Source: Polynucleobacter sp. MG-27-Goln-C1
GTDB lineage: Bacteria; Pseudomonadota; Gammaproteobacteria; Burkholderiales; Burkholderiaceae
DNA length: 64,000 nucleotides
Direction: 5' to 3'
Assembly: GCF_018881905.1 (NCBI RefSeq)
Contig: NZ_JACVPM010000003.1
Location: 62,001 to 126,000, forward strand
Shown here: one piece after another, positions 1-64,000 of the stretch
Position numbering within the stretch: the first letter of the stretch is position 1
Layout of the letters: every line of letters begins with the position of its first letter
Position numbers and translations under genes: made by a program
The notes under the pieces: generated by a model
What the model saw: the letters and a program-made list of their open reading frames with translations, nothing else
What the model was told of the DNA's origin: nothing
Database searches by the model: none

Positions 1-571
1 TAGACATCATGCTCTCCTCCTGCCTGGCAAAGAAATTACCTTAGGCCCTTATCGCTGGCAAATTCTTGCAGCTCCTGGCCATGATAATCATTCCATCATG
101 CTGTACCAAGAGGAGCATCAAATCTTGATCTCTGCTGATGCACTTTGGGAGGAGGGCTTTGGAGTTATCTTCCCCGAGCTTTGGGGTGAGGGTGGCTTTG
201 AAGAGGTGGCGCAGACGCTAGAGTTAATTGAAAGCCTCTCTGTTGCCCTGGTTATTCCGGGGCATGGCAAACCTTTTACTGATGTAAAGAAGTCTATCGA
301 GACTGCTAAATCCCGCCTGGATTACCTCTCAAGCGATGCCGATCGCAATGCCCGTCATGGAGCCAAGGTGCTTCTCAAGTACAAATTATTGGAATGGCGC
401 AATCAGGATTTGGCAACGGTGAATCAGTGGATTTCAGGTACGCCCGCACTGGAAAGTATCCGTCAGCAAATGAATCTCGGTGCTGAAGAGTTTCAAGACT
501 GGTTAGTGCAGGCTTTAGTGAAATCGAAAGCGGCAACTATCGAAAAAGATTACCTGGTAAATCTTGATTAA
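1..571 (+). CDS. MBL-fold metallo-hydrolase, 5' end cut by window
   Basis: The reading frame is open from base 2, so the gene begins before the window; about 189 C-terminal residues are visible. Metallo-beta-lactamase fold features seen are a PGHDNHS segment where the fold's later metal-binding histidine is expected, a SADAL strand (metal-bridging Asp) and a second PGHG motif. The last ~90 residues look like the helical or winged-helix tail found on LACTB2-type hydrolases that cut thioesters, nucleic acids or similar substrates. The N-terminal HxHxDH motif is outside the window, so catalytic competence and substrate cannot be judged. The family call is firm; the specific function is unknown. 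Confidence 0.8.
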   Translation, partial: RHHALLLPGKEITLGPYRWQILAAPGHDNHSIMLYQEEHQILISADALWEEGFGVIFPELWGEGGFEEVAQTLELIESLSVALVIPGHGKPFTDVKKSIETAKSRLDYLSSDADRNARHGAKVLLKYKLLEWRNQDLATVNQWISGTPALESIRQQMNLGAEEFQDWLVQALVKSKAATIEKDYLVNLD

Positions 572-580
572 CTCTTTTAA

Positions 581-1414
581 CTAGAAATTAAATGAGAGCT
601 TTCCATAGAAAGACCAGTCGTAAACAGGATAGCTCTGCACTACCTGTTTGCTAGCCCCTACCGCAAATAAGAAGTGTTTATTGAGTCGATGAGTCACCAT
701 GGCATCAATTGGCACAAACCAGCCACCACCCCCACCAGTATTCCACGCAATCCCGTTTTCATCCCAAAAACGAATTTGAGTATCGGGAAAGATGTTAAAT
801 CCTAGCGTTGGAAAAATATTCAGATTGCGAACTAAAGGTGGCTGGTTGGAATTATTGGCAAAGGAATTGCCTTTGGTGTTAAACCCGTACATATATCGCA
901 AGAGTGGTGAAAAATCTGAGAGCCGTGAGTCAGATCCCTCTTTGGGAACATATACGGTCCCTATCTGAGGTCCAGCTGCCCACTGCCCATAATTACCAAA
1001 TGGAAAGATGATTCGACCGCCCAAAGTGCCTTCCCAATTTTTTAGAATGCTAGGATGGTTTCCCCAAACGGTAAGCATGGTGTTACCCGCGCTATAGGTT
1101 CCAGATGATTGCTCTGGAAGTTGTGGTCCATAAGTAGATACATAGGAGGTATCTAAGCGCAATGTGCCCCGCCATTGATCAAGCTGTAGAGGTTGGTAGT
1201 AGCGCAGTTTCAGGGTGTCGCTTTGAGTTTGCTCTCCGAAGGTATTGTGATATCCCCAAAATTCGAGCACCCGTTGACTAGAGTACTGATCAGACGCTTT
1301 CTCAAGATCTAAAAATCCGCCTGAGAATTTGCTTTCATCGGCCAAAGCTGACCCCATTAATCCCAGAAGAGCCATGGAAATCAGATGGTGAGTAAAAATC
1401 CGCAGCAATGTCAT
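581..1414 (-). CDS. Putative outer-membrane beta-barrel or exported protein
   Basis: This is a 277-residue protein with an N-terminal signal peptide: a hydrophobic stretch at about residues 9-24 ending in ALA, followed by DES. The mature part is rich in aromatic residues and glycine, with alternating strand-like segments, and ends in the aromatic residue Phe (LSFNF). That ending is the usual C-terminal signal recognised by the BAM machinery. I do not recognise a specific family and infer only an outer-membrane barrel of 10-12 strands, possibly a small-molecule channel. It is convergent with the upstream hydrolase (9-base gap) and divergent from the YdfG-like gene, with only about 53 bases to hold both promoters. 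Confidence 0.6.
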   Translation of the reverse strand: MTLLRIFTHHLISMALLGLMGSALADESKFSGGFLDLEKASDQYSSQRVLEFWGYHNTFGEQTQSDTLKLRYYQPLQLDQWRGTLRLDTSYVSTYGPQLPEQSSGTYSAGNTMLTVWGNHPSILKNWEGTLGGRIIFPFGNYGQWAAGPQIGTVYVPKEGSDSRLSDFSPLLRYMYGFNTKGNSFANNSNQPPLVRNLNIFPTLGFNIFPDTQIRFWDENGIAWNTGGGGGWFVPIDAMVTHRLNKHFLFAVGASKQVVQSYPVYDWSFYGKLSFNF

Positions 1415-1467
1415 ATAGGCATTAATATAAATGACTCAGTCAATTAAAAAAGATAAGCAGAAAGAAT

Positions 1468-2238
1468 ATGGAACATACAGTTTTAGTAACTGGCGCTACC
1501 GCTGGCTTTGGAGAGGCAACTGCTAGACGATTCCTAGCGAATGGCCATAAAGTGATTGCTGTAGGCAGAAGGGTAGAGCGCTTAGAGGCTTTAAAAGCAT
1601 CCCTTCCGGCGGAGCAGCAGAAAAAATTACTGACTTTAGCTGTGGATGTATGTGACAGCGCCAAGGTTGATGGTCTTGCGGCAACATTGCCGGCAGACTT
1701 TGCTAAGGTGACAGTGCTAGTGAATAACGCTGGCTTGGCTTTAGGCTTAGAGCCAGCACATCAAGCATTTCTCTCTGACTGGGATCAGATGATTGATACC
1801 AACATCAAAGGCCTCGTGCATATGACGCGTGCTTTCTTACCGGGAATGGTGGAGCGTAAATGTGGGCATGTGATCAATCTAGGTTCCGTGGCGGCAAACT
1901 ATCCCTACCCAGGCGGCAACGTTTACGGTGGTACTAAAGCCTTTGTGCAGCAATTTAGTTTGAACCTCAGAGCGGATTTAATTGGCACACCAGTACGCGT
2001 TACTTGCGTTGAGCCTGGCATGTGTTCTGGAACCGAGTTTTCCAATGTGCGCTTTAAGGGTGATGATGATAAGGCGGGTCAGGTCTATAGCGGTGTTCAG
2101 GCATTGAGTGCGGATGATGTTGCTGAGGCTATTTACTGGTCCGCCAACTTGCCAAGCCATATGAACATTAATTTAGTTGAGCTGATGCCAGTGCAGCAAG
2201 CCTTCAACGGCTTTAATGTTCACCGTGGTGAGTTTTAA
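1468..2238 (+). CDS. ydfG: Short-chain dehydrogenase, YdfG family
   Basis: This is a 256-residue NADP-dependent classical SDR. Visible motifs are the TGxxxGxG nucleotide loop (residues 8-15), NNAG (86-89) and the catalytic Ser140, Tyr153 and Lys157. Length and sequence resemble E. coli YdfG, which oxidises L-allo-threonine and serine and reduces malonic semialdehyde and related 3-hydroxy acids in the cytosol. The start is the first ATG after a purine-rich AGAAAG, and gives a standard SDR N-terminus. The gene stands alone, between a divergent barrel gene and a convergent DUF2889 gene. The exact substrate is inferred from the family only. Confidence 0.85.
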   Translation: MEHTVLVTGATAGFGEATARRFLANGHKVIAVGRRVERLEALKASLPAEQQKKLLTLAVDVCDSAKVDGLAATLPADFAKVTVLVNNAGLALGLEPAHQAFLSDWDQMIDTNIKGLVHMTRAFLPGMVERKCGHVINLGSVAANYPYPGGNVYGGTKAFVQQFSLNLRADLIGTPVRVTCVEPGMCSGTEFSNVRFKGDDDKAGQVYSGVQALSADDVAEAIYWSANLPSHMNINLVELMPVQQAFNGFNVHRGEF

Positions 2239-2261
2239 GGAAACCTAGACTGTAGGTTTCC
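2239..2261. terminator. 9-bp perfect hairpin over convergent stop codons
   Basis: GGAAACCTA (2239-2247) pairs perfectly with TAGGTTTCC (2253-2261) around a 5-base loop. The hairpin lies directly after the ydfG stop and includes the stop codon of the convergent DUF2889 gene. Neither side has a good run of U, so intrinsic termination would be weak. It may instead protect 3' ends or act as a poor bidirectional terminator. Confidence 0.4.
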
Positions 2262-2784
2262 ACTTGTAAAACTTGGGATAGACGCGCATCACTACTGGTC
2301 CGTCAAAGTCCCAAGATTTACAGGTCCCTAAATAGAGCGGTGGCTTGTTGTCATCCGGATCAAATAAGGCTCCGGGAATAGATTGGAAAGCTGCTGTTGC
2401 AATATTGCTCAGCAGTTCTCGCAAGTGCGTGCACCCTTTAATTCCACCAAGATGTTCATTGATGGTTTTTCGCCAACCTTTGCCAATGCGCGCTCCAATC
2501 AGCGCATCCATTGGAGGTATCACTTGGGGGCACTCTGGGTGCGGATGACTATCCATTGCTACCTCAATCGCCTGAATGACTAATTCCGTATTGACGGTGA
2601 TGCGAACCCACATATCGTGAAAAGCCTGGCCAGGCTCCCAGGTTTTTCCACCGGTATTAAAAGGCTGAAACTTGAAATCCCGTAAATGGGCTTCAATGTC
2701 CCAAAGGCCATCATCTCGGGCATAACCCTGAAAAGTAATTTCACGGGTATGTAAGGGGTTTCTAGGGGCTGGGGCGGAGAGCAT
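2245..2784 (-). CDS. DUF2889-family protein
   Basis: This is a 179-residue cytosolic protein with no signal peptide or membrane segment. The pattern TREITFQGYARDDGLWDIEAHLRD at the N-terminus, the central CP-x-VIPP segment, LxGxxIGKGW and GCTHLRELL match my memory of the DUF2889 family, which is common in Burkholderiales and often near oxygenase or CoA-ligase genes. Its biochemical role is unknown to me. Conserved Cys and His residues (HPHPEC, GCTH) could bind metal, but this is only a guess. The neighbours do not suggest a pathway: a YdfG-like SDR converges on it and rsuA diverges from it. Confidence 0.65.
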   Translation of the reverse strand: MLSAPAPRNPLHTREITFQGYARDDGLWDIEAHLRDFKFQPFNTGGKTWEPGQAFHDMWVRITVNTELVIQAIEVAMDSHPHPECPQVIPPMDALIGARIGKGWRKTINEHLGGIKGCTHLRELLSNIATAAFQSIPGALFDPDDNKPPLYLGTCKSWDFDGPVVMRVYPKFYKWKPTV

Positions 2785-2885
2785 GGTGACAGTAAGTAAA
2801 AATCTAAGAGACGGTGTATGTCAATCATAACGGCTTCATTTCGCGGTCGCGTAGTCGGTCTGCTTTGTAGTATTCTCGGCAACAT

Positions 2886-3620
2886 ATGGCCAAACCAATT
2901 TCTCTCGAAAAAATATTATTCAGCCAAGGATTTGGCACAAGGCGCTTTTGCAGTGATTTAGTCTATGCCGACCTAGTCAAGGTCAATGGCGTGTTAGCGG
3001 AAGATCCTGAGGAGCGCATTGCTACAGAGGGTTTAATGCTCAATGTAGAAGGCAAGGATTGGGAGTTTCATGAAAAAGCCTATATCGCCTTTAACAAGCC
3101 CCCAAACTACGAGTGTTCTCACAAAACTACGCATCATCCAAGCGTCTATAGCTTGCTGCCTAAGCCTTTTGTAGAGCGGGGTTTGCAATGTGTTGGCCGC
3201 TTAGATTTTGATACCACTGGCTTAATTTTGATTTCAGATGACGGTCAGTTTATTCATAAGATGACCACGCCAAAGAAGAATATTGGTAAGGTATATGAGA
3301 TCACCACTCCGGAACCCATTACCCAAAAACAGATCGACCACTTGCTCAAAGGCGTTGTGCTAGATGATGATCCCAAGCCTTGTTTTGCCACAGCATGCAA
3401 ACAGCTTGGCGAAAATGTATTAGCAATGACTATCGTTGAAGGTCGCTACCATCAGGTGAAGCGAATGATGGCTGCAGTAGGCAATCATGTCGCCAAACTA
3501 CACCGTACTGAAATCGGTCAATATGTTATGCCTGCGGATTTAGCTGAAGGTGAGTGGCGTTGGCTATATCCAGAAGATTTACAAAAGTTATCTAAGAGCG
3601 TGGATGCCCCGAGTGCCTAA
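2886..3620 (+). CDS. rsuA: 16S rRNA pseudouridine synthase, RsuA family
   Basis: This is a 244-residue member of the RsuA/RluB/E/F pseudouridine synthases. It has a short N-terminal S4 RNA-binding domain (residues 1-60), then the catalytic core with GRLDFDTTGL, in which Asp107 is the expected nucleophile, and the late EGRYHQVKRM motif. RsuA makes pseudouridine 516 in 16S rRNA during 30S assembly. Motif spacing and length fit RsuA better than RluB or RluF, but the paralogues are close, so target specificity is inferred. The 3' end overlaps the next gene by 17 bases, suggesting translational coupling. Confidence 0.85.
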   Translation: MAKPISLEKILFSQGFGTRRFCSDLVYADLVKVNGVLAEDPEERIATEGLMLNVEGKDWEFHEKAYIAFNKPPNYECSHKTTHHPSVYSLLPKPFVERGLQCVGRLDFDTTGLILISDDGQFIHKMTTPKKNIGKVYEITTPEPITQKQIDHLLKGVVLDDDPKPCFATACKQLGENVLAMTIVEGRYHQVKRMMAAVGNHVAKLHRTEIGQYVMPADLAEGEWRWLYPEDLQKLSKSVDAPSA

Positions 3621-3915
3621 GCCAAAACTAGTTGCAAGCGATTTTGAGTTTGAAAAAATACTACCCGAGTGGCAGGTGAATCTTAACGCTCAAGAGTTAA
3701 CTCGAGTATTTGAATTTAAAGACTTTAAAGATGCCTTTGAGTTTATGACGCTCTCTGCAGACTTTGCTGAAGAGCTGGATCATCATCCAGATTGGTCTAA
3801 TTCTTGGAATAGAGTATCGGTGCGCTTGAGTACCCATTCGATGAAGGCCTTAACTGAGCTAGATATCACCATGGCAAGCGCCATGGATCAATTTGCCCGT
3901 CAAGTCTTAGCCTAA
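3604..3915 (+). CDS. phhB: Pterin-4a-carbinolamine dehydratase
   Basis: A 103-residue protein with the family signature ELDHHPDWSNSW (His60, His61 and Trp64), followed by a strand ending in THS. The enzyme recycles 4a-hydroxytetrahydrobiopterin, normally for phenylalanine hydroxylase. No aromatic hydroxylase gene is nearby, so the partner is elsewhere or the protein serves another pterin role. An ATG 54 bases further upstream is in frame, but it would put 18 residues unlike the family inside rsuA. The chosen ATG overlaps the rsuA end by 17 bases and gives the usual family length. Confidence 0.85.
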   Translation: MPRVPKPKLVASDFEFEKILPEWQVNLNAQELTRVFEFKDFKDAFEFMTLSADFAEELDHHPDWSNSWNRVSVRLSTHSMKALTELDITMASAMDQFARQVLA

Positions 3916-3920
3916 TTTCT

Positions 3921-4139
3921 TTACTGAACTTCCTCGTCGTCCTCATCTTCGGAGGTAATACTCATGAGGATAGTTGCTAGCAGGCCATAAACAACTTCGG
4001 TTGCGATCATGCCATCTTCATCCAGCTCGTCAATCAGATCATTCAAGCAATCTTCTGTCGGCTCATTTAAGAGTGTCATGGCGCATTCGCACCCATAGTC
4101 AAAATCTTCGTCGTTTTGGGTTTGAGTGTCGTTTGTCAT
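3921..4139 (-). CDS. Very acidic 72-residue protein, unknown
   Basis: I do not recognise this gene. Of the 72 residues, 23 are Asp or Glu, concentrated at both ends, with a short hydrophobic helix-like middle (VVYGLLATILMSI). There are three cysteines, two of them in a CEC pair near the N-terminus. There is no lysine or arginine at all. The ATG lies just after an AAGGA-like sequence on the minus strand, which supports real translation. It is convergent with phhB (5-base gap). It could be a small acidic adaptor or a nucleic-acid mimic, but nothing in the sequence decides this. Confidence 0.55.
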   Translation of the reverse strand: MTNDTQTQNDEDFDYGCECAMTLLNEPTEDCLNDLIDELDEDGMIATEVVYGLLATILMSITSEDEDDEEVQ

Positions 4140-4197
4140 ATAAATCCTTTAAGTGATGATGCAGAATAGCAAATAAACTCTCGCTAGCCCAGCCCTA

Positions 4198-4755
4198 TTA
4201 TTTGAGCAGCGCAAGAACTTCTTTGAAGGCTGGATTTTGAGCACTCTTGAGCCACTCAAATCCCAGCATCTCCCCAGTGATTAGTCGGGCTCCGGCGGTT
4301 TGTAGTCGGTCTAGTGCGACTTGCTTATCAAGCGCTCTGCGTGAGCCAACTCCGTCCACTACTACCGACACGTCATAGCCTTCGTCGATAAGCTTGAGTG
4401 CTGTTTGCAATAAGCAAACATGGGTTTCACATCCCATCAAAATGCATTGCTGGCGATTGCTAGGAATTGCTTCGGTAAGGCCATCAGCGCAGGCATTGAA
4501 ATGCTCTTTGCTAATGGTGGTGCTGCAAAAGGACTTAATGGATTCGGCATTGCTCCCTAGGCTACTTGGGCTCTGCTCGGTGCCGATAATCGGAATCTCG
4601 AGCAGTTGGGCAATTTTGGCGGTGCGGATACATTGATTTAGCACTGCCTCGCCTTGATCTATTGCGGGCATCAGACGCCCTTGTAAATCGATCAAGATTA
4701 AGATGGATAACTCTGAATGAATGTGATTGGATGTATTCATAGCTATTGGTTTCAT
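4198..4755 (-). CDS. Isochorismatase-like cysteine hydrolase
   Basis: This is a 185-residue isochorismatase-fold hydrolase. The expected catalytic triad is visible as Asp23 (ILIDLQ), Lys83 (SKEHFNAC) and Cys114 (GCETHVCLLQTA). The motif around the Cys is that of YcaC- or ribonuclease-like cysteine hydrolases rather than of true isochorismatases, so an amide or imide substrate is more likely than isochorismate. An alternative start is Met6. The ATG at 4755 overlaps the upstream GNAT stop by 4 bases (ATGA), so the two genes form a coupled operon. The substrate is unknown. Confidence 0.8.
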   Translation of the reverse strand: MKPIAMNTSNHIHSELSILILIDLQGRLMPAIDQGEAVLNQCIRTAKIAQLLEIPIIGTEQSPSSLGSNAESIKSFCSTTISKEHFNACADGLTEAIPSNRQQCILMGCETHVCLLQTALKLIDEGYDVSVVVDGVGSRRALDKQVALDRLQTAGARLITGEMLGFEWLKSAQNPAFKEVLALLK

Positions 4756-5282
4756 AGAAGAAGGCTCACAGTTTTAAAGTCGGGATCATCATCGAGATTG
4801 GTAATTTGAAAACCCAGATCAGAAACTAGGTGCAACATTTTGAGATTCTTACTTAAGACATAACCTAATATTTCTTGCAATCCATTTTCTTTTGCATGTG
4901 CAATGAGGTCAAGCATTAGATGCGTACCAATACCATGGGTAGCATGGCTATCACTAACGCTTAGAGAAAATTCACAACTACTTTTTTTGGGTGGCGTCAC
5001 ATAACGTGCAATTCCAACAATCTCATCCGTGCCTGAATGATTTTCAATGACTGCAACTAGAGCCATTTCTTTTTTGTAGTCTAAGTGCAGGATGTCATCT
5101 AGAAAATCATCCGGCAACTTAGAAATGGCATGTGCAAAGCGCAGGTAGCGGCTTTCGGGTGAGAGGTGATTAAAGAGCCCAATGATTCGCTCTCGATCAT
5201 CCGGCTGGATAGGGCGAATAAGGTAGTTCGACCCACCGTCAAGCGCATATGTCTTATTGGAAAATGAAATCGGTGTCTTCAT
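4752..5282 (-). CDS. GNAT-family N-acetyltransferase
   Basis: This is a 176-residue single-domain GNAT protein. It opens with a beta strand and the NYLIRPIQPDDRERI segment typical of protein or small-molecule acetyltransferases. The acetyl-CoA loop is HGIGTHLM at about residues 116-123, a variant of the usual R/Q-x-x-G-x-G. The sequence resembles the acetyltransferase domains found beside acyl-CoA synthetase modules, which can acetylate protein lysines. It is translationally coupled to the downstream cysteine hydrolase. Its substrate cannot be read from sequence. Confidence 0.75.
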   Translation of the reverse strand: MKTPISFSNKTYALDGGSNYLIRPIQPDDRERIIGLFNHLSPESRYLRFAHAISKLPDDFLDDILHLDYKKEMALVAVIENHSGTDEIVGIARYVTPPKKSSCEFSLSVSDSHATHGIGTHLMLDLIAHAKENGLQEILGYVLSKNLKMLHLVSDLGFQITNLDDDPDFKTVSLLL

Positions 5283-5356
5283 CAGCTAGATATGGGCGAG
5301 GCTCCTTGCTTCAGAATACCTTTTTATAGCTACCCCCATCGTGTTTTGGCTCTAAA

Positions 5357-6166
5357 ATGGGTTTTCACCTTATCGCACTTGGCAATTCCCTCATGATTTC
5401 TTTGGTTCAGGCTTTTAACGACCATTCCGCACTCTTCTTCGTATTGGCGGTTATGAGCGTCATCATCGTAGGAATCTCTAAAAGTGGGTTTGGTGCTGGC
5501 CTGGGGGTTCTTTCCTTGCCTCTAATGGCAAGTCAGTCCAGCATCAATGAGGCCTTAGCAATTCTGTTGCCACTGTTGATTGCAATTGATTTGGTGGGAT
5601 TACGACGATTTCTCAGAAATGCTGATTGGAGAATACTCAAGCTGGTCCTATTGCCAGCTGCATTCGGAATGCTTTTAGGCTACCTCTTCTTTTCTGCCAT
5701 TACGCCTAAAATTCTATCGCTCTCAATTGGCATCTTCACCTTACTCTTTTTGATACAAAGTTTGGTGATCTCGCGCTTGAATCTTAAAGAAGCTAAACCA
5801 TTTCCTTGGCTTGGAAGGCTGATGGGAGGAGTATCTGGTTTTACTTCATTCATTGCGCATATAGGCGGTCCACCAATCACAATCTATATGCTGAGGGAGA
5901 AGGTTTCACCTATGGTGTACACCTCAACATTAGGTATATTTTTTACGGTGATCAATTTTGGCAAATTAGTTCCTTATGCCTATCTTGACTTGCTGAACTT
6001 TAATCAGTTGGCTACCTCAATACTCTTGCTGCCATTAGTGCCTGTCGGGGTATATCTAGGTTTTTATTTAGCCAAGAGGATTTCAGCTAAGTGGTATTAC
6101 ATCATTGTCCAATTTTTCTTATTAGTGGCTAGTATTAAATTAATTGCTGATGGCTTGCTGGCCTAG
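5357..6166 (+). CDS. TSUP (TauE/SafE) family permease
   Basis: This is a 269-residue inner-membrane protein with about eight hydrophobic segments in two repeats. Each repeat begins with the family's Gly-rich motif: SKSGFGAGLGVLSLPLM near residue 42, and SGFTSFIAHIGGPPITIYML near residue 158. TSUP permeases export or import sulfite, sulfonates or similar organic anions. No sulfur gene sits beside it, so the substrate is open. Neither the ATG used here nor Met13 (5393) has a convincing ribosome site. Met13 would give a more standard N-terminus. The gene is divergent from the GNAT gene across 74 bases. Confidence 0.8.
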   Translation: MGFHLIALGNSLMISLVQAFNDHSALFFVLAVMSVIIVGISKSGFGAGLGVLSLPLMASQSSINEALAILLPLLIAIDLVGLRRFLRNADWRILKLVLLPAAFGMLLGYLFFSAITPKILSLSIGIFTLLFLIQSLVISRLNLKEAKPFPWLGRLMGGVSGFTSFIAHIGGPPITIYMLREKVSPMVYTSTLGIFFTVINFGKLVPYAYLDLLNFNQLATSILLLPLVPVGVYLGFYLAKRISAKWYYIIVQFFLLVASIKLIADGLLA

Positions 6167-6185
6167 GCACAATCTAGAAAGATGT

Positions 6186-6503
6186 ATGAATTATTCCATT
6201 CGACTTAAGACGTGTTTGATTTTCGGGATTACTTTTAGCTTTGCATTTCCCGTCGCTATTCATGCGCAGACATTCTCACCCTATACTCCCGAGCAAATCC
6301 AAGAATTTAATAATCAGCCTATTGCGCCGATGGAGACTCCCTCAGGCCCGGTTTACTTAGACCCGCCCCCCGTTAGTCAAAAGCCCAAAGTGCCTTTTGA
6401 TTCACGCTATGTCAAAAATCCAGATGGTGAAGAGCAGGCTGAAGCGCAGGAGACCGAATCCGCTGCGCCCTTTGAGCCAATACCTGCCACCTTTACCTTC
6501 TAG
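6186..6503 (+). CDS. Small exported Pro/Glu-rich protein, unknown
   Basis: This is a 105-residue protein with a clear signal peptide (residues 1-28, ending AIHAQ). The remainder has low complexity, rich in Pro, Glu, Gln and Ala. An in-frame ATG at 6144 lies inside the preceding permease gene. The ATG at 6186 follows AGAAAG and puts the positively charged start of the signal peptide first, so it is preferred. I do not recognise a family. Being between a permease and a periplasmic parvulin, on the same strand, suggests a periplasmic role, but no function should be assigned. Confidence 0.6.
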   Translation: MNYSIRLKTCLIFGITFSFAFPVAIHAQTFSPYTPEQIQEFNNQPIAPMETPSGPVYLDPPPVSQKPKVPFDSRYVKNPDGEEQAEAQETESAAPFEPIPATFTF

Positions 6504-6551
6504 CAAGGTCTAACTGTTAATATTGCTTCTACATTTTAGAAAAGAGTTCCC

Positions 6552-7370
6552 ATGAAATTACATTCCATTCGTTTGCTTACAAGCGCTGTAATAGCCTTAG
6601 GTTTTGTTACGGCTGCACATTCCCAAAACTCGCTACCGATTAACGCGGCCGCCTCTGTTAATGGATACATTATTTCCAACGATGTTGTTGAGCAAGGTAT
6701 TCAGGCAGCTTTGTCTCAGGGTCAAAAAGATTCTCCAGAGCTTCGCAAAGCAGTTTTAGCAAAGATGATTGAAATTTCCCTCTTGTCACAACAAGCCGAC
6801 AAAGATGGTCTTGCAAATTCTGATAGAGCCAATAGTCAGTTAGCTATGATTCGTCAAAATTATTTAGCAGATCTAGAGCTATCTACTTATATGTCGAAAA
6901 ATCCTGTGAGTGATGCAGATGTTCAAGCGGAGTACAACCGCGAGATTGCTTCTTTAGGTTCGCAGGGCATGATCGTGGAATATAAGGTGAGTGATATTGC
7001 TGTCGCTACTGAAGCGGATGCACAAGCTGCCTTGGCCAGAATTAAAAAAGGTGAGTCTTTCGATAAAGTGGCTAAGAGTGTTTCATTGGCCCCAAATAAG
7101 GTTCAGGGCGGTGCTGTAGGTTGGGTGCAGGCGGGCCAGACCTTGCCACAAATTGCCAGTGTTCTGACAACCCTGTCTAAGGGTCAGGTTTCTCCAGCGC
7201 CAATTCAGATGCCGCAAGGTTGGTATTTAATTAAGTTGGAAGATAAAAAATCCAGCAAGCCGCCAACTTTTGAGCAGGCTAAAACAGCCATTCGTAATGG
7301 TTTGATGCAGAAGAAGCAGTTTGAATTCTTGTCCCAATTGCGTCAGGGCGCCACTATCGTCGTACGTTAA
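6552..7370 (+). CDS. Periplasmic peptidyl-prolyl isomerase, parvulin type
   Basis: This is a 272-residue protein with a signal peptide (cleavage after about AAHSQ, residue 25), a SurA-like N-terminal helical region and one PpiC/parvulin domain at about residues 133-238. The domain contains SDIAV, the ARIKKGESFDKVAKSVS helix, GGAVGWVQ and PIQMPQGWYLIKLED, as expected for the fold. Such proteins assist folding of outer-membrane proteins in the periplasm. It is shorter than SurA, with one isomerase domain instead of two, and resembles the extra parvulins common in Burkholderiales. A strong terminator follows. Confidence 0.85.
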   Translation: MKLHSIRLLTSAVIALGFVTAAHSQNSLPINAAASVNGYIISNDVVEQGIQAALSQGQKDSPELRKAVLAKMIEISLLSQQADKDGLANSDRANSQLAMIRQNYLADLELSTYMSKNPVSDADVQAEYNREIASLGSQGMIVEYKVSDIAVATEADAQAALARIKKGESFDKVAKSVSLAPNKVQGGAVGWVQAGQTLPQIASVLTTLSKGQVSPAPIQMPQGWYLIKLEDKKSSKPPTFEQAKTAIRNGLMQKKQFEFLSQLRQGATIVVR

Positions 7371-7386
7371 ATCAAGTTAAACGATG

Positions 7387-7413
7387 AAAAAGGGCGCCTG
7401 AGGGCGCTCTTTT
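7387..7413 (+). terminator. Rho-independent terminator after parvulin gene
   Basis: AAAGGGCGCC (7389-7398) pairs with GGCGCTCTTT (7403-7412), with one G-T wobble and a 4-base loop, and ends in TTTT. It starts 17 bases after the parvulin stop codon. Confidence 0.85.
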
Positions 7414-7507
7414 GCATTTCTGCCAGTCTCTAGTGGTATTTCTCTATCTCCTTGCCAATCATTCGGGAGTAGATTAAAAAAATCACTGATTAAATAAGGG
7501 AGTGCAA

Positions 7508-8071
7508 ATGAGCAAGAATCCATTTGATTTAGGTGCAATGGCAAATCAGAACAAGGGTATGAAAGCCGCCCAGGCGGTTGGCCAAGCCGCGCTGACAAGT
7601 GCTCAGGAGATCGCCCAATTAAATCAACGCGCTGCACAAGAGCTATCTTCTCGCTTGCAGGCCAAAGTTGCAGAGCTCATGAAAACGCAGGATCCAAAGG
7701 CGGCTTTTGATTATGTGCATGCCGAGGTGTTGCAGGATGCTGCAAAAGAGGTTGCCGACTATCAAGCCCAACTTTTTCAAGCTTTCGCCAGTGGCAATAA
7801 AGAGCTTGCAAACATTGCGGAAACGATGATTAAGGAATCGCAACATGATTTAATTCATTTTGTGAATGAAGCTACTCAAAATGCTCCGGCGGGAACTGAG
7901 CCCTATACCTCTGTATTCAAAGCCTCATTTAACAATGCACTTCAGAATTTTGAGTTGATCCGAGCGGCAATGGCAGACTCATTTGTAAGTTTTGAGAAGA
8001 GCGTAGAAAACATGAGTCAGTTTTCGTCAGCACAAAAAAGTAGCCCTGCCGCAAAGTCGAAAAAGAAATAA
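7508..8071 (+). CDS. phaP: Phasin family protein
   Basis: This is a 187-residue, almost wholly alpha-helical amphipathic protein, rich in Ala, Gln, Glu and Lys, matching the phasin family. It has NPFDLG near the start, a central helical FQAFASGNKELANIAETMI segment, and a Lys-rich tail. Phasins coat polyhydroxyalkanoate granules and control their number and size. A GTG codon at 7502 is in frame, but the ATG at 7508 has AAGGGAG at the right distance and is chosen. No PHA synthase gene is in the window. It is a monocistronic unit, after a terminator. Confidence 0.85.
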   Translation: MSKNPFDLGAMANQNKGMKAAQAVGQAALTSAQEIAQLNQRAAQELSSRLQAKVAELMKTQDPKAAFDYVHAEVLQDAAKEVADYQAQLFQAFASGNKELANIAETMIKESQHDLIHFVNEATQNAPAGTEPYTSVFKASFNNALQNFELIRAAMADSFVSFEKSVENMSQFSSAQKSSPAAKSKKK

Positions 8072-8094
8072 GGCTATGCATTTGAATTGGTAGA

Positions 8095-8937
8095 CTATGG
8101 ATTGCAGTGCTCACATAGGGAGGGGTTGGCAAATTGAAGTACTTTCATCCCCTCCGTATCCCTGTATTCGCACTTAAGGCATCCCCATATTTTTGCAATC
8201 TCTTGATTGGTAGGCATGCCGCAAGCGTTGCAAGGTAATCCACGCTGAATATCCTTAATCCAGTAGCCAGGCGTCTTACATTCTGGGCATAGAGAATTTA
8301 ATTTGTTTGCAAGATCGATGGTTGCTAACCGTATATGTTCCATTCGTGTTGGGTTGGCAAAGGCTCTGAGGTCATTCTCAACATAAACAATCCCCTTTGA
8401 TGAATGTGCACAGGCCCATTCAAAAGCATCCCTCAGTTGCTTTACGTTGCTAATATTTTTTATTGATTGTGGATGATATTCATCGGTTGGTTTTATAACG
8501 AGATGATGGGATGGAAAAAGTGCAGTATGTGCAAATTTCTCCAACTCCTCCCAGTGGCTGATATAAGTATGGGCGTTTTGAGCGGGGCCGCTATAAAACC
8601 CTGTAATTTCTAGCTGGTTCGCTTGGTCAATGAAGATGACTAATTCATGATTCCATGACAGCATCCCAGTGTATGGGTCAGCGACAAAGGCACCCTCATT
8701 TGCTAACCCGAGGTCGGTACCGATAAGCTCCATGCCAATCTGAGCTTTCTTGCGTGCGGCATCTAATTGGCTGCCGTATCGGGGCGTCTCTAAAGTAAAG
8801 GTTCCCAACAAATCAGTATCGTAAGCATCGGTATGCTTTATCTCAAGTCCAATACTAGGGCTCAGGACATCTCTCAGAACAAGCTCTTTGCCATGCTTTG
8901 TTAAAACGCTGGCTGTTCTATTGAAATATATATTCAT
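8095..8937 (-). CDS. DUF6671-like protein with zinc-ribbon tail
   Basis: This 280-residue cytosolic protein has an N-terminal two-thirds with no motif I can name, apart from TDLGLANEGAFVADP and a PSHHLVIKP segment. The C-terminal ~65 residues hold four CxxC knuckles (CPEC, CNAC, CLKC, CEHC), consistent with two zinc ribbons. The overall pattern agrees with my memory of DUF6671, of unknown function. It may bind nucleic acid through the ribbons, but that is inference. It is convergent with the phasin gene and lies downstream of the SbtA-like gene on the same strand. Confidence 0.6.
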   Translation of the reverse strand: MNIYFNRTASVLTKHGKELVLRDVLSPSIGLEIKHTDAYDTDLLGTFTLETPRYGSQLDAARKKAQIGMELIGTDLGLANEGAFVADPYTGMLSWNHELVIFIDQANQLEITGFYSGPAQNAHTYISHWEELEKFAHTALFPSHHLVIKPTDEYHPQSIKNISNVKQLRDAFEWACAHSSKGIVYVENDLRAFANPTRMEHIRLATIDLANKLNSLCPECKTPGYWIKDIQRGLPCNACGMPTNQEIAKIWGCLKCEYRDTEGMKVLQFANPSLCEHCNP

Positions 8938-8969
8938 CAGAATATCTCTACATAGAGCCCGGGTGCTAG

Positions 8970-9938
8970 CTACATCACCAGTTTGGCAATCATGGCATAC
9001 AAAGGAATGCCTAAAATAATATTGAATGGGAAGGTGATGCCCAGGGACATGCCCATATAGAGTGCGGGATTGACCTCAGGCAATGCATGTCGTAAAACAG
9101 CTGGCACGGCAATATAGGATGCGCTTGAAGCAAGAACCATCAGCAAAATAGTATTGCCAAGTGGCAGCCCAATCAACTTACAGAGCGCCAATGCGATAAG
9201 AGCATGTGAGAGTGGAGATGCAATTGCATAGAGCAGGGTGATAGGTGGCTTCCCATGAAGACCTTTGATATTTCTGGCTGCCATTAAGCCCATGTCCAGA
9301 AGAAAAAATGCGAGCATTCCTTTGAAAAGATCAATAGAAAAGGGCGCCATAAGTTTCTGGCCCGCATCGCCACTTACTAGACCAACTACCATTGATCCAA
9401 GCAGCAAGAGTTGTGCGCCATCGGTAAAGGACTCATGTAGTATTTTTGAGATCCCCGTTTGTTTAACATCAGTTTGAGTTTGTTGTGCGTGTGCGGCCCT
9501 CGCTTTGTTTGCCAGAACTATTGCGAGGATGATCGCCGGAGATTCCATCAGCGCCATCGCTGCTGCCATGTGGCCACCATAGCTAATATTGAATTGATCT
9601 AAGTATTGGGTAGCCGTGATGAATGTCACTGCACTGACAGAACCATAAGTAGCAGCAATCGCTGCCGCATCAAATGTATTCAGTTTAGTTCTGAGGATTT
9701 GATAGCCAATGATAGGAATTAGAATGGCTAAAAATATTGCGAGGCCCAGAGAGAGGGCGATTTCTGTTGTAAAGCCGGATTTATGTAGTGCGAATCCGCC
9801 CTTGAGGCCCAATGCCATTAATAGATAGAGCGATAGAAAGCGAGCAATGGGTTGCGGAATTTCTAGGTTCGACTTCACGGCGCCAGCAAATGCGCCAAAT
9901 ATGAAAAACAGGATTGCGGGATCTAAAAAATTTGCCAT
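8970..9938 (-). CDS. sbtA: SbtA-type sodium-dependent bicarbonate permease
   Basis: This 322-residue integral membrane protein has about ten hydrophobic segments in two inverted halves, split by a hydrophilic loop at about residues 148-175. Conserved segments LDPAILFFIFGAFAG, LKGGFALHKSG, ATYGSVSAVTFITA and the matching SSASYIAVPAVLRHALPE place it in the SbtA (DUF897) family. In cyanobacteria, SbtA imports bicarbonate with Na+. In a heterotroph it may supply bicarbonate for carboxylases. The start lies 3 bases after the stop of the NhaR-type gene upstream on the same strand, so the two form an operon and probably share regulation. Confidence 0.85.
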   Translation of the reverse strand: MANFLDPAILFFIFGAFAGAVKSNLEIPQPIARFLSLYLLMALGLKGGFALHKSGFTTEIALSLGLAIFLAILIPIIGYQILRTKLNTFDAAAIAATYGSVSAVTFITATQYLDQFNISYGGHMAAAMALMESPAIILAIVLANKARAAHAQQTQTDVKQTGISKILHESFTDGAQLLLLGSMVVGLVSGDAGQKLMAPFSIDLFKGMLAFFLLDMGLMAARNIKGLHGKPPITLLYAIASPLSHALIALALCKLIGLPLGNTILLMVLASSASYIAVPAVLRHALPEVNPALYMGMSLGITFPFNIILGIPLYAMIAKLVM

Positions 9939-9941
9939 AAC

Positions 9942-10814
9942 TTAACGCCTGATAATTGCTTCTACTAGTGGATGCTGAATCTTCTTCTCTGAGCGAATAG
10001 CGTAAAAATATTCGTAGATATCCTCGCACTTACCAATCATTTCGATGTGATAGGTCTCTTTTAAATCCTTTTGGATTATTTCCCCGGCTGGAAATACTCC
10101 AAGACCGCTAGCTGCAAAGGTTTTTAGTAGGGCGCTATCTTCAAACTCCCCTGCGATATTGGGGTTGATGCCATTTTGAGCAAACCATTGGTCTATCAAA
10201 TGGCGAACCTTCGAGTGAGAGGTTGGTAGCAAGATGGGCAACTCATTCAGGCATGCGGGAAAGGCTTTCTTGGATTGTTTGAGTAGTTTCTTGGGCCCAA
10301 ACCATGCAATAGATGACTTGATTAATTCTTCACTGTAGACGTGAAGATTTTTGTTGATTGGAGCGGGTCTGTCAGCCAGCACAATATCCAATCTATGTAA
10401 GGCTAAGTCTGCCAAGAGATCCTCAAATTCACCTTCATGCGCAATCAGCTGCACATCATTTTTCTCTAAGATGGGTTCTAGTAACTGCCTAGTTACCAGC
10501 TTGGGTAGGCCATCGGATACGCCAACTGTAATTTTGGTTTTAGGAGAGCTTGCTGCCTCCCTCACTGCCTCAGGTAAGCGCTCACCTAAGAGAAAGATTT
10601 GATCGGCAATTGCTAGGGCAGCAAATCCAGATTCGGTTAGCGCAATACCTCGACCAGCCGGCTTAAATAGTAGATATCCCAATGATTTCTCTAATTCGTG
10701 CACTTGAGCGCTAATTGTCTGGATCGCGATATTAAGGCGTTCGGCAGCCTTAGACATGCTGCCCTCTTTAGCCACTACCCAGAAGTAGTAAAGGTGACGA
10801 TAGTTATAGAGCAT
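9942..10814 (-). CDS. nhaR: NhaR-type LysR-family regulator
   Basis: This 290-residue LysR-type regulator has a winged helix-turn-helix at residues 1-60, opening with NYRHLYYFWVVAKEGS, which is characteristic of NhaR. A substrate-binding domain follows. E. coli NhaR activates the Na+/H+ antiporter gene nhaA in response to Na+. Here the downstream gene, 3 bases away, is the Na+-dependent SbtA permease, so sodium or bicarbonate sensing is plausible (inference). It is divergent from the TerC fusion gene. The 118-base gap between them contains a cluster of CATGG repeats that may be its operator. Confidence 0.8.
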   Translation of the reverse strand: MLYNYRHLYYFWVVAKEGSMSKAAERLNIAIQTISAQVHELEKSLGYLLFKPAGRGIALTESGFAALAIADQIFLLGERLPEAVREAASSPKTKITVGVSDGLPKLVTRQLLEPILEKNDVQLIAHEGEFEDLLADLALHRLDIVLADRPAPINKNLHVYSEELIKSSIAWFGPKKLLKQSKKAFPACLNELPILLPTSHSKVRHLIDQWFAQNGINPNIAGEFEDSALLKTFAASGLGVFPAGEIIQKDLKETYHIEMIGKCEDIYEYFYAIRSEKKIQHPLVEAIIRR

Positions 10815-10892
10815 TTGATTATCAGGTTTTTACGAAATTACTATCACTATATCTCTGCTTTTACTTAAGTGCAAATCAACCTAAATTAACCA

Positions 10893-10916
10893 CATGGAAA
10901 TCCATGGAATTCATGG
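10893..10916. promoter_or_regulatory. CATGG palindrome cluster between nhaR and terC
   Basis: CATGGA-AA-TCCATG (10893-10906) is a perfect 6-bp inverted repeat. CCATG-GAATT-CATGG (10902-10916) is a second inverted repeat overlapping it. Both lie 17-40 bases upstream of the terC-like ATG and in the divergent nhaR promoter region. They could be an operator, for NhaR itself or a metal regulator. No match to a known consensus was established. Confidence 0.35.
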
Positions 10917-10932
10917 GTAATTAAATGAGGAG

Positions 10933-12204
10933 ATGAAATTGGAACTATTTAGCCCCGAATTTTTTTCGGCTTTGCTGGCAATCATTGTGATTGACTTGGT
11001 GCTCGCGGGTGATAACGCCATTGTGATTGCGATGGCGGCTAGAAATCTCCCTGCCCATTTACAGAAAAAGGCAATTATCTGGGGCGCTGTTGGTGCGATC
11101 GCGGTCCGAAGCGCTATGACGCTAATGGTTGTCTATTTGCTGAAGGTGCCTGGCTTGATGCTGATAGGCGGATTGCTGTTGGTTTGGATTGCTTATCGCT
11201 TGCTAAATCCAGAGCAAGAGAATGATGAGCACGGTCAAGCATCCACCACTTTTTGGGGTGCTATGAAAACCATTGTGATCGCAGATGCCATCATGGGTTT
11301 AGATAATGTGCTCGCAGTGGCAGGTGCATCTCATGGCAGTTACGTGCTTGTTGTTCTAGGGTTGTTAATCAGTATTCCAGTGGTTATTTGGGGTTCTACA
11401 CAAATACTCAAGTTGGTCGAACGCTTCCCTTCTGTTACCTACTTGGGCGCTGGCGTGCTGGCATGGACGGCTGCAAAAATGATGACCTCTGAGCCTATCT
11501 CTCAAGAGTGGCTTGCTTCCCAGAGCCCCGCTTTGGAGTACGTGATTCAAGTGGTTGTTGTGTTGGGTGTGTTAGCTAGTGGGTTTATTAGAAGTAGGCG
11601 TTCACTTGAAAGTGTGATTGCTCCTTCGGTTGTAGTTACCGAGTCTGCAAGTGTTGTTTCACAAGAGCAGTCCCCTAATTTTGGAGAAAGCAAAATGAAT
11701 AAAATTTTAATTCCTGTGGATGGTTCAAAAAATTCAGATATGGCAGTAAAGCATGCTGTGAAGACATATGGGCAGGACCCCAGTGCACATTTTCACTTGT
11801 GCAATGTACAGCCTACTTTGTATCGCCACATCGGAAAATTCTTTAGTAAACAAAGCATTAATGAGTGGCATGCTGAGCGTGCTGCCCAGGCTGCAGCGTC
11901 TGCATCCGCTTACCTCGAAAAGCATGGGTTGAACTTTTCTTTTACCTATGTGTGTGGAGATAAAGGTAGCGCCATTCGTGATGAAGCAGTGCGACTTGAA
12001 TGCAATCGCATAGTGATTGGTACTGCAAAGAAAAACTCTTTGAGCCGTTTATTTGAAAACTCTACTACCGCTAAGTTGCTTGAAATCAGCGATATTCCAG
12101 TAGAGGTGGTCACTGGCAACTCCTTGCCCGCACTTGAGCGTTGGGGTATTCCAGCCCTGGGTGCTGGCGCAGCAACTGCACTGATGGCTGTTGTGATCGA
12201 TTAG
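10933..12204 (+). CDS. TerC-family membrane protein fused to universal stress domain
   Basis: This is a 423-residue fusion. Residues 1-210 are a TerC/YjbE-type membrane domain with the two hallmark acidic repeats DLVLAGDNAIVIAMAARNLP (about 20-39) and DAIMGLDNVLAVAG (about 115-128). After a linker, residues 255-395 form a UspA-like domain, beginning NKILIPVDGSKNSDMAVKHA and containing the IVIGTAKKNSLSRLF nucleotide-loop region. A last hydrophobic segment (GAGAATALMAVVI) may re-enter the membrane. TerC proteins such as Alx and MeeF export Mn2+. The attached stress domain could gate transport (inference). GAGGAG precedes the ATG, and a terminator follows. Confidence 0.85.
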   Translation: MKLELFSPEFFSALLAIIVIDLVLAGDNAIVIAMAARNLPAHLQKKAIIWGAVGAIAVRSAMTLMVVYLLKVPGLMLIGGLLLVWIAYRLLNPEQENDEHGQASTTFWGAMKTIVIADAIMGLDNVLAVAGASHGSYVLVVLGLLISIPVVIWGSTQILKLVERFPSVTYLGAGVLAWTAAKMMTSEPISQEWLASQSPALEYVIQVVVVLGVLASGFIRSRRSLESVIAPSVVVTESASVVSQEQSPNFGESKMNKILIPVDGSKNSDMAVKHAVKTYGQDPSAHFHLCNVQPTLYRHIGKFFSKQSINEWHAERAAQAAASASAYLEKHGLNFSFTYVCGDKGSAIRDEAVRLECNRIVIGTAKKNSLSRLFENSTTAKLLEISDIPVEVVTGNSLPALERWGIPALGAGAATALMAVVID

Positions 12205-12227
12205 TTTTAATCCAGCTGTTCTCTTTT

Positions 12228-12256
12228 ATGCCCTTGTTCTGAGGGCATTTTTTTTG
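12228..12256 (+). terminator. Rho-independent terminator after terC-usp fusion
   Basis: ATGCCCT (12228-12234) pairs with AGGGCAT (12242-12248) around a 7-base loop, followed by at least eight T. It begins 24 bases after the stop codon. Confidence 0.85.
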
Positions 12257-12363
12257 CCTTTATATATTCAGTTAAATACTGAAATAAAGTCAATTAAATT
12301 CTGCTTTATTAGAAGTAAAGATTGCCCTATTCTGAATCTGTGTTTGACAAAGGAGATATGACA

Positions 12364-12696
12364 ATGAATGTGATCTTAGATGCGAAGGAAGAAGTTGAGT
12401 CGGAATTAAAGGCCTTCACAGAGAATCGGGTGAAGTTCTCATTGAAGCGACTCTTTTGGATGGTGCGAAAAATCAAGATTCAATATTCTGCAGTGCCGTC
12501 ATCAAAGTCGACTTGCAATCAACATTGCATGATTAGCTTGGAGACATTTGACCACCATCAAATCGAGGTGAGCATGACCGCGAGAGATAGGCGGATGGCT
12601 CTAGAAATGTGCCTTAAGAAAATCTATAAGCTGATTCAGAAGGCGTTTCATAAAAGTCAAAAATATGGGCGATTTTCAAAACATGTTTACGTATGA
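12364..12696 (+). CDS. Divergent HPF/RaiA-like ribosome-associated protein
   Basis: This 110-residue basic protein shows the S30AE/HPF pattern: an ESELKAF-x-x-NRVKFSLKRLFW helix, a strand KIKIQYSAV, then IEVSMTARDRRMALEMCLKKIYKLIQKAF, resembling the strand and final helix of hibernation-promoting factors. Such proteins occupy the 30S subunit in resting cells. The match is distant and the fold is inferred. An ATG at 12358 lies only two bases after the AAAGGAG ribosome site, whereas the ATG at 12364 is 8 bases from it and is preferred. The gene ends just before the leader of the efflux operon, with no terminator seen between. Confidence 0.55.
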   Translation: MNVILDAKEEVESELKAFTENRVKFSLKRLFWMVRKIKIQYSAVPSSKSTCNQHCMISLETFDHHQIEVSMTARDRRMALEMCLKKIYKLIQKAFHKSQKYGRFSKHVYV

Positions 12697-12710
12697 GAAC
12701 TTCACCCCCA

Positions 12711-12737
12711 TTTCAATTTATTCATCATAAGTATGAT
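12711..12737 (+). promoter_or_regulatory. Possible promoter of the riboswitch-RND operon
   Basis: TATGAT at 12732-12737 could be a -10 box, with TTTCAA (12711-12716) as a poor -35 at 15 bases. This would start transcription about 8 bases before the conserved riboswitch. A short inverted repeat ATCAT-AAGT-ATGAT (12724-12737) covers the -10 and could bind a repressor. Both assignments are weak. Confidence 0.35.
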
Positions 12738-12751
12738 CTAATTACAGACAT

Positions 12752-12855
12752 ACACATGGGGAGTAGCCTGCTCAGTTTTCTGAGTCCCTTATGCCGACAA
12801 TTCGACCTTTGGGTCCGGTGTAAGGGTGATTTAATCTCAAGGCAAGACCATTTTA
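12752..12855 (+). promoter_or_regulatory. yybP-ykoY (manganese) riboswitch
   Basis: The conserved 5' strand GGGGAGTAGCC (12758-12768) and the 3' strand GGCAAGACC (12841-12849) of the yybP-ykoY class are both present. Stems seen are P1 ATGG/CCAT (12756-12759 with 12848-12851), a hairpin CTCAG-TTTT-CTGAG (12771-12784), an arm CCCTTA/TAAGGG (12786-12791 with 12821-12826), and inside it CCG/CGG and GACC-TTTG-GGTC (12804-12815). The class binds Mn2+ between its two docked arms and usually turns on Mn2+ exporters. Here it lies 157 bases before the start of a CzcC-like gene, with no other gene in between. Confidence 0.85.
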
Positions 12856-12870
12856 ATTTTTATAAATGGT
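12847..12870 (+). promoter_or_regulatory. Hairpin competing with riboswitch P1
   Basis: ACCATTT (12847-12853) pairs perfectly with AAATGGT (12864-12870). Its left arm includes the four bases that close riboswitch stem P1, so the two helices exclude one another. The run that follows (TATCTTTTGAATTT) is U-rich but interrupted. I infer an expression platform in which Mn2+-stabilised P1 prevents this hairpin. Whether it acts by termination or otherwise is not clear, because the stem is AT-rich. Confidence 0.5.
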
Positions 12871-13011
12871 TATCTTTTGAATTTGCTGCCCCAATCGTTC
12901 GTTTGTCCACTCAAAATCGTGCCCAGATCCCTGATTTGGGGAATTTCTCGGCTATTTGCCATCTCAGAGACGGATAATGGGAAGTCACATCTATTTTCTA
13001 AAATTGTCGTA

Positions 13012-14277
13012 ATGAATCGCTTAACGTCTGCATCGATACTGACTGTCTGCATCCTCTTCGCGGGCGGGGTTGGTGCGCAGGGTCAAAAGCCACTTACGCT
13101 CAATGAGTTGATAGGGATTGCATTGGAATCAAGCCCTCAAGTTTTGGCTGCACGAGATCAGTCTAAGGTAGTCAAAGGCCAGCTCTCTACTGCCCGTGCC
13201 ATTCCAAATCCTGAGTTTGAATTAAATACTGGACAACAAAGGTCGGTAACAGGTCCATTGACTACAGGTAATGTCTCATCATGGTCGGTAACACAGCCTC
13301 TGGATATGCCGTATACCCGCTATCCTAGAGTGAATGCTGCCGAAGCGAATGTCCGTGCCGCAGATGCAACGCGAATTGCATTCGAGATTGAAATGATTTC
13401 AAGAGTGCAACAGCGTTTTTATGAATTAATGCGTCGTGATGCAGAGCTAAAGGCTGCTGAAGAAGATTTGGGATTAACGAAGCAAATTCGTGATCGCATG
13501 CAAATTCGGTACGATGTTGGTGAGACTGCTCGATTTGAATTAATCCGCGCACAAACTGAGTTCCTAAATGCGCAAATTAATACGGAATCTAGCAAGCTTA
13601 GAGTTGAGCAGGCCAAGGGGCAACTCAGACAGGTGGTCGGACATAACTTGCCGGCTGACTATGAGGTGGTTTCTCAAACCTTCAAGATAGAGCCTTTACC
13701 CCCCTTACCAACCTTGCTCAGTGAGTTGCACTCGCAGAGTCCCGAGTTACAAAGGGCAAAAGCAGAGGTTGAGGCGACTGAATCTAGGCTTAGTTTTGAG
13801 CAGAACTCTCGATTACCAAAGCTGTCTATCAAGGCGCAACAATATAACGACCCCAATTTCACTGATCGCCTCTATGGCTTAGTGGTGAGCATTCCTATCT
13901 GGGACTTTAAGGGCGGGCAGATTGCAGAGGCGGAAGCTAATGCATCAAAAGCTAAGAACCAGCTTAATGCACAAAGCCAAAGTCTAGAGCAGCAGTTGGA
14001 GACAGCATACAAGCTCTATCAGATGACTAGCTATCAGGTAAAAATTCTAGATCAGGACGTTGTTCAGTTGGCCTCAAGCGCAAGGCGGATTGCCGAAGTT
14101 TCTTACCGTTATGGTGAGCGAGGCATGCTCGAGTATTTGGATGCACAAAGAACATTTAGGGTGGCTCGCAATGATTTGATCAAGGCTCGCTTTGATTTGG
14201 CTTCGGTTGTTACAGAGATTCAGCGTTTAAGAGCAACTCCAGAATGGATTGCAAAAATTGAGAGTGGAAAGCAATGA
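13012..14277 (+). CDS. czcC: Outer-membrane efflux protein, CzcC/TolC family
   Basis: This 421-residue outer-membrane channel subunit belongs to an RND efflux system. The signal peptide is residues 1-23 (ending GVGAQ), followed by two OEP repeats of long coiled helices, the second ending around EIQRLRATPEW. An in-frame ATG far upstream (12877) would put 45 unrelated residues before the signal peptide, so the ATG at 13012 is chosen. It is the first gene of a four-gene operon and overlaps the membrane-fusion gene by 4 bases. Its long leader of about 260 bases from the likely transcription start contains the Mn2+ riboswitch. The symbol is by family; Cd/Zn/Co specificity is not implied. Confidence 0.8.
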   Translation: MNRLTSASILTVCILFAGGVGAQGQKPLTLNELIGIALESSPQVLAARDQSKVVKGQLSTARAIPNPEFELNTGQQRSVTGPLTTGNVSSWSVTQPLDMPYTRYPRVNAAEANVRAADATRIAFEIEMISRVQQRFYELMRRDAELKAAEEDLGLTKQIRDRMQIRYDVGETARFELIRAQTEFLNAQINTESSKLRVEQAKGQLRQVVGHNLPADYEVVSQTFKIEPLPPLPTLLSELHSQSPELQRAKAEVEATESRLSFEQNSRLPKLSIKAQQYNDPNFTDRLYGLVVSIPIWDFKGGQIAEAEANASKAKNQLNAQSQSLEQQLETAYKLYQMTSYQVKILDQDVVQLASSARRIAEVSYRYGERGMLEYLDAQRTFRVARNDLIKARFDLASVVTEIQRLRATPEWIAKIESGKQ

Positions 14278-15620
14278 AGCAAGAATTCATGGCAGCAGTC
14301 GGAAAATTAAAGGAGCTATACGCTCGCTATAGGGCAGTGGCAAAGGTGCATATTCAGAAATGGATTGCCATCGTCATTAAAACTCAGAACGACTGGTATG
14401 CGCTGACTCATGAGTGGTTTAGTACGCATTTGCCTCGCGTTGCTCAGCAATACGATAAGAGTCCACAGTGGACTCAGAAAGGGCTTTTTTACTTTCCTTG
14501 GTTTTGTTTATTCCTGATCATCTTGAATTACTTCAATGTGTTTGATCGAAGCCCAACTATAAAGTCGGTTCAGGATCCCAATATAGTGATTGTTAATGCT
14601 GATTTAAGAAAAATGATTACAGATGGCAATATTTATACGGGCTCATTTGTTGAGGAGCTGCGAGCGTCTGGCCGCATTGATTTCAATGAGCTCTTTTTAT
14701 CCCGTATTGGTGCCAATGTTACGGGGCGAGTTTCTGATATTTTGGGTGTTCCTGGGCAGGTCGTAAAGCAGGGCGATATCCTCGCTAAAATTACTTCCAC
14801 TGAATTAACGCAATCCCAACTCGCTTACCTAAAAGCCAAGAGTGCTAGTCAGTTAGCCGATCAAGCTGCTAATCGGGCCAGAATTTTGTACAAAGAAGAT
14901 GTGATTGCGTTAGCTGAGTTGCAAAGACGTGAGTCAGAAGCTAGTAGCGCAAAGGCAGAGTTTCGTGCGGCCAATGATCAGTTGAGGGTTCAAGGTATGG
15001 ATCAGCCTAGCATTGATCGACTGGCTAAATCTGGCGTGATTGAATCCACTAATAATGTCATTGCCACTATTCCTGGTGAAATAGTTGAGCGTAAGATTAA
15101 TAAGGGTCAAGTTGTTCAGCCTGCAGAAGCGCTCTTTACAGTGGCTGACTTGAGTACTTTATGGGCCGTATCTGAGATACCTGAGAGCAATGCCTACTTG
15201 ATTCACAAGGGGCAAAAAATTACCTTGATTATTCCAGCCCTCAGGAATGCTGAGGTGGAAGGTATAGTTGCTCACGTGGACTCGATTGTGAATCCACAAA
15301 CACGTACGGTAGTTGTCAGAATGGAAGTGCCCAATAAAGATGGTCTGATCAAACCCGGCATGTTGGCAACAATGATGATTGAAAGTCAACCTACAGAGAG
15401 ATTATTGGTGCCAGTCAGTGCCGTGATTCGCCAAGATAATCATGATCATGTTTTTGTTCGTGAAGATGAAGACACCTATCGAATGGTCGCTGTTAAATTG
15501 GGGCCAGAGGGAAAAGGCTATCGTCCTGTAATTTCTGGACTCAAAGAGGGCCAGGAGATAGCTGTTAATGGGGCTTTTCATTTAAATGCTGAACGTAAGC
15601 GACAGTTGAGCGGTGGATAG
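14274..15620 (+). CDS. czcB: RND periplasmic adaptor (CzcB-like), extended N-terminus
   Basis: This 448-residue membrane-fusion protein has a single transmembrane helix at about residues 70-88 (LFYFPWFCLFLIILNYF). A barrel-sandwich/lipoyl motif follows (NVTGRVSDILGVPGQVVKQGD), then a coiled-coil hairpin, a second lipoyl half (IPGEIVERKINKGQVVQP) and a C-terminal beta-barrel and proximal domain. It joins the inner-membrane pump to the CzcC channel. Unusually, about 68 mostly basic and aromatic residues precede the membrane helix and should be cytoplasmic; most family members begin close to the helix or signal. ATGA overlap couples it to the preceding gene. Confidence 0.85.
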   Translation: MKQEFMAAVGKLKELYARYRAVAKVHIQKWIAIVIKTQNDWYALTHEWFSTHLPRVAQQYDKSPQWTQKGLFYFPWFCLFLIILNYFNVFDRSPTIKSVQDPNIVIVNADLRKMITDGNIYTGSFVEELRASGRIDFNELFLSRIGANVTGRVSDILGVPGQVVKQGDILAKITSTELTQSQLAYLKAKSASQLADQAANRARILYKEDVIALAELQRRESEASSAKAEFRAANDQLRVQGMDQPSIDRLAKSGVIESTNNVIATIPGEIVERKINKGQVVQPAEALFTVADLSTLWAVSEIPESNAYLIHKGQKITLIIPALRNAEVEGIVAHVDSIVNPQTRTVVVRMEVPNKDGLIKPGMLATMMIESQPTERLLVPVSAVIRQDNHDHVFVREDEDTYRMVAVKLGPEGKGYRPVISGLKEGQEIAVNGAFHLNAERKRQLSGG

Positions 15621-15625
15621 ATCTC

Positions 15626-18600
15626 ATGATTGAGAAAATTGTTCGACTTTCACTGCAACAGCGACTTCTAGTCGTCATTATTGCAATCGTACTGATGGTC
15701 GCAGGCTTACTTGCCACCAAGCGTTTATCAGTCGATGCTTTCCCGGATGTCACCAATGTGCAAGTGCAAATTGCCTCAGAGGCACCAGGTCGCTCGCCTG
15801 AAGAGGTCGAACGCTTTGTCACGGTGCCAGTTGAGTTAGCAATGACAGGTCTTCCGGGGTTAACGGAAATGCGCTCCCTGAACCGCAATGGTTTGTCTGT
15901 CATTACCTTGGTCTTTACTGAAAAAACTGATTTGTATTTTGCTCGTCAATTAGTTACCGAGCGCTTGATTGAGGTTGCCGCCAAAATGCCGGAGGGCATT
16001 ACTCCGGTAATGGCGCCCCCATCTACAGGGTTGGGAGAGATCTACCAATACACCCTAGACCATCCTTCTGATGGAGATAGGCAGTTATCAGTAGAAGAGC
16101 TCGAGGAACGTCGCACGATTCAAGACTGGGTTGTTCGTCCTATGTTGCGATCCATTCCAGGTGTTGCGGAAATCAATACCCAGGGCGGTTTTGCCCGTGA
16201 ATATCAGGTGCTGGTTAATCCAGAAAGATTGCGTCATTACCAAATCAGTTTGCGTGAAGTATATGAAGCGCTTGCTAGAAATAATGCCAATTCTGGCGGC
16301 GGGCAATTGCCTAGCTATGCAGAGCGTTTCCTGATTCGAGGTGTGGGATTAGTTACCAAGCCTGAAGACATTGGAAAAATTATTCTCAAAGAGGTTAAGG
16401 GAATCCCGGTTTACGTGAAGAATGTCGCGGAAGTGACTATTGGGAGCGAGGTTAGGCAGGGTGCTGCCATTAAGAATGGTTACACAGAGAGTGTTGCGGG
16501 CATCATTCAGATGATCCGCGGGGGGAATGCGCGAGAGGTTGTTAATCGCATCAAACTTAAAGTTGCCGAGATTAATGAGGGCAAGTTATTGCCTGATGGC
16601 CTGCAGATTGTGCCTTTTTATGATCGTACGGATCTGGTAAATGCTGCGATGTTCAATGTGGCCAAAGTGTTGATTGAAGGCGTGATCTTAGTAGTGATCT
16701 TGCTCTTCTTGTTCCTGGGCGATGTGCGCTCCTCTCTCATTGTGGTGGCAACCTTAATCCTGACACCACTCTTAACCTTCTTGGTCATGAATCGCTATGG
16801 GATTTCTGCCAATCTCATGTCGCTTGGAGGTTTGGCGATTGCAATCGGCATTATGGTCGATGGCTCGGTAGTAGTGGTAGAAAACACCTTTGCTAAGTTA
16901 GGTGAAAGACTGAAGACTGGTGAGTCAAAGATTCGTATTATCTTGGAGGCCGCTACCGAAGTTGGTACGCCGGTGCTCTTTGGTGTTGGCATCATTATTT
17001 TGGTTTTCATGCCTCTGCTATCTCTGGAGGGCATGGAAGGAAAGATGTTTGCACCAATGGCTATTACGATCGCCATTGCGCTCACCATTTCACTAATTCT
17101 TTCTTTCACCTTATCCCCGGTTCTGTGCTCATATATTTTGAAGGGCGGCAGTGAAGATGACACCAAAATTGTGGCGCGCTTGCGTGCTCCATATGAACGT
17201 TGGTTACATTGGAGTTTGGCTAATCCTAAGTTAGTAGTGAAACGTTCTTTAGTTGCTCTCGCAGTTAGCTTGGTGGGCTTTGTGCTTTTAGGTAAGGCAT
17301 TTATTCCAGTGATGCAGGAAGGTTCGATTACCCCAGTGATTGTGCGAGCTCCAAATATCTCTTTGGATGAATCGATTAAGTTGGAGTTTGAGGCGATCAA
17401 ACGCATTATGACAATTCCAGATGTTCAGATGGCGGTATCTCGTTTAGGCAAGGGAGAATCCCCCGCAGACCCGGGGCAGCCTAATGAATCTGACCCGATT
17501 GTGACCCTCAAGCCTTTGGGGGATCGTAAGCTCAGTCAGGAAGAGATCGCGCAAGAGATTCGTGACAAATTGAAGACCTTGCCAGGTATTGAGCTCTCGA
17601 TTTCTCAACCAATTGCTGCGCGTGTAGATGAAATGGTTTCTGGCGTGCGTTCTCAAGTGGCAATCAAAATTTTTGGAGATGATATGGCCACACTCCAAAA
17701 GCTGGGTGCTCAGATCAGTCAAATTCTGACCAAGATGAAGGGCAGTAATGACTTGCGCATCGAGCAAGCCACTGGGCAAAACTATCTCAATATCAACATC
17801 AATCGCGATGCAATCGCTCGGTATGGAATTAATGTTTCTGATGTAAATGATGTGATTGAAACAGCAATAGGTGGTAAGCAGGCAAGTACAGTGTATGAAG
17901 GAGAGAGACGCTTTCCTTTAGTTCTGCGTTATCCAGCCCCATACCGGGACAAAGTGGATGCGATTGAAAACATCATCTTGCATTCACCTGATGGCGCTCA
18001 AGTCCTGATGCGTGACTTAGCTGATATTTCTTTGGTTGACGGCCCGGCACAGATTTCTCGAGAGTCTGGTAAGCGACGTTTAGTCGTTGGCGTCAATGTG
18101 GATGGTCGAGATCTTGGTGGATTCGTAAAAGAGGCGCAAAGTCTTATCGCTAAGCAGGTAGAGTTACCGCAAGGCTATAGCCTGGAGTGGGGCGGACAAT
18201 TTGAAAACATGGAACGCGCTATGGCGCGTTTGATGATCATCATCCCATTAACGATTTTGGCTATCTACTTCCTGCTCTTCATGCTCTTTAAGTCCATGCG
18301 CTTGGCAGGTCTGATTATTTTGGTCTTGCCGTTTGCCTCGATCGGCGGTGTCTTTGGTTTGTTCATCACGGGTGAGTATTTGTCTGTTCCAGCTGCAGTT
18401 GGATTCATCAATCTTTGGGGTATTGCAGTGCTCAATGGCGTGGTCTTAATTTCGTTTATTAAGCAATTGCGCGAGGATGGTTACTCAATGGAAGATGCCT
18501 TGCTCCATGGCTGTGGTCATCGCTTTAGGCCGGTCATGATGACTGCTTCTGTGGCGATGTTGGCTTTGGTGCCGATGCTCTTTTCTGGTGGTCCTGGCTC

Positions 18601-18721
18601 TGAGGTGACTCGCCCATTAGCAGCCGTAGTAATCTCAGGATTAATAACCTCAACCGCATTAACATTACTAGTACTCCCTGTCTTATACAGATGGTTTGAA
18701 GATAAAGAGGTGGAAGCATGA
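15626..18721 (+). CDS. czcA: Heavy-metal RND transporter (CzcA/CusA family)
   Basis: This 1031-residue inner-membrane proton antiporter has about 12 transmembrane helices and two large periplasmic loops, the full length expected. The TM4 motif reads AIAIGIMVDGSVVVVEN, with the proton-relay Asp near residue 412. The Zn/Co/Cd subgroup has DFG-x3-DGA here, so this protein lacks the first Asp of that motif and its metal cannot be read as Zn/Co/Cd. Its promoter region carries a Mn2+ riboswitch, suggesting Mn2+ as substrate or signal (inference). It is followed by a PII-like gene overlapping its stop by 4 bases. Confidence 0.88.
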   Translation: MIEKIVRLSLQQRLLVVIIAIVLMVAGLLATKRLSVDAFPDVTNVQVQIASEAPGRSPEEVERFVTVPVELAMTGLPGLTEMRSLNRNGLSVITLVFTEKTDLYFARQLVTERLIEVAAKMPEGITPVMAPPSTGLGEIYQYTLDHPSDGDRQLSVEELEERRTIQDWVVRPMLRSIPGVAEINTQGGFAREYQVLVNPERLRHYQISLREVYEALARNNANSGGGQLPSYAERFLIRGVGLVTKPEDIGKIILKEVKGIPVYVKNVAEVTIGSEVRQGAAIKNGYTESVAGIIQMIRGGNAREVVNRIKLKVAEINEGKLLPDGLQIVPFYDRTDLVNAAMFNVAKVLIEGVILVVILLFLFLGDVRSSLIVVATLILTPLLTFLVMNRYGISANLMSLGGLAIAIGIMVDGSVVVVENTFAKLGERLKTGESKIRIILEAATEVGTPVLFGVGIIILVFMPLLSLEGMEGKMFAPMAITIAIALTISLILSFTLSPVLCSYILKGGSEDDTKIVARLRAPYERWLHWSLANPKLVVKRSLVALAVSLVGFVLLGKAFIPVMQEGSITPVIVRAPNISLDESIKLEFEAIKRIMTIPDVQMAVSRLGKGESPADPGQPNESDPIVTLKPLGDRKLSQEEIAQEIRDKLKTLPGIELSISQPIAARVDEMVSGVRSQVAIKIFGDDMATLQKLGAQISQILTKMKGSNDLRIEQATGQNYLNININRDAIARYGINVSDVNDVIETAIGGKQASTVYEGERRFPLVLRYPAPYRDKVDAIENIILHSPDGAQVLMRDLADISLVDGPAQISRESGKRRLVVGVNVDGRDLGGFVKEAQSLIAKQVELPQGYSLEWGGQFENMERAMARLMIIIPLTILAIYFLLFMLFKSMRLAGLIILVLPFASIGGVFGLFITGEYLSVPAAVGFINLWGIAVLNGVVLISFIKQLREDGYSMEDALLHGCGHRFRPVMMTASVAMLALVPMLFSGGPGSEVTRPLAAVVISGLITSTALTLLVLPVLYRWFEDKEVEA

Positions 18722-19041
18722 TGGAAGTGAAGGCGGTCATTCGCCCAAATAAATTAGCCACCCTCAGAACGGCGCTACTGGAGACCCCAGGCTTTCCGGG
18801 GATGACGGTGACTAAAGTTGAGGGATGTAGCGCTCCCAATCGCACTGGTAAGTTCAATATCAAAGATGAACTCACGGACTATTCTGCGAAAGTGAAGGTT
18901 GAAATTGTTTGCAATGATGAGGTTGCGCAGGTTTTCATGGACCGGATTGTGACTATTTGCCAAACTGGTCAAGTAGGGGACGGTGTAGTTTGGTGTACTG
19001 AGGTTCCCAAGGCCTTCTTTATTGCAAAATCCACGCCATAA
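18718..19041 (+). CDS. PII-like signalling protein of the RND-linked group
   Basis: This 107-residue ferredoxin-like-fold protein opens with MEVKAVIRPNKLATLRTALLE, the PII N-terminal strand and helix. It continues with a short T-loop region (CSAPNRTGKFNIKDELTD) and VKVEIVCNDEVAQVFMDRIVTICQTGQVGDGVVWCTEV, the PII B/C-loop region with GDG in place of GDGKIFV. The uridylylated T-loop Tyr is not recognisable. A distinct PII subgroup (PII-NG) encoded beside heavy-metal RND operons has been described, and this gene fits it. Two adjacent ATG codons (18718, 18721) are possible starts. It presumably senses a small ligand to tune the pump, which is untested. Confidence 0.75.
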   Translation: MMEVKAVIRPNKLATLRTALLETPGFPGMTVTKVEGCSAPNRTGKFNIKDELTDYSAKVKVEIVCNDEVAQVFMDRIVTICQTGQVGDGVVWCTEVPKAFFIAKSTP

Positions 19042-19153
19042 ACGAGCATAAATTCAGCATATTTGAATAATCTGCCGGGAATCACAAAACAGCAGAAATT
19101 GTTAGAATGTACATTGCCCAATAAGGGGTAAGTGCATCTAACAAGGATTGAAT

Positions 19154-22051
19154 ATGGGTGGTATTTCTCAGTGGGAGCAGCTCAACGTTGAGCTCACAGC
19201 AGCTCTTGGAAGCTCTGTTCATTTCGATACAGCCCATCAGGCCGTATATGCCTCCGAAGCCTCGAATTACCGTCAAATTCCGATTGGGGTTGTTACCCCT
19301 AAAAATACCGAAGAATTTGTAAAAGGTATCGAGATCTGTCATCGCAATAAGGCTCCAGTATTGATGCGTGGCGCAGGCACCTCTATGAATGGCCAAACAG
19401 TGAATAACGCTGTGGTGTTTGATATCTCCAAGTATTGCAATCACATTCTCGCTTTGGATCCAGCTGCTGGTAATGCAGTTGTTGAGCCGGGCGTGATTTG
19501 TGACTCCTTGCGCGATGCTGCCGAATTACATGGCCTAACTTTTGCTCCAGACCCATCTACCCATAGCCGCTGCACTTTAGGCGGTATGGTTGCCAATAAT
19601 TCCTGTGGTGCGCATTCGGTGATGGCAGGTAAGACGCTTGAGAACACTGAAGCTTTAGAAATTCTGACTTACGATGGCGAACGTTTTTGGGTTGGCCCGA
19701 CATCCGATCAAGAGTTACAAGAAATTATTGCTGCTGGTGGGCGCAAAGGTCAGATCTACCAAGACCTGCTTACCTTGCGTGATCGCTATGCCGATTTAAT
19801 TCGTGCGCGCTTCCCTAATATTAAGCGCCGCGTTTCTGGATATAACTTAGATCAACTCTTGCCTGAGAACGGTTTTAACGTTGCACGCGCATTGGTTGGT
19901 ACCGAAGGTACTTGTGCACTTACTTTGGCTGCCAAAGTGAGATTGGTGAAGAGCCCTGCTAAGCGCGTGGTCTTGGTGTTAGGTTTCGATGACATCTATT
20001 TGGCTGGTGATGCCGTACCTGAATACCAATCCTTTAATCCAATCGCGATTGAAGGTTTGGATTACAAAATTATCCGTGGCTTGCAAGAGCGTAATTTAGC
20101 TAAAGCTGAAATTGATTTACTTCCCCCTGGAAATGCGTGGGTGGTTGTGGAGTTTGGTGATGACACGCTAGAAGGTGCTATAGCTCAGGCTGAAAAAGCA
20201 CAAGAGTATTTCAAGTCTCGAACCAAAGGGCCTCAGCCATCAACTTGGCTCGAGCCTGATCCATTGGTGCAGAAGCGTATTTGGTCTATTCGTGAGAATG
20301 GGGCATCTGCGACCCACCTGTCCATTGATCCGAATTCTCCTGACCCAGTAGTAGGTTGGGAGGATGCTGCGGTCGATCCGGCGCGTTTGGGTGAGTATCT
20401 GCGTTCCTTCCAAGCGCTCGTAGACTCTTATGAGTACGAGACCTCGCTCTATGGACACTTTGGCGATGGATGTATTCATGCGCGCATTACCTTTAACTTG
20501 CGTTCTGCAGAAGGTGTAGCCAAATTTAGATCCTTCATTCGGGATGCGGCAACTTTAGTTGTTGCGTTTGGTGGCTCGCTGACTGGTGAGCATGGTGATG
20601 GCCAAGCCAGAGCAGAGTTCCTACCCATTATGTTCGGTGAAGAGCTAATGGGTGCAATGCATGAATTCAAGCGCATCTGGGATCCGCAGAACAAACTCAA
20701 TCCTGGCAAAGTAGTTCACCCGTATCGCGTAGATGAAAACCTCCGCATGGGTCCGGAATACAAAGTTGTGAATATCAAGACCCGCCTGAACTTCTTGAGC
20801 CAAGAAGGTAATGGCTTCCAGAGAGCAGTCGAGCGTTGCGTTGGTATGGGCAAGTGTCGTAGTGAAAAAATTGGTACGATGTGTCCAAGCTATCGCGCTA
20901 CTAAAGAAGAGCGCTTCTCCACTCGTGGACGCTCACGACTCTTTTGGGAAATGCTCCAAGGTGAAGTGATTAAGGATGGCTGGGAAAGCGAAGAGCTTAA
21001 AGATGCTCTCGATACTTGCCTCTCTTGCAAAGGTTGCAAGTCGGATTGTCCTGCGCACGTGGATATGGCTTCCTATAAGGCGGAGTTCTTATCTCACTAT
21101 CACGAGACCAATAGTAGGCCTCGTCAGGCTCTCACTATGGGGCGGATTGGTGACTGGGCGCCACTAGCTAGCAAGTTCTCTTGGCTGATCAATGGGATGA
21201 TGCAAACACCGGTGCTATCTAGTCTAGCTAAATGGGTTGGAGGCGTAGCACAAGAGCGTAGCTTGCCTAAGTTTGCAAACCAATCTTTCAGAAAGCAATT
21301 TGAGAAATCAAAGAGTGCAAGTACTGGGCAGAAGAAAGTCATTCTCTGGGTAGATACTTTCTGCGAGCACTTTCATCCTGAGGTTGCTAATGCGGCAGTA
21401 GAAGTTCTGGCTCATGCTGGCTTTGAAGCAACCCTGCCAAAGACCCCGCTATGCTGCGGCCGTCCTTTGTATGACTTTGGTTATTTAGATCTCGCCAAGC
21501 AAAAACTAGAGAAGATTCTGGATGCTATTGGGGATGAAATTAACGCAGATCCAAATTCACCTATCGCCGTAGTGGGTCTTGAGCCTGGCTGTATGTCAGT
21601 ATTTAAAGATGAACTATTAAAGTTCTTTCCTCACGATCCAAGAGCGCAACTCTTGGCTTCTAGCACTTATTTGCTTGGAGACTTCCTGCATGAGAAGGGC
21701 TATACACCACCACCTCTAGACTGCAATATTTTGGTTCACTCCCATTGCCATCAGAAGTCTTTATTTGGTACCAAAGGTGATGTAGCCTTGTTAGCTGCTT
21801 TAGGTGCAAAGGTGAATTACATCGATAGCGGTTGTTGCGGCATGGCAGGTTCCTTTGGATTTAATCCTGAGCATGTGGAAATATCTAAAGCGGTTGGAGA
21901 ATTGGTATTACTTCCGGCTGTCCGAGCTGCCGATCAAGAAACGATCATTCTCACCAATGGCTTTAGTTGCCGAGAGCAGATCGAACAAGAAACTGGCCGC
22001 AAGGTAAAGCATTTGGCAGAGCTTTTGCTGATGGCACATCAAGCAAAGTAA
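19154..22051 (+). CDS. YdiJ-like FAD/Fe-S 2-hydroxyacid dehydrogenase
   Basis: This 965-residue three-module flavoprotein has an FAD-binding PCMH domain (about 35-220, with RGAGTSMNGQT and GGMVANNSCGAHS) and an FAD-linked oxidase C-terminal domain (about 260-530, with YGHFGDGCIHARI and GEHGDGQ). A Cys-rich ferredoxin-like part follows (CVGMGKC near 562, CLSCKGCKSDCP near 620), then CCG domains (CCGRP near 766, CCGMAGS near 893). E. coli YdiJ of similar design oxidises D-2-hydroxyglutarate; D-lactate is an alternative. AAGGA six bases before the ATG supports this start over an in-frame TTG at 19148. A paralogue lies at 37248-40340. Confidence 0.82.
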   Translation: MGGISQWEQLNVELTAALGSSVHFDTAHQAVYASEASNYRQIPIGVVTPKNTEEFVKGIEICHRNKAPVLMRGAGTSMNGQTVNNAVVFDISKYCNHILALDPAAGNAVVEPGVICDSLRDAAELHGLTFAPDPSTHSRCTLGGMVANNSCGAHSVMAGKTLENTEALEILTYDGERFWVGPTSDQELQEIIAAGGRKGQIYQDLLTLRDRYADLIRARFPNIKRRVSGYNLDQLLPENGFNVARALVGTEGTCALTLAAKVRLVKSPAKRVVLVLGFDDIYLAGDAVPEYQSFNPIAIEGLDYKIIRGLQERNLAKAEIDLLPPGNAWVVVEFGDDTLEGAIAQAEKAQEYFKSRTKGPQPSTWLEPDPLVQKRIWSIRENGASATHLSIDPNSPDPVVGWEDAAVDPARLGEYLRSFQALVDSYEYETSLYGHFGDGCIHARITFNLRSAEGVAKFRSFIRDAATLVVAFGGSLTGEHGDGQARAEFLPIMFGEELMGAMHEFKRIWDPQNKLNPGKVVHPYRVDENLRMGPEYKVVNIKTRLNFLSQEGNGFQRAVERCVGMGKCRSEKIGTMCPSYRATKEERFSTRGRSRLFWEMLQGEVIKDGWESEELKDALDTCLSCKGCKSDCPAHVDMASYKAEFLSHYHETNSRPRQALTMGRIGDWAPLASKFSWLINGMMQTPVLSSLAKWVGGVAQERSLPKFANQSFRKQFEKSKSASTGQKKVILWVDTFCEHFHPEVANAAVEVLAHAGFEATLPKTPLCCGRPLYDFGYLDLAKQKLEKILDAIGDEINADPNSPIAVVGLEPGCMSVFKDELLKFFPHDPRAQLLASSTYLLGDFLHEKGYTPPPLDCNILVHSHCHQKSLFGTKGDVALLAALGAKVNYIDSGCCGMAGSFGFNPEHVEISKAVGELVLLPAVRAADQETIILTNGFSCREQIEQETGRKVKHLAELLLMAHQAK

Positions 22052-22074
22052 CAAATTTACAATTTAAGATAAAG

Positions 22075-22107
22075 AATCCTCCGAGAGCTAATTCGGGGGA
22101 TTTTTTA
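22075..22107 (+). terminator. Rho-independent terminator after ydiJ-like gene
   Basis: AATCCTCCGA (22075-22084) pairs with TCGGGGGATT (22093-22102), with one wobble and an 8-base loop, followed by TTTTT. It begins 24 bases after the stop codon. Confidence 0.85.
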
Positions 22108-22221
22108 TTTGTACCACCCAATTAAACGTATTTGCATTATGGGAATCTAGATATTGGGTATGTTGCTCTATCTAAGGCGTAATATGTACTTAAGTTAATT
22201 ACGTCACCCTCTGGAGCGCCT

Positions 22222-23496
22222 ATGAGCCATGAAATTGCATCTTATTTAGACCCTAAAAATCTTGGTGCTTGGGGCACATACCTCGAACAGATTGATCGTG
22301 TAACTCCTTATCTAGGTCCACTGACACGCTGGGTAGAGACTTTAAAGCGACCAAAGCGATCTTTAATTGTGGATGTCCCTATAGAGTTAGATAACGGTAC
22401 CATTGCCCATTTTGAAGGATATCGGGTACACCACAATTTATCTCGCGGTCCGGGTAAGGGCGGTATTCGTTTTCATCCGGATGTCACGCTATCTGAGGTC
22501 ACTGCTTTATCGGCATGGATGTCGATTAAAACTGCAGTTGTGAATGTTCCATTTGGTGGGGCAAAAGGGGGCATTCGTGTCGATCCTAAAAAGCTATCGC
22601 AATCCGAGCTTGAAAGAATGACTAGGCGCTTTACTAGTGAGATCAATATGATGATTGGTCCTCAAAAAGATATTCCAGCGCCTGACGTCAATACCAATGA
22701 GCAAATTATGGCGTGGATGATGGACACCTATTGCGTTAATCAGGGTTACACCACTTCCGGAGTTGTTACAGGCAAACCCATCTCGCTCGGTGGAAGTTTG
22801 GGAAGAAGGGATGCGACTGGTCGAGGTGTATTCGTGGTGGCAAGAGAGGCTTATGGGCAAATGAATCGTGAGCTCTCTGGAGCGCGGATAGCGATTCAAG
22901 GCCTAGGTAATGTTGGCGGTCATGCAGCGCGTCTATTTGCTCAGGCTGGCGCTAAGGTAGTGGCAATTCAAGATCACTCTGGTGCTTTGTACAACCCCAA
23001 TGGATTTGATATCGATGCTTTGCTTGATCATGCCTCAATTGCTCGTGAGATTAATGGCTTTCCTGGTGAATCCATTACCAGTCAACAATTTTGGTCATCA
23101 CCGTGCGATATTTTGATACCAGCTGCATTAGAGTCTCAAATTACGCCCGCTAATGCTGCGAGCATTCAGGCGAAGTTAATTGTGGAGGGTGCCAATGGAC
23201 CTACTACACCAGAGGCGGATGACATCTTGCGGGATATGAATATCACGGTTGTGCCTGATGTCATTGCCAATGCTGGTGGTGTGACTGTAAGTTACTTCGA
23301 GTGGGTGCAAGATTTTTCTAGCTTCTTCTGGACTGAGGAAGAAATTAACAATCGTCTAGATATTTTGATGGTCGATGCCTTCAAGGGCATTTGTGATGTA
23401 GCCAAGAGGCATGATGTGAGCTTGAGAACTGCAACCTTTATTGTAGGGTGTGAACGTATTCTGAAGGCTCGGCAGATGCGTGGTTTATACCCTTAA
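22222..23496 (+). CDS. gdhA: Glutamate dehydrogenase (Glu/Leu/Phe/Val family)
   Basis: This 424-residue cytosolic enzyme interconverts glutamate with 2-oxoglutarate and ammonia. The dimerisation and substrate domain contains [11 protein letters not shown] and the catalytic-lysine motif [14 protein letters not shown] (about 110-124). The Rossmann domain contains [13 protein letters not shown] (about 224-236), and [12 protein letters not shown] is conserved. The length is that of the NAD(P) enzymes of the ~420-residue class. It is monocistronic, with 114 bases upstream after a terminator, and a strong bidirectional terminator downstream. Cofactor preference cannot be fixed from what I can see. 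Confidence 0.92.
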
Positions 23497-23527
23497 TGAT
23501 GCGTGCGAAGTTACCCATTTGAAATAA

Positions 23528-23555
23528 AAAAAGCCCCGAGCGATTCGGGGCTTTT
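23528..23555. terminator. Bidirectional terminator between gdhA and ahpF
   Basis: AAAAAGCCCCGA (23528-23539) pairs with TCGGGGCTTTT (23545-23555), with a 5-base loop. It has U-runs on both strands, so it serves gdhA (+) and ahpF (-). Confidence 0.9.
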
Positions 23556-23580
23556 CTACATTCAGGGTGCTTTGAAGATC

Positions 23581-25125
23581 TTATGATCGAATCAAATAGT
23601 CAAACGCTGAGAGGGAGGCTTTTGCACCTTCACCCATAGCAATAATGATTTGCTTATAAGGCACGGTGGTGCAATCTCCTGCAGCAAATACTCCAGGCAT
23701 TGATGTCTCTCCTTTGGCGTCAATAATGACTTCGCCACGAGGGGATAAATCAATCACACCTTTGAGCCAATCGGTATTTGGCAATAAACCAATTTGCACA
23801 AAGATGCCTTCAAGGGCAAGTTCATGCATTTGATTATCAGCACGATCTTCATATCTCAGGGTGGTTACTTTGCCATCCGCACCCAACACTTCTTTGCTCA
23901 AAGCGTTGGTAATAATGGTTACGTTCGGCATGCTATTTAATTTCTTTTGCAGGACTGCATCAGCACGTAACTTGGTGTCGAATTCAATCAAGGTGACATG
24001 ACTGACAATGCCAGCCAAATCAATTGCAGCTTCCACTCCAGAGTTTCCTCCGCCGATCACGGCAACGCGTTTCCCCTTGTACAAGGGGCCATCGCAGTGT
24101 GGGCAGTAAGCTACGCCCTTGCCTCGGTACTCTTGCTCGCCCGGCACATTCATTTCGCGCCAGCGTGCACCAGTGCTCAAGATGACGGTCTTACTTTTCA
24201 GAACCGCGCCATTTTCTAGGGTGATGGCAATTTCTTCACCAGTCTTGCTTAAGCTCTTGGCAGTTTGCAAGTTCATGACATCAACTTCATATTCCTTCAC
24301 GTGCTGCTCAAGCGCCATCACTAATTTAGGCCCTTCAGTTTCTTTAACAGAAATGAAGTTTTCAATGCCAACAGTATCAGCAACTTGACCGCCGAATTTC
24401 TGAGCCACTACACCAGTCCTAATGCCTTTACGAGCAGAGTAGATCGCTGCTGAAGCACCTGCTGGACCACCGCCAATAATTAAAGAATCATAGGCATCTT
24501 TAGCGTTCAATTTTTCTGCATCACGTGCTGAAGAGTTGGTATCTAGTTTGGCGGCAATTTCTTCAACACTCATACGGCCTTGGCCAAAGACTTCACCATT
24601 CAGAATCACGGTAGGTACAGCCATGATTTGATATTGATCTACTAAACCTTGGAAGAGGGCACCATCAATCATTTCATGTTCGATGTTGGGATTGAGTGCA
24701 GCCATGAGGTTCAAGGCTTGAACAACATCAGGGCAGTTGTGGCATGACAAAGAGATAAATGTCTGGAAGCGCTTTTTACCTTCCAACCCTTTAATGCTCT
24801 CAATGACGTCTTGCTCAACTTTTGGTGGATAGCCGCTTGATTGCAAAATAGCCAAGATGAAAGAAGTCATCTCATGACCCATTGGCAACCCTGAGAATGC
24901 AATACGAGCAAGTTCATCAACCTTAGCGACAGTAAAGCTAGGGATGTTTTTGCTACTACCAGAGGTTTTTACTGTGATCTTAGGAGATTGCTCGGCAACC
25001 TCATTTAATAACTCCAACATCTGAGCGGAATGGGCGCTGTCATCCAATGTTGCCTCTAAAACAATTGGGCTCTCAATTTTTTCAAAATAGGCCTTGAGTT
25101 GAGCCTTGATGTTTGCATCTAACAT
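23581..25125 (-). CDS. ahpF: Alkyl hydroperoxide reductase subunit F
   Basis: This is a 514-residue flavoprotein disulfide reductase that passes NADH electrons to AhpC. The N-terminal ~200 residues form the tandem thioredoxin-fold domain with the CHNC redox pair (near residue 128). Then come the FAD motif [17 protein letters not shown], the second redox centre CPHC (near 341-344) and the NAD motif [12 protein letters not shown]. Length and domain order are canonical. It lies downstream of ahpC on the same strand with a 120-base gap, occupied largely by an unusual three-arm hairpin that may set the relative amounts of the two subunits. Confidence 0.93.
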
Positions 25126-25153
25126 GATGTATTCCTTGGTATTTAATCTTGAT

Positions 25154-25218
25154 GAGTCTATTGGGCAGGGCTTCTGCTGCTCATCCTGCCCAATAGACTC
25201 TCCGAAGAGAGTCTATTG
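25154..25218 (-). repeat. Three-arm alternative hairpin between ahpC and ahpF
   Basis: Read as RNA from the minus strand, CAATAGACTCTC-TTCG-GAGAGTCTATTG forms a perfect 12-bp stem with a UUCG tetraloop closed by C-G (25191-25218). Its 3' arm continues as GAGTCTATTGGGCAGG, which instead pairs with CCTGCCCAATAGACTC over 16 perfect bp (25154-25169 with 25185-25200, 15-base loop). The middle arm is shared, so the two hairpins exclude each other. There is no U-run, so this is not a standard terminator. It may be an mRNA-processing, stability or pausing element. Confidence 0.75.
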
Positions 25219-25245
25219 ATTGCTAGTTACTGCTGACTTCGATGA

Positions 25246-25809
25246 TTAGATCTTGCCTACGAGGTCTAAAGATGGAGTCAATGTAGCTGCGCCTTCTTTC
25301 CACTTAGCTGGGCATACTTCACCTGGATGAGCTGCTGTGTACTGAGCGGCTTTGAGCTTACGCAACGTCTCAGAGATATCGCGAGCGATTTCATTTGAGT
25401 GAACTTCAGCTGTTTTGATAACGCCTTCTGGATTGATGATGAATGTGCCGCGCAATGCGAGACCTTCTTCTTCAATGTGTACGCCAAAACCACGTGTCAA
25501 TGTATGGGTTGGATCGCCAACCAATGGGAACTTAGCCTTGCCTACTGCAGGTGAAGTCTCATGCCATACTTTGTGTGAGAAATGTGTATCAGTAGTAATG
25601 ATGTATACCTCTGCACCCATCTTCTGGAATTCTGCATAGTTATCAGCTGCATCTTCAATTTCTGTTGGGCAGTTGAATGTGAATGCTGCTGGCATGAAAA
25701 TCAATACTGACCATTTTCCTTTGAGAGTCTCATCGGAAATAGTGACAAACTTACCGTTGTGGAAAGCCTGGGTCTTGAATGGTGGAACTTGTGTGTTAAT
25801 TAGTGACAT
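25246..25809 (-). CDS. ahpC: Alkyl hydroperoxide reductase subunit C (2-Cys peroxiredoxin)
   Basis: This is a 187-residue typical 2-Cys peroxiredoxin that reduces H2O2 and organic peroxides. The peroxidatic Cys is in FTFNCPTE (near residue 47) and the resolving Cys in HPGEVCPAKW (near 165). The peroxidatic loop reads MPAAFTFNCPTE instead of the more usual YPADFTFVCPTE; the catalytic Thr and Cys are kept. The ATG at 25809 follows GGAGAAACCC on the minus strand, so a 16-residue upstream extension is rejected. It heads the ahpC-ahpF operon. The AT-rich upstream region holds a candidate OxyR half-site. Confidence 0.93.
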   Translation of the reverse strand: MSLINTQVPPFKTQAFHNGKFVTISDETLKGKWSVLIFMPAAFTFNCPTEIEDAADNYAEFQKMGAEVYIITTDTHFSHKVWHETSPAVGKAKFPLVGDPTHTLTRGFGVHIEEEGLALRGTFIINPEGVIKTAEVHSNEIARDISETLRKLKAAQYTAAHPGEVCPAKWKEGAATLTPSLDLVGKI

Positions 25810-25897
25810 GGGTTTCTCCTGTAAAAAATGAAATAGTTGATTCACAACAGGTACCATTCTAGAGGCTATTTATTTATTTGCATAATAAATAATTTAG

Positions 25898-25912
25898 ATA
25901 CTAATTATCTAT
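25898..25912 (-). promoter_or_regulatory. Candidate OxyR half-site upstream of ahpC
   Basis: On the minus strand, ATAG-N7-GTAT (one base from the ATAG-N7-CTAT consensus half-site) lies about 90 bases before the ahpC ATG. The expected second half-site one turn away is poorly matched (TGAT where CTAT is expected). OxyR control of ahpC is common in betaproteobacteria, so the site is plausible but weak. Confidence 0.3.
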
Positions 25913-26042
25913 TTATTAGATCAATACAGTTATCTCAATAAAGGCCCAAAACGCGCTTTTCGCTTATTAAAATCATTTGCGATGATCTTTCGTGCTAACT
26001 TGATAAGGCTTAAGTGATTGAACACCCTACATCTTCCCATTT

Positions 26043-27314
26043 ATGAATATTCGCAGCATCTGGGCCCGCATTAAAGCTCATCCCTTAACCCGTGTTGGGC
26101 CGGGATTAGTGACGGGCGTTGCAGATGATGACCCAAGCGGAATCGTTACGTATTCTCAGGCTGGCGCTCAGTTTGGCCTCAATATGTTGTGGACTATGCC
26201 AGTTGCCTACCCCTTAATGTCGGCAATCCAGCTTTTGTGTGCACGTATTGGTCGGGTGACGGGGCGCGGTTTAGCGGCCAACATTAAAACCACTTTTCCG
26301 CCTGCGGTCTTGTTCTGTTTGGTGCTTTTATTACTCATTGCTAATGTCTTAAATATTGCCGCCGATATTGCTGCCATGGGTGAGGTCGCCGAACTTGTAA
26401 CTGGAGTTAATTGGCACATCATGACAGCCTTCTTTGTCATGCTTACCCTCGTATTGCAAATACTGGTGCCATATCACCGTTATGTTTTTTTTCTGAGATG
26501 GTTAACGCTGTCTTTGTTGGCTTATGCAGCGGTTTTATTTACGGTGCACGTTCCTTGGGGTGAAGTTCTCTGGAGCACTTTGTTTCCAAAGTTCAGCTTT
26601 TCTCCCGAAGCTGCCGCAGTCATCGTAGGAATTTTTGGTACGACGATTAGCCCTTACTTATTTTTTTGGCAGGCCTCTCAGGAGGTTGAGGAGATGAAAG
26701 GTCACCATCAAGTTGATTTACTCTCTGAGAATAGTGCCACCATTAAGTCTGAGTTGCGTCGTATGAAATGGGACACCTGGAGCGGTATGCTGTATTCTAA
26801 TGTAGCTGCCTACTGCATTATTTTGGCTACCGCTGTGACTTTGCATGCTGCCGGTATTAATGATATCAATACAGCTTCCCAGGCGGCATCTGCGCTAAAG
26901 CCTCTTGCTGGAAATTTTGCTTATCTCTTATTTTCTTTAGGAATTCTAGGTGTAGGTTTAATGGGTGTTCCAGTTCTAGCAGGTTCTGCTGCGTATGCTT
27001 TATCTGAAGTATTTGGCTGGCCAGCAAGTCTTGAAGATACCCCTTCGCATGCAGTAAGATTTTATGCAGTAATTGCACTCAGTGTATTAGGCGCACTCGT
27101 GATTCAGTACTCTCCCATTAGCCCCATGAAGGCATTGTTTTGGAGTGCCGTAATTAACGGCGTCGTTGCTGTGCCATTGATGGTGGCGATTCTGGTTCTG
27201 GCTTCCAGGGCCTCCGTTATGGGACCTCATACTGCTGGAAAGATCCTATTATTTTTGGGGTGGTTTGCTACGGCCTTGATGGCGCTCGCGGCAATATTAA
27301 TGTTCTTAGGTTAG
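26043..27314 (+). CDS. Nramp-related divalent metal transporter
   Basis: This 423-residue inner-membrane protein has about 11 transmembrane helices and an Nramp-like fold. The TM1 region reads GPGLVTGVADDDPSGIVTYSQAG, where classical MntH/Nramp has a DPGN motif. The TM6 region reads GTTISPYLFFWQASQE, where classical members have MPHNLYLHS, so the metal-binding Met is absent. Members of this variant group are annotated as divalent-metal transporters, but Mn2+ or Fe2+ selectivity cannot be assumed, and Mg2+ is possible. It is divergent from ahpC and runs into the GST-like gene 6 bases downstream, in one operon. Confidence 0.78.
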   Translation: MNIRSIWARIKAHPLTRVGPGLVTGVADDDPSGIVTYSQAGAQFGLNMLWTMPVAYPLMSAIQLLCARIGRVTGRGLAANIKTTFPPAVLFCLVLLLLIANVLNIAADIAAMGEVAELVTGVNWHIMTAFFVMLTLVLQILVPYHRYVFFLRWLTLSLLAYAAVLFTVHVPWGEVLWSTLFPKFSFSPEAAAVIVGIFGTTISPYLFFWQASQEVEEMKGHHQVDLLSENSATIKSELRRMKWDTWSGMLYSNVAAYCIILATAVTLHAAGINDINTASQAASALKPLAGNFAYLLFSLGILGVGLMGVPVLAGSAAYALSEVFGWPASLEDTPSHAVRFYAVIALSVLGALVIQYSPISPMKALFWSAVINGVVAVPLMVAILVLASRASVMGPHTAGKILLFLGWFATALMALAAILMFLG

Positions 27315-27320
27315 TTATCA

Positions 27321-27938
27321 ATGATGCCAATTTTGTACTCATACCGAAGGTGCCCTTATGCAATGCGGGCGCGCATGGCATTAAAGTATGCTGGAATTCA
27401 GGTTGAGCACAGAGAGATTGCATTAAGAGATAAGCCGAAATCTATGCTGCTGGTATCACCAAAAGGAACTGTGCCAGTTCTATGTGTTGATGGGCTGATC
27501 TTGGACCAGAGCTTGGATATCATGCGCTGGGCTTTAGAGCAGTCTGACCCTGATGGCTGGGGCGAAGTTGATAAAGAAGTTTCTCAGACATGGGTTGAGA
27601 AAAATGATGGTCCATTTAAAGTACTGCTAGACCAGTACAAGTATCCAAATCGATTTCCGGATCTGAACCAAGAGGATGTTCTCAATAGCGCTATAGAGCT
27701 CATGCTTAAACCGATGGAGTACGCTCTCCAATCAAGCAAGTATTTGATGGGCGATAAGAAGTCTTTGGTGGATGTAGCCATTTTTCCATTTATCAGACAG
27801 TTTGCTGGAGTGAATCCGCAGCGGTTTGAAGGCTTACCATTTTCCTCAGTCAAGACATGGCTAAATCAACAACTTGAGTCAGATCTATTTAACTCAGTGA
27901 TGATTAAGCATCCGACTTGGATAGATGCTTCCGAGTAA
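27321..27938 (+). CDS. Glutathione S-transferase / Grx2-like protein
   Basis: This 205-residue protein has an N-terminal thioredoxin fold (LYSYRRCPYAMRARMALKYAG ... PKGTVPVLCVDG ... LDQSLDIMRW) and an all-helical C-terminal domain, as in glutaredoxin 2 and related GSTs. The active site is CPYA rather than CPYC, so a monothiol mechanism using Cys11 is expected. The start could be either of two adjacent ATG codons (27321, 27324). It is the second gene of an operon with the metal transporter and is the last core gene before the tRNA-Lys accessory strip. The substrate is unknown. Confidence 0.8.
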   Translation: MMPILYSYRRCPYAMRARMALKYAGIQVEHREIALRDKPKSMLLVSPKGTVPVLCVDGLILDQSLDIMRWALEQSDPDGWGEVDKEVSQTWVEKNDGPFKVLLDQYKYPNRFPDLNQEDVLNSAIELMLKPMEYALQSSKYLMGDKKSLVDVAIFPFIRQFAGVNPQRFEGLPFSSVKTWLNQQLESDLFNSVMIKHPTWIDASE

Positions 27939-27987
27939 GAGGTGGAGTAGAAGTGAAAAACCATCAGAGGGTCGCTTTTGGTGTTGA

Positions 27988-28026
27988 TGGTGGACCCAGC
28001 GAGATTCAAACTCACCACCAACGGAT
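27988..28026 (-). repeat. tRNA-Lys 3'-end copy A (most diverged)
   Basis: 39 bases align without gaps to 32883-32921 of tRNA-Lys with 7 mismatches, covering the CCA end, the acceptor 3' strand, the T-arm and the variable region. The rest of a tRNA is absent. The preceding bases contain a poor relic of a hairpin rather than the conserved terminator. It lies farthest from the intact tRNA, consistent with the oldest insertion, or with an origin from a related tRNA. Confidence 0.7.
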
Positions 28027-28098
28027 GGAATTAGCCTTCATTGGTGGGTATTAACCAGGATGTATAGTATCTAATAGCCCAATTCCGTTAGAAAAATA

Positions 28099-28560
28099 AT
28101 GATTAAAAGTCTCCTTATGGTTGTTTTGCCGGCATTCACATTAAGTGCATGTATGGGCTCCATTACAGTTCTCTCAGTTCCAGAGGGGGCATTGATTAGC
28201 AGTAATAATGAGAGCATAGGTATTGCGCCTCATCGAATTGAGTTAACCCCAGATATCAGCAAGGCTATGCTAAAAGCTGAGGGTAGCTGTTACGAAGCTC
28301 CCTCATTCACGGCTAGATGGGCAAGTGGCGCTATAGCTTCCTCGCCCGTAACGCCCCTATGTGACGGGCTTAATGGAAATTACCGAATTTTCATCAGAAG
28401 GCCAGTGGATGCCCCTGGCTTAAATAAAGATCTTCAGGTGGAGGCTCGTCGAGAAGAGGCGGCAGCAAGAAGGCGGGAGGCTAGGGCAATTAATAATGAA
28501 GCAAATTCAGAAGAGGGTGGCCCGAGTCTAATATCGATTGGTGGCTGGCAAATTTATTAA
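28099..28560 (+). CDS. Small lipoprotein with PEGA-like domain
   Basis: This 153-residue protein has a lipoprotein signal peptide (lipobox LSAC, Cys18). Next comes VLSVPEGALISSNNESIGIAPHRIELTP, which fits the PEGA-type surface repeat pattern (P-x-GA ... G-x-x-P). The tail is Arg/Glu/Ala-rich (about 115-138), likely helical and possibly peptidoglycan-facing, and the protein ends in a hydrophobic segment. Its role is unknown; it is probably an outer-membrane-anchored lipoprotein. It is the only gene of the first cassette, between tRNA-Lys copies A and B, and is followed by the conserved hairpin terminator. Confidence 0.6.
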   Translation: MIKSLLMVVLPAFTLSACMGSITVLSVPEGALISSNNESIGIAPHRIELTPDISKAMLKAEGSCYEAPSFTARWASGAIASSPVTPLCDGLNGNYRIFIRRPVDAPGLNKDLQVEARREEAAARRREARAINNEANSEEGGPSLISIGGWQIY

Positions 28561-28608
28561 GATCCTGTTGCGTGATATTTACGCATTGATGAGTTACCAG
28601 CCAAAAGA

Positions 28609-28632
28609 AAAAGCCACCCGAAGGTGGCTTTT
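28609..28632. terminator. Conserved cassette terminator, copy B
   Basis: AAAAGCCACC (28609-28618), loop CGAA, GGTGGCTTTT (28623-28632). It is a perfect 10-bp stem with A and T runs, active on either strand. It is almost identical to the hairpin at 30841-30864 and lies 7 bases before tRNA-Lys copy B. Confidence 0.88.
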
Positions 28633-28639
28633 GTATTAC

Positions 28640-28679
28640 TGGTGGGTCGGGCGAGGTTCAAACTCGCGACCAACGGATT
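28640..28679 (-). repeat. tRNA-Lys 3'-end copy B
   Basis: 40 bases match 32883-32922 of tRNA-Lys with only two mismatches, both in the T-loop/T-stem region, then the match stops. No D-arm or anticodon arm follows, so this is not a tRNA gene. From here to 28852 no gene is visible; there is only a possible leader and promoter region with the small hairpin GCGTGT/ACACGC near 28720-28740. Confidence 0.85.
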
Positions 28680-28852
28680 TCAGGAATTTACCTTGTTAAT
28701 AGCAATATCACCATAGTGGTGCGTGTTAGCAAGGACACGCAGTATTTACTAGTGGTTTAATTAAATAACCTCGTTTAGCTGTTTTAACATTTTGCTAAAA
28801 CTATCGCACTCGATGGACTCTGCTCTAGCGGATCATTAATGAAAGGTGCACC

Positions 28853-29311
28853 ATGGGCACTCAATTTTTCAGTTTCAAAAGATTGTTTGTATTGCCTTTA
28901 TTTGGATGTTTATTCGCCACTTGCCAGTTGGCTTCAGCTCAACAGGCGCCAAATTTGATTGGTACTTGGGTTGGCGAGACTAATGATGCTGTTATTGGTG
29001 CAGGCACCCACTATCCGAATGGTAAGTCTGGTGAAATTCGTTTTTTGAAATCAGTAGTGACTTATAAGTTTGATCAGCAAAAGAATCGCGCCTTTTCAGG
29101 TACCTTTAGTATCGCTGGACATACTGTACCCATCGTTGGCTCCGTGAGCGCTGATATGGTGAGCGGTGCTATGGCTGACCAAGATGGTACTTATAGTTTT
29201 AAAGTACTCAATCCTAATCAACTTGCAGTGTGTTTTGCTACCACTACAACTGTTCCAAAGAATAAAGATGCTGGTCCGGTTGCTGATTGTCATGAGGTCA
29301 CTAGAAAATAG
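28853..29311 (+). CDS. Exported protein, lipocalin-like fold suspected
   Basis: This 152-residue protein has a signal peptide (residues 1-29, ending ASAQQ). The mature part starts APNLIGTWVGETNDAVIG and alternates short strands (YKFDQQKNRAFSGTFSIAG, GSVSADMVSGAMADQDGTYSFKVL), which resembles small beta-barrel proteins that begin with an L-x-G-x-W motif. There are two cysteines late in the mature part (near 127 and 146), which may form a disulfide. The family is not certain and no function is known. It is the sole gene of the second cassette, read toward the conserved terminator. Confidence 0.6.
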   Translation: MGTQFFSFKRLFVLPLFGCLFATCQLASAQQAPNLIGTWVGETNDAVIGAGTHYPNGKSGEIRFLKSVVTYKFDQQKNRAFSGTFSIAGHTVPIVGSVSADMVSGAMADQDGTYSFKVLNPNQLAVCFATTTTVPKNKDAGPVADCHEVTRK

Positions 29312-29325
29312 TTGACCGAATAAAG

Positions 29326-29352
29326 AAAAAGCCACCCAAGGGTGGCTTTTTT
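29326..29352. terminator. Conserved cassette terminator, copy C
   Basis: AAAAAGCCACC pairs with GGTGGCTTTTT at 29326-29350 around a 4-base loop, with an AT run on each side. It starts 15 bases after the stop codon of the exported protein gene. The stem equals that of copies B and D; only the loop differs. Confidence 0.88.
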
Positions 29353-29357
29353 ATTGC

Positions 29358-29374
29358 GGGCGTGTCGGGCGAGA
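29358..29374 (-). repeat. tRNA-Lys 3'-end copy C (truncated)
   Basis: 17 bases align to the acceptor 3' strand of tRNA-Lys with three mismatches, including an exact GTCGGGCGAGA, then the match breaks inside the T-arm. Alone this would be too short to call. Its place just after the conserved terminator, at the same spacing as in copies B and D, makes it credible. Confidence 0.6.
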
Positions 29375-29402
29375 ATAACTTCATCCACCCATCATTTTCT
29401 AC

Positions 29403-30170
29403 TTAATTGGTAATCTGCAAATAAGGCGCATTAGAGATGGAAATCAAACCTTGATAGGGATTACTAAAAGTCAAGGAGATGATGCAAAGCGGAGTGGTGA
29501 TGGTGAGGGTTGAGATGAGCATGGCTAGCATCAAAGCCTTGGGCTTGGAAGAGTGGGTAAAGGCAACGGTAATCAAAACCAAAACACCTAAAAAGAGTAA
29601 TGCATACCAACGAATAGGATGGACATCGATAGTGGCATAGGCTAGTCGCGTTTCTCGGGCAGTGTTGACTAAATTGAATGCGCTTAATAACGCTTTAGAT
29701 TCAGCCTTATCGGGGAGCATGTTTGCGGCTTTAAATGTAGTTGCTCTCAAAGCGATAAATTTTTCATCAGCCTCTGGTGATATGGATCGATTTTTCGATA
29801 ATGTTTTCCATTCATCATGAATGATGGACTGTGTATATGTCTTTGCAGCTCCAGGCAGATCAATTTCTTTGGGTATTGGGATTGAATTAGCGAGACTGAT
29901 AATGTTGAGAATGCCCTGACTCTCGTTTTTAATAGCCTTAGTGGCGATACTGTAGTTGTCCCAGATAGATGTTGCCAGGAGGGCGGCAGTTAGTGAAAAC
30001 AGCACTGCAGGAAGACTAAAGAAGGGGGCAACAATCCCTTCATATTGTTCAACGAAGTGTTTATTCTCTGGGTGGATAACAAGCCAAGTAATCAGAGTTG
30101 AAAGACTTGTGAAGCCAATCAACAGGGCGAGGATCAGGGTGGTGTCACTTTGAAAAATTAAGTTTTGCAA
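29403..30170 (-). CDS. DUF4239 / bestrophin-like membrane protein
   Basis: This 255-residue membrane protein has two hydrophobic segments near the N-terminus (about 13-32 and 45-67, with GIVAPFFSLPAVLFSLTAALLAT). A long, mainly helical soluble middle (70-180) follows, and then two segments at the C-terminus (about 188-206 and 214-235). This arrangement and the PFF-x-LPAVLF motif are typical of DUF4239, which is distantly related to bestrophin channels. The function is unknown; an anion channel has been suggested by fold only. It is in the third cassette, on the minus strand, with the lipoprotein gene at 30307-30759 upstream. Confidence 0.7.
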   Translation of the reverse strand: MQNLIFQSDTTLILALLIGFTSLSTLITWLVIHPENKHFVEQYEGIVAPFFSLPAVLFSLTAALLATSIWDNYSIATKAIKNESQGILNIISLANSIPIPKEIDLPGAAKTYTQSIIHDEWKTLSKNRSISPEADEKFIALRATTFKAANMLPDKAESKALLSAFNLVNTARETRLAYATIDVHPIRWYALLFLGVLVLITVAFTHSSKPKALMLAMLISTLTITTPLCIISLTFSNPYQGLISISNAPYLQITN

Positions 30171-30306
30171 TTTGCACTCTTTTAAATAAGACAGCTTATG
30201 TATGAAACTACCGAATCAGTGTGTGGGAAAGATGACGTTTTTTTAAAATCCCCGATTGCAATTAATAAATCAATAAATTGTCATGAGGGGTTGCTACAGT
30301 TGACGG

Positions 30307-30759
30307 TTAATCGGCTAGTTTCATGGTGAAGTCACCATTGTCGCTAGTTGTGGCTGTCCTATTAGCTTCGTTATAAATAATGCTTCCAGTGCCAACCATG
30401 TTGACAATCAAGTCTGGGTTGTTTGGTGAAATAATGAATCGATAGGTTTTACCGCTTGAAAATTCATAGCTCTTAGAAAACATCCCATAAGAATAAGACC
30501 AAGGATTGTCTACTTTCAGGGCATGAGTGCCTGACTGGATATTGATCTGGCAACTATCACCATTCGGAATGGCACATACTTCAGTGCTGTCTACATACAC
30601 CCTTGCATTTTCTCGGCTGGCTAATATCTTATTTTCACGGTTAAAAATGAGGCTAACATCTCCCCCGGGATCTTTTAATGCAGGAACTATTACGGGCGTA
30701 CTTTGGCATCCAGCGACGAGAGCGAGCAAGCTAGTACTTAGTAATTTTTTGTAGGCCAT
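30307..30759 (-). CDS. Small lipoprotein, unknown
   Basis: This 150-residue protein has a lipoprotein signal peptide (MAYKKLLSTSLLALVAGCQ, lipobox VAGC). The mature part contains RENARVYVDSTEVCAIPNGDSCQINIQSGTHALKVD, reminiscent of DUF2846/PEGA-like beta domains that display a short surface motif. A start 24 bases upstream (30783) is also in frame, but the shorter form has the cleaner signal peptide. The two mid-protein cysteines may pair. Its function is unknown. It lies on the same strand as the DUF4239 gene, separated by 136 bases in which I see no other gene. Confidence 0.6.
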   Translation of the reverse strand: MAYKKLLSTSLLALVAGCQSTPVIVPALKDPGGDVSLIFNRENKILASRENARVYVDSTEVCAIPNGDSCQINIQSGTHALKVDNPWSYSYGMFSKSYEFSSGKTYRFIISPNNPDLIVNMVGTGSIIYNEANRTATTSDNGDFTMKLAD

Positions 30760-30840
30760 GTTTACCCGGGCAATGTATTTCATCTTAGATATACATTACC
30801 CTAATTTTGCCTTTGTACCCAAAGCGATCTTGAGTCAAAA

Positions 30841-30864
30841 AAAAGCCACCCGAAGGTGGCTTTT
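30841..30864. terminator. Conserved cassette terminator, copy D
   Basis: AAAAGCCACC (30841-30850), loop CGAA, GGTGGCTTTT (30855-30864), preceded by more A residues. It is identical in stem and loop to copy B. It serves the toxin-antitoxin-like operon read from the right, whose last stop codon is about 48 bases away. Confidence 0.88.
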
Positions 30865-30872
30865 GGTATTAC

Positions 30873-30909
30873 TGGTGGGTCGGGCGAGATTCGAACTCGC
30901 GACCAACGG
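30873..30909 (-). repeat. tRNA-Lys 3'-end copy D (exact, 37 bases)
   Basis: 37 bases are identical to 32883-32919 of the intact tRNA-Lys, from the CCA end through the T-arm to the variable region; the following bases differ. This is the size and place of a tyrosine-integrase attachment core at a tRNA 3' end. With 32883-32919 it brackets a 2-kb segment. Confidence 0.9.
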
Positions 30910-30912
30910 TGT

Positions 30913-31143
30913 TTAGACCGTAAGTTGCCGCTGCTTAATGAGTTCTGCGGCAGGGATCCGCACTATCTTGCCATCAACGGTAGTTACGATTGCGGTGTTC
31001 GTTTGAATTGCTAAGTCAATTGCTGCTTGCCCAGCACGTTGCATGGCGTAATAAGATCCAACAATATCGGGATCAGGCGAATTGAGGATCTGCTCAACAG
31101 TGGTGTAACCAACGCTTTTGTTTGGCAGTTTATTTTTTTCCAT
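30913..31143 (-). CDS. Small third gene of toxin-antitoxin-like operon, unknown
   Basis: This 76-residue protein (MEKNKLPNKSVGYTTVEQ ...) has an internal segment TAIVTTVDGKIVRIPAAELIKQRQ, in which TTVDGKIVRIPAA resembles a short DNA-binding or cofactor-binding beta hairpin; I cannot assign a family. The ATG at 31143 overlaps the end of the preceding toxin-like gene by 14 bases. Earlier in-frame ATG codons exist (31167, 31155, 31152) and would lengthen the overlap. Coupling suggests it works with the two upstream genes, perhaps as a second antitoxin or regulator. Confidence 0.5.
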   Translation of the reverse strand: MEKNKLPNKSVGYTTVEQILNSPDPDIVGSYYAMQRAGQAAIDLAIQTNTAIVTTVDGKIVRIPAAELIKQRQLTV

Positions 31144-31459
31144 AAGCGGCATCATGATCTGGTTCAATTAATAAAACCCTTAGGAAATGATCTTCTCTGA
31201 AGCCAATTCCCCGGACTGATTTGCTAACTCGAAATGAGTAGAGTGCATCAATGCCTTTTGGTGTGGGAATACTATGAATCTTTTCCCACTTTAATCCCTT
31301 ATCGCGGTAAACCTGGTTCCAGGTCAATTGCGTGATTTTCTCAAAAGTGGCAAAGGCTTTCTCTTGCTCAGTTGGCTCCAGACTCTCCCAGGTTGATTGG
31401 AAGATGGGGTTATTCAGATCAAGCTCAACTAAGGGTTCAGGCTTTGCGTTTCGCGCCAT
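31130..31459 (-). CDS. RelE/ParE-like putative toxin
   Basis: This 109-residue protein has an N-terminal helical half (STWESLEPTEQEKAFATFEKITQLTWNQVYRDKGLKWEKI) and a C-terminal beta sheet, YSFRVSKSVRGIGFREDHFLRVLLIEPDHDAAY. The order S-x-R-x-R...F...L-x-x-L-x-I-x-x-D-H-D-x-x-Y is typical of RelE/ParE/HigB-type toxins. It is longer at the N-terminus than most. It overlaps the upstream antitoxin-like gene by 23 bases and the downstream gene by 14, so all three are translated as one unit. Toxicity is inferred from the fold pattern only. Confidence 0.6.
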   Translation of the reverse strand: MARNAKPEPLVELDLNNPIFQSTWESLEPTEQEKAFATFEKITQLTWNQVYRDKGLKWEKIHSIPTPKGIDALYSFRVSKSVRGIGFREDHFLRVLLIEPDHDAAYGKK

Positions 31460-31727
31460 GAGCTTTAGCCATTTTTAGTTTAGAAAGGTCAGTTGCTTTG
31501 GTCGGCGATTTTTGTGCCCAGGCTAATGCTGCTGATAAGTCCTTTTTAATGGCTGGCGTATGTATCCAACGCTCATTGTCGGGGATAACTGTTGCGGTAC
31601 GAATCACCCAAACGCCAGGTTCAGGCGTTTCCACTAATACCTGACGTCCTGCATGCTCTTTCCCAAGCGAGATCTGCCCACTGGATCCAATGGATTTAAT
31701 AACTTGATGATCTATTACTGCGCCCAT
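31437..31727 (-). CDS. Antitoxin-like DNA-binding protein, AbrB-type N-terminus suspected
   Basis: This 96-residue protein opens with VIDHQVIKSIGSSGQISLGKEHAGRQVLVE, which looks like the swapped-hairpin AbrB/MazE DNA-binding motif (x-S-SGQI-x-L-x-x-x-AG). It ends in a Lys-rich disordered tail (KLKMAKAHGAKRKA) that could wrap a toxin. TAGGAGA is well placed before the ATG. It is the first gene of the operon. A perfect 8-bp inverted repeat overlapping the -10 box lies 14 bases upstream, as expected for self-repression. Confidence 0.6.
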   Translation of the reverse strand: MGAVIDHQVIKSIGSSGQISLGKEHAGRQVLVETPEPGVWVIRTATVIPDNERWIHTPAIKKDLSAALAWAQKSPTKATDLSKLKMAKAHGAKRKA

Positions 31728-31740
31728 AGCATTCTCCTAT

Positions 31741-31773
31741 ATTCATGCCGCATGATTACATTATAGCATGAAT
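31741..31773 (-). promoter_or_regulatory. Operator/promoter of toxin-antitoxin-like operon
   Basis: ATTCATGC (31741-31748) and GCATGAAT (31766-31773) form a perfect inverted repeat with a 17-base spacer. On the minus strand, a consensus TATAAT (31765-31760) lies inside the spacer, next to one arm. A protein bound here would block the promoter, matching autoregulation by the first gene product. The -35 region is poor. Confidence 0.65.
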
Positions 31774-31786
31774 TTATAAAAAACCG

Positions 31787-31981
31787 ATGTGGAAAGATTC
31801 CCCTGGGAAGGGTAAGCCCACATTAGAGTCACTGCTTAATGACCGGCACGTGATTACAGGCAAGCACTTAATTAAGCAACAAAAAGAAGTTGCTCTTGAG
31901 GCTGCACGTCAAAAAGCCGTATTAGAAGAAGCTATTGAGTTTGAGCAGAGAAATCGCAGGAGTAGGGCAGAGAAAGCCTAG
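31787..31981 (+). CDS. Possible small basic protein, unknown
   Basis: This is a 64-residue reading frame with a helical, charged C-terminal half (KQQKEVALEAARQKAVLEEAIEFEQRNRRSRAEKA), plausibly a coiled coil. There is no clear ribosome site and the ATG is only 14 bases from the operator palindrome, so a transcript from there would have a very short leader. It may be a gene fragment carried with the cassette or a small partner of the HEPN-like protein 75 bases downstream on the same strand. I do not recognise it. Confidence 0.35.
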   Translation: MWKDSPGKGKPTLESLLNDRHVITGKHLIKQQKEVALEAARQKAVLEEAIEFEQRNRRSRAEKA

Positions 31982-32056
31982 GTTTTCGGGAAACACGACA
32001 ATATAGTTTTTTAATTCACAAACAGTTTTTCTAAATACCAGGTTCCAACTACAGCG

Positions 32057-32734
32057 ATGCGTTCAACAGTCTCAAAATCAGTCAATATCGATGTTTTAAA
32101 AAGTCGAGGAAAAAGCGGTGCCACCGTAATTAAGTTGATGATGGCGTGTAACGATATGTCTTTAGCAAATCAAGCTCTAGGAGAATGGAGAAAGCCTCAG
32201 TTACCGCACAAAACATATCGCCAAAAAGGTGCTGGTATGTATTTCATCAGGACCCAAATGAGTCATCTTTACGAAGGTTTCCAGGTTATAGATGCAATAT
32301 CAAAAGACCCGCTTCTACTTAAGGTGGTTGAGAATTGCGATATAAGAACCAAACAATCATTTGATCAACTGATTAGATTTTTGCCAAAAGGTGATAGAAG
32401 GGCTGAATTAGAGGGCTTGATTGGCATCATAAGAAATACTATGACCTTTCATTATGATGAGTCGAGCAAGTTGATAACTAGAGCTATTGAGGATTTGGCA
32501 AGCCAGTCATCAACAAGGATTTCGTCAATTACACGAGGAAATAGAGCGCATTTCTGGAACTTTAAAGTTGCAGATGAAATAGCCAACAATGTAGTAGTTC
32601 ATCAAATATGGAAAATTGACAAAAATTCTGACATTGATGAAAAAGCAGATGAAATGGCAGATAAGATGGATGAGGTATTTCTCTGCTTTATGGACTTTGC
32701 CGGTGAGTTCATTTGGAAATACTGCAGTTCTTAG
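32057..32734 (+). CDS. Unknown cytosolic protein with HEPN-like R-N-x4-H motif
   Basis: This 225-residue protein is predicted by eye to be mostly helical, with no signal peptide or membrane segment. I do not recognise a family. The stretch LEGLIGIIRNTMTFHYDES contains Arg126-Asn127 and His132, an R-[N/D/H]-x4-H spacing that is the catalytic signature of HEPN ribonucleases found in toxins and abortive-infection systems. The helix context and the following acidic residues fit, but one motif is not proof. Its base composition is more AT-rich than the flanking core genes. It lies in the cassette nearest the intact tRNA-Lys. Confidence 0.55.
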   Translation: MRSTVSKSVNIDVLKSRGKSGATVIKLMMACNDMSLANQALGEWRKPQLPHKTYRQKGAGMYFIRTQMSHLYEGFQVIDAISKDPLLLKVVENCDIRTKQSFDQLIRFLPKGDRRAELEGLIGIIRNTMTFHYDESSKLITRAIEDLASQSSTRISSITRGNRAHFWNFKVADEIANNVVVHQIWKIDKNSDIDEKADEMADKMDEVFLCFMDFAGEFIWKYCSS

Positions 32735-32846
32735 AGCCCCCCACGGCCCTCCACGGTAACCCAGCGCCTTCCATCCCCACTCGAAACGTCCAATAGATTG
32801 CCTATTGTTCCGAACAGTCCACACATTTCACCAACCTAGAAAGACA

Positions 32847-32874
32847 AAACCCCCACTATTGCTAGTGAGGGTTT
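32847..32874 (-). terminator. Terminator now serving tRNA-Lys
   Basis: On the minus strand, AAACCCTCACT pairs with AGTGGGGGTTT across a 6-base loop (32874-32864 with 32857-32847), with one mismatch, followed by TTGT and a T-rich stretch. It is unrelated in sequence to the three conserved cassette terminators, although it occupies the same place relative to the tRNA end. Confidence 0.8.
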
Positions 32875-32882
32875 CTTGATGC

Positions 32883-32958
32883 TGGTGGGTCGGGCGAGAT
32901 TCGAACTCGCGACCAACGGATTAAAAGTCCGCTGCTCTACCGACTGAGCTACCGACCC
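32883..32958 (-). tRNA. tRNA-Lys (anticodon UUU)
   Basis: This is a 76-base tRNA on the minus strand with encoded CCA. The acceptor GGGTCGG pairs with CCGACCC; the D-arm (GCTC/GAGC), the anticodon arm GCGGA-CTTTTAA-TCCGT with TTT in the anticodon position, and the T-arm GCGAG-TTCGAAT-CTCGC are all intact. Its 3' half is the source of the repeats at 27988, 28640, 29358 and 30873. It is the boundary between the accessory strip and amiC. Confidence 0.97.
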
Positions 32959-33044
32959 AGTAAGACAGAAATTATAGCAAGAACTTGGTTGGCCTTGCCT
33001 CGGTTTGCTGAGTTTTCCCTCTACGCCTTGTAGTTACAAGAGCG

Positions 33045-34382
33045 CTACGCGTTTGCCCGTCTAGCAACTGGTGGATTTTTTGAGAAATAGTCCTTAATTC
33101 CCCTCAAAATAGCCTCTGCAATACGGTCTTGGTAGGCGTCGTCATTGAGGCGAGCCTCTTCCTGAGGGTTGCTAATAAAGGCAGTTTCTACCAGGATAGA
33201 TGGGATATCGGGGGCCTTGAGAACCGCAAAGCTGGCTTGCTCAACTTTCCCTTTGTGTAGCGGTGCAAATCCACTAATTTGTTTGAGGATCGATGTGCCT
33301 ACTTGAAGTGAGTCTTTGATCTGGGCAGTTGTAGACATATCCAGCAATAGATTTGCTAATTGCTTATCTTGGGTTTTGATATTGATGCCACCAATGAGGT
33401 CGGAGGCATTTTCTTTATTAGCCATCCAGCGGGCGGTAGTGCTACTGGCACCCATTTGAGATAAGGCAAAGACTGAAGCCCCTTTTGCTCTTGGCTCAAT
33501 AAAGGCATCTGCATGAATGGAGACAAATAGATCTGCTTCTACTCGACGTGCTTTTTGTACGCGAGTATGTAGCGGTACAAAGTAATCACCATCTCTAGTG
33601 AGGAACGGACGCATATAGGGATCATTTTCAATCTTGTCACGCAAGCGTTTGGCAATTGAGAGCACTACATGCTTTTCTTTGGAGCCCATAGTGCCAATTG
33701 CGCCTGGATCTTCTCCGCCATGACCAGCATCGATTGCAATAGTGATGAGTCGTTTATGTTTTGCTAGCGCAGGAGGCTCCTTCACATCTGGGATTGCTTG
33801 AGCTACCGGAGCCCTTGGGGCATCCTTTTCTTTTTTGGTAGCGAACTGTGCAATCAGGTCAATCTCTTCGTTGGCTTTTTCTAGAGCACTTTCTTTGCGG
33901 GCACTGCTCTTCACTAATTCCATTAAAGGATCGGGCGGGATCGCGGGGTAGAGATCGAGCACCATACGGTATTGATACTCGGCAATGGGATCTAGCGTAA
34001 AGAGCTGAGGTTTGACTGGCTCCTTAAGATCAAATACCAAGCGCACCATGCCAGGCTGGAATTGACCTACTCGAATTTGTGAAACATAAGGATCGTTCGG
34101 TTTGACTTTGGCAACTAAGTCTTTCAGGGTGGAATTCAATTCCATACCTTGAACATCGACCACTAAGCGATCGGGATTGGTAAGCAGTTGCTGGGTAATC
34201 GGTAATGCTTTATCTGACTCTAGGGTGATGCGCGTGTAATCCTCTGCGGGCCAGATACGTACACCCAAAATCTTGGATCCCCAAGCGATCTCCGCCTCAC
34301 TGAAGAAGAGGATAAAGCCCAACATCTTTGCTGAAGTCTTGAGATGCTTTCTTCTGGAGGAATTAATCAGGGGTTTGCTCAT
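33045..34382 (-). CDS. amiC: N-acetylmuramoyl-L-alanine amidase, AmiC type
   Basis: This 445-residue periplasmic amidase splits septal peptidoglycan during division. The N-terminal hydrophobic segment (about 18-34, with an upstream basic region suggesting Tat or Sec export) is followed by an AMIN targeting domain (about 40-150), a linker, and the Amidase_3 catalytic domain. That domain shows zinc-ligand motifs IDAGHGGEDPGAIG and DLFVSIHADAF, and LVETAFISN near the end. The signal contains LINSSRRKHLKTS, with an Arg pair typical of Tat-exported AmiC. It follows tsaE by 2 bases, a common pairing in proteobacteria. Confidence 0.92.
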   Translation of the reverse strand: MSKPLINSSRRKHLKTSAKMLGFILFFSEAEIAWGSKILGVRIWPAEDYTRITLESDKALPITQQLLTNPDRLVVDVQGMELNSTLKDLVAKVKPNDPYVSQIRVGQFQPGMVRLVFDLKEPVKPQLFTLDPIAEYQYRMVLDLYPAIPPDPLMELVKSSARKESALEKANEEIDLIAQFATKKEKDAPRAPVAQAIPDVKEPPALAKHKRLITIAIDAGHGGEDPGAIGTMGSKEKHVVLSIAKRLRDKIENDPYMRPFLTRDGDYFVPLHTRVQKARRVEADLFVSIHADAFIEPRAKGASVFALSQMGASSTTARWMANKENASDLIGGINIKTQDKQLANLLLDMSTTAQIKDSLQVGTSILKQISGFAPLHKGKVEQASFAVLKAPDIPSILVETAFISNPQEEARLNDDAYQDRIAEAILRGIKDYFSKNPPVARRANA

Positions 34383-34384
34383 CT

Positions 34385-34915
34385 CTATTGGGTTTGCATC
34401 TTTTCGATAACAACTATTCCTTGGGTGGAGTTGGCTTTGAAACTAATATCTCTTGCATTCTCGTCATCACCAGTAAGAAGATGAATTTCAATATCAAAAG
34501 CGGGCAGGGTGCCTTCGGCTTTTTCTGGCCACTCCACTAAACAGAATCCGGGCTCATCAAAATGCTCTGCAAAGCCAGCTTCTTGCCACTCTAGCGGATC
34601 TCTCATGCGGTAGAGATCGAAGTGGTGTGCTGTGACATTTGTAGCAGTGGATGGATTGCTGCGATTCATTTGAATGGGGTAAGGCTCACACAAAGTGTAG
34701 GTGGGACTCTTGACTCGACCCTCATATCCCAGCGCTTGTATTAGATGGCGAGCAAAGGTGGTCTTGCCGGCTCCCAGATCACCCTCTAGGGAGATATTGA
34801 GGTGAGCGCTTTGATCTGCTTGGAAAAGATGGCTAAGGCTGCTGGCAAGCTTTTGCGCTAAAGCAGTGGTATCCGCTTCTTGCCTACAATATTGATTAAA
34901 TGAATTCTGAGCCAT
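34385..34915 (-). CDS. tsaE: tRNA t6A synthesis ATPase TsaE
   Basis: This 176-residue P-loop ATPase is required with TsaB, TsaC and TsaD for the N6-threonylcarbamoyl modification of ANN-decoding tRNAs. The Walker A motif GDLGAGKTT is at residues 45-53. Other family segments are VKSPTYTLCEPY, HFDLYRMRDPLEWQEAGFAE and CLVEWPEKAEGTLP. It is slightly long at the C-terminus compared with the ~150-residue norm. It is upstream of amiC in one operon and divergent from queG over 43 bases. Confidence 0.92.
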   Translation of the reverse strand: MAQNSFNQYCRQEADTTALAQKLASSLSHLFQADQSAHLNISLEGDLGAGKTTFARHLIQALGYEGRVKSPTYTLCEPYPIQMNRSNPSTATNVTAHHFDLYRMRDPLEWQEAGFAEHFDEPGFCLVEWPEKAEGTLPAFDIEIHLLTGDDENARDISFKANSTQGIVVIEKMQTQ

Positions 34916-34958
34916 TTGCCTAGTTTATTCAATTATTGAGCTACATTCTGTATTCCTA

Positions 34959-36053
34959 ATGACTTCTTCTCAAATACCGAACTCTGTTGATCAAGCCAAT
35001 CTGCGTGAATGGCTAGATGAGCAATCTCGTGTGCTCGGTTTTGATGGTTTGCGTATTACCGATACCCATCTTGGATCAGCTACAGATAGGCTGCATGAGT
35101 GGTTAGAGCAGGGTCGCCATGGTCAGATGGAATATATGTCTAGGCATGCCAATGTTCGCTCTGATCCGAGCATGCTAGTTCCAGGAGCCGTCAGAGTCAT
35201 TTGCGTCACCATGAATTACCTATCACCCACCATTGATTTTGACAATGAGTGGGATAGATTGAAGGACTCTACTCAAGCTGTGGTCTCAGTGTATGCAAGA
35301 GGGCGCGACTATCACAAGGTCATGCGTAATCGTTTACAAGAATTTGCGCAACTGATTGAAAAGAAAATTGGATCGTTTGGTTATCGTGTCTTTACGGATT
35401 CAGCGCCATTGATGGAGGTTGAGTTGGCTCGTAAGGCAGGCTTAGGCTGGCGAGGTAAACATACACTGCTGCTAAATCGTGAATCCGGATCGACATTCTT
35501 TTTAGGTGAAATCCTAGTCGATGTTCCACTACCGATTGACCAAGAAGAAGAGTCCCATTGTGGAACCTGCCAAGCCTGTATTGATATTTGCCCAACACAG
35601 GCCATTACTGCGCCTTACCAATTAGATGCGCGACGCTGCATCTCGTATTTAACGATTGAAAATCCGGATGCCATTCCGTTAGAGTTTCGTAGGGCGATGG
35701 GTAATCGCGTTTACGGATGCGATGACTGCCAATTGATTTGCCCTTGGAATAAATTTGCGCAAAGATCTACCTTGCCAGATTTTGCTGAGCGTCATGGCCT
35801 TGGCAGAGCAAGTCTCTTGCAACTTTGGTCTTGGGCTGAGGATGAATTTGAAAAGCGCCATGAGGGCAGTGCCATCCGCCGTATCGGTTACTCCCGCTGG
35901 CGCAGAAACTTAGCGGTGGCTATGGGCAATGCTCTAGCTGATAGCGCTGTACCTAAGGCAGATAAAGACTTGCTGCGAAGGGCTCTGAGCGATGCTTTGC
36001 CCGTGGCAGACGCCTTGGTCGCCGAGCATATCCAGTGGGCGTTGGGTTCTTAA
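34959..36053 (+). CDS. queG: Epoxyqueuosine reductase QueG
   Basis: This is a 364-residue cobalamin-dependent iron-sulfur enzyme performing the last step of queuosine synthesis in tRNA. Two [4Fe-4S] motifs are present, CGTCQACIDICP and CDDCQLICPW, after the DUF1730 N-terminal domain (RGRDYHKVMRNRL and DSAPLMEVELARKAGLGWRGKHT). The length is that of the family. It is divergent from tsaE-amiC, as in many betaproteobacteria. The end overlaps an in-frame extension of the next gene, but the preferred azlC start is 45 bases after the queG stop. Confidence 0.93.
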   Translation: MTSSQIPNSVDQANLREWLDEQSRVLGFDGLRITDTHLGSATDRLHEWLEQGRHGQMEYMSRHANVRSDPSMLVPGAVRVICVTMNYLSPTIDFDNEWDRLKDSTQAVVSVYARGRDYHKVMRNRLQEFAQLIEKKIGSFGYRVFTDSAPLMEVELARKAGLGWRGKHTLLLNRESGSTFFLGEILVDVPLPIDQEEESHCGTCQACIDICPTQAITAPYQLDARRCISYLTIENPDAIPLEFRRAMGNRVYGCDDCQLICPWNKFAQRSTLPDFAERHGLGRASLLQLWSWAEDEFEKRHEGSAIRRIGYSRWRRNLAVAMGNALADSAVPKADKDLLRRALSDALPVADALVAEHIQWALGS

Positions 36054-36097
36054 GCTCGGTTTGGAAATGTTGCCCCCATCTCACTTACAATGATTTC

Positions 36098-36883
36098 ATG
36101 TCATCAGCCGATCAACCGTATATAGACCCTAGCGAAATTGCTCTAGAGGGTTCAGCAGCACAGCGTTTTAAAAATCGCAGTGAGGCTTTCTGGACCGGCA
36201 TTCGGGATGCTGCAGGGGCGCCAGCCATGGTCTTGTTTGCTGGCATGGTGGGCTTTGGGGCGATGGGCAAAACCAATGGAATGGATGCTTGGTTCACTGG
36301 AGCCACCAGCTTCTTAATGTTTGCCTTGCCTGGCCAGGTAGTTTTGCTGGAAATGGCGATTACTGGATCATCAGTCTTGGCAATCATTTTGGCCGTATCA
36401 CTGACGTCTACTCGCTTCATCACGATGACAGTAACCCTCTTTCCGCAGTTCCATGAGAAAGATCGCAATCATCGCCTCTATGCTTCGGTGCATTTGTTAG
36501 CAATGACCGCTTGGGCGATCTCGATGCGCGAGTTTCAGACGATGGAAGCAAAACATCGCCTGAGTTATTTTGTTGGCTTGGGATTGTTATGTTGGCTCAT
36601 CTCTATTCCCGGAACTATCTTGGGATATTTTCTAGCCGGTATGGTTCCCGCTGCAATTACGCTTGGCCTCGTTTTCATCAACCCATTATTCTTTTTGCTG
36701 ACCTTTACCGAGGTCAAGCCTTGGATTAATCGGATTGCAATTGGCTTGGGCTTTGTGCTCGGACCTTTTTTCTTCATCTTGGATCGCGATACTAGCTTGC
36801 TCACTACTGGCTTGGTAGCAGGTACAGCTGCTTACTTCTTTGATCGCAAGGTATTGCGTAAGAAAGCAGGGGTCGTCAGCTGA
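36098..36883 (+). CDS. azlC: Branched-chain amino-acid exporter subunit AzlC
   Basis: This 261-residue protein has about seven hydrophobic segments and the AzlC-typical opening FWTGIRDAAGAPAMVLFAGMVGFGAMGK. It works with the small AzlD protein to export branched-chain amino acids. An ATG 63 bases upstream lies within queG and gives residues unlike the family, so the ATG at 36098 is chosen. The stop (TGA) shares a base with the azlD start codon, so the pair is coupled. The substrate is inferred from AzlCD of Bacillus. Confidence 0.85.
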   Translation: MSSADQPYIDPSEIALEGSAAQRFKNRSEAFWTGIRDAAGAPAMVLFAGMVGFGAMGKTNGMDAWFTGATSFLMFALPGQVVLLEMAITGSSVLAIILAVSLTSTRFITMTVTLFPQFHEKDRNHRLYASVHLLAMTAWAISMREFQTMEAKHRLSYFVGLGLLCWLISIPGTILGYFLAGMVPAAITLGLVFINPLFFLLTFTEVKPWINRIAIGLGFVLGPFFFILDRDTSLLTTGLVAGTAAYFFDRKVLRKKAGVVS

Positions 36884-37224
36884 TGAATGCCGCTCTTCAA
36901 GGATGGGGTTTATGGATTGCCTTAGCTGGCGCCACAATCGGGACCTACTTCTGTCGCGCGATTGGTGTCCTTCTTGCAAAACGAATTAATCAAGATAGCG
37001 AGATCTTTCGCTGGCTCGCAGCAGTAACTTATGCGATGGTTGCTGCCTTAGTGGTCAGAATGATTTTGATGCCGATTGGCCTTCTGGCAACCGTCCCTGT
37101 ATGGATTCGGATTCTGATCTGCGTTCTCAGTATTGGCGTGATGGTGTCTAAGCCAACACGCCGTCTCGTTCCAGCCTTATTGACTGGAACACTTTTGATG
37201 CTCGCTTACGGCGTAATGCGCTAA
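36883..37224 (+). CDS. azlD: Branched-chain amino-acid exporter subunit AzlD
   Basis: This 113-residue protein has four hydrophobic segments and the AzlD pattern (GATIGTYFCRAIGVLLAKR, LAAVTYAMVAALVVRM). It is the small partner of AzlC. Its ATG overlaps the azlC stop by one base. It is convergent with the YdiJ-like gene, with 23 bases between, too short for a visible terminator. Confidence 0.85.
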   Translation: MNAALQGWGLWIALAGATIGTYFCRAIGVLLAKRINQDSEIFRWLAAVTYAMVAALVVRMILMPIGLLATVPVWIRILICVLSIGVMVSKPTRRLVPALLTGTLLMLAYGVMR

Positions 37225-37247
37225 GTCAATCACCCTAGTAATTTGGT

Positions 37248-40200
37248 TTAGAGATGGGCTGCCAGAATTTTGGCAATATGCACAGCATCTCTTTGTGTGC
37301 CATCGACAATTTGGTGGCGACAGCTTGTTCCATCCGCAACCACCCAACTATCTGGCGCTTTACGTATTGCAGGCAATAGGCTGGCTTCTGCCATTTGCTT
37401 TGACACTTCAATATGTTCGGCTTCATAACCAAAGCTACCCGCCATGCCGCAACAAGAGGACTCAATAAGCTTAGGCTCAGCATTGGGGATTAGCTTTAAG
37501 AGTTCCATTGCTGGCGTAACAGCAGCAAATGATTTTTGATGGCAATGCCCATGAAATAACACGGGGCGCGAAGCAGGTTTTAATTGCAGCTTGAGCTTCC
37601 CACTCTTTACTTCGCTAGCTAAGAACTCCTCTAAAAGCTGTACATGCTGACCTACCGTCACTCCGCGTTCACCAAAACCCATCACCAATGCTTCATCCTT
37701 TAAGGTAAAGAGGCAAGAAGGCTCGAGACCAATTATCGGGATATCTTTTTCAGCAAACGGGGCAAGATGATTTACTAATTCATCTAAGCTGGCTTTAGCC
37801 TTATCCACCATACCGGCGGCTAGGTAAGTGCGACCACAGCAGAATTCTTTAGAGCAGCTATTTGGTGTTGAGCTTGCTTGTGCGTTTTGCTGATCCAAGC
37901 GCTTCTGTGGAATATGTACACGATATCCAGCAGCCTTCAGAACAGCTAATGCGGCTTGTAAGTTTTCATCTTCAAAGTAAGCATTGAAGGTGTCGGCTAA
38001 CAGCACCACACCCTTATTGCCATTTGTATCGGCCTTACTCAGCTCTGCCGGGGTAAATTGATAGGATGTAATAGCGCTCTTATCGCTCCAGAATGTTTTG
38101 GATTTCCAGATCGGTAGACTTCTTTGAGCAGAGATTCCCATGACCCATTCTTGCAATTTAGCAATCGGCGCAATGTGATTGCGAAGATTGAGTAGGGCAG
38201 GAAGGCCTGGAATACTGCTAATTATTGGGGCGTATTTAGGTAGGTAGGCAACTGCTAAATCGCGCAGCGTATGACCGGTTCGCTTCTTATAGGCTGACAG
38301 AAACTCAATTTTCATCTTCGCCATGTCTACGCCAGTTGGGCATTCACGACGGCAGGCTTTGCAACTGACACAGAGCTCCATTACTTCTTTAATGGCATCG
38401 CTTCCGAGTGGTGAGCTTTCATCTTTGATATCCAGTTGATTGGAGAGTGCGAGACGCAGGGTGTTGGCGCGACCACGGGTGAGGTGTTTTTCATCGCGTG
38501 TAACGCGATAGCTTGGGCACATCACTTCTGCATCGAACTTGCGGCAGTGGCCATTGTTATTGCACATCTCAACGGCTTTGGCTAAGCCCATTGCAGGGTC
38601 GCCGCCAGTACCAGGCGCACTCGTTTCTTCAGTAACGGGATTGTTTTGTACGTTCCAGGCAGACCAATCTAAAGCCGGTTGCAGTGGAATCACTTTATAG
38701 CTTGGCGGAAAGCGGAAGTTGCTTGCATCATCCATCTTGGGTGGATCAATGATCTTGCCGGGATTAAATAATCCATTGGGATCAAACGCATGCTTGATTT
38801 CTGCGAGAGCTTCAGTAATCTTGGGGCCAAACTGCCAAGAGATCCATTCGCCACGGCACAGTCCATCGCCGTGCTCGCCGCTATAGGCGCCTTTGTATTT
38901 TCGAACGAGTGCTGAAGCTTCTTCTGCAACTGCACGCATCTTTTGTGCGCCATCGCGACGCATATCTAAGATCGGGCGGACATGGAGGGTGCCAACAGAA
39001 GCATGCGCATACCAAGTCCCACGCGAGCCGTATTTAGAAAATACATCTGTCAGTGCTTGGGTGTATTCAGCAAGACTTTCTAGTGGGACTGCGCAGTCTT
39101 CAATGAAGCTGACTGGCTTACCGTCACCCTTCAGACTCATCATAATATTTAAGCCGGCCTTACGCACTTCCCATAAATTCTTTTGTAAGCCCGCATCAGG
39201 CATTGCAACTACTGAACCCGGAAGTCCCAAGTCGCTCATGAGGCTTTGCAAGGATTTGAGTTTCTCGAGCAAGGGCGCATGCGCTTCTCCTGAGAACTCT
39301 ACTAATAAAATGGCTTCAGGCGTTTGAGCATTAGCATCAATCAGCGCTGTCTCAATGGTTTTCTTGAAACTCGGGTTGTGGCGCGCTAAGTCAATCATGG
39401 TGCGATCCACTAACTCAACAGCAGTAGGCCCCAGTTTGACAATATGCTGCGCGCTATCCATCGCTTTAAAGAAGCTGGCGAAGTTCACTACTCCAAGCAC
39501 CTTGTGTTGCGGTAATGGCGCTAGTTTGAGTTCAAGCGATTTGAAGTAAGCCAATGTGCCTTCGCTGCCCACTAAGAGGTGCGCTAGATTGACACTACCG
39601 TCTTGAGTGTAAGGGCGCTCGCTTTGCGGATGGAACACATCGAGGTTGTATCCAGCAACACGTCGCAATACTTTAGGAAAGTTGGCTTCGATTTCAGGTT
39701 GGAGTGTATTAGCAAGACCTTTTACAAAGTCACCGAGTTGTTTTGCAGCGCCAGAGCTATGCGCATAATTACCAAAGCTGGCGATCTGCCCATTTGCTAA
39801 CCAGGCATCAATTCCTAAAACGTTGTGCACCATATTGCCGTAAGCAATCGAGCGGCTACCGCAGGAGTTATTACCCGCCATGCCACCGATCGTTGCCTGT
39901 CCTGCAGTGGAGACGTCTACGGGATACCAAAGGCCGTGGGGTTTCAGTGCAGCATTAAGATGATCTAAAACAATGCCAGGCTCAACTACTGCAGTCGCCT
40001 TTTTTGGATCTGCATGCAAGAGTTTACGAAAGTATTTGGTGTTATCAATGACGAGTGCTGTACCAGTGGTCTGGCCACACTGACTAGTACCTCCGCCACG
40101 CGGCAAAACTGGGACACCCAGATCCGCTGCAATTTGGATGGCAGTCGCAATATCTTCAGCGGTTTTAGGTACAAAGACGGCAACAGGCATGGCTTGATAG

Positions 40201-40340
40201 ATCGAGGCATCGGTTGCGTAACGTCCGCGACTAGCCACGTCTGTCATGACTTCGCCAGAGGTTTCTTGTTTCAGGCGCTTTGCTAGCTCTGCCTTATTGG
40301 CAACGAATTCCGGTAAGGGCAAATCCAGTGGCTTGTTCAT
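37248..40340 (-). CDS. Second YdiJ-like FAD/Fe-S dehydrogenase
   Basis: This 1030-residue protein has the same architecture as the 19154-22051 product. It has an FAD-binding PCMH domain (LPRGGGTSQCGQTTG, GGMAGNNSCGSRS) and an FAD oxidase C-terminal domain (GEHGDGLCRGEW). A ferredoxin-like Cys cluster follows (CNNNGHC near 593, CVSCKACRRECP near 657), then CCG domains (CCGRT near 835, CCGMAGS near 966). It is nearer E. coli YdiJ (D-2-hydroxyglutarate dehydrogenase) in length. It overlaps its FadR-type regulator by 4 bases and is divergent from a class V aminotransferase, which suggests a substrate linked to glyoxylate, serine or hydroxyacid metabolism (inference). Confidence 0.82.
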   Translation of the reverse strand: MNKPLDLPLPEFVANKAELAKRLKQETSGEVMTDVASRGRYATDASIYQAMPVAVFVPKTAEDIATAIQIAADLGVPVLPRGGGTSQCGQTTGTALVIDNTKYFRKLLHADPKKATAVVEPGIVLDHLNAALKPHGLWYPVDVSTAGQATIGGMAGNNSCGSRSIAYGNMVHNVLGIDAWLANGQIASFGNYAHSSGAAKQLGDFVKGLANTLQPEIEANFPKVLRRVAGYNLDVFHPQSERPYTQDGSVNLAHLLVGSEGTLAYFKSLELKLAPLPQHKVLGVVNFASFFKAMDSAQHIVKLGPTAVELVDRTMIDLARHNPSFKKTIETALIDANAQTPEAILLVEFSGEAHAPLLEKLKSLQSLMSDLGLPGSVVAMPDAGLQKNLWEVRKAGLNIMMSLKGDGKPVSFIEDCAVPLESLAEYTQALTDVFSKYGSRGTWYAHASVGTLHVRPILDMRRDGAQKMRAVAEEASALVRKYKGAYSGEHGDGLCRGEWISWQFGPKITEALAEIKHAFDPNGLFNPGKIIDPPKMDDASNFRFPPSYKVIPLQPALDWSAWNVQNNPVTEETSAPGTGGDPAMGLAKAVEMCNNNGHCRKFDAEVMCPSYRVTRDEKHLTRGRANTLRLALSNQLDIKDESSPLGSDAIKEVMELCVSCKACRRECPTGVDMAKMKIEFLSAYKKRTGHTLRDLAVAYLPKYAPIISSIPGLPALLNLRNHIAPIAKLQEWVMGISAQRSLPIWKSKTFWSDKSAITSYQFTPAELSKADTNGNKGVVLLADTFNAYFEDENLQAALAVLKAAGYRVHIPQKRLDQQNAQASSTPNSCSKEFCCGRTYLAAGMVDKAKASLDELVNHLAPFAEKDIPIIGLEPSCLFTLKDEALVMGFGERGVTVGQHVQLLEEFLASEVKSGKLKLQLKPASRPVLFHGHCHQKSFAAVTPAMELLKLIPNAEPKLIESSCCGMAGSFGYEAEHIEVSKQMAEASLLPAIRKAPDSWVVADGTSCRHQIVDGTQRDAVHIAKILAAHL

Positions 40341-41020
40341 GCTGCAACTTTCTCTTGAGATTCTGAGTCAACTAATTGAATCACCACATCGCGCTTATTC
40401 ATAACATGCTGCATCATGACTTTGCGCATACGAACGCTATCGCGTGCCTTTAATGCATCCAACATTTCTTGGTGTTCCCCAACGGCTTTTTCCCATTTCA
40501 CGCCATCTTGGTTGGAGCGAAAGCGGAGCGCCTCGATGCGCGCGTTAACCTGAGTAAATAGCTGGCTTAAGACGGGGTTGTTCGCTGCGTGATTAATTGC
40601 TTGATGAATTTTGAGATTAAGTCGGTAGTAGCTAGAAAGATCTCTACGCGCGTAAGAGGCCATCATTTCGTATTGAAGTGCTTCAAGTTCGATGAGTGCT
40701 TGATCACTAATGTTTTGCGCTGCTAACTCCCCAGAGTAGCCCTCTAAGTTTGCGATCACATCAAATGTGTGAATGATGTCGTCCCGAGTTAGTTGCACTG
40801 CGATTGCGCCCCGGTTAGCAATCAATTCAACCAATCCATCGGCGGCTAAGCGACGAATCGCCTCACGAATAGGGGTACGCGATACATTGAGTTGTTCTGC
40901 TAGCTCACGTTCATTGAGTTTGCTGCCGGGAGTGATCGCACCCTCCACCAATAAAGATCGGAGCTTTTGAAAGGTCGCTTCGTGTAAGTTTTGGGTATTT
41001 GGGGGTGCCGTGAGCATCAT
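40337..41020 (-). CDS. GntR-family regulator, FadR/FCD type
   Basis: This 227-residue regulator has an N-terminal GntR winged helix (LRSLLVEGAITPGSKLNERELAEQLNVSRTPIREAIRRL). The FCD ligand domain contains metal-binding Asp/His positions (EALQYEMMASYARRDLSSYYRLNLKIHQAI, QVNARIEALRF, GEHQEMLDAL). The regulator heads an operon with the YdiJ-like dehydrogenase (ATGA overlap). An upstream in-frame start (41065) would run through an operator-like palindrome, so Met at 41020 is preferred. FCD regulators often sense hydroxyacids or other carboxylates, matching the downstream enzyme. Confidence 0.85.
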   Translation of the reverse strand: MMLTAPPNTQNLHEATFQKLRSLLVEGAITPGSKLNERELAEQLNVSRTPIREAIRRLAADGLVELIANRGAIAVQLTRDDIIHTFDVIANLEGYSGELAAQNISDQALIELEALQYEMMASYARRDLSSYYRLNLKIHQAINHAANNPVLSQLFTQVNARIEALRFRSNQDGVKWEKAVGEHQEMLDALKARDSVRMRKVMMQHVMNKRDVVIQLVDSESQEKVAA

Positions 41021-41035
41021 TTGAAATGCCTTAAA

Positions 41036-41047
41036 TTTGTATACATA
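41036..41047. promoter_or_regulatory. GntR-type operator candidate 1
   Basis: TTTGTATACATA is centred on the palindrome GTATAC, 16-27 bases before the regulator's ATG. It matches the TTTGTATACAAA-like half-sites bound by FCD-type GntR proteins and the second site 82 bases away. Confidence 0.5.
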
Positions 41048-41116
41048 TTTACTATAACCCATCAATAAGCATAAATAACGCTATAAAAGCCTTATTTTTT
41101 ACTTATTTGATAAATA

Positions 41117-41130
41117 TTTTGCATACAAAA
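41117..41130. promoter_or_regulatory. GntR-type operator candidate 2
   Basis: TTTTGCATACAAAA is a near-perfect palindrome with the same core spacing as site 1, centred 82 bases from it and 76 bases before the aminotransferase ATG. Two like sites in the same divergent gap suggest control of both operons, possibly with looping. Confidence 0.55.
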
Positions 41131-41199
41131 TTGTCAATTGCCAAAAAGTAACTTACACTGGCTTGCAAGATTAACTACAAAAACCAAGCGAGACTCAGC

Positions 41200-42384
41200 A
41201 TGCTAAAACTAGATAACCACCTCTCAGGACGTCATTTCTTACACATTCCCGGCCCAAGTCCAGTGCCTTCACGCATTTTGCGGGCAATTAGCTACCAAAC
41301 GATTGACCACCGCGGCCCAGAATTTGGCGCATTTGGCCTCAAGGTTTTGGATGGCATTAAGAAGATTTTTAAGACTGAGCAGCCTGTGATTATTTATTCC
41401 GCTTCTGGAACCGGTTCTTGGGAAGGTGCTTTAGTTAATGTGCTCAATCCTGGCGATAAGGTGCTCTTTTATGAAACCGGCCACTTTGCAAACTTGTGGC
41501 GCGCTCTGGCCAAAAAGATTGGCATCGAGGTTGAGGTCATTGGAAAGCCTGGTCAAGATACATGGCGCTGGGGTATAGATGCAGCGGTAATTGAAGAGCG
41601 CTTACGCAAAGATACTCAGCATGAAATCAAGGCAGTTTGTGTAGTACACAACGAAACTTCAACTGGTATGACATCCAATATTGCTGCGGTTCGCAAGGCG
41701 ATTGATGATGCAAAACATCCAGCGCTATTACTCGTGGATAGCGTATCTGGCTTGGGTTCGGCCGATTATGAGCATGACAAATGGGGTGCTGACGTAACCG
41801 TTTCCGGCTCACAAAAAGGTTTGATGTTGCCTCCAGGGATTGGCTTTAATGCTTTGTCACCAAAAGCGATTGAAGCAAGTAAGCACAGCAAAATTCCAAA
41901 AGCCTATTTAGCTTGGGATGAAATTTTAGAGTCGAATAAAACAGGTTACTGGCCAACTACTCCAAGTACTAATTTGATGTACGGTTTGCATGAAGCAATC
42001 GATATGATGCAAACCGAGGGCATGGATACGATTTTTGCTCGCCATCAACGTTTGGCAGAAGCTTGTCGTCGCGCAGTTGCAGCCTGGGGTCTTGAGAACC
42101 AGTGTTTAGACCCAAATGCCTATTCACCAGTATTAACAGCGATTGTGGTTCCAGAGGGAATGGATGCGGATGTGCTGCGTAAGCATGCCTTAGAAAAGTT
42201 CAATCTTTCGCTTGGAACCGGCTTGGGCAAGCTCAAAGGCAAGATTTTCCGTATCGGCCATCTTGGTGATTGCAACGAATTGAGCCTGATGGCCGCATTA
42301 AGTGGCGTAGAGATGAGTTTTAGCTCTATTGGGTACAAACCTAAGGCCAGCGGTGTTGTTGCAGCCCAAGAGTACCTAAAGTAA
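41200..42384 (+). CDS. Class V aminotransferase, serine/alanine-glyoxylate type
   Basis: This 394-residue PLP enzyme shows the AGT/SGAT family segments HIPGPSPVPSRILRAISYQTIDHRGPEF, YSASGTGSWEGALVNVLNPGD, the PLP-binding VSGSQKGLMLPPG with Lys near residue 206, and GTGLGKLKGKIFRIGHLGD near the end. Members transfer the amino group of serine or alanine to glyoxylate in methylotrophic or photorespiratory-type pathways. It is divergent from the FadR-type regulator and followed by a GlcG-like gene, so it is probably one regulated locus for a two-carbon or hydroxyacid substrate. The actual donor is unknown. Confidence 0.85.
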   Translation: MLKLDNHLSGRHFLHIPGPSPVPSRILRAISYQTIDHRGPEFGAFGLKVLDGIKKIFKTEQPVIIYSASGTGSWEGALVNVLNPGDKVLFYETGHFANLWRALAKKIGIEVEVIGKPGQDTWRWGIDAAVIEERLRKDTQHEIKAVCVVHNETSTGMTSNIAAVRKAIDDAKHPALLLVDSVSGLGSADYEHDKWGADVTVSGSQKGLMLPPGIGFNALSPKAIEASKHSKIPKAYLAWDEILESNKTGYWPTTPSTNLMYGLHEAIDMMQTEGMDTIFARHQRLAEACRRAVAAWGLENQCLDPNAYSPVLTAIVVPEGMDADVLRKHALEKFNLSLGTGLGKLKGKIFRIGHLGDCNELSLMAALSGVEMSFSSIGYKPKASGVVAAQEYLK

Positions 42385-42454
42385 GGCTTGGTCGGCAGAC
42401 TCAACCTATAATTCACCATATATATCAATAGCATTAGAGACAGAGAGATTAATC

Positions 42455-42862
42455 ATGTTGGCAACTAAACCGTATTTAACCCAGGCTGATGTTCAAAAGA
42501 TTTTGGATGCAGCGGATAAGCATGCAGCAGCAAATAACTGGGCAGTGACTATCGCCGTTTGTGACGATGGTGGTCATCTGTTGGGTTTAATTCGTCGCGA
42601 TGGTTGCGCTCCTGTCTCAGCTTACATTGCCGAAGAAAAAGCGCGCACTGCTGCAATGGGTAAGCGCGAGAGCCGTGTCTACGAAGAAATTATTAATAAC
42701 GGACGCGTTTCCTTTTTATCTGCCCCACATATTTCGGGCATGTTGGAAGGTGGCGTCAATATCGAGGTAAATGGGTTTACCATCGGCGCAGTCGGCGTTT
42801 CCGGCGTTAAATCGACTGAGGATGCCGAAACCGCGAAGGCCGGCATTGCAGCCATTCTGTAA
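42455..42862 (+). CDS. GlcG/HbpS-like (DUF336) protein
   Basis: This 135-residue protein matches the GlcG/HbpS family. It has the patterned ANNWAVTIAVCDDGGHLLGLIRRDG, then AYIAEEKARTAAMGKRES, and ends GAVGVSGVKSTEDAETAKAGIAAI. GlcG is encoded with glycolate oxidase genes, and HbpS binds heme, but the general function is unsettled. Downstream of a glyoxylate-type aminotransferase and near a YdiJ-like dehydrogenase, the setting resembles a glycolate/glyoxylate locus. Only six bases separate it from rhlE in the same reading frame. Confidence 0.82.
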   Translation: MLATKPYLTQADVQKILDAADKHAAANNWAVTIAVCDDGGHLLGLIRRDGCAPVSAYIAEEKARTAAMGKRESRVYEEIINNGRVSFLSAPHISGMLEGGVNIEVNGFTIGAVGVSGVKSTEDAETAKAGIAAIL

Positions 42863-42868
42863 GTTACC

Positions 42869-44287
42869 TTGACAAATACTGTTCCTGAAATAAATTCCCC
42901 TACCGGCGCTACCGAGAGTAGCGCCACCCCAGCAACAATTACCTTTGCTGACTTTGGATTAGATCCAAAGATTCAAAAAGCGGTATCTGAGCAGGGTTAC
43001 AACACCCCAACTCCGATTCAAGCGCAATCTATCCCGCACGTTTTGGCGGGAAGCGATTTGATGGGCGCTGCCCAAACGGGTACTGGTAAGACGGCGGCTT
43101 TTGTGTTGCCGATCATTCAAAAGATTCTGCGTCACGCTAGCAGCAGCGCGTCTCCTGCTCGCCATCCAATTCGTGCTCTGGTATTAACGCCGACTCGTGA
43201 GTTGGCTGTTCAGGTTGCTGAGAACGCAGCGAGTTATTCCAAGCACACCGATTTACGCGCTGCTGTAGTTTATGGCGGCGTAGATATGAAAGAACAGGTA
43301 GCAACATTGCGTGGTGGCGTAGAGATTTTAATTGCCACTCCAGGTCGTTTGCTTGATCACATTGGCTCTAAGGTGGCCAATCTTTCACAGGTGGAAATTC
43401 TCGTATTGGATGAAGCGGATCGCATGCTCGATATGGGCTTCTTGCCTGACTTGCAGCGCATTATTGATTTGATTCCAGCGCAGCGCCAAACACTTTTGTT
43501 CTCGGCAACGTTTTCACCAGAGATTAAAAAATTAGCGCAAAGTTATTTGCGTACACCGGTCACTGTTGAAGTGGCTCGTCAGAATGCCGCAGCAGATACT
43601 GTCAAGCAAGTGGTGCATATGGTTTCTAGTGCTGACAAGCAGCGCGCGATTGTGAAAGTGCTTGAAGCGCGTACGCGTCAAGGTTTATCTCGTCAGTGCA
43701 TCATCTTCACTAACAGCCGTTTAGGTTGCGCTCGATTGGCGCGCTCATTGGAGCGCGATGGTATTAAAGCGGGCGCGATTCATGGTGATAAGAGTCAGGG
43801 TGAGCGCACTTTAACGCTGGATGCATTTAAGTCTGGTGCGATTGAAGCTCTGGTTGCAACTGACGTAGCTGCACGTGGTTTGGATATTCCTTCGATGCCA
43901 TGCGTGATTAATCATGAGCTGCCATTTAATGCGGAAGATTTTATTCACCGCATCGGCCGTACTGGTCGTGCAGGCAGCAAAGGTGATGCGATTGCATTGG
44001 TCGATGCCAGTGAAAAGCGTTTGCTCGACGATATTGAAAAGTTGATGAAGCGTAAGTTGGATATTCAACCGCTACCTGAAGGTAGTCCTAGCTCTGCACC
44101 AACTAGAACTTCGTCAAGATCAGATGCGCCGGTAAAAATGTCAGATCCATTTTTCTATAAGCCGTATGAGCCTAGCGCTGCTGCACAGCCAAACGCTAGC
44201 GCTACAAATTCAGAAGAGAAAAAAGTGGGTATCACTCCCGCAAGGCCAGCTGTCGGCGCCTTACTCGGTGGATTTAAGAAGAAGTAA
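42869..44287 (+). CDS. rhlE: DEAD-box RNA helicase, RhlE type
   Basis: This 472-residue ATP-dependent RNA helicase shows all core motifs: Q-motif TPTPIQAQSIP, AQTGTGKT, PTRELAVQV, TPGRLLDH, DEAD, SAT, and HRIGRTGRAG in the second RecA-like domain. A disordered basic tail ends in GGFKKK. No ATG precedes the Q-motif after the upstream stop codon. The start must be a non-ATG codon, most likely the TTG at 42869, 6 bases after the GlcG-like stop. Translation is probably coupled to that gene. The 3' end overlaps the convergent gluQ gene by 14 bases. Confidence 0.9.
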   Translation: MTNTVPEINSPTGATESSATPATITFADFGLDPKIQKAVSEQGYNTPTPIQAQSIPHVLAGSDLMGAAQTGTGKTAAFVLPIIQKILRHASSSASPARHPIRALVLTPTRELAVQVAENAASYSKHTDLRAAVVYGGVDMKEQVATLRGGVEILIATPGRLLDHIGSKVANLSQVEILVLDEADRMLDMGFLPDLQRIIDLIPAQRQTLLFSATFSPEIKKLAQSYLRTPVTVEVARQNAAADTVKQVVHMVSSADKQRAIVKVLEARTRQGLSRQCIIFTNSRLGCARLARSLERDGIKAGAIHGDKSQGERTLTLDAFKSGAIEALVATDVAARGLDIPSMPCVINHELPFNAEDFIHRIGRTGRAGSKGDAIALVDASEKRLLDDIEKLMKRKLDIQPLPEGSPSSAPTRTSSRSDAPVKMSDPFFYKPYEPSAAAQPNASATNSEEKKVGITPARPAVGALLGGFKKK

Positions 44288-45227
44288 TTTTTCTATCCCA
44301 AGCCTGGGTGGCTGCTAAAAGCCACTCAGCAATCGAAGTATCTTTTCCGTCCGGAAGATCTCTTAATCCTAAATGTCCTGCAGCTTTACGTAATTCTTGT
44401 AAAGCCTGCTGCGCACTCTCAGTATGTATGGCACTTGCTAAAGTTTGCTTGCTCAGTTTTTCACCATGCGCATCGAGCACTAGTGGTAGATGCAAGTAGT
44501 TCGGTGTTGCATATCCTAAAACGTGTTGAAGATGAATTTGTCTTGCCGTGTTATTGAGTAAATCTGCGCCACGCACGATGTGCGTTATTCCTTGTTCGGC
44601 ATCATCTACCACTACGGCAAGTTGATAAGTAAATATCCCGTCTCGACGCCGCAGTACAAAATCTCCTACTTCTTGATTCAGATCCTGACTTTGCCTGCCT
44701 AGGGCTATATCTTCAAAATGAAGGATGAGTTCTGGGGGGAGGGCGAGTCTCCAAGCCACCCCATCCAAGAGAACGCTTTCATCCTTGTATGTGAGTATGT
44801 CCTGGGGGCGGCAGGTTCCGGGGTAGACCATCTCTTGGTTGCGAGGGGTAATGACTCCGCAAGCCTCTAGGGTGTTTGCAATGCTTTGCCGGGAGCAGGT
44901 GCATGGATAGACGATTTGAAGCCGATTTAAGCTCTCCAGAGCCTTTTTATAGCCCTCTTGATGCCTGGATTGCCAAGTCGGCTCCTCGTCCCAGGTGAGG
45001 CCGCAGGCAAGCAATTGGCGCAAGATTTCTTGATCCGCCCCCGGAATGCAGCGGGGGATGTCTAAATCCTCGATTCTAAGCAACCATTTCCCTTGATTTT
45101 GTCGGGCATCCAGCCAGCTTCCCAGGGCCGCAACTAGCGATCCCGCGTGAAGCGGGCCGGTGGGCGAGGGGGCAAAGCGCCCGCGATAGCCGTCGGCTGG
45201 GGATGAGGGGTTTTTCAGGTTCGGCAC
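44274..45227 (-). CDS. gluQ: Glutamyl-Q tRNA(Asp) synthetase
   Basis: This 317-residue truncated glutamyl-tRNA synthetase paralogue attaches Glu to queuosine 34 of tRNA-Asp. It has the HIGH-type motif (RFAPSPTGPLHAGSLVAA), four Cys/His positions of the zinc site (CTCSRQ ... CGV ... YPGTCR) and the KMSKS-like KLSKQ. It lacks the anticodon-binding domain, as expected. It makes functional sense with queG elsewhere in the window. It is convergent with rhlE (overlap of 14 bases) and divergent from dnaE with only 15 bases between start codons. Confidence 0.92.
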   Translation of the reverse strand: MPNLKNPSSPADGYRGRFAPSPTGPLHAGSLVAALGSWLDARQNQGKWLLRIEDLDIPRCIPGADQEILRQLLACGLTWDEEPTWQSRHQEGYKKALESLNRLQIVYPCTCSRQSIANTLEACGVITPRNQEMVYPGTCRPQDILTYKDESVLLDGVAWRLALPPELILHFEDIALGRQSQDLNQEVGDFVLRRRDGIFTYQLAVVVDDAEQGITHIVRGADLLNNTARQIHLQHVLGYATPNYLHLPLVLDAHGEKLSKQTLASAIHTESAQQALQELRKAAGHLGLRDLPDGKDTSIAEWLLAATQAWDRKITSS

Positions 45228-45242
45228 AGCTAAAATGATCTC

Positions 45243-48200
45243 ATGGCTTCACCCCGTTTTGTTCATCTGCGCGTCCATTCCGAGTTTTCTATTACGGATG
45301 GCGTCGTTCGCATTGACGATGCGGTTGCTGCGGCTGAAAATGACGGGATGGGGGCCTTAGCGCTCACTGATTTAAGTAATTTATTTGGTTTGGTTCGTTT
45401 TTACAGTGCCGCACGCTCTGGTGGAATTAAGCCAATTGCGGGCGCGGATGTTTGGGTGAGCAATCCTCAGGACCCAGATCAACCCTATCGTCTATTACTC
45501 TTGGTGCAAAACCACTCTGGCTATCTCAATCTATGTCAGTTGCTGAGTAAGGCCTCCCTAGAAAATCAGACACGCGGTCGTGCTGAGGTAGATCCTAAAT
45601 GGTTTAGTGAGCCCGCTTCTAAAGCAGAAGATAAAGCTGTAAAAAGAACGCTAGCGTACGGATTGATTGCGCTTTCGAGCGGACGTTGGGGTGATGTTGG
45701 TGCTGCGCTGTTGGCTGGTCAAGAAGATCAGGCCAAAGAGGCCGCTAAACACTGGGCGACATTATTTCCAAATTCTTTTTACATTGAAGTTCAACGTGGC
45801 GGTCATCCCCAAGATGAAAAACAGCTGCAGCTTGCCTGTCACCTAGCCAGTGAATTAGATTTACCGATTGTTGCTACGCATCCTGTGCAGTTCATGCAAC
45901 GCAGTGATTTCACAGCCCATGAGGCGCGGGTGTGTATCGCAGAGGGTGAGCTTCTAGGCAATCCCCGTCGCACCAAGAAATTTAATGAAGAGCAATATTT
46001 CTTATCCCAAGAGGAGATGGAAAAGCGCTTTGCAGATTTACCTGTTGCACTCGCTAATTCAGTTGAGATTGCCAAACGTTGCAACCTCTCGTTGACCTTA
46101 GGTCAGCCACGCTTACCGGATTTTCCAACGCCGCCTGGAATTACGCTCGACGATTATTTGTTGCAGCAATCGGAGATTGGCTTGAAGCGCCATATGGAGC
46201 GCAACTTCCCCGATCCAGAAGAGCGCGCCAAGGAAGAGGCTCGCTATCACGAGCGCTTAGTCTTTGAGGTGAAGACGATTGCTCAAATGGGCTTCCCAGG
46301 TTACTTCTTGATTGTTGCGGACTTCATTAACTGGGCAAAAAATAATGGTGTACCTGTAGGCCCAGGTCGTGGATCTGGCGCTGGCTCTTTGGTTGCTTAC
46401 TCACTCGGTATTACTGACCTAGATCCATTGCGCTACAACCTCCTCTTTGAGCGCTTCCTTAATCCTGAGCGGGTGTCTATGCCCGACTTCGATATTGACT
46501 TTTGTCAGCATGGGCGCGATCGCGTTATTCAGTACGTAAAAGATAAATACGGCAAAGATGCGGTTAGTCAGATCGCTACCTTTGGAACAATGGCTGCGCG
46601 CGCAGCAATTCGTGACGTGGGTCGTGTGCTCGAGCAAGGCTATAACTTTGTGGATGGTATCGCTAAGTTGATTCCAAATAAGCCAGGTCAGTACATGACT
46701 ATTGAAATGGCGAAGAAGGAAGAGAAGCAATTAGGTGAACGTGAAAAGAACGAAGATGAAGTTCGTCAACTGCTGTCTCTTGCCCAGCAATTAGAGGGTA
46801 TGACCCGCAACGTCGGTATGCATGCGGGTGGCGTATTAATTGCTCCAGGCCGTTTAACCGATTTTTGCCCGCTCTATACCCAAGAAGCAAAAGACTCTAA
46901 AGATCAAGAGAGTGGCTCCGTCATTAGTCAGTTTGATAAAGATGACGTAGAGGCAATCGGCTTAGTAAAGTTTGACTTCTTAGGTTTAACAACGCTGACG
47001 ATTTTGGCGGCTGCTGAAAAGTGGATTAAGACGCTGCATGCTGATCGTAAAGATTGGAATATCGGTGAGATTCCACTCGATGATGAAAAAGCTTTTGAGG
47101 TTTTAAAGAATGCCAATACGGTCGCCGTCTTCCAGTTAGAAAGTCGCGGCATGCAAGGCATGCTTCGTGAAGCCAAGCCTGACCGCTTCGAAGACATTAT
47201 TGCGCTCGTCGCGCTGTACCGTCCAGGTCCAATGGACTTGATCCCGGACTTTATTGAGCGTAAGCATGGACGTCAAAAAGTAGAGTATCCAGATCCGCGT
47301 ATTGAGCCAGTTCTGCAAGAGACCTACGGCATCATGGTCTATCAAGAGCAGGTGATGCAGATGGCCCAGATGATCGGTGGCTACTCACTCGGTGGCGCGG
47401 ATATGTTGCGTCGTGCGATGGGTAAGAAGAAGCCTGAAGAGATGGCGCAGCATCGCAAGATTTTTAGTGATGGTGCAAAAGCAGGCGGCATTACCGAAGG
47501 CAAAGCCAACGAGATTTATGACTTGATGGAGCGTTTTGCAGGCTATGGATTTAATAAATCCCATGCTGCTGCTTATGCACTCCTAGCATATCAAACTGCT
47601 TGGCTAAAGGCTTATTACCCAGCTGAATTTATGGCGGCCAACTTATCGCTCGCAATGGATGACACCGATAAGGTGAAGATTCTGTATGACGATTGTTTGG
47701 CAAATAATATTCGCGTGTTCTCACCTGATATCAATACTGGTGTTTATGTGTTCACACCATTGCGTGCGCCAGATGCTGCACCAGATTCACCAATCAGTCA
47801 TATTCGTTATGGCTTAGGTGCCGTAAGAGGTACTGGTGAGGCAGCAATTGAAGTAATTGTGAAGGCGCGTGAGTCTGGCGGACCGTTCAAAGATTTATTT
47901 GACTTCTGTGCCCGCGTCGATCGTAGACAGGTGAATCGTCGTGCGATTGAGGCATTGATGCGTGCTGGGGCTTTTGATGGCTTATATAAAGACTCCATTC
48001 CTGCAGGTGGCAATCCTTACGATATTCGATCTACTTTACTGGCTTCTTTGGCTCGCGCAATTGAGGCGGCTGAACAAGCCGAGGCCTCTATAAACCAAGT
48101 CAGTTTGTTTGAGGTAGCAGGCGAAGAAGATCGCCATCTACCTGAGTTAGTGCGCGAACCAGTCTGGTCTGAGAAGAAGCGTCTGCAGGATGAGAAAAGT

Positions 48201-48869
48201 GCCCTAGGTCTTTGTTTGACTGGCCACATGTTTGATGCCTATCGCGACGAGACTGCGCATTTTATTCGCCAGCCATTGTCTAAGGTGACTGAGGGCAAAG
48301 ATCAGTTGATCGCCGGCATTATTACTTCTGCTCGCATGCTAACTGGTCAGCGTGGCCGTATGATGATTGCAACAATTGATGATGGAACTGCTGCAATTGA
48401 GGTGACTCTCTACAGCGAGGTGTATGAACCGAATCGCTCTTGGCTCAAAGAAGATGAATTGCTGGTAGCCAAGGTAAACGTCACGCCCGATAAGTTTTCT
48501 GGTGGAATGCGTATCGTGTCAGAGGCGGTGATGGATATTACGGGTGCCCGCATGCGTTTTGCGCGCAATGTACATCTATCGATCGATTCAGCAATTGATC
48601 TTAAATCCTTGCGTAGCCAAATTGGACCTTACTTAATGAGCAATCGCGTGCGAGATCCTAAGTTAGGGCCTGCAGCAGCCTCTATGCCAAGCGCCAGTGA
48701 GGGGCTCAAAGGTTTAATGCTTACGGCTGCAGTCACTACCAGTGGCGGCGCCTGTCTAATGCAATTCCCAGAAGAGTTGCGCATCTATCCTGATGATGCT
48801 TGCTTACATAGCCTGAATCAAATTTTGGCTGCCAAGCAATCCAATACCGTTCAGGTTCAGTACCACTAA
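45243..48869 (+). CDS. dnaE: DNA polymerase III alpha subunit
   Basis: This is a 1208-residue replicative polymerase (DnaE1 class). The N-terminal PHP domain starts FVHLRVHSEFSITDG. The catalytic palm contains PGRGSGAGSLVAYSLGITDLDP and the metal-binding PDFDIDFCQHGRD. Further segments are NVGMHAGGVLIAP, GYGFNKSHAAAYALLAYQTAWLK and a late OB-fold (LIAGIITSARMLTGQRGRMMIATIDDG). Length is somewhat above E. coli DnaE (1160), with the extension mostly near the C-terminus. The start codon is 15 bases from the divergent gluQ start, so promoters for both must overlap coding DNA. Confidence 0.96.
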   Translation: MASPRFVHLRVHSEFSITDGVVRIDDAVAAAENDGMGALALTDLSNLFGLVRFYSAARSGGIKPIAGADVWVSNPQDPDQPYRLLLLVQNHSGYLNLCQLLSKASLENQTRGRAEVDPKWFSEPASKAEDKAVKRTLAYGLIALSSGRWGDVGAALLAGQEDQAKEAAKHWATLFPNSFYIEVQRGGHPQDEKQLQLACHLASELDLPIVATHPVQFMQRSDFTAHEARVCIAEGELLGNPRRTKKFNEEQYFLSQEEMEKRFADLPVALANSVEIAKRCNLSLTLGQPRLPDFPTPPGITLDDYLLQQSEIGLKRHMERNFPDPEERAKEEARYHERLVFEVKTIAQMGFPGYFLIVADFINWAKNNGVPVGPGRGSGAGSLVAYSLGITDLDPLRYNLLFERFLNPERVSMPDFDIDFCQHGRDRVIQYVKDKYGKDAVSQIATFGTMAARAAIRDVGRVLEQGYNFVDGIAKLIPNKPGQYMTIEMAKKEEKQLGEREKNEDEVRQLLSLAQQLEGMTRNVGMHAGGVLIAPGRLTDFCPLYTQEAKDSKDQESGSVISQFDKDDVEAIGLVKFDFLGLTTLTILAAAEKWIKTLHADRKDWNIGEIPLDDEKAFEVLKNANTVAVFQLESRGMQGMLREAKPDRFEDIIALVALYRPGPMDLIPDFIERKHGRQKVEYPDPRIEPVLQETYGIMVYQEQVMQMAQMIGGYSLGGADMLRRAMGKKKPEEMAQHRKIFSDGAKAGGITEGKANEIYDLMERFAGYGFNKSHAAAYALLAYQTAWLKAYYPAEFMAANLSLAMDDTDKVKILYDDCLANNIRVFSPDINTGVYVFTPLRAPDAAPDSPISHIRYGLGAVRGTGEAAIEVIVKARESGGPFKDLFDFCARVDRRQVNRRAIEALMRAGAFDGLYKDSIPAGGNPYDIRSTLLASLARAIEAAEQAEASINQVSLFEVAGEEDRHLPELVREPVWSEKKRLQDEKSALGLCLTGHMFDAYRDETAHFIRQPLSKVTEGKDQLIAGIITSARMLTGQRGRMMIATIDDGTAAIEVTLYSEVYEPNRSWLKEDELLVAKVNVTPDKFSGGMRIVSEAVMDITGARMRFARNVHLSIDSAIDLKSLRSQIGPYLMSNRVRDPKLGPAAASMPSASEGLKGLMLTAAVTTSGGACLMQFPEELRIYPDDACLHSLNQILAAKQSNTVQVQYH

Positions 48870-48899
48870 ATCATTAGTAGTCAAACTACCCAGATAGAG

Positions 48900-50051
48900 T
48901 TATTTATTTGTAGCGGCTTGAAGCGCTGTAATTACTTGATTTGGCTCTAGGAGATCCAAGCATGCGCTATTGCTGCTTGCGCGGTCTTCGCAGCCTGCTT
49001 TACGACAAGGAACGCATTCGCCAGGCCCTTGCAGAATCGTGACATTACCAACGGTCTGCGAACGCGCTCTCAATTGATAAGGTTGCATGCCAATAAAGCC
49101 ATTAGGCCATGGGCCAAAATTGGTGGGTGGTGTTGGACCAAACAATGCAATAGTGGGTGTGTTGCATGCTGCCGCAAGATGGGTAATCGAAGTGTCGACG
49201 CCAACATAGGCTATCGCTCCGCGAATCAGGGTGCCTGCTTGCGGAATAGAGAGTAGGCCTGCGGTATCAATAACGTGGCTGCGCGCTTTTTCATCAAGTA
49301 GAGAAAGAATATCTTTATTAAGTTGTAGATCTTGCTTGGCTGGTGACGCACTCAGCACAACTTGCCAACCTTGTTTCGTAATCCACGTCAGCAAGGATTG
49401 CCAATAGGCCAGTGGCCAGCGCTTGTAGGCGGTTAAAGGCCCAGGATGCACCACGATATACGGCGAGTGAAGTTGACCCGCAATCGTCGGGGCGATAGGA
49501 TCACCTGCTGGAGCCATCACTGAGATCGGTTTACTAAATATCTCTCGAGGCCTCTTATAAAAAATTTCAAGCAGACGAAGCTTTTCGGTAATGACATGCT
49601 GTGCAAAATAATCCACATCAATCGTATGTAAGCTAATGGCCTTCTTCCAGGCATTTTGCTGATTACTTTTCTTAGCTTTATCTTGCTCTGTGAGGCCTTG
49701 AGGGTGTCCACCCAATACGCCTACGCGTTGATGAGCTGCTACTAAGCCGTAGAAATAGGCGCGATCGCTCGGTTGCGTAACCACTGCTAAGTCGTAACGT
49801 TGAAAGAGCTTAAAAAATAAGGAAAGATATTCTTTTAGTTTAGGTCGATCTGAAGTTTCGATTTTCTGGGCAATATCAGGATTGCCCTTGAGCATGTCGA
49901 GCTTACCGCGGTAGCCCAAAAAGTGAAACTCAGCATCAGGCCAAAGCTCGCGCGCTTGTGCGATCAGTGGCGCAGTAACAAGGACATCTCCAATCTGGCG
50001 AGTCGCAATAAATAAAACTTTTTTTGGCTTTAGTGCTGAGGATGCAGTCAT
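48900..50051 (-). CDS. Heptosyltransferase-like glycosyltransferase (GT9)
   Basis: This 383-residue inner-membrane-associated or cytosolic GT9 enzyme is involved in lipopolysaccharide core assembly. It opens KKVLFIATRQIGDVLVTAPLI. Later it has PYIVVHPGPLTAYKRWPLAYW and the donor-binding segment YVGVDTSITHLAAACNTPTIALFGPTPPTNFGPW, as in WaaC, WaaF and WaaQ. A C-terminal cluster (GECVPCRKAGCEDRASSNSACLDLL) has four cysteines and is seen in some heptosyltransferase III-like proteins. It is last in a minus-strand run with two GT2 genes. Which sugar it adds is not certain. Confidence 0.82.
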   Translation of the reverse strand: MTASSALKPKKVLFIATRQIGDVLVTAPLIAQARELWPDAEFHFLGYRGKLDMLKGNPDIAQKIETSDRPKLKEYLSLFFKLFQRYDLAVVTQPSDRAYFYGLVAAHQRVGVLGGHPQGLTEQDKAKKSNQQNAWKKAISLHTIDVDYFAQHVITEKLRLLEIFYKRPREIFSKPISVMAPAGDPIAPTIAGQLHSPYIVVHPGPLTAYKRWPLAYWQSLLTWITKQGWQVVLSASPAKQDLQLNKDILSLLDEKARSHVIDTAGLLSIPQAGTLIRGAIAYVGVDTSITHLAAACNTPTIALFGPTPPTNFGPWPNGFIGMQPYQLRARSQTVGNVTILQGPGECVPCRKAGCEDRASSNSACLDLLEPNQVITALQAATNK

Positions 50052-50071
50052 AGGGTTAATGTAACTTAATC

Positions 50072-50854
50072 CTACTGAGCTTTAGCCAGAATTTTTTCAC
50101 GTACGCGACGTGCATTTTCTGCGGCATTCGATTGGTCATTGATGCGGTGATAAAGGTGGAGCACTTCGGTTGACCATGACCCAGATTTACGAATCAAGCC
50201 CCTGTTCTGCAGTCTGAAAACAAAATCAGCATCCTCATGCCCCCATCCTGTCATAGTTTCATCAAAGCCACCTATGGCAAGGGCATCTGCTTTCCAGCAA
50301 GCCAGGTTGCAACCCTTAATGCGACGCCAGACAAATTTTTTATAGTCACGCCAGGTTCCATCACCCAGCTTGATTTTGATGGGCCAATACTTATTGATGC
50401 CGCCAGATAACCGATAGCTCAACAAGTGGCTGATGAATTTCTTGAAATCCCATCGTGACCAAGAGAGGATATCTTTTGTTAAAGCCTCATTCAGCAAGAC
50501 TCGACTGCCGGTAGTGAAGTAACCTTTTTTCGCTAGCTTTCGATGTTGCGCTACAAAGTCGGGCTGAACTACGCAGTCCCCATCTAAAAATATGAAGTAC
50601 TCACCAGAAGCCTCTGCACTTGCAAGGTTGCGAATGAGGGCCAAACGAAATCCTAAATCTTCATGCCAAACATGTTTAATCTGCAGTTTAGATTTGAGCT
50701 TAAAGGAGTCAATAAAGTCTTTGGTATCCGGTTTTGAGCCATCATCGGCGATCAGGATCTCAAAGTTGGAATCGGTTTGAGTTTCTAGGGATTGCAAAAC
50801 AAAATCGAGGGCATCGATTCTGTTGTAAGTTGCAACGATGACGCTGATCTTCAT
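50072..50854 (-). CDS. Family 2 glycosyltransferase
   Basis: This 260-residue GT-A fold enzyme has an MKISVIVATYNR start, a LIADDGS strand, the DXD-type metal motif FLDGDCV (about residue 90), and GWGHEDADFVFRL, the ED motif typical of GT2/GT27-like galactosyl- or hexosaminyl-transferases. The ATG at 50854 overlaps the upstream gene stop by 4 bases; a start 27 bases earlier is rejected for that reason. It is probably a lipopolysaccharide-core or O-chain sugar transferase. The substrate is unknown. Confidence 0.82.
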   Translation of the reverse strand: MKISVIVATYNRIDALDFVLQSLETQTDSNFEILIADDGSKPDTKDFIDSFKLKSKLQIKHVWHEDLGFRLALIRNLASAEASGEYFIFLDGDCVVQPDFVAQHRKLAKKGYFTTGSRVLLNEALTKDILSWSRWDFKKFISHLLSYRLSGGINKYWPIKIKLGDGTWRDYKKFVWRRIKGCNLACWKADALAIGGFDETMTGWGHEDADFVFRLQNRGLIRKSGSWSTEVLHLYHRINDQSNAAENARRVREKILAKAQ

Positions 50855-51612
50855 TTTTCTGTTTGGTTTTGAATGAGCCAAATTTTCATGTAGCGGTAGT
50901 AGCTACCCTCAGCATTTGAGAGGGCTAATGCAAGGCCCTGATAACCATCTAGGAATCCCGCTCTAATGAAGTAGGTTCTGATGAAGGCCCACATGCCGTG
51001 CAGAATTGCTTTAAGGGGATTGCTTCGCCTTCCCTTAGCAAAAGCTTGTTCAGCTGATGCTGTTGAATAACGATCAATTTTTTGGAGCACTTGTGAGAAA
51101 TTCATAAAACTGAAGTGCAACATGGGATTTTCTAGTTTCGCTACTTGCCCATTTGGAATTAGACGTTCGTGAACTAGGTCATCTGAGAATCGAGCTGTGC
51201 CACGTTTAAATAGTCGATCCACATAATCAGGGCTCCAGCCGGAGTGTCGAATGAAGCGACCGCAATACCAAGAAAGGCGTGGAATCGCAAAACAGTCAAC
51301 ATGAGCTGAATGATGAATGGCAGTCAGAATTTCACTTCTCAGTGCTGGGGTAAGTCGCTCATCCGCATCCAAGGAGAGAACCCACTCACCAGTTGCCAGG
51401 TCCAGAGCGCGGTTCTTTTGGGGTCCAAATCCGGGCCAATCAGTCGGTTGGCTAATGACTGCACCATGGTTTTTGGCAATTTCTAGGGTGCTATCGGTGC
51501 TATTGGTATCGACCACCACAATTTGCTGGGCAATCCCCTCCAAGGAGGCCAAGCAATCGGCCAAATTGGCCTCTTCATTGCGAGTGATGAGTATGACGGA
51601 TAAGGTGGGCAT
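50851..51612 (-). CDS. WaaE/KdtX-like family 2 glycosyltransferase
   Basis: This 253-residue GT2 enzyme has LSVILITRNEEANLADCLASL at the N-terminus, VVDTNSTDSTLEIA, the metal motif SLDADERL (about 80-87) and a late RAGFLDGYQGLALALSNAEGSYYRYMKIW segment. The last resembles WaaE/KdtX enzymes that add glucose or another hexose to the inner lipopolysaccharide core. It is the first gene of the three-gene minus-strand operon and is divergent from msbA with only 10 bases between start codons. The two directions together supply lipopolysaccharide sugars and the lipid A exporter. Confidence 0.83.
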   Translation of the reverse strand: MPTLSVILITRNEEANLADCLASLEGIAQQIVVVDTNSTDSTLEIAKNHGAVISQPTDWPGFGPQKNRALDLATGEWVLSLDADERLTPALRSEILTAIHHSAHVDCFAIPRLSWYCGRFIRHSGWSPDYVDRLFKRGTARFSDDLVHERLIPNGQVAKLENPMLHFSFMNFSQVLQKIDRYSTASAEQAFAKGRRSNPLKAILHGMWAFIRTYFIRAGFLDGYQGLALALSNAEGSYYRYMKIWLIQNQTEK

Positions 51613-51622
51613 AATTCATTAT

Positions 51623-53386
51623 ATGAATGCTCAAGACCGTACCGCCCTAAATCGCTTAATTCAGTACCTGAAGCCCCATATCTGGACGATTATTGGGTCT
51701 TTACTGGCCATGGCGCTAGTAGCAGGCGCTGAAACCTCTATTCCTGCCTTAATGAAGCCATTATTGGACCGCGGCTTTACTGGACAGCTCAACAGCAAGC
51801 TCTGGCAGGTACCGGTCTTCTTGGTAGGTTTGGCGCTAGTTCGTAGTTTGGCCCAGTTCCTATCAAATTATTTACTCACTCGCGTCATTAATTCGGTGCT
51901 ACTTAAATTACGTGAGCAGATGTTCCAAACGCTACTAAATGCCTCAACTACTTTTTTCCAAAAGAACTCCGCATCCAATTTAATTAATGCAGTTGTTTTT
52001 GAGGTGAACAATGTCCTCTCTATCATGGGCGGCATGTTGATTAGCTTGGTAAGGGATTCGCTCACTGTAGTAGGTTTGATTGGTTATCTCATTTATTTGA
52101 ATTGGCAGCTGACTTTAGTGGTTTTGGTGATCTTTCCTATCATCGCCTTCATCATGAGCAAGATCAACAAGCGCCTGCGTACTTTAAATCGTGAACAACA
52201 GACTCTGACAAGTGAATTGGCCTATATCGTTGAGGAGTCTGCGGCCGGGTACAAGATTGTGAAGGTGCATGGTGCGGAAGAGTACGAGATGCGACGCTTT
52301 ATGGATAAGGCAGAGCGCTTACGCCAGTTCTCACTGAAAGCAGCGGTAGCGGGGGGTCTAAATCAGCCTATCACTCAGCTCATCGCTTCTATGGCGCTAT
52401 CGATCGTATTGGTAATCGCCTTGATGCAGTCAGCCTCTGAAGGCACTACGGTTGGTGGTTTTGCCGCATTTATTACCGCCATGATGTTAGTAATTTCGCC
52501 GATAAAACATTTGGCGGATATTAATCAGCCTTTGCAGCGGGGTTTAACTGCTGCAGAAATGATCTTCTCTCTCATGGACCAGCCTTTTGAGGAGGATGAG
52601 TCCCGCAAAGAGAATATGAAGTCCTTAGCTAAGGCTAAAGGCGGAATTCGATTTGAGGATGTTGGCTTCTCTTATCAGCAAGAAGCCGGCCGCAAAGATG
52701 CGCTTACTGGCGTGAATTTAAATATCAAACCTGGTGAAGTAGTTGCCTTTGTCGGCCCATCTGGCGGTGGTAAATCTACTCTGGTTAATTTATTGCCGCG
52801 TTTCTTTAAGCCCACTAGCGGACAAATTTTCTTGGACGATATTCCTCTTGAGGATATTATTCTGGCCGATGTACGCAAGCAAATTGCTTTTGTAAGCCAG
52901 GATGTCATTTTATTTAATGACAGCATTGCAGCAAACGTTGCATATGGTGCTGTAGGCCCAGAGGGCATCGATCGAGGGCGCGTGATGGAGGCGCTCGAGG
53001 CGGCAAACTTAAGCACTCTCATAAAAGAAATGCCTGAAGGTATTGATGCCCAAATTGGTGATAATGGCAATCGCTTATCTGGTGGCCAGCGCCAGCGTTT
53101 AGCGATTGCGAGGGCGATTTATAAAGATGCACCTATCCTGATCTTGGATGAGGCAACTTCCGCTTTGGATTCTGAGTCTGAGCGTCAAGTACAAGATGCT
53201 CTAGAGCGCCTGATGGCTGGACGAACTACTTTAGTTATTGCGCATCGCTTATCGACAATTGAGCATGCCAATCGAATTGTGGTGCTGGAGCATGGTCATG
53301 TGATTGAGAATGGCTCGCACGAAGAATTGATTGCTAAGGATGGTTTGTATGCGAACCTGCATCGCATCCAGTTTTCGAATGCTTAA
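51623..53386 (+). CDS. msbA: Lipid A export ABC transporter MsbA
   Basis: This 587-residue half-transporter flips lipid A-core across the inner membrane. Six transmembrane helices (residues 20-310) precede the nucleotide-binding domain, which has Walker A GPSGGGKST, signature LSGGQRQRLAIARA, Walker B ILILDEATSALD and the H-loop IAHRLST. An in-frame ATG far upstream lies inside the divergent glycosyltransferase and is rejected. The ATG at 51623 gives the canonical MsbA N-terminus. The stop codon overlaps the convergent galE stop through a shared TTAA. Confidence 0.93.
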   Translation: MNAQDRTALNRLIQYLKPHIWTIIGSLLAMALVAGAETSIPALMKPLLDRGFTGQLNSKLWQVPVFLVGLALVRSLAQFLSNYLLTRVINSVLLKLREQMFQTLLNASTTFFQKNSASNLINAVVFEVNNVLSIMGGMLISLVRDSLTVVGLIGYLIYLNWQLTLVVLVIFPIIAFIMSKINKRLRTLNREQQTLTSELAYIVEESAAGYKIVKVHGAEEYEMRRFMDKAERLRQFSLKAAVAGGLNQPITQLIASMALSIVLVIALMQSASEGTTVGGFAAFITAMMLVISPIKHLADINQPLQRGLTAAEMIFSLMDQPFEEDESRKENMKSLAKAKGGIRFEDVGFSYQQEAGRKDALTGVNLNIKPGEVVAFVGPSGGGKSTLVNLLPRFFKPTSGQIFLDDIPLEDIILADVRKQIAFVSQDVILFNDSIAANVAYGAVGPEGIDRGRVMEALEAANLSTLIKEMPEGIDAQIGDNGNRLSGGQRQRLAIARAIYKDAPILILDEATSALDSESERQVQDALERLMAGRTTLVIAHRLSTIEHANRIVVLEHGHVIENGSHEELIAKDGLYANLHRIQFSNA

Positions 53387-54387
53387 TTCTTTCTAGAATT
53401 TTTGATCCAGAGCCAAGAGCTATTGCAAATATCCGATAGCTTCTGCTTGGTTTTCCACCCCAGGACTTTCTCTGCTTTATCTGCCTTGGCGTAGTACTCC
53501 GGAAGATCGCCTGGGCGTCGACCAACTATCTTGTATGGAATTTTATGGCCACTAGCTTTTTCGAAGTGACGTAGGAGATCCAGAACGCTATAGCTATCAC
53601 CGCTACCTAGGTTAAAGGTATGGCACCCGGCATTGTTCTGAAGCCAGATGAGCGCAGCTAGATGGCCTTCAGCCAAATCCATGACATGGATGTAGTCGCG
53701 CTTACCTGTGCCATCTGGGGTGTCGTAATCATCTCCAAAAATATTGAGTACTGGCAGCTTTCCATTCACAACTTGCCCAATGACTGGCATCAAATTATTC
53801 GGAATTCCATTGGGATTCTCGCCAATCAACCCCGATTCATGAGCGCCGACTGGATTGAAGTATCTTAGACAGGCAATTTGCCATTCCTTGTCACTTACGC
53901 TCAGGTCACGCAGTATTTCTTCTATCTGAAGCTTATTGCGACCATAGGGATTGGTTGGGCTGGTGGGATGGTTTTCATCGTACGGTAGATAAATTGGATC
54001 GCCATAAACGGTGGCGCTACTACTAAAAACTAGAGTCTTAATGCCAACCGCTTGCATTGCTTGTATTAGGCTAATGCTACCTTGTACATTGTTTGCATAA
54101 TATTCAATTGGCTTTTGGGATGATTCGCCGACAGCCTTTAATCCAGCAAGATGAATCACTGCCTCAATTTTTTTATCATGCAGTACTTTGGTGAGCTTTT
54201 CGGTATCCCGAACATCACCCTCAGTAAATCCGATGGTCTTGGAGCAAATCTTCTGAACGCGATCTAAAGTGCCAATATTGCTATTACAAAGATTGTCATA
54301 AATATGAACCTGATGACCAGCATTTGCCAAGAGGAGTGCTGTATGGCTGCCGATATAACCCATGCCGCCAGTAAGTAAAATATTCAA
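53383..54387 (-). CDS. galE: UDP-glucose 4-epimerase
   Basis: This 334-residue extended SDR interconverts UDP-glucose and UDP-galactose. It has the NAD motif GGMGYIGSHTALLLANAG (7-24), SSSATVYGDP with the catalytic Ser near 124, YGRNK with Tyr-Lys near 148-152, and DYIHVMDLAEGH. Length and motifs are canonical. It supplies activated sugar for the glycosyltransferases and LPS genes next to it. It is tail-to-tail with msbA, the two stop codons sharing bases. Confidence 0.94.
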   Translation of the reverse strand: MNILLTGGMGYIGSHTALLLANAGHQVHIYDNLCNSNIGTLDRVQKICSKTIGFTEGDVRDTEKLTKVLHDKKIEAVIHLAGLKAVGESSQKPIEYYANNVQGSISLIQAMQAVGIKTLVFSSSATVYGDPIYLPYDENHPTSPTNPYGRNKLQIEEILRDLSVSDKEWQIACLRYFNPVGAHESGLIGENPNGIPNNLMPVIGQVVNGKLPVLNIFGDDYDTPDGTGKRDYIHVMDLAEGHLAALIWLQNNAGCHTFNLGSGDSYSVLDLLRHFEKASGHKIPYKIVGRRPGDLPEYYAKADKAEKVLGWKTKQKLSDICNSSWLWIKNSRKN

Positions 54388-54407
54388 AAGAGCCTCGTAA
54401 GGGATGA

Positions 54408-55871
54408 TTAGCTTAGAACGATATCGTACTGCTCTTGGCGGAAGCTACCTTCAGCTTGAAGCTTGATGGGCTTACTAATAAAGTCGCCCAATTGCGCTAA
54501 AAATTGATTTTCTTCTTCAAGGAAGAGGTCAATTACATCGGGTGCAGCCACAATTCTAAATTCACGAGGATTAAATTGGCGATGCTCTCGCACAATCTCC
54601 CGCAAAATCTCATAACAAATAGTCTGCGCTGTTTTGACTTCGCCTTTACCTTGGCAAGTAGCGCAAGGTTCACAGGTGATGTGGGCTAGGGATTCTCGAG
54701 TGCGTTTGCGCGTCATCTCCACCAAGCCCAGTGAGGAAAAATCACTAATTGAAGTCCGCGCATGATCACGCTCTAAATTGCGATTGAGTTCGTGCAAAAC
54801 AGATTCTTGATGGTCCTTGCTCAGCATATCAATAAAGTCAATGATGATGATGCCGCCGAGATTGCGTAAACGGAGTTGACGAGCAATAGCCTGAGCAGCC
54901 TCAAGATTCGTTTTAAAAACGGTGTCATCGAGATTGCGGGCGCCGACATAACTTCCAGTATTGACATCAATCGTAGTCATAGACTCCGTTTGATCGATCA
55001 TCAGGTAGCCGCCCGATTTGAGGTCAACTCTTCTGCCTAAGGCCTTATTAATTTCAGCATCAACATCAAATAAATCAAATAGAGCGCGCTCACCACGATG
55101 TAGGGTTAACTTCTCCAAGAGGTTAGGCATATAGAGCGTAGCGAAACCTTTGAGCTTTTCAAAGTTCTCAGCGGAGTCGACTCGGATTTGGGTAGCTTCT
55201 TCGCCAGCAACGTCACGCAATACACGTTCAGCTAAGCTGAGATCCTGGTAAAGCAGGCTAGGGGCAGCCTTGTGGTTCACAGCTTCTCGGATCTTCTCCC
55301 AGGTGGTGCGTAAGTAAAGCATATCGTGCTCAAGCTCGGTATCACTAGCATCTTGTGCGCTGGTACGCACAATGATTCCGCCTTTTTCATCGGCTGGCAT
55401 CAGTCCAGCAAGGCGCGTCTTAATTGCTTCACGCTCTTCTGGCTGATCAATTCTTTGAGATACGCCAATATATTTCTCGGTGGCTGCATCGGTACCAGCT
55501 GGTGGTAGATAAACCAAGTTGCGACCTGCAATACTGAGCTGGGTTGTAAGGCGTGCACCTTTAGTTCCCAAAGGATCTTTAAGTACTTGGACCAAAACAT
55601 TTTGCCCTTCAAAGAGCAGCTTTTCAATTTGAGCTTGAGGATTGTTTTGGGTGATATCCGCAACATGCATAAATGCAGTGCGCTCTAAGCCGATCTCAAT
55701 GAAGGCAGATTGCATGCCTGGTAGTACCCGTACTACTTTAGCTAAATAGATATTGCCGACGATACCGCGTTGACGTGTGCGCTCAATCTGAAGTTCTTGA
55801 ACGGCGCCTTGCTGAATTAATGCCACCCGTGTTTCTTGGGGGGTGATGTTGATCAGAATTTCTTCATTCAT
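54408..55871 (-). CDS. rng: Ribonuclease G
   Basis: This 487-residue endoribonuclease matures 16S rRNA 5' ends and degrades mRNA. It has an N-terminal S1 domain (about 36-115, GIVGNIYLAKVVRVLPGMQSAFIEIG) and the RNase E/G catalytic core with VDVNTG and IIIDFIDM (catalytic Asp residues). The zinc-link CEPCATCQGKG is near 405. The absence of a long C-terminal scaffold distinguishes it from RNase E. It is last in a tightly packed rsfS-rlmH-maf-rng run and overlaps maf by 4 bases. Confidence 0.93.
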   Translation of the reverse strand: MNEEILINITPQETRVALIQQGAVQELQIERTRQRGIVGNIYLAKVVRVLPGMQSAFIEIGLERTAFMHVADITQNNPQAQIEKLLFEGQNVLVQVLKDPLGTKGARLTTQLSIAGRNLVYLPPAGTDAATEKYIGVSQRIDQPEEREAIKTRLAGLMPADEKGGIIVRTSAQDASDTELEHDMLYLRTTWEKIREAVNHKAAPSLLYQDLSLAERVLRDVAGEEATQIRVDSAENFEKLKGFATLYMPNLLEKLTLHRGERALFDLFDVDAEINKALGRRVDLKSGGYLMIDQTESMTTIDVNTGSYVGARNLDDTVFKTNLEAAQAIARQLRLRNLGGIIIIDFIDMLSKDHQESVLHELNRNLERDHARTSISDFSSLGLVEMTRKRTRESLAHITCEPCATCQGKGEVKTAQTICYEILREIVREHRQFNPREFRIVAAPDVIDLFLEEENQFLAQLGDFISKPIKLQAEGSFRQEQYDIVLS

Positions 55872-56491
55872 ATGCGGGCAACTTTAGCGAAATCCAATAA
55901 TTGGTTAACTTCGAAAATAGGTAATCCCATGATACCGCTATAGCTGCCTTTAATTGAGGGAATAAAAGCTCCCCCAAGACCCTGAATGCCATATGCTCCA
56001 GCCTTGCCAAAAGGCTCACCGCTCTGAATGTAGCTATCAATTTGCGCTTCAGTTAAGTGGGCAAATTCCACTTCGGATACTTGCACCAAACAAAGGGGGG
56101 TAGTTTGGGGATCGACCGTGAGAACAACTGCAGTGAGTACCTCATGCACTTTACCGCTGAGCATTTTCAGAATGCGTGCGGCATCGGCGGCATCGTTAGG
56201 TTTTCCGAGGATTTCACCAGCGGGATTGTCCTGTAGGCTGACAGTGGTATCTGCGCACAAAATAGGCGCCCATGGTTTTCCGCTGTTTTGCCACCTTGCT
56301 AATGCAATAGCGCTTTTGGCGAAAGTGACCCTCTCAACATATTGACGGGCTTTTTCATTCGGGAGTGGCACTTCAAGGGTCTCTGTATCTTCACCTGGTG
56401 CAGCAATCAGCATCTCAAACTGGATACCAATCTGTTTGAGCAACTCTTGGCGTCGCGGGCTTTGTGATGCAAGATAAATATAAGAAAACAT
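55868..56491 (-). CDS. maf: Maf-type nucleoside triphosphate pyrophosphatase
   Basis: This 207-residue protein hydrolyses non-canonical or unpaired NTPs such as dTTP/UTP. It opens with the conserved MFSYIYLASQSPRRQELLKQIG motif. It also has CADTTVSL (catalytic Asp), EILGKPNDAADAARILKMLSGKVHEVLTA and GEPFGKAGAYGIQGLGGAF. An in-frame ATG 90 bases upstream lies in rlmH and is rejected, since the Maf motif must sit at the very N-terminus. It overlaps rng by 4 bases. YhdE or YceF subfamily assignment was not attempted. Confidence 0.9.
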   Translation of the reverse strand: MFSYIYLASQSPRRQELLKQIGIQFEMLIAAPGEDTETLEVPLPNEKARQYVERVTFAKSAIALARWQNSGKPWAPILCADTTVSLQDNPAGEILGKPNDAADAARILKMLSGKVHEVLTAVVLTVDPQTTPLCLVQVSEVEFAHLTEAQIDSYIQSGEPFGKAGAYGIQGLGGAFIPSIKGSYSGIMGLPIFEVNQLLDFAKVARI

Positions 56492-56498
56492 CAATGGA

Positions 56499-56942
56499 TT
56501 ACTCGCGGTGGTAGGGGTGGCCTTGCAAAATAGTCCAAGCTCGATAAAGCTGCTCGACCAATAAGACTCTTGCCATGGCATGCGGTAGCGTCAGGCTCGA
56601 CAGACGCCACATTGCTTGCGCATTTTCTTTGAGGCTAGCATGAAGTCCATCGGCACCACCAACTAAAAAAGTGATGTCAAAACCTTCTTGACGCCAGTTT
56701 GCTAACTGCGTAGCTAGATTTTGTGTAGTTTGATCTTTGCCGCGCTCATCAAGCGCAATGACACGGGAGCCTTTTGGAATGGCTGCGGCAATTTTTATAG
56801 CTTCTTTGGCTGGGGTGAGATCAGGTTTGATCTCTTTAATTTCAATACTGCAATCTGCTGGCATGCGCTTAATGTAATCATGGGTTGCAGTTGCAACCCA
56901 TTCTGGCATTTTGTGACCAACAGAAACAATCGTTAAGCGCAT
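56499..56942 (-). CDS. rlmH: 23S rRNA pseudouridine-1915 methyltransferase RlmH
   Basis: This is a 147-residue SPOUT-class methyltransferase that methylates pseudouridine 1915 in helix 69 of 23S rRNA on 70S ribosomes. It has MRLTIVSVGHKMPEWV, the SAM-binding knot segment DITFLVGGADGLH and the C-terminal LSSLTLPHAMARVLLVEQLYRAWTILQGHPYHRE, all canonical. The gene order rsfS-rlmH is conserved across bacteria. Confidence 0.95.
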   Translation of the reverse strand: MRLTIVSVGHKMPEWVATATHDYIKRMPADCSIEIKEIKPDLTPAKEAIKIAAAIPKGSRVIALDERGKDQTTQNLATQLANWRQEGFDITFLVGGADGLHASLKENAQAMWRLSSLTLPHAMARVLLVEQLYRAWTILQGHPYHRE

Positions 56943-56952
56943 TACTAAAGCA

Positions 56953-57342
56953 TTACTCTTCGTCGTCAGGTTCGCTTGCTTTCACAAGTCCCTTGTCTGC
57001 TGCTAATTTGACACGCACTGGCTTAGCGCCCCACATGCCTTCAAGTTGGTAGTACGCACGCAGTGCAGGCTGCAAAATGTGAACCACGATATCGCCACAA
57101 TCGACGAGTACCCATTCACCAGTCTCCAGGCCTTCAACGGAGATCACTTCGCCACCTTTAGCATTGACAGATTCCTTAACGGAGATAGCCAAGGATCTAG
57201 TCTGGCGATTAGAGGAGCCGGTAGCAATGATGACGCGATCAAATAGTTCGCTGAGTTTGGTGGTGTCGTAAACACGAATATCCTGCGCCTTGACATCTTC
57301 TAGGGCATCGATCACGACGCGTTGTAATTTAGTTAAGTCCAT
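56953..57342 (-). CDS. rsfS: Ribosomal silencing factor RsfS
   Basis: This is a 129-residue protein that binds L14 of the 50S subunit and blocks 70S assembly in starved cells. Conserved segments are ALEDVKAQDIRVYDTTKLSELFDRVIIATGSSNRQTRSLA, GLETGEWVLVDCGDIVVHIL and REYYQLE-like AYYQLEGMW. It ends in an acidic tail, EPDDEE. It precedes rlmH by 10 bases. The 54 bases before nadD's end upstream contain a weak CTAAGAT/ATCTTAG hairpin. Confidence 0.94.
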   Translation of the reverse strand: MDLTKLQRVVIDALEDVKAQDIRVYDTTKLSELFDRVIIATGSSNRQTRSLAISVKESVNAKGGEVISVEGLETGEWVLVDCGDIVVHILQPALRAYYQLEGMWGAKPVRVKLAADKGLVKASEPDDEE

Positions 57343-57396
57343 AGTTTCTTTAATATTTTTCTAAGATTTTTGTATATAGGGGTGATCTTAGCCTGA

Positions 57397-58101
57397 TTAC
57401 TTATACAGGCCTAGATTTGTGATGATTTCTAAAGCGTGAGACGGAATATGCTCGGAGGCAATGGCGCTACGAGAGGTGCTTTTAAGCTGATTTCGCAACT
57501 CGGTTGATGAAAGGTCTACTGAAAGACTGTTATCTACATAGATGCGGCCAAATTGGCTTTTTTCAAGGGTATTTGGGTCTGCGCATTGATGATTTGCTAA
57601 TAAAGCCTCAATTTCAGGGCTCTTCTCTGCTGAAAGCTCATGGTGTGGCCTGCTGGCTACTGCGAAATTCACAAAGCTTAGCAATTGATCCCAGGAGTTC
57701 CAGGAGGGGAGGTTCAGAAGGGAGTCTGCCCCCATTAGCCAGATCAAGCTGACATCAGGCCCAAAACGCTCTCTTAGGGCTTTTGCAGTATCAATGGCAT
57801 AACTCGGCCCTGCACGATCAATTTCGATGCGATCAACGCCAATTTGAGTGGGGATTTGCAAATAGAGAAATGCTCTCGCTAGATCAATACCCGCAGCTTC
57901 AGTAAGTTGTAAGCGGATTTCTGCAGGGGTTATGCCGGAATTTTTTTGCCAAGGTTCCCCACTGGGAATGAGAAGCAGCGCGTCGAGATGCAAGACCTTT
58001 GCAAAATGTGTGGCCAACTTAAGATGGCCAAGATGTGGCGGATCAAAAGTACCACCTAAGATGCCAATTTTTTTTGGGGTATCCAAACGCGCTGAGCTCA
58101 A
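57397..58101 (-). CDS. nadD: Nicotinate-nucleotide adenylyltransferase
   Basis: This 234-residue enzyme makes nicotinate adenine dinucleotide in NAD synthesis. The N-terminal motif GILGGTFDPPHLGHL (13-27) is the nucleotidyl-transferase T/HxGH signature. Later come LIWLMGADSLLNLPSW and SSTELRNQL, the ISSTxIR-like motif. The downstream rsfS neighbour is the usual one. It follows hemF by only one base. Confidence 0.93.
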   Translation of the reverse strand: MSSARLDTPKKIGILGGTFDPPHLGHLKLATHFAKVLHLDALLLIPSGEPWQKNSGITPAEIRLQLTEAAGIDLARAFLYLQIPTQIGVDRIEIDRAGPSYAIDTAKALRERFGPDVSLIWLMGADSLLNLPSWNSWDQLLSFVNFAVASRPHHELSAEKSPEIEALLANHQCADPNTLEKSQFGRIYVDNSLSVDLSSTELRNQLKSTSRSAIASEHIPSHALEIITNLGLYK

Positions 58102-58102
58102 G

Positions 58103-59038
58103 TTAGGCTAGCCAGTCACGCGGCTGAAGGTAGTAATCGTAAAGCTTTGCTTCAGGTGTTCCTGGCTTCGGCTGCCAGTTGTACCACCACTGCACTACCG
58201 GTGGCATGGACATCAAAATAGACTCAGTACGTCCACCGGAGTGCAAGCCAAAAATGGTGCCACGGTCAAATATCAAGTTGTATTCCACATAGCGACCACG
58301 ACGGTATTCTTGAAATGCTTTTTCTTCAGCGGTAAAGCTGTCCTTATAGCGACGCTCCACAATCGGCAAGTAAGCATCAATAAAGGCATCGCCAACAGCG
58401 CGCGTCATGGCAAAGCTTTGTTCAAAGCCAAGATCATTAAAGTCATCAAAAAAGACGCCGCCAATACCGCGAGGCTCTTCACGATGCTTCAGGTAAAAAT
58501 ATTCATCGCACCATTTTTTGAAGCGTGGATATAGCTCTTCACCAAATGGATCCAAAGCATCTTTTGCTGTTTGATGAAAGTGTTTGCAATCTTCATCAAC
58601 GCCGTAATAGGGCGTGAGATCAAAGCCGCCACCAAACCACCAAACTGGCTCCTTATCAGGAGCTTGCGCAATAAAGCAGCGCACATTCATATGGGTGGTT
58701 GGTACCTTAGGATTGTTTGGATGAAAGACCAAAGAAACGCCCATGGCTTCGAAGCTGCGCCCCGCAACTTCTGGGCGATGGTGTGATGCTGAAGGCGGCA
58801 TTTGATCACCGCGGACATGCGAGAAGCCCACACCACCTTTCTCTAAAATATTGCCGCCATCCAGGATGCAGGTACGTCCATAACCCTTTAACTTACTATC
58901 CTCAGGCTTTTCCCAGGCGTCCATCACAAAGGCTTTGCCATCGAGCGCACTCATTGCGCTCGTGATGCGATCTTGCAGGCCTAAAAAGTAATCTTTTAAG
59001 ACTGCAATATCAATTTGAGTATGTTCAGTGGATGACAA
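58103..59038 (-). CDS. hemF: Aerobic coproporphyrinogen-III oxidase
   Basis: This 311-residue enzyme converts coproporphyrinogen III to protoporphyrinogen IX with O2. Family signatures visible include [74 protein letters not shown] and [31 protein letters not shown]. The length is standard. The presence of the oxygen-dependent form indicates an aerobic organism. It lies between purD and nadD, in a same-strand run. Confidence 0.95.
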
Positions 59039-59079
59039 GGTTCAGAGATCTTCGTATTGGATGTTATGAATTATTGAAG

Positions 59080-60357
59080 TTATTTAACAGCGCGATAGCC
59101 AATATCTTTGCGATATTGCATGCCATCAAACTGGATCTGAGAAATAGCGTCATATGCTTTTTGTTGTGCGCCACGAACAGTATCTGACAGGCCCACTACA
59201 CACATAACGCGACCACCCGAGGTAAGAAGCTTGCCATCTTGAAGTTTGGTACCGGCATGGAAGGTCAATTGATCTTCAGTATCGGCTGGTATGCCGGTGA
59301 TGACATCGCCATTGCGCGGGGTATCCGGATAGTTATGCGCTGCCAGCACAACGCCTAAAGCGGTGCGACGATCCCAATCTAATTCCACTTCATTGAGTGT
59401 GCCGTCAACCGCGTGATCCAATGCATTAACAAGATCGCTGCGCAGGCGTGCCATGATTGGTTGCGTTTCTGGGTCACCCATGCGGCAGTTAAATTCCAGG
59501 GTCTTGATCTTGCCGTCGGGAGAAATCATGAGACCTGCGTAGAGGAAGCCGGTGTAAGGAATGCCATCAGCTTCCATACCCTTAACGGTTGGCATGATCA
59601 CTTCGCGCAAAGCGCGTGCATGAATCTCTGGAGTGACAACTGGGGCAGGGGAGTAAGCACCCATGCCGCCAGTATTAGGACCTTGATCAGCATCGAGCAA
59701 ACGTTTGTGATCTTGGCTAGTAGCCAAAGCCAAAACATGTTTACCGTCTACGAGCACAATGAAGCTAGCCTCTTCCCCAGTCAGGAATTCTTCAATCACG
59801 ACACGTGCACCCGCATTACCGAGTTTGTTATCGGCGAGCATCATATCGACAGCCGCATGCGCTTCTGCTAAATCCATAGCTACAACCACACCTTTGCCGG
59901 CAGCTAGACCATCCGCTTTGATGACGATCGGTGCACCTTTAGTATCAATGTAAGCATGCGCCTCTAATGCACTTGAGAAAGTTTGGTATTCCGCTGTTGG
60001 GATGCCGTGGCGTTTCATGAACGCTTTAGAGAAATCTTTTGAAGACTCCAATTGAGCGGCCAGTTGAGTTGGTCCGAAGATGCGCAAACCATTGTTGCGA
60101 AACACATCTACGATACCTGCGGCCAATGGGGCTTCAGGACCCACTACGGTGAGATGAATTTTTTCACGCTTGGCAAAGTCTGCTAACTCTTGAAGACCGG
60201 AGATGGGGAGATTTTCAATTCCGGCAGCAGTCTGTTTTGCTGTGGCGGTACCGCCATTCCCAGGAGCTACATAGACGGTTTGAACTTGTGGGGATTGAGC
60301 CAGCTTCCATGCCAATGCATGTTCACGACCACCGGATCCAACTAAAAGAATTTTCAT
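59080..60357 (-). CDS. purD: Phosphoribosylamine-glycine ligase
   Basis: This 425-residue ATP-grasp ligase performs the second step of purine synthesis. It has MKILLVGSGGREHALAWKLAQS, VVGPEAPLAAGIVD, IVIKADGLAAGKGVVVA (ATP-grasp), DQGPNTGGMGAYSPAPV and LEFNCRMGDPETQPIMARL, all canonical. It is in the yebC-purD-hemF-nadD order frequently seen in Burkholderiales, with a 48-base gap after yebC. Confidence 0.96.
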   Translation of the reverse strand: MKILLVGSGGREHALAWKLAQSPQVQTVYVAPGNGGTATAKQTAAGIENLPISGLQELADFAKREKIHLTVVGPEAPLAAGIVDVFRNNGLRIFGPTQLAAQLESSKDFSKAFMKRHGIPTAEYQTFSSALEAHAYIDTKGAPIVIKADGLAAGKGVVVAMDLAEAHAAVDMMLADNKLGNAGARVVIEEFLTGEEASFIVLVDGKHVLALATSQDHKRLLDADQGPNTGGMGAYSPAPVVTPEIHARALREVIMPTVKGMEADGIPYTGFLYAGLMISPDGKIKTLEFNCRMGDPETQPIMARLRSDLVNALDHAVDGTLNEVELDWDRRTALGVVLAAHNYPDTPRNGDVITGIPADTEDQLTFHAGTKLQDGKLLTSGGRVMCVVGLSDTVRGAQQKAYDAISQIQFDGMQYRKDIGYRAVK

Positions 60358-60405
60358 GACGAGCTAAGAAATAAGTTAATAAATAGAATTTATAAATTCG
60401 ATGGC

Positions 60406-61125
60406 TTACAAGGATGCGTTCGTAAATACCTCTTGAACATCATCTAAGTTTTCAAGTGCATCCAACAGTTTTTGCATGCTTTCAGATTGCTCACCTTCGA
60501 ACTCAGTTTCGGTTTCTGGGCGCATTGTCACTGTGGCAAGCTCAGCTTTTAAACCTGCTTGGGTGAGCGCGTCTTGTACCTTAGAAAAGTCAGGCACTGG
60601 TGTGAGCACCTCAAGTGATCCATCATCATGGGTAATAACATCTTCAGCGCCAGCATCTAGCGCGATCTCCATGAGTTGATCTTCATTCGTGCCCGGGGCA
60701 AATAGCATTTGGCCACAGTGCTTAAACATGAAAGCAACAGAACCTTCAGCGCCCATATTGCCGCCATTTTTTGCAAACGCATGGCGCACTTCTGCAACGG
60801 TGCGGGTGCGGTTATCAGTTAAGCAATCAACGATGATGGCAGCTCCATTGAGGCCATAACCTTCGTAACGAATTTCTTCGTAGTTCACACCCTCGAGTGA
60901 GCCTGTACCACGCTGAATGGCGCGCTGCACGTTGTCATTCGGCATATTGGCATCTTTAGCCTTATCGATTCCCAGACGTAAACGCGGGTTCGTGGCGATA
61001 TCGCCGCCGCCTAATTTAGCTGCAACCGTGATTTCTTTGATGAGTTTGGTCCAAATCTTGCCGCGCTTTTCGTCTTGACGTCCTTTGCGGTGCTGAATAT
61101 TGGCCCATTTCGAATGGCCGGCCAT
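60406..61125 (-). CDS. yebC: YebC/PmpR-family protein
   Basis: This 239-residue member of the YebC/TACO1 family opens [32 protein letters not shown]. It continues with [29 protein letters not shown] and [23 protein letters not shown]. The family was long annotated as transcriptional regulators. Recent work points to a role helping ribosomes translate polyproline or difficult stretches. It is the first gene of the long minus-strand block ending in rng. Confidence 0.94.
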
Positions 61126-61266
61126 ACGGGTAAGTCCTTTTGAGTAATGTGGCTTGAAGACCTCATTTTAAAGGCTTCTCAGGTCAAGAATGGGGGTAGT
61201 ACAACTTTTTTGTTACACTCTCACCTCTTAGTAAGCTTCAATGCAGTTTTTCCACTGCAAACACCT

Positions 61267-61351
61267 GCCCCGGTGATGGAATTGGTAGACGTGCCGGACT
61301 CAAAATCCGGTGCCGCAAGGCGTGGCGGTTCAAGTCCGCCCCGGGGCACCA
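61267..61351 (+). tRNA. tRNA-Leu (anticodon CAA)
   Basis: This is an 85-base class II tRNA with encoded CCA. The acceptor GCCCCGG pairs with CCGGGGC; the anticodon arm is CCGGA-CTCAAAA-TCCGG with CAA as anticodon. There is a long variable arm (TGCCGCAAGGCG) and a T-arm GGCGG-TTCAAGT-CCGCC. No U-rich terminator follows; the end (ATCTCAA ... TTGAGAT, 61351-61383) can form a 7-bp hairpin with a large loop. Confidence 0.97.
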
Positions 61352-61393
61352 TCTCAAATAGGTTGTTATTGACGCCTTGAGATGCTCCAAATC

Positions 61394-62335
61394 TTAAATC
61401 TCGTAAGTTTCCGATTCGCTGTTCATGGCTTGCTCCACAATTTTCTTTGTGAGTGTTGGTGAGAATAGTTCGATGAAGGTGTACACAAAAGAGCGCAAGT
61501 AAGCGCCTTGCTTAACTCCCAAATGCGTCACGTTATTACCGAACAAGTGCCCAACTGGAATCACTCGGAGATTGCGATCTCGATCTGCATCGTAGGCCAA
61601 TCCAGCCACAATCCCAACACCCATTCCAGTTTCAACGTAAGTCTTAATGACATCCGCATCGATTGCTTCCAAAATAATGTCTGGACTGAGATTGCGTTGC
61701 CCAAATGCGGCATCAATCTTGCTGCGACCCGCAAACGCTTTGTCATAGGTGATGAGCGGGTACTTCGCAATTTCCTCTAAGGTAATTGTTGACTGATTAA
61801 GCAGGGGATGACTTAACGGCACCATGACAACGTGTTGCCATTGGTAGCCTGGAAGCGCCAGTACACCAGGGGTATTGGCGATGCCTTCCGTTGCAATTGC
61901 GATATCCGCACGATCATGAATTAACAACTCTGCAATTTGACCGGGGCTTCCCTGTTGAATGCTGACCCGAACCTTTGGAAAGCGTTTAGTAAATTCAGTA
62001 AGTACCTTTGGTAAAGCATAACGCGCCTGAGTATGAGTAGTAGCAATCACAAAGTTGCCTTGATCTTGACTGGCAAAGTCTTTACCAACTCTTCTTAAAG
62101 TTTCTACTTCGTCCAGAATGCGCTCAATCGAGGTGAGGATGCGTTTGCCTGGCTCAGTGAGCGAGCGAATGCGTTTGCCGTGGCGTCGGAATATTTCTAC
62201 CCCCAGCTCATCTTCTAACTCAATAATTGCCTTAGAGACCCCAGGCTGGGAGGTGAAGAGCGCTTTAGCAGCTGAAGTCAGGTTGAAATTCTGTCTTACA
62301 GCTTCGCGAACAAAACGAAATTGGTGAAGATTCAT
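61394..62335 (-). CDS. cysB: CysB-type LysR regulator
   Basis: This 313-residue regulator matches CysB and Cbl. The helix-turn-helix opens MNLHQFRFVREAVRQNFNLTSAAKALFTSQPGVSKAI. The ligand domain contains FVIATTHTQARYALPKVLTEFTKRFP, with the TTHTQARY sulfate-binding signature, and later EAIDADVIKTYVETGMGVGIVAGLAYD. CysB activates sulfate assimilation genes in response to N-acetylserine or low sulfur. No cysteine-pathway gene lies beside it in the window. It is monocistronic, between tRNA-Leu and lptG. Confidence 0.9.
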   Translation of the reverse strand: MNLHQFRFVREAVRQNFNLTSAAKALFTSQPGVSKAIIELEDELGVEIFRRHGKRIRSLTEPGKRILTSIERILDEVETLRRVGKDFASQDQGNFVIATTHTQARYALPKVLTEFTKRFPKVRVSIQQGSPGQIAELLIHDRADIAIATEGIANTPGVLALPGYQWQHVVMVPLSHPLLNQSTITLEEIAKYPLITYDKAFAGRSKIDAAFGQRNLSPDIILEAIDADVIKTYVETGMGVGIVAGLAYDADRDRNLRVIPVGHLFGNNVTHLGVKQGAYLRSFVYTFIELFSPTLTKKIVEQAMNSESETYEI

Positions 62336-62397
62336 ATGGATTCCATTCTTTATATCAAATGCGATATATGAATGACATTCTATATGATTTTGAGGTA

Positions 62398-63552
62398 TTA
62401 AGCCCTAGATACCCAACGTAAACCCACAATCGCCAAGATGAAATAAAGCAATGGCGGTGTCAGAGCGGTAAGCAGCGCGGGCCAAGAGCCTAGCAGGCCA
62501 ACATTCGAAAAGAGTGAATTAAAGAGCTGAAAGCTCATGCCCAGCATGATGCCGCCAAACACCTTGATGCCAACGCTACCCGCGCGTACCTTGAGGTAAG
62601 CAAATGGCAGTGCTAAGGCCAGCATCACGAAGATCGTAAATGGGTAGATGACTTTTTTCCAGAACGCAATAGAGTGACGCTGAGCATCCTGTTTGTTGTC
62701 TCTTAGATGAGAAATAAAGCGCCCCAAACTAAAAATAGACATCTTTTCTGGGCTTACCAAAAGCACGCTCAAGATTTGAGGTGTGACTTCAGAATTTAGG
62801 CTAACAATTGGATGAACAAAAGTCTGCGCCGAATAGACTGGGTTGAGTGGATCACTCTGTTTGGTTTCTTTAAAGCGAGTTTCGGTGACGTCATCCAGAA
62901 TCCAGGTCCCCGTATGATCAAAGCGTCCCGACACAGCGCTTCTAATAGAAAGTAGGCGATATGCATCATCAAATTCGTACATGCGAATATTTTTGATTTC
63001 GTTATCTTGTTCGATCTTGCCAACGTTGACATAGCGAACTCCCGGCCTAATCGGCCCACTACCATCTTCATCTCGCAAACGATCTTTTACCCAGACCCCA
63101 GTTTTAAATTGGGAGCTATAAGATGAACCTAAAGCCTTCATGCGAATCTGCTCTGACAGATTCTCTGTATAGGGTCCTAGCCACTCACTCATGACGAGCG
63201 TCAGAACAATTAGCGGTAATGAAATTTTAGCTAGAGTAGTCAAGCCTCTGCGCATATCCAATCCAGCAATACGCAAGATCGTGAACTCAGACTGGCTTGC
63301 TAGCATGGCAAATACATAAATACTTCCAATCAAACCAGCGATTGGAATGATCTCGGAAATGCGGCTGGGGGCCTTCAATAAAACGTGTAGAAGCGCTAAT
63401 GGCAGAGTGTATTGACCCTTTACCGAACCAAGCTCGCTGAGGATGTCAAAAAACAAAAACAGTGCCACCAAGGCAAATAGGATGAAGCCAAAGGCAGCAT
63501 AGATCTGCCTAGCCAAGTAGCGTTCAAAGATGTATGGAAATAGATATTTCAT
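62398..63552 (-). CDS. lptG: LPS export permease LptG
   Basis: This 384-residue subunit of the LptB2FG ABC complex pulls lipopolysaccharide from the inner membrane. It has transmembrane segments near 15-37, 60-80 and 100-118, a periplasmic jelly-roll domain in the middle, and three segments after residue 290 (VIYPFTIFVMLALALPFAYL and on). The opening FERYLARQIYAAFGFILFALVALFLFFDIL is typical. It overlaps the upstream lptF gene by 4 bases. Confidence 0.93.
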   Translation of the reverse strand: MKYLFPYIFERYLARQIYAAFGFILFALVALFLFFDILSELGSVKGQYTLPLALLHVLLKAPSRISEIIPIAGLIGSIYVFAMLASQSEFTILRIAGLDMRRGLTTLAKISLPLIVLTLVMSEWLGPYTENLSEQIRMKALGSSYSSQFKTGVWVKDRLRDEDGSGPIRPGVRYVNVGKIEQDNEIKNIRMYEFDDAYRLLSIRSAVSGRFDHTGTWILDDVTETRFKETKQSDPLNPVYSAQTFVHPIVSLNSEVTPQILSVLLVSPEKMSIFSLGRFISHLRDNKQDAQRHSIAFWKKVIYPFTIFVMLALALPFAYLKVRAGSVGIKVFGGIMLGMSFQLFNSLFSNVGLLGSWPALLTALTPPLLYFILAIVGLRWVSRA

Positions 63553-64000
63553 CTATTGGCCAAGAATGAAGGTAGTTGACGGCGCCACCATTTCAGTGAG
63601 GGGTTGATGCGATTGCGGATGAGTAAAAAAGCAATACTAAAGGCGAGGGCGTGTATGGGCCAAGCTGCTACAAAAACATTTACCTTACCTTGCGACACAA
63701 AGTTTTGCGTGAGGTTGAGAAGGTTGCTATAGATAAGGTAAATCAGCACGGCATAAAACATCGCAGTGTAGTTACCAAGCCTAGGGTTGACGTAGGCAAG
63801 TGGTATGGCAATTAGCACTAGGCCTAAAGCCATTAACGGTAAACCGATACGCCAGAGTAATTCAGCGCGATTGGGGTTGATTGTGTCGGCGCTGGAATCG
63901 TTCCAAAGTTCGGAGACTGTTTTTTCACGATCACGTGGGGCTGGATCAAGAACGCTTTTGCTTTGAATGTGCGTGCTGTACTCAGCAAACTCTAGAATTC
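63549..64000 (-). CDS. lptF: LPS export permease LptF, cut by window end
   Basis: The C-terminal ~149 residues are visible; the reading frame is open to the window edge without a stop, so the gene continues beyond base 64000. It ends with three hydrophobic segments (MALGLVLIAIPLAYV, MFYAVLIYLIYSNLL, VNVFVAAWPIHALAFSIAFLLI). Before them is the segment EYSTHIQSKSVLDPAPRDREKTVSELWND. The position upstream of lptG with an ATGA overlap, and similarity to the LptG end, identify LptF. Confidence 0.9.
   Translation of the reverse strand, partial: ILEFAEYSTHIQSKSVLDPAPRDREKTVSELWNDSSADTINPNRAELLWRIGLPLMALGLVLIAIPLAYVNPRLGNYTAMFYAVLIYLIYSNLLNLTQNFVSQGKVNVFVAAWPIHALAFSIAFLLIRNRINPSLKWWRRQLPSFLANR

Follow-up and report, generated by a model that had tools for sequence, protein, structure and literature searches.

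A czcC-czcB-czcA-PII operon of Polynucleobacter sp. MG-27-Goln-C1 raises the questions of which signal turns it on and which metal its pump carries. We analysed it within a window of 64,000 nt (NZ_JACVPM010000003.1, positions 62,001-126,000, forward strand; Table 1). The first-pass annotation had described yybP-ykoY strands and stems in the operon leader and had proposed a Mn2+ exporter with small-molecule control. Comparison of sequences among relatives confirms that the operon carries a yybP-ykoY (Mn2+) riboswitch aptamer at its 5' end, and the reading that we favour, with a probability of about 0.57, is that the leader acts as a Mn2+-binding ON switch and that the envelope-spanning RND pump clears Mn2+ after a TerC/GDT1 step. 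The riboswitch class and the pump family are both known, and it is their pairing for which no precedent was found in the papers searched.

Table 1. Positions of the operon genes and leader elements within the window
Feature	Position	Strand	Evidence or remark
TerC (YjbE-type) fused to Usp domain	10933..12204	+	PF03741, PF00582, TIGR03717 R_switched_YjbE
Extended -10 element TGATCTAAT	12734..12742	+	15 nt before aptamer G-run
yybP-ykoY (Mn2+) aptamer	12757..12850	+	RF00080 permissive match, R1, covariation, conserved strands
P1.1	12757-12759/12848-12850	+	aptamer helix
P1.2	12766-12768/12841-12843	+	aptamer helix
P2	12771-12774/12781-12784	+	aptamer helix
P3.1	12786-12796/12816-12826	+	aptamer helix
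Metal-sensing loop L3 (ACAAUUC)	12797..12803	+	A12799 invariance; roles from excerpt of PMC6754395
P3.2	12804-12807/12812-12815	+	aptamer helix
Anti-P1 hairpin (ACCATTT / AAATGGT)	12847..12870; arms 12847-12853 / 12864-12870	+	excludes P1.1
czcC-like outer-membrane factor	13013..14277	+	PF02321; frame open from TTG 12877, presumed start ATG 13013 picked by eye
czcB-like periplasmic adaptor	14274..15620	+	PF16576, TIGR01730
czcA-like RND pump	15626..18721	+	PF00873, TIGR00914 CusA/CzcA
PII-like protein, PII-NG type by context	18718..19041	+	PF00543

Aptamer in the operon leader and its distribution

At the Rfam gathering cut-off (45 bits), RF00080 has no match anywhere in the window, and at E<=0.001 it finds nothing across the organism's own genome. 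The best of five matches in a permissive local search of the window covers 12757-12920 with 20.5 bits (E 0.00072), so that the proposed check of the leader against RF00080 returned a match, but one below the cut-off. The first-pass annotation had named the lack of a significant RF00080 match as grounds for giving up the riboswitch, and by that rule its claim came close to failing. A call from Rfam alone was dropped for this reason, and relatives were therefore used for comparison.

The window has a single copy of the motif GGGGAGTAGC...CAAGACC, and none of 100 shuffled versions has one. Among 80 relative loci retrieved by pump similarity, the motif lies upstream in 29, namely 28 Polynucleobacter-type loci, where it precedes czcC, and one distant Burkholderiales MAG locus (L049), where it precedes TerC-czcC. 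With the P1-P3 helices drawn by hand on an alignment of 30 rows (29 distinct), 93.7% of the cells are paired, versus at most 42.1% in slid-helix controls; 11 of the 25 pairs show two-sided changes, and the covariation score of 0.295 (0.176 +- 0.009 when shuffled) is reached by 0 of 500 shuffles. A12799 is invariant in all 30 rows and is the counterpart of the Mn-contacting adenosine A41 in L. lactis and A48 in X. oryzae (residue roles from an excerpt of PMC6754395). The element falls short of the gathering score, and its class is given by the conserved parts: L1 GGGGAGUAG and the 3' GCAAGAC strand close P1.1/P1.2, and L3, with its invariant metal-contacting A, is flanked by the P3 helices and CCGG. 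Because of this comparative evidence from motif, relatives and covariation, the presence of the aptamer is settled despite the 20.5 bits, and the strands and stems first read by eye hold good.

R1, a model made from the relatives carrying the motif upstream of the pump operon, was run over 186 genus genomes and 399 genomes from the order, and it has a single match in the organism's own genome. At least eight Polynucleobacter genomes with an R1 match have no RF00080 match listed at E<=0.01, so RF00080 misses many short Mn2+-type aptamers. Within the genus, 83 of the 186 genomes match R1, and in 66 of these a pump orthologue follows 2.66-3.30 kb downstream; this is 66 of the 84 genus genomes with a pump orthologue among the matches listed, down to about 36-37% identity. 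Some Polynucleobacter have the pump but lack an R1 match (L008, L010/G009, L029, L072, G004, G078, G125), and others keep the pump beside a decayed element (L009/L092, L091). On the pump tree, the riboswitch label changes 5 times versus 11.1 when shuffled, a pattern that fits a single gain following the L029/L072 split, with some four losses. One R1 match, in L070 (16.7 bits, E 0.14), falls within czcA and was discounted.

Promoter-like element, anti-P1 hairpin and proposed switch

As the first-pass annotation had supposed, the Mn2+-class riboswitch stands ahead of the pump operon; it comes with a conserved promoter-like element of its own. In the 29 leaders compared (the window and 28 loci, with L049 excluded), TGATCTAAT is exact and at similar distance in 22, and variants were read by eye in the other seven; the resulting 29/29 comes from a loose pattern written after the leaders were inspected. 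The transcript is expected to start at about 12749. Downstream, the hairpin and P1.1 are mutually exclusive, and the 3' arm of the hairpin is kept in 27 of the 29 leaders. RNAfold retains P1 when the hairpin sequence is left out and loses it when the sequence is included. The hairpin is probably the expression platform; in the window it has no clean U-run, and with it included 3 of 200 shuffles fold equally well.

It is very hard to credit that the aptamer is only a relic or a bystander and that the true control lies elsewhere, for example at a second promoter downstream in the leader. The pump does persist in genomes that lack the element or have a decayed one, and GGATAAT-like and CCCCAAATTGGGG stretches are conserved between aptamer and czcC, but the compensatory changes, the promoter-like element and the retained anti-P1 arm argue for selection on the switch.

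In the Mn2+ ON-switch reading, the operon's own promoter would start the transcript just ahead of the aptamer. At low Mn2+, the strand GACCAUUU would pair with the downstream AAAUGGU, P1 would be lost and the operon would be off through early termination, either intrinsic or Rho-dependent. A rise in cytoplasmic Mn2+ would let the ion bridge L1 and L3 and hold P1.1, which would block the anti-P1 hairpin and let the operon be read. Clearance of Mn2+ through the outer membrane would then fall to the tripartite pump, which would probably draw the ion from the periplasm once inner-membrane proteins of the TerC or GDT1 type have delivered it there. A review terms Mn2+ riboswitches OFF switches (excerpt of PMC11477304), and an ON mode is described elsewhere (excerpt of PMC6754395).

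Targets of the riboswitch class and the cargo of the pump

TerC and GDT1/UPF0016 are usual targets of Mn2+-type elements. Nine of the 19 pump-unlinked R1 matches in the genus were inspected and six of them precede TerC (L082-L087), while all five inspected Polynucleobacter RF00080 loci precede GDT1 (L093-L097). A GDT1 gene is present in the organism's own genome as well, with no motif found in front, and no riboswitch was found ahead of the TerC-Usp gene of the window. Of 41 Polynucleobacter-type loci, 7 are truncated upstream and 22 have TerC ahead of czcC; TerC also precedes czcC in L049, where the aptamer (1258-1408) is followed on one strand by TerC, OEP, HlyD, RND and P-II.

An RND gene comes first behind the aptamer in 0 of 80 RF00080 control loci, which were chosen as high-scoring matches and under-sample weak RF00080 relatives; the pump thus appears as unusual a target as had been supposed. 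The transporters found there, classified by tblastn against a small set of references, with representatives checked in Pfam, are MntP, GDT1, TerC, Na/Ca-type exchangers and one P-type ATPase, that is, single inner-membrane proteins. Two apparent RND targets were set aside: in L158/L198 (one genome, G911) the gene behind the aptamer is mntP, and an unrelated RND system follows only after a TetR-like gene (by eye), and L218 has a short LysR-type ORF followed by an unrelated adaptor/RND pair. A mostly shallow literature search found no precedent for the pairing of a Mn2+ riboswitch with an RND pump.

Co2+, Cd2+ and Ni2+ are further ligands of Mn2+ riboswitches according to a review (excerpt of PMC11477304), and the X. 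oryzae aptamer docks with Cd2+ too (excerpt of PMC6754395). All three ions are carried by Czc-type pumps. An aptamer answering in vivo also or mainly to these ions would make this a Cd/Zn/Co pump of the ordinary kind, governed by a promiscuous switch. We find this quite improbable, because the Mn-contact adenosine is intact in every row, sister elements precede TerC and GDT1 genes, and Cd2+, Co2+ and Ni2+ would hardly be selective forces in humic fresh water.

The pump itself belongs to the HME-RND (CzcA/CusA) family: TIGR00914 scores 1115 bits (cut-off 701), and the adaptor and outer-membrane factor carry PF16576 and PF02321. Its closest solved relatives are ZneA and then CusA. Taking the CusA three-methionine site to be numbered M573, M623 and M672, we found V571, S622 and E669 in these columns, so by alignment the pump lacks the Cu+/Ag+ trio, a point in favour of the Mn2+ reading. 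TM4 reads AIG-IMV-DGS-VVV-VEN (AIG-DGS-VEN in short), whereas the HME1/HME2 pumps (Zn/Co/Cd or Co/Ni) are defined by DFGx3DGAx3VEN (excerpt of PMC3637150). The first Asp is indeed missing, as had been noted, but it is Ala in 76 of 76 aligned pumps, with riboswitch or without, and CusA likewise lacks it; being common to relatives without the riboswitch, its absence is no argument for Mn2+.

Homologues in other beta- and gammaproteobacteria (62-74% identity) agree with the pump in TM4 and in the majority of pocket residues but, L049 apart, have no such riboswitch by R1; the pump may therefore have carried another metal ancestrally. RF00080 matches occur in 6 of 38 genomes of these homologues, each before another gene. 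A scan of 20 neighbour proteins at 10 outgroup loci for hints of a metal gave a single cation-transporter domain, the MgtE of L043, whose gene is divergent from czcC; a TonB-receptor plug domain was also seen, in L042.

The PII-like gene overlaps the czcA stop by 4 bases, and PF00543 supports its description as a PII-like fourth gene. We take Tyr51 of GlnB to be the uridylylation site; the columns of GlnB Y51 and K90 (GDGK) hold E and V in the window, and none of 66 PII rows has Y or K there, unlike canonical GlnB/GlnK. The context is that of PII-NG, since PII clusters with CzcABC in the window and at 65 of 80 pump loci (genes of at least 85 aa). It is therefore not specific to this operon, and 38 of the 65 loci, some of them cut short, have no riboswitch motif. 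PII-NG has been linked to CzcABC in print, and the Geobacter operon responds to Co2+ and Fe status (excerpt of PMC7726332). A control of the pump by PII, be it Mn-specific or, as first suggested, tied to a small molecule, finds no support here, and the gene, being common to pump relatives without the riboswitch, is no argument for Mn2+.

These observations bear on a further explanation, in which the riboswitch senses Mn2+ and the pump exports Zn, Co, Cd, Ni, Fe or a broad set, raised under Mn2+ stress since excess Mn2+ displaces or mis-metallates. TM4 and several pocket residues are common to relatives with and without the riboswitch, such homologues without it exist, ZneA is the closest solved relative, and the Geobacter operon is tied to Co/Fe. 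We nevertheless hold this explanation to be rather unlikely, because the transporters behind control aptamers are not Zn/Co/Cd pumps, TerC adjoins the operon, and L049 places TerC and pump behind a single aptamer. Mn2+ is the likely but unproven cargo; the aptamers before TerC/GDT1 in sister genomes, the neighbouring TerC and L049 strengthen the proposal, which we still infer. A wider scheme is offered tentatively, as possible rather than probable: an RNA-controlled two-step export in which TerC/GDT1 moves Mn2+ to the periplasm, a dedicated RND pump carries it outward and a metal-responsive PII-like protein adds a second control, the pump having come under the riboswitch in Polynucleobacter and, perhaps independently, in the L049 lineage.

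If Mn2+ export by the pump is true, some Gram-negative bacteria would also defend the periplasm against Mn2+, and the PII-linked HME-RND group with AIG-DGS-VEN would gain a testable substrate. The RND pump adds a target class for riboswitch annotation.

Relation to known systems

Like the RF00080 elements of L. lactis yoaB, X. oryzae and E. coli mntP/alx, the window element has the GGGGAGUAGC L1 strand, the L3 sensing A, CCGG and GCAAGACC, the P1-P3 order, and a P1 that competes with a downstream hairpin. It differs in being short (about 94 nt), in scoring 20.5 of 45 bits, and in preceding an RND operon instead of MntP, GDT1/UPF0016, TerC, a Na/Ca-type exchanger or a P-type ATPase. The same aptamer type precedes TerC (TIGR03717 YjbE) in sister genomes, whereas the TerC-Usp gene of the window lies upstream of the riboswitch, not behind it.

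As in CzcCBA, ZneCAB and CusCBA, an outer-membrane factor, an adaptor and a TIGR00914 RND pump form one operon; however, TM4 is AIG-DGS-VEN, not DFG-DGA-VEN, the CusA methionine trio is absent, and a Mn2+-class riboswitch stands in place of protein sensors such as CzcRS or CnrYXH (excerpt of PMC7689651). A PII-like gene lies within the pump operon here as in Geobacter GSU2134-2137 (Sant'Anna 2009, via an excerpt of PMC7726332), but it is the last gene and comes with a riboswitch, while in Geobacter it is the first gene and is linked to Co2+ and Fur. Finally, and in favour of the Mn2+ reading, MeeY-SwrC of B. subtilis also pairs a TerC-family Mn2+ protein with an RND exporter; there, the export substrate of SwrC is surfactin, MeeY has been suggested to provide this cargo with metal, and the excerpt of PMC12096827 reports neither a czcCBA operon nor a shared riboswitch.

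Identity and conservation of the aptamer

In the first-pass annotation, a czcCBA operon with a terminal PII-like gene was preceded by a riboswitch of the Mn2+-sensing yybP-ykoY class (12752-19041). At Rfam gathering thresholds, RF00080 was absent from the whole window, whose sole Rfam reports were two tRNAs, and the 2.0-Mb genome gave no RF00080 match at E<=0.001. A permissive search of 12690-13020, below the gathering cut-off, did rank RF00080 first (20.5 bits, E 0.00072), short of the cut-off of 45. Rfam scores alone leave the riboswitch claim open, and therefore the pump (CzcA) was used as bait for relatives. The bait set comprised the best 80 of 518 pump-encoding stretches, the top ones mostly Polynucleobacter; the pump of Polynucleobacter sp. 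80A-SIGWE is 98% identical to that of the window, which is assigned to Polynucleobacter on this ground. The motif GGGGAGTA...C[AG]AGAC lies upstream of the operon in 29/80 bait loci, namely 28 loci and L049, a distant Burkholderiales MAG.

Features of the window
Feature	Position	Strand
LysR-type gene (by eye)	9942-10814	-
TerC-Usp	10933-12204	+
ORF of 110-124 aa	12322-12696	
Aptamer	12757-12850	
L3 loop	12797-12803	
Counterpart of A41/A48	12799	
Region with CCCCAA...TTGGGG and GGATAAT	12890-13012	
czcC	13013-14277	+
czcB	14274-15620	+
czcA (pump)	15626-18721	+
PII-like gene	18718-19041	+

Across a 30-row alignment that includes the window, with the secondary structure hand-drawn from the window, 93.7% of the pairs in the aptamer are standard, 11 of 25 base pairs show two-sided changes, and the covariation score is 0.295 against 0.176 ± 0.009 in shuffles, with 0/500 shuffles as high. 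Controls with slid partners paired at 42.1% at most, a comparison biased toward the drawn structure because it derives from one alignment row; counting further pair types gave a weaker signal (42/500 shuffles as high). The aptamer alone folds as expected (z -2.77). Its L3 loop reads ACAAUUC, beside UCAAUUC in L. lactis and ACAUACU in X. oryzae, and the first A after C (A41/A48), an invariant Mn2+ contact according to the available text of PMC6754395, has a counterpart that is A in 30/30 rows. We regard both the riboswitch and its linkage with the RND operon as almost certainly real, and control of the operon by Mn2+ is very likely.

Distribution within and outside Polynucleobacter

R1, a covariance model built from aptamers upstream of the pump operon, matches only the window site in the window's own genome and gives 85 matches in 83/186 genus genomes. 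A same-strand pump orthologue follows 66 of these 85 at 2.66-3.30 kb, two of the linked matches being decayed elements (G005, G088). Among the matches listed, 84 genus genomes carry a pump orthologue, 18 of them without a linked R1 match; in some of the 18 the pump lies on a short contig. The riboswitch label changes 5 times on a tree of 39 pumps, versus 11.1 when shuffled, consistent with one gain after the L029/L072 split, then some losses. Decayed riboswitches before an intact pump operon (L009/L092 and L091) offer natural tests of switch loss. Nine of the 19 unlinked matches were examined: TerC comes next in six (L082-L087), a LysR gene in two (L089, L090), and a czcC remnant without a Pfam match in one (L088), by eye left after pump loss. 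RF00080 itself matches in 9 same-genus genomes of the family-search sample, with GDT1/UPF0016 next in 5/5 loci examined (L093-L097).

Run on the window and 52 loci (51 motif-less bait loci and L049), R1 recovered the window itself, L049 at 27.3 bits and the decayed L009 at 27.1 bits; its match in L070 is a chance hit. In L049 the aptamer is followed, in this order, by TerC, the outer-membrane factor, the adaptor, the pump and PII. The L049 pump, 70% identical to the window pump, is placed on the tree beside Parvibium, away from Polynucleobacter, so that the link either arose by two separate captures or is ancient and was lost on many occasions. RF00080 occurs in 6 of the 38 genomes with the 39 non-Polynucleobacter bait loci, with 7 matches (one under cut-off) before GDT1 (5), MntP (1) and TerC (1). 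L023, whose pump locus shares 86% identity with the window, comes from a record named Thermoflexus hugenholtzii (Chloroflexota) and is probably a contig placed in the wrong bin.

Target choice was compared in 80 control RF00080 loci (60 phylum-wide, 7 from the non-Polynucleobacter bait genomes, 13 from the family search, with matches in 128/398 genomes phylum-wide and 321/398 in the family search). The first gene, with Pfam checks on representatives, is GDT1 in 55, Na/Ca exchanger-like in 13, MntP in 11, TerC in 1 and RND in 0. R1 matches 57/399 genomes of the order; at 40 of the listed loci it precedes LysR (16), TerC or Alx-type TerC (14), MntP (4), Na/Ca-type (2), GDT1 (2), P-type ATPase (1), an unclear gene (1) and RND (0). 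The LysR-family gene (x-RRYLRHG.LPQL), directly behind the Mn2+-type aptamer in 14/40 of these loci (L186-L225) by motif and 16/40 with the BLAST cluster, also follows it at L089 (761-1867) and L090 (3051-4142). This layout is a riboswitch before a transcription factor, an arrangement before LysR-family genes not reported in the available text of PMC11477304. At L189, L194, L213 and L218 the ORF stops about 100-113 codons past the motif start and probably encodes the helix-turn-helix only (Pfam domain seen for L213). At L214/L215 (G1158) and L193/L225 (G983), a single intergenic region carries a divergent pair of Mn2+-type aptamers, one in front of TerC/Alx and the other in front of the LysR gene.

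Leader architecture and neighboring genes

An extended -10 element stands 5' of the aptamer, as TGATCTAAT in 22/29 leaders (the window and 28 loci) and in related forms in the other 7 (by eye). The 3' P1 strand (GACCAUUU) has an alternative partner, AAAUGGU, 10 nt downstream and outside the aptamer, which is kept in 27/29 leaders (L019 and L027 lack it); in RNAfold, P1 is retained without this arm and lost with it. A U run follows the hairpin in relatives L025 and L026, the window having only UUAUCUUUUG. Termination, either intrinsic or Rho-dependent, is therefore the likely mode of the pump-operon switch. The TerC leaders L082-L087 would likely act by translation control: L082-L084 and L087 have a nearby start codon, and their UCCUU before GGCAAGACC is complementary to the ribosome-site AAGGA; in L085 and L086 both sides changed (UUCUU/AAGAG) with pairing preserved (all by eye). 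From the leader layouts and the mechanism in the available text of PMC6754395 we infer an ON direction; the available text of the review PMC11477304 terms Mn2+ riboswitches OFF switches. Between aptamer and czcC, CCCCAA...TTGGGG and GGATAAT are conserved at the same place in many of L001-L050, and in several species a small ORF ahead of czcC ends in a stop codon that overlaps the start of czcC (TAATG/TGATG; both by eye).

TerC lies upstream of czcC in 22/41 Polynucleobacter-type loci, upstream sequence being missing at 7/41. The window TerC-Usp belongs to TIGR03717, named R_switched_YjbE, and its genome also holds a second TerC and a GDT1 gene with no motif in front; MntP has no match there. 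Upstream of the operon, a LysR-type gene diverges from TerC-Usp. The conserved ORF that separates TerC-Usp from the riboswitch matches no Pfam or NCBIfam family and recurs at about 24/41 Polynucleobacter-type loci (tblastn, counted by eye), and some outgroups also have small ORFs without a Pfam match before czcC.

The pump, the PII-like protein and known systems

The pump belongs to TIGR00914, its closest solved relatives being ZneA, then CusA. The first TM4 Asp is indeed missing, as had been noticed, but this does not argue for Mn2+: judged from the alignment, its absence is a mark of the wider pump group, because it is missing in 37/37 Polynucleobacter and 39/39 other rows. CusA likewise has Ala at that position, and its three methionine sites are V, S and E in the window pump. 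The columns of ZneA E610 and D654 (numbering counted on the alignment) hold D and A in Polynucleobacter and L049 and vary in others, at most a hint of a retuned pocket. With all steps included, Mn2+ as the pump cargo is our best reading, at a probability of about 0.57, slightly reduced in view of the review PMC11477304.

The PII-like protein retains TG..GDG, has E and V at the GlnB Tyr51 and Lys90 columns, and shows Cys37 in 59/66 rows. The available text of PMC7726332 suggests metal sensing for PII-NG and, citing Sant'Anna 2009, states that the majority of PII-NG genes lie in clusters with CzcABC; PII is therefore associated with the pump rather than the riboswitch.

Among the papers listed in the literature searches, no title or abstract opening reports an RND operon as a yybP-ykoY/Mn2+ riboswitch target, a scope that leaves out the two founding 2015 papers, and none is reported in the available text of PMC7726332, PMC9495176, PMC7011215, PMC6754395, PMC3637150, PMC3870273, PMC8632094, PMC2864571, PMC2864759, PMC11477304, PMC12096827 or PMC7689651. 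The structured-RNA search of PMC8632094 included Polynucleobacter, and the available main text contains no Mn2+, manganese, yybP or RND. The Herbaspirillum element precedes mntP (PMC7011215, available text). The nearest TerC-RND precedent, from the available text of PMC12096827, is a B. subtilis TerC protein that acts with the RND pump SwrC, the process there being surfactin export.
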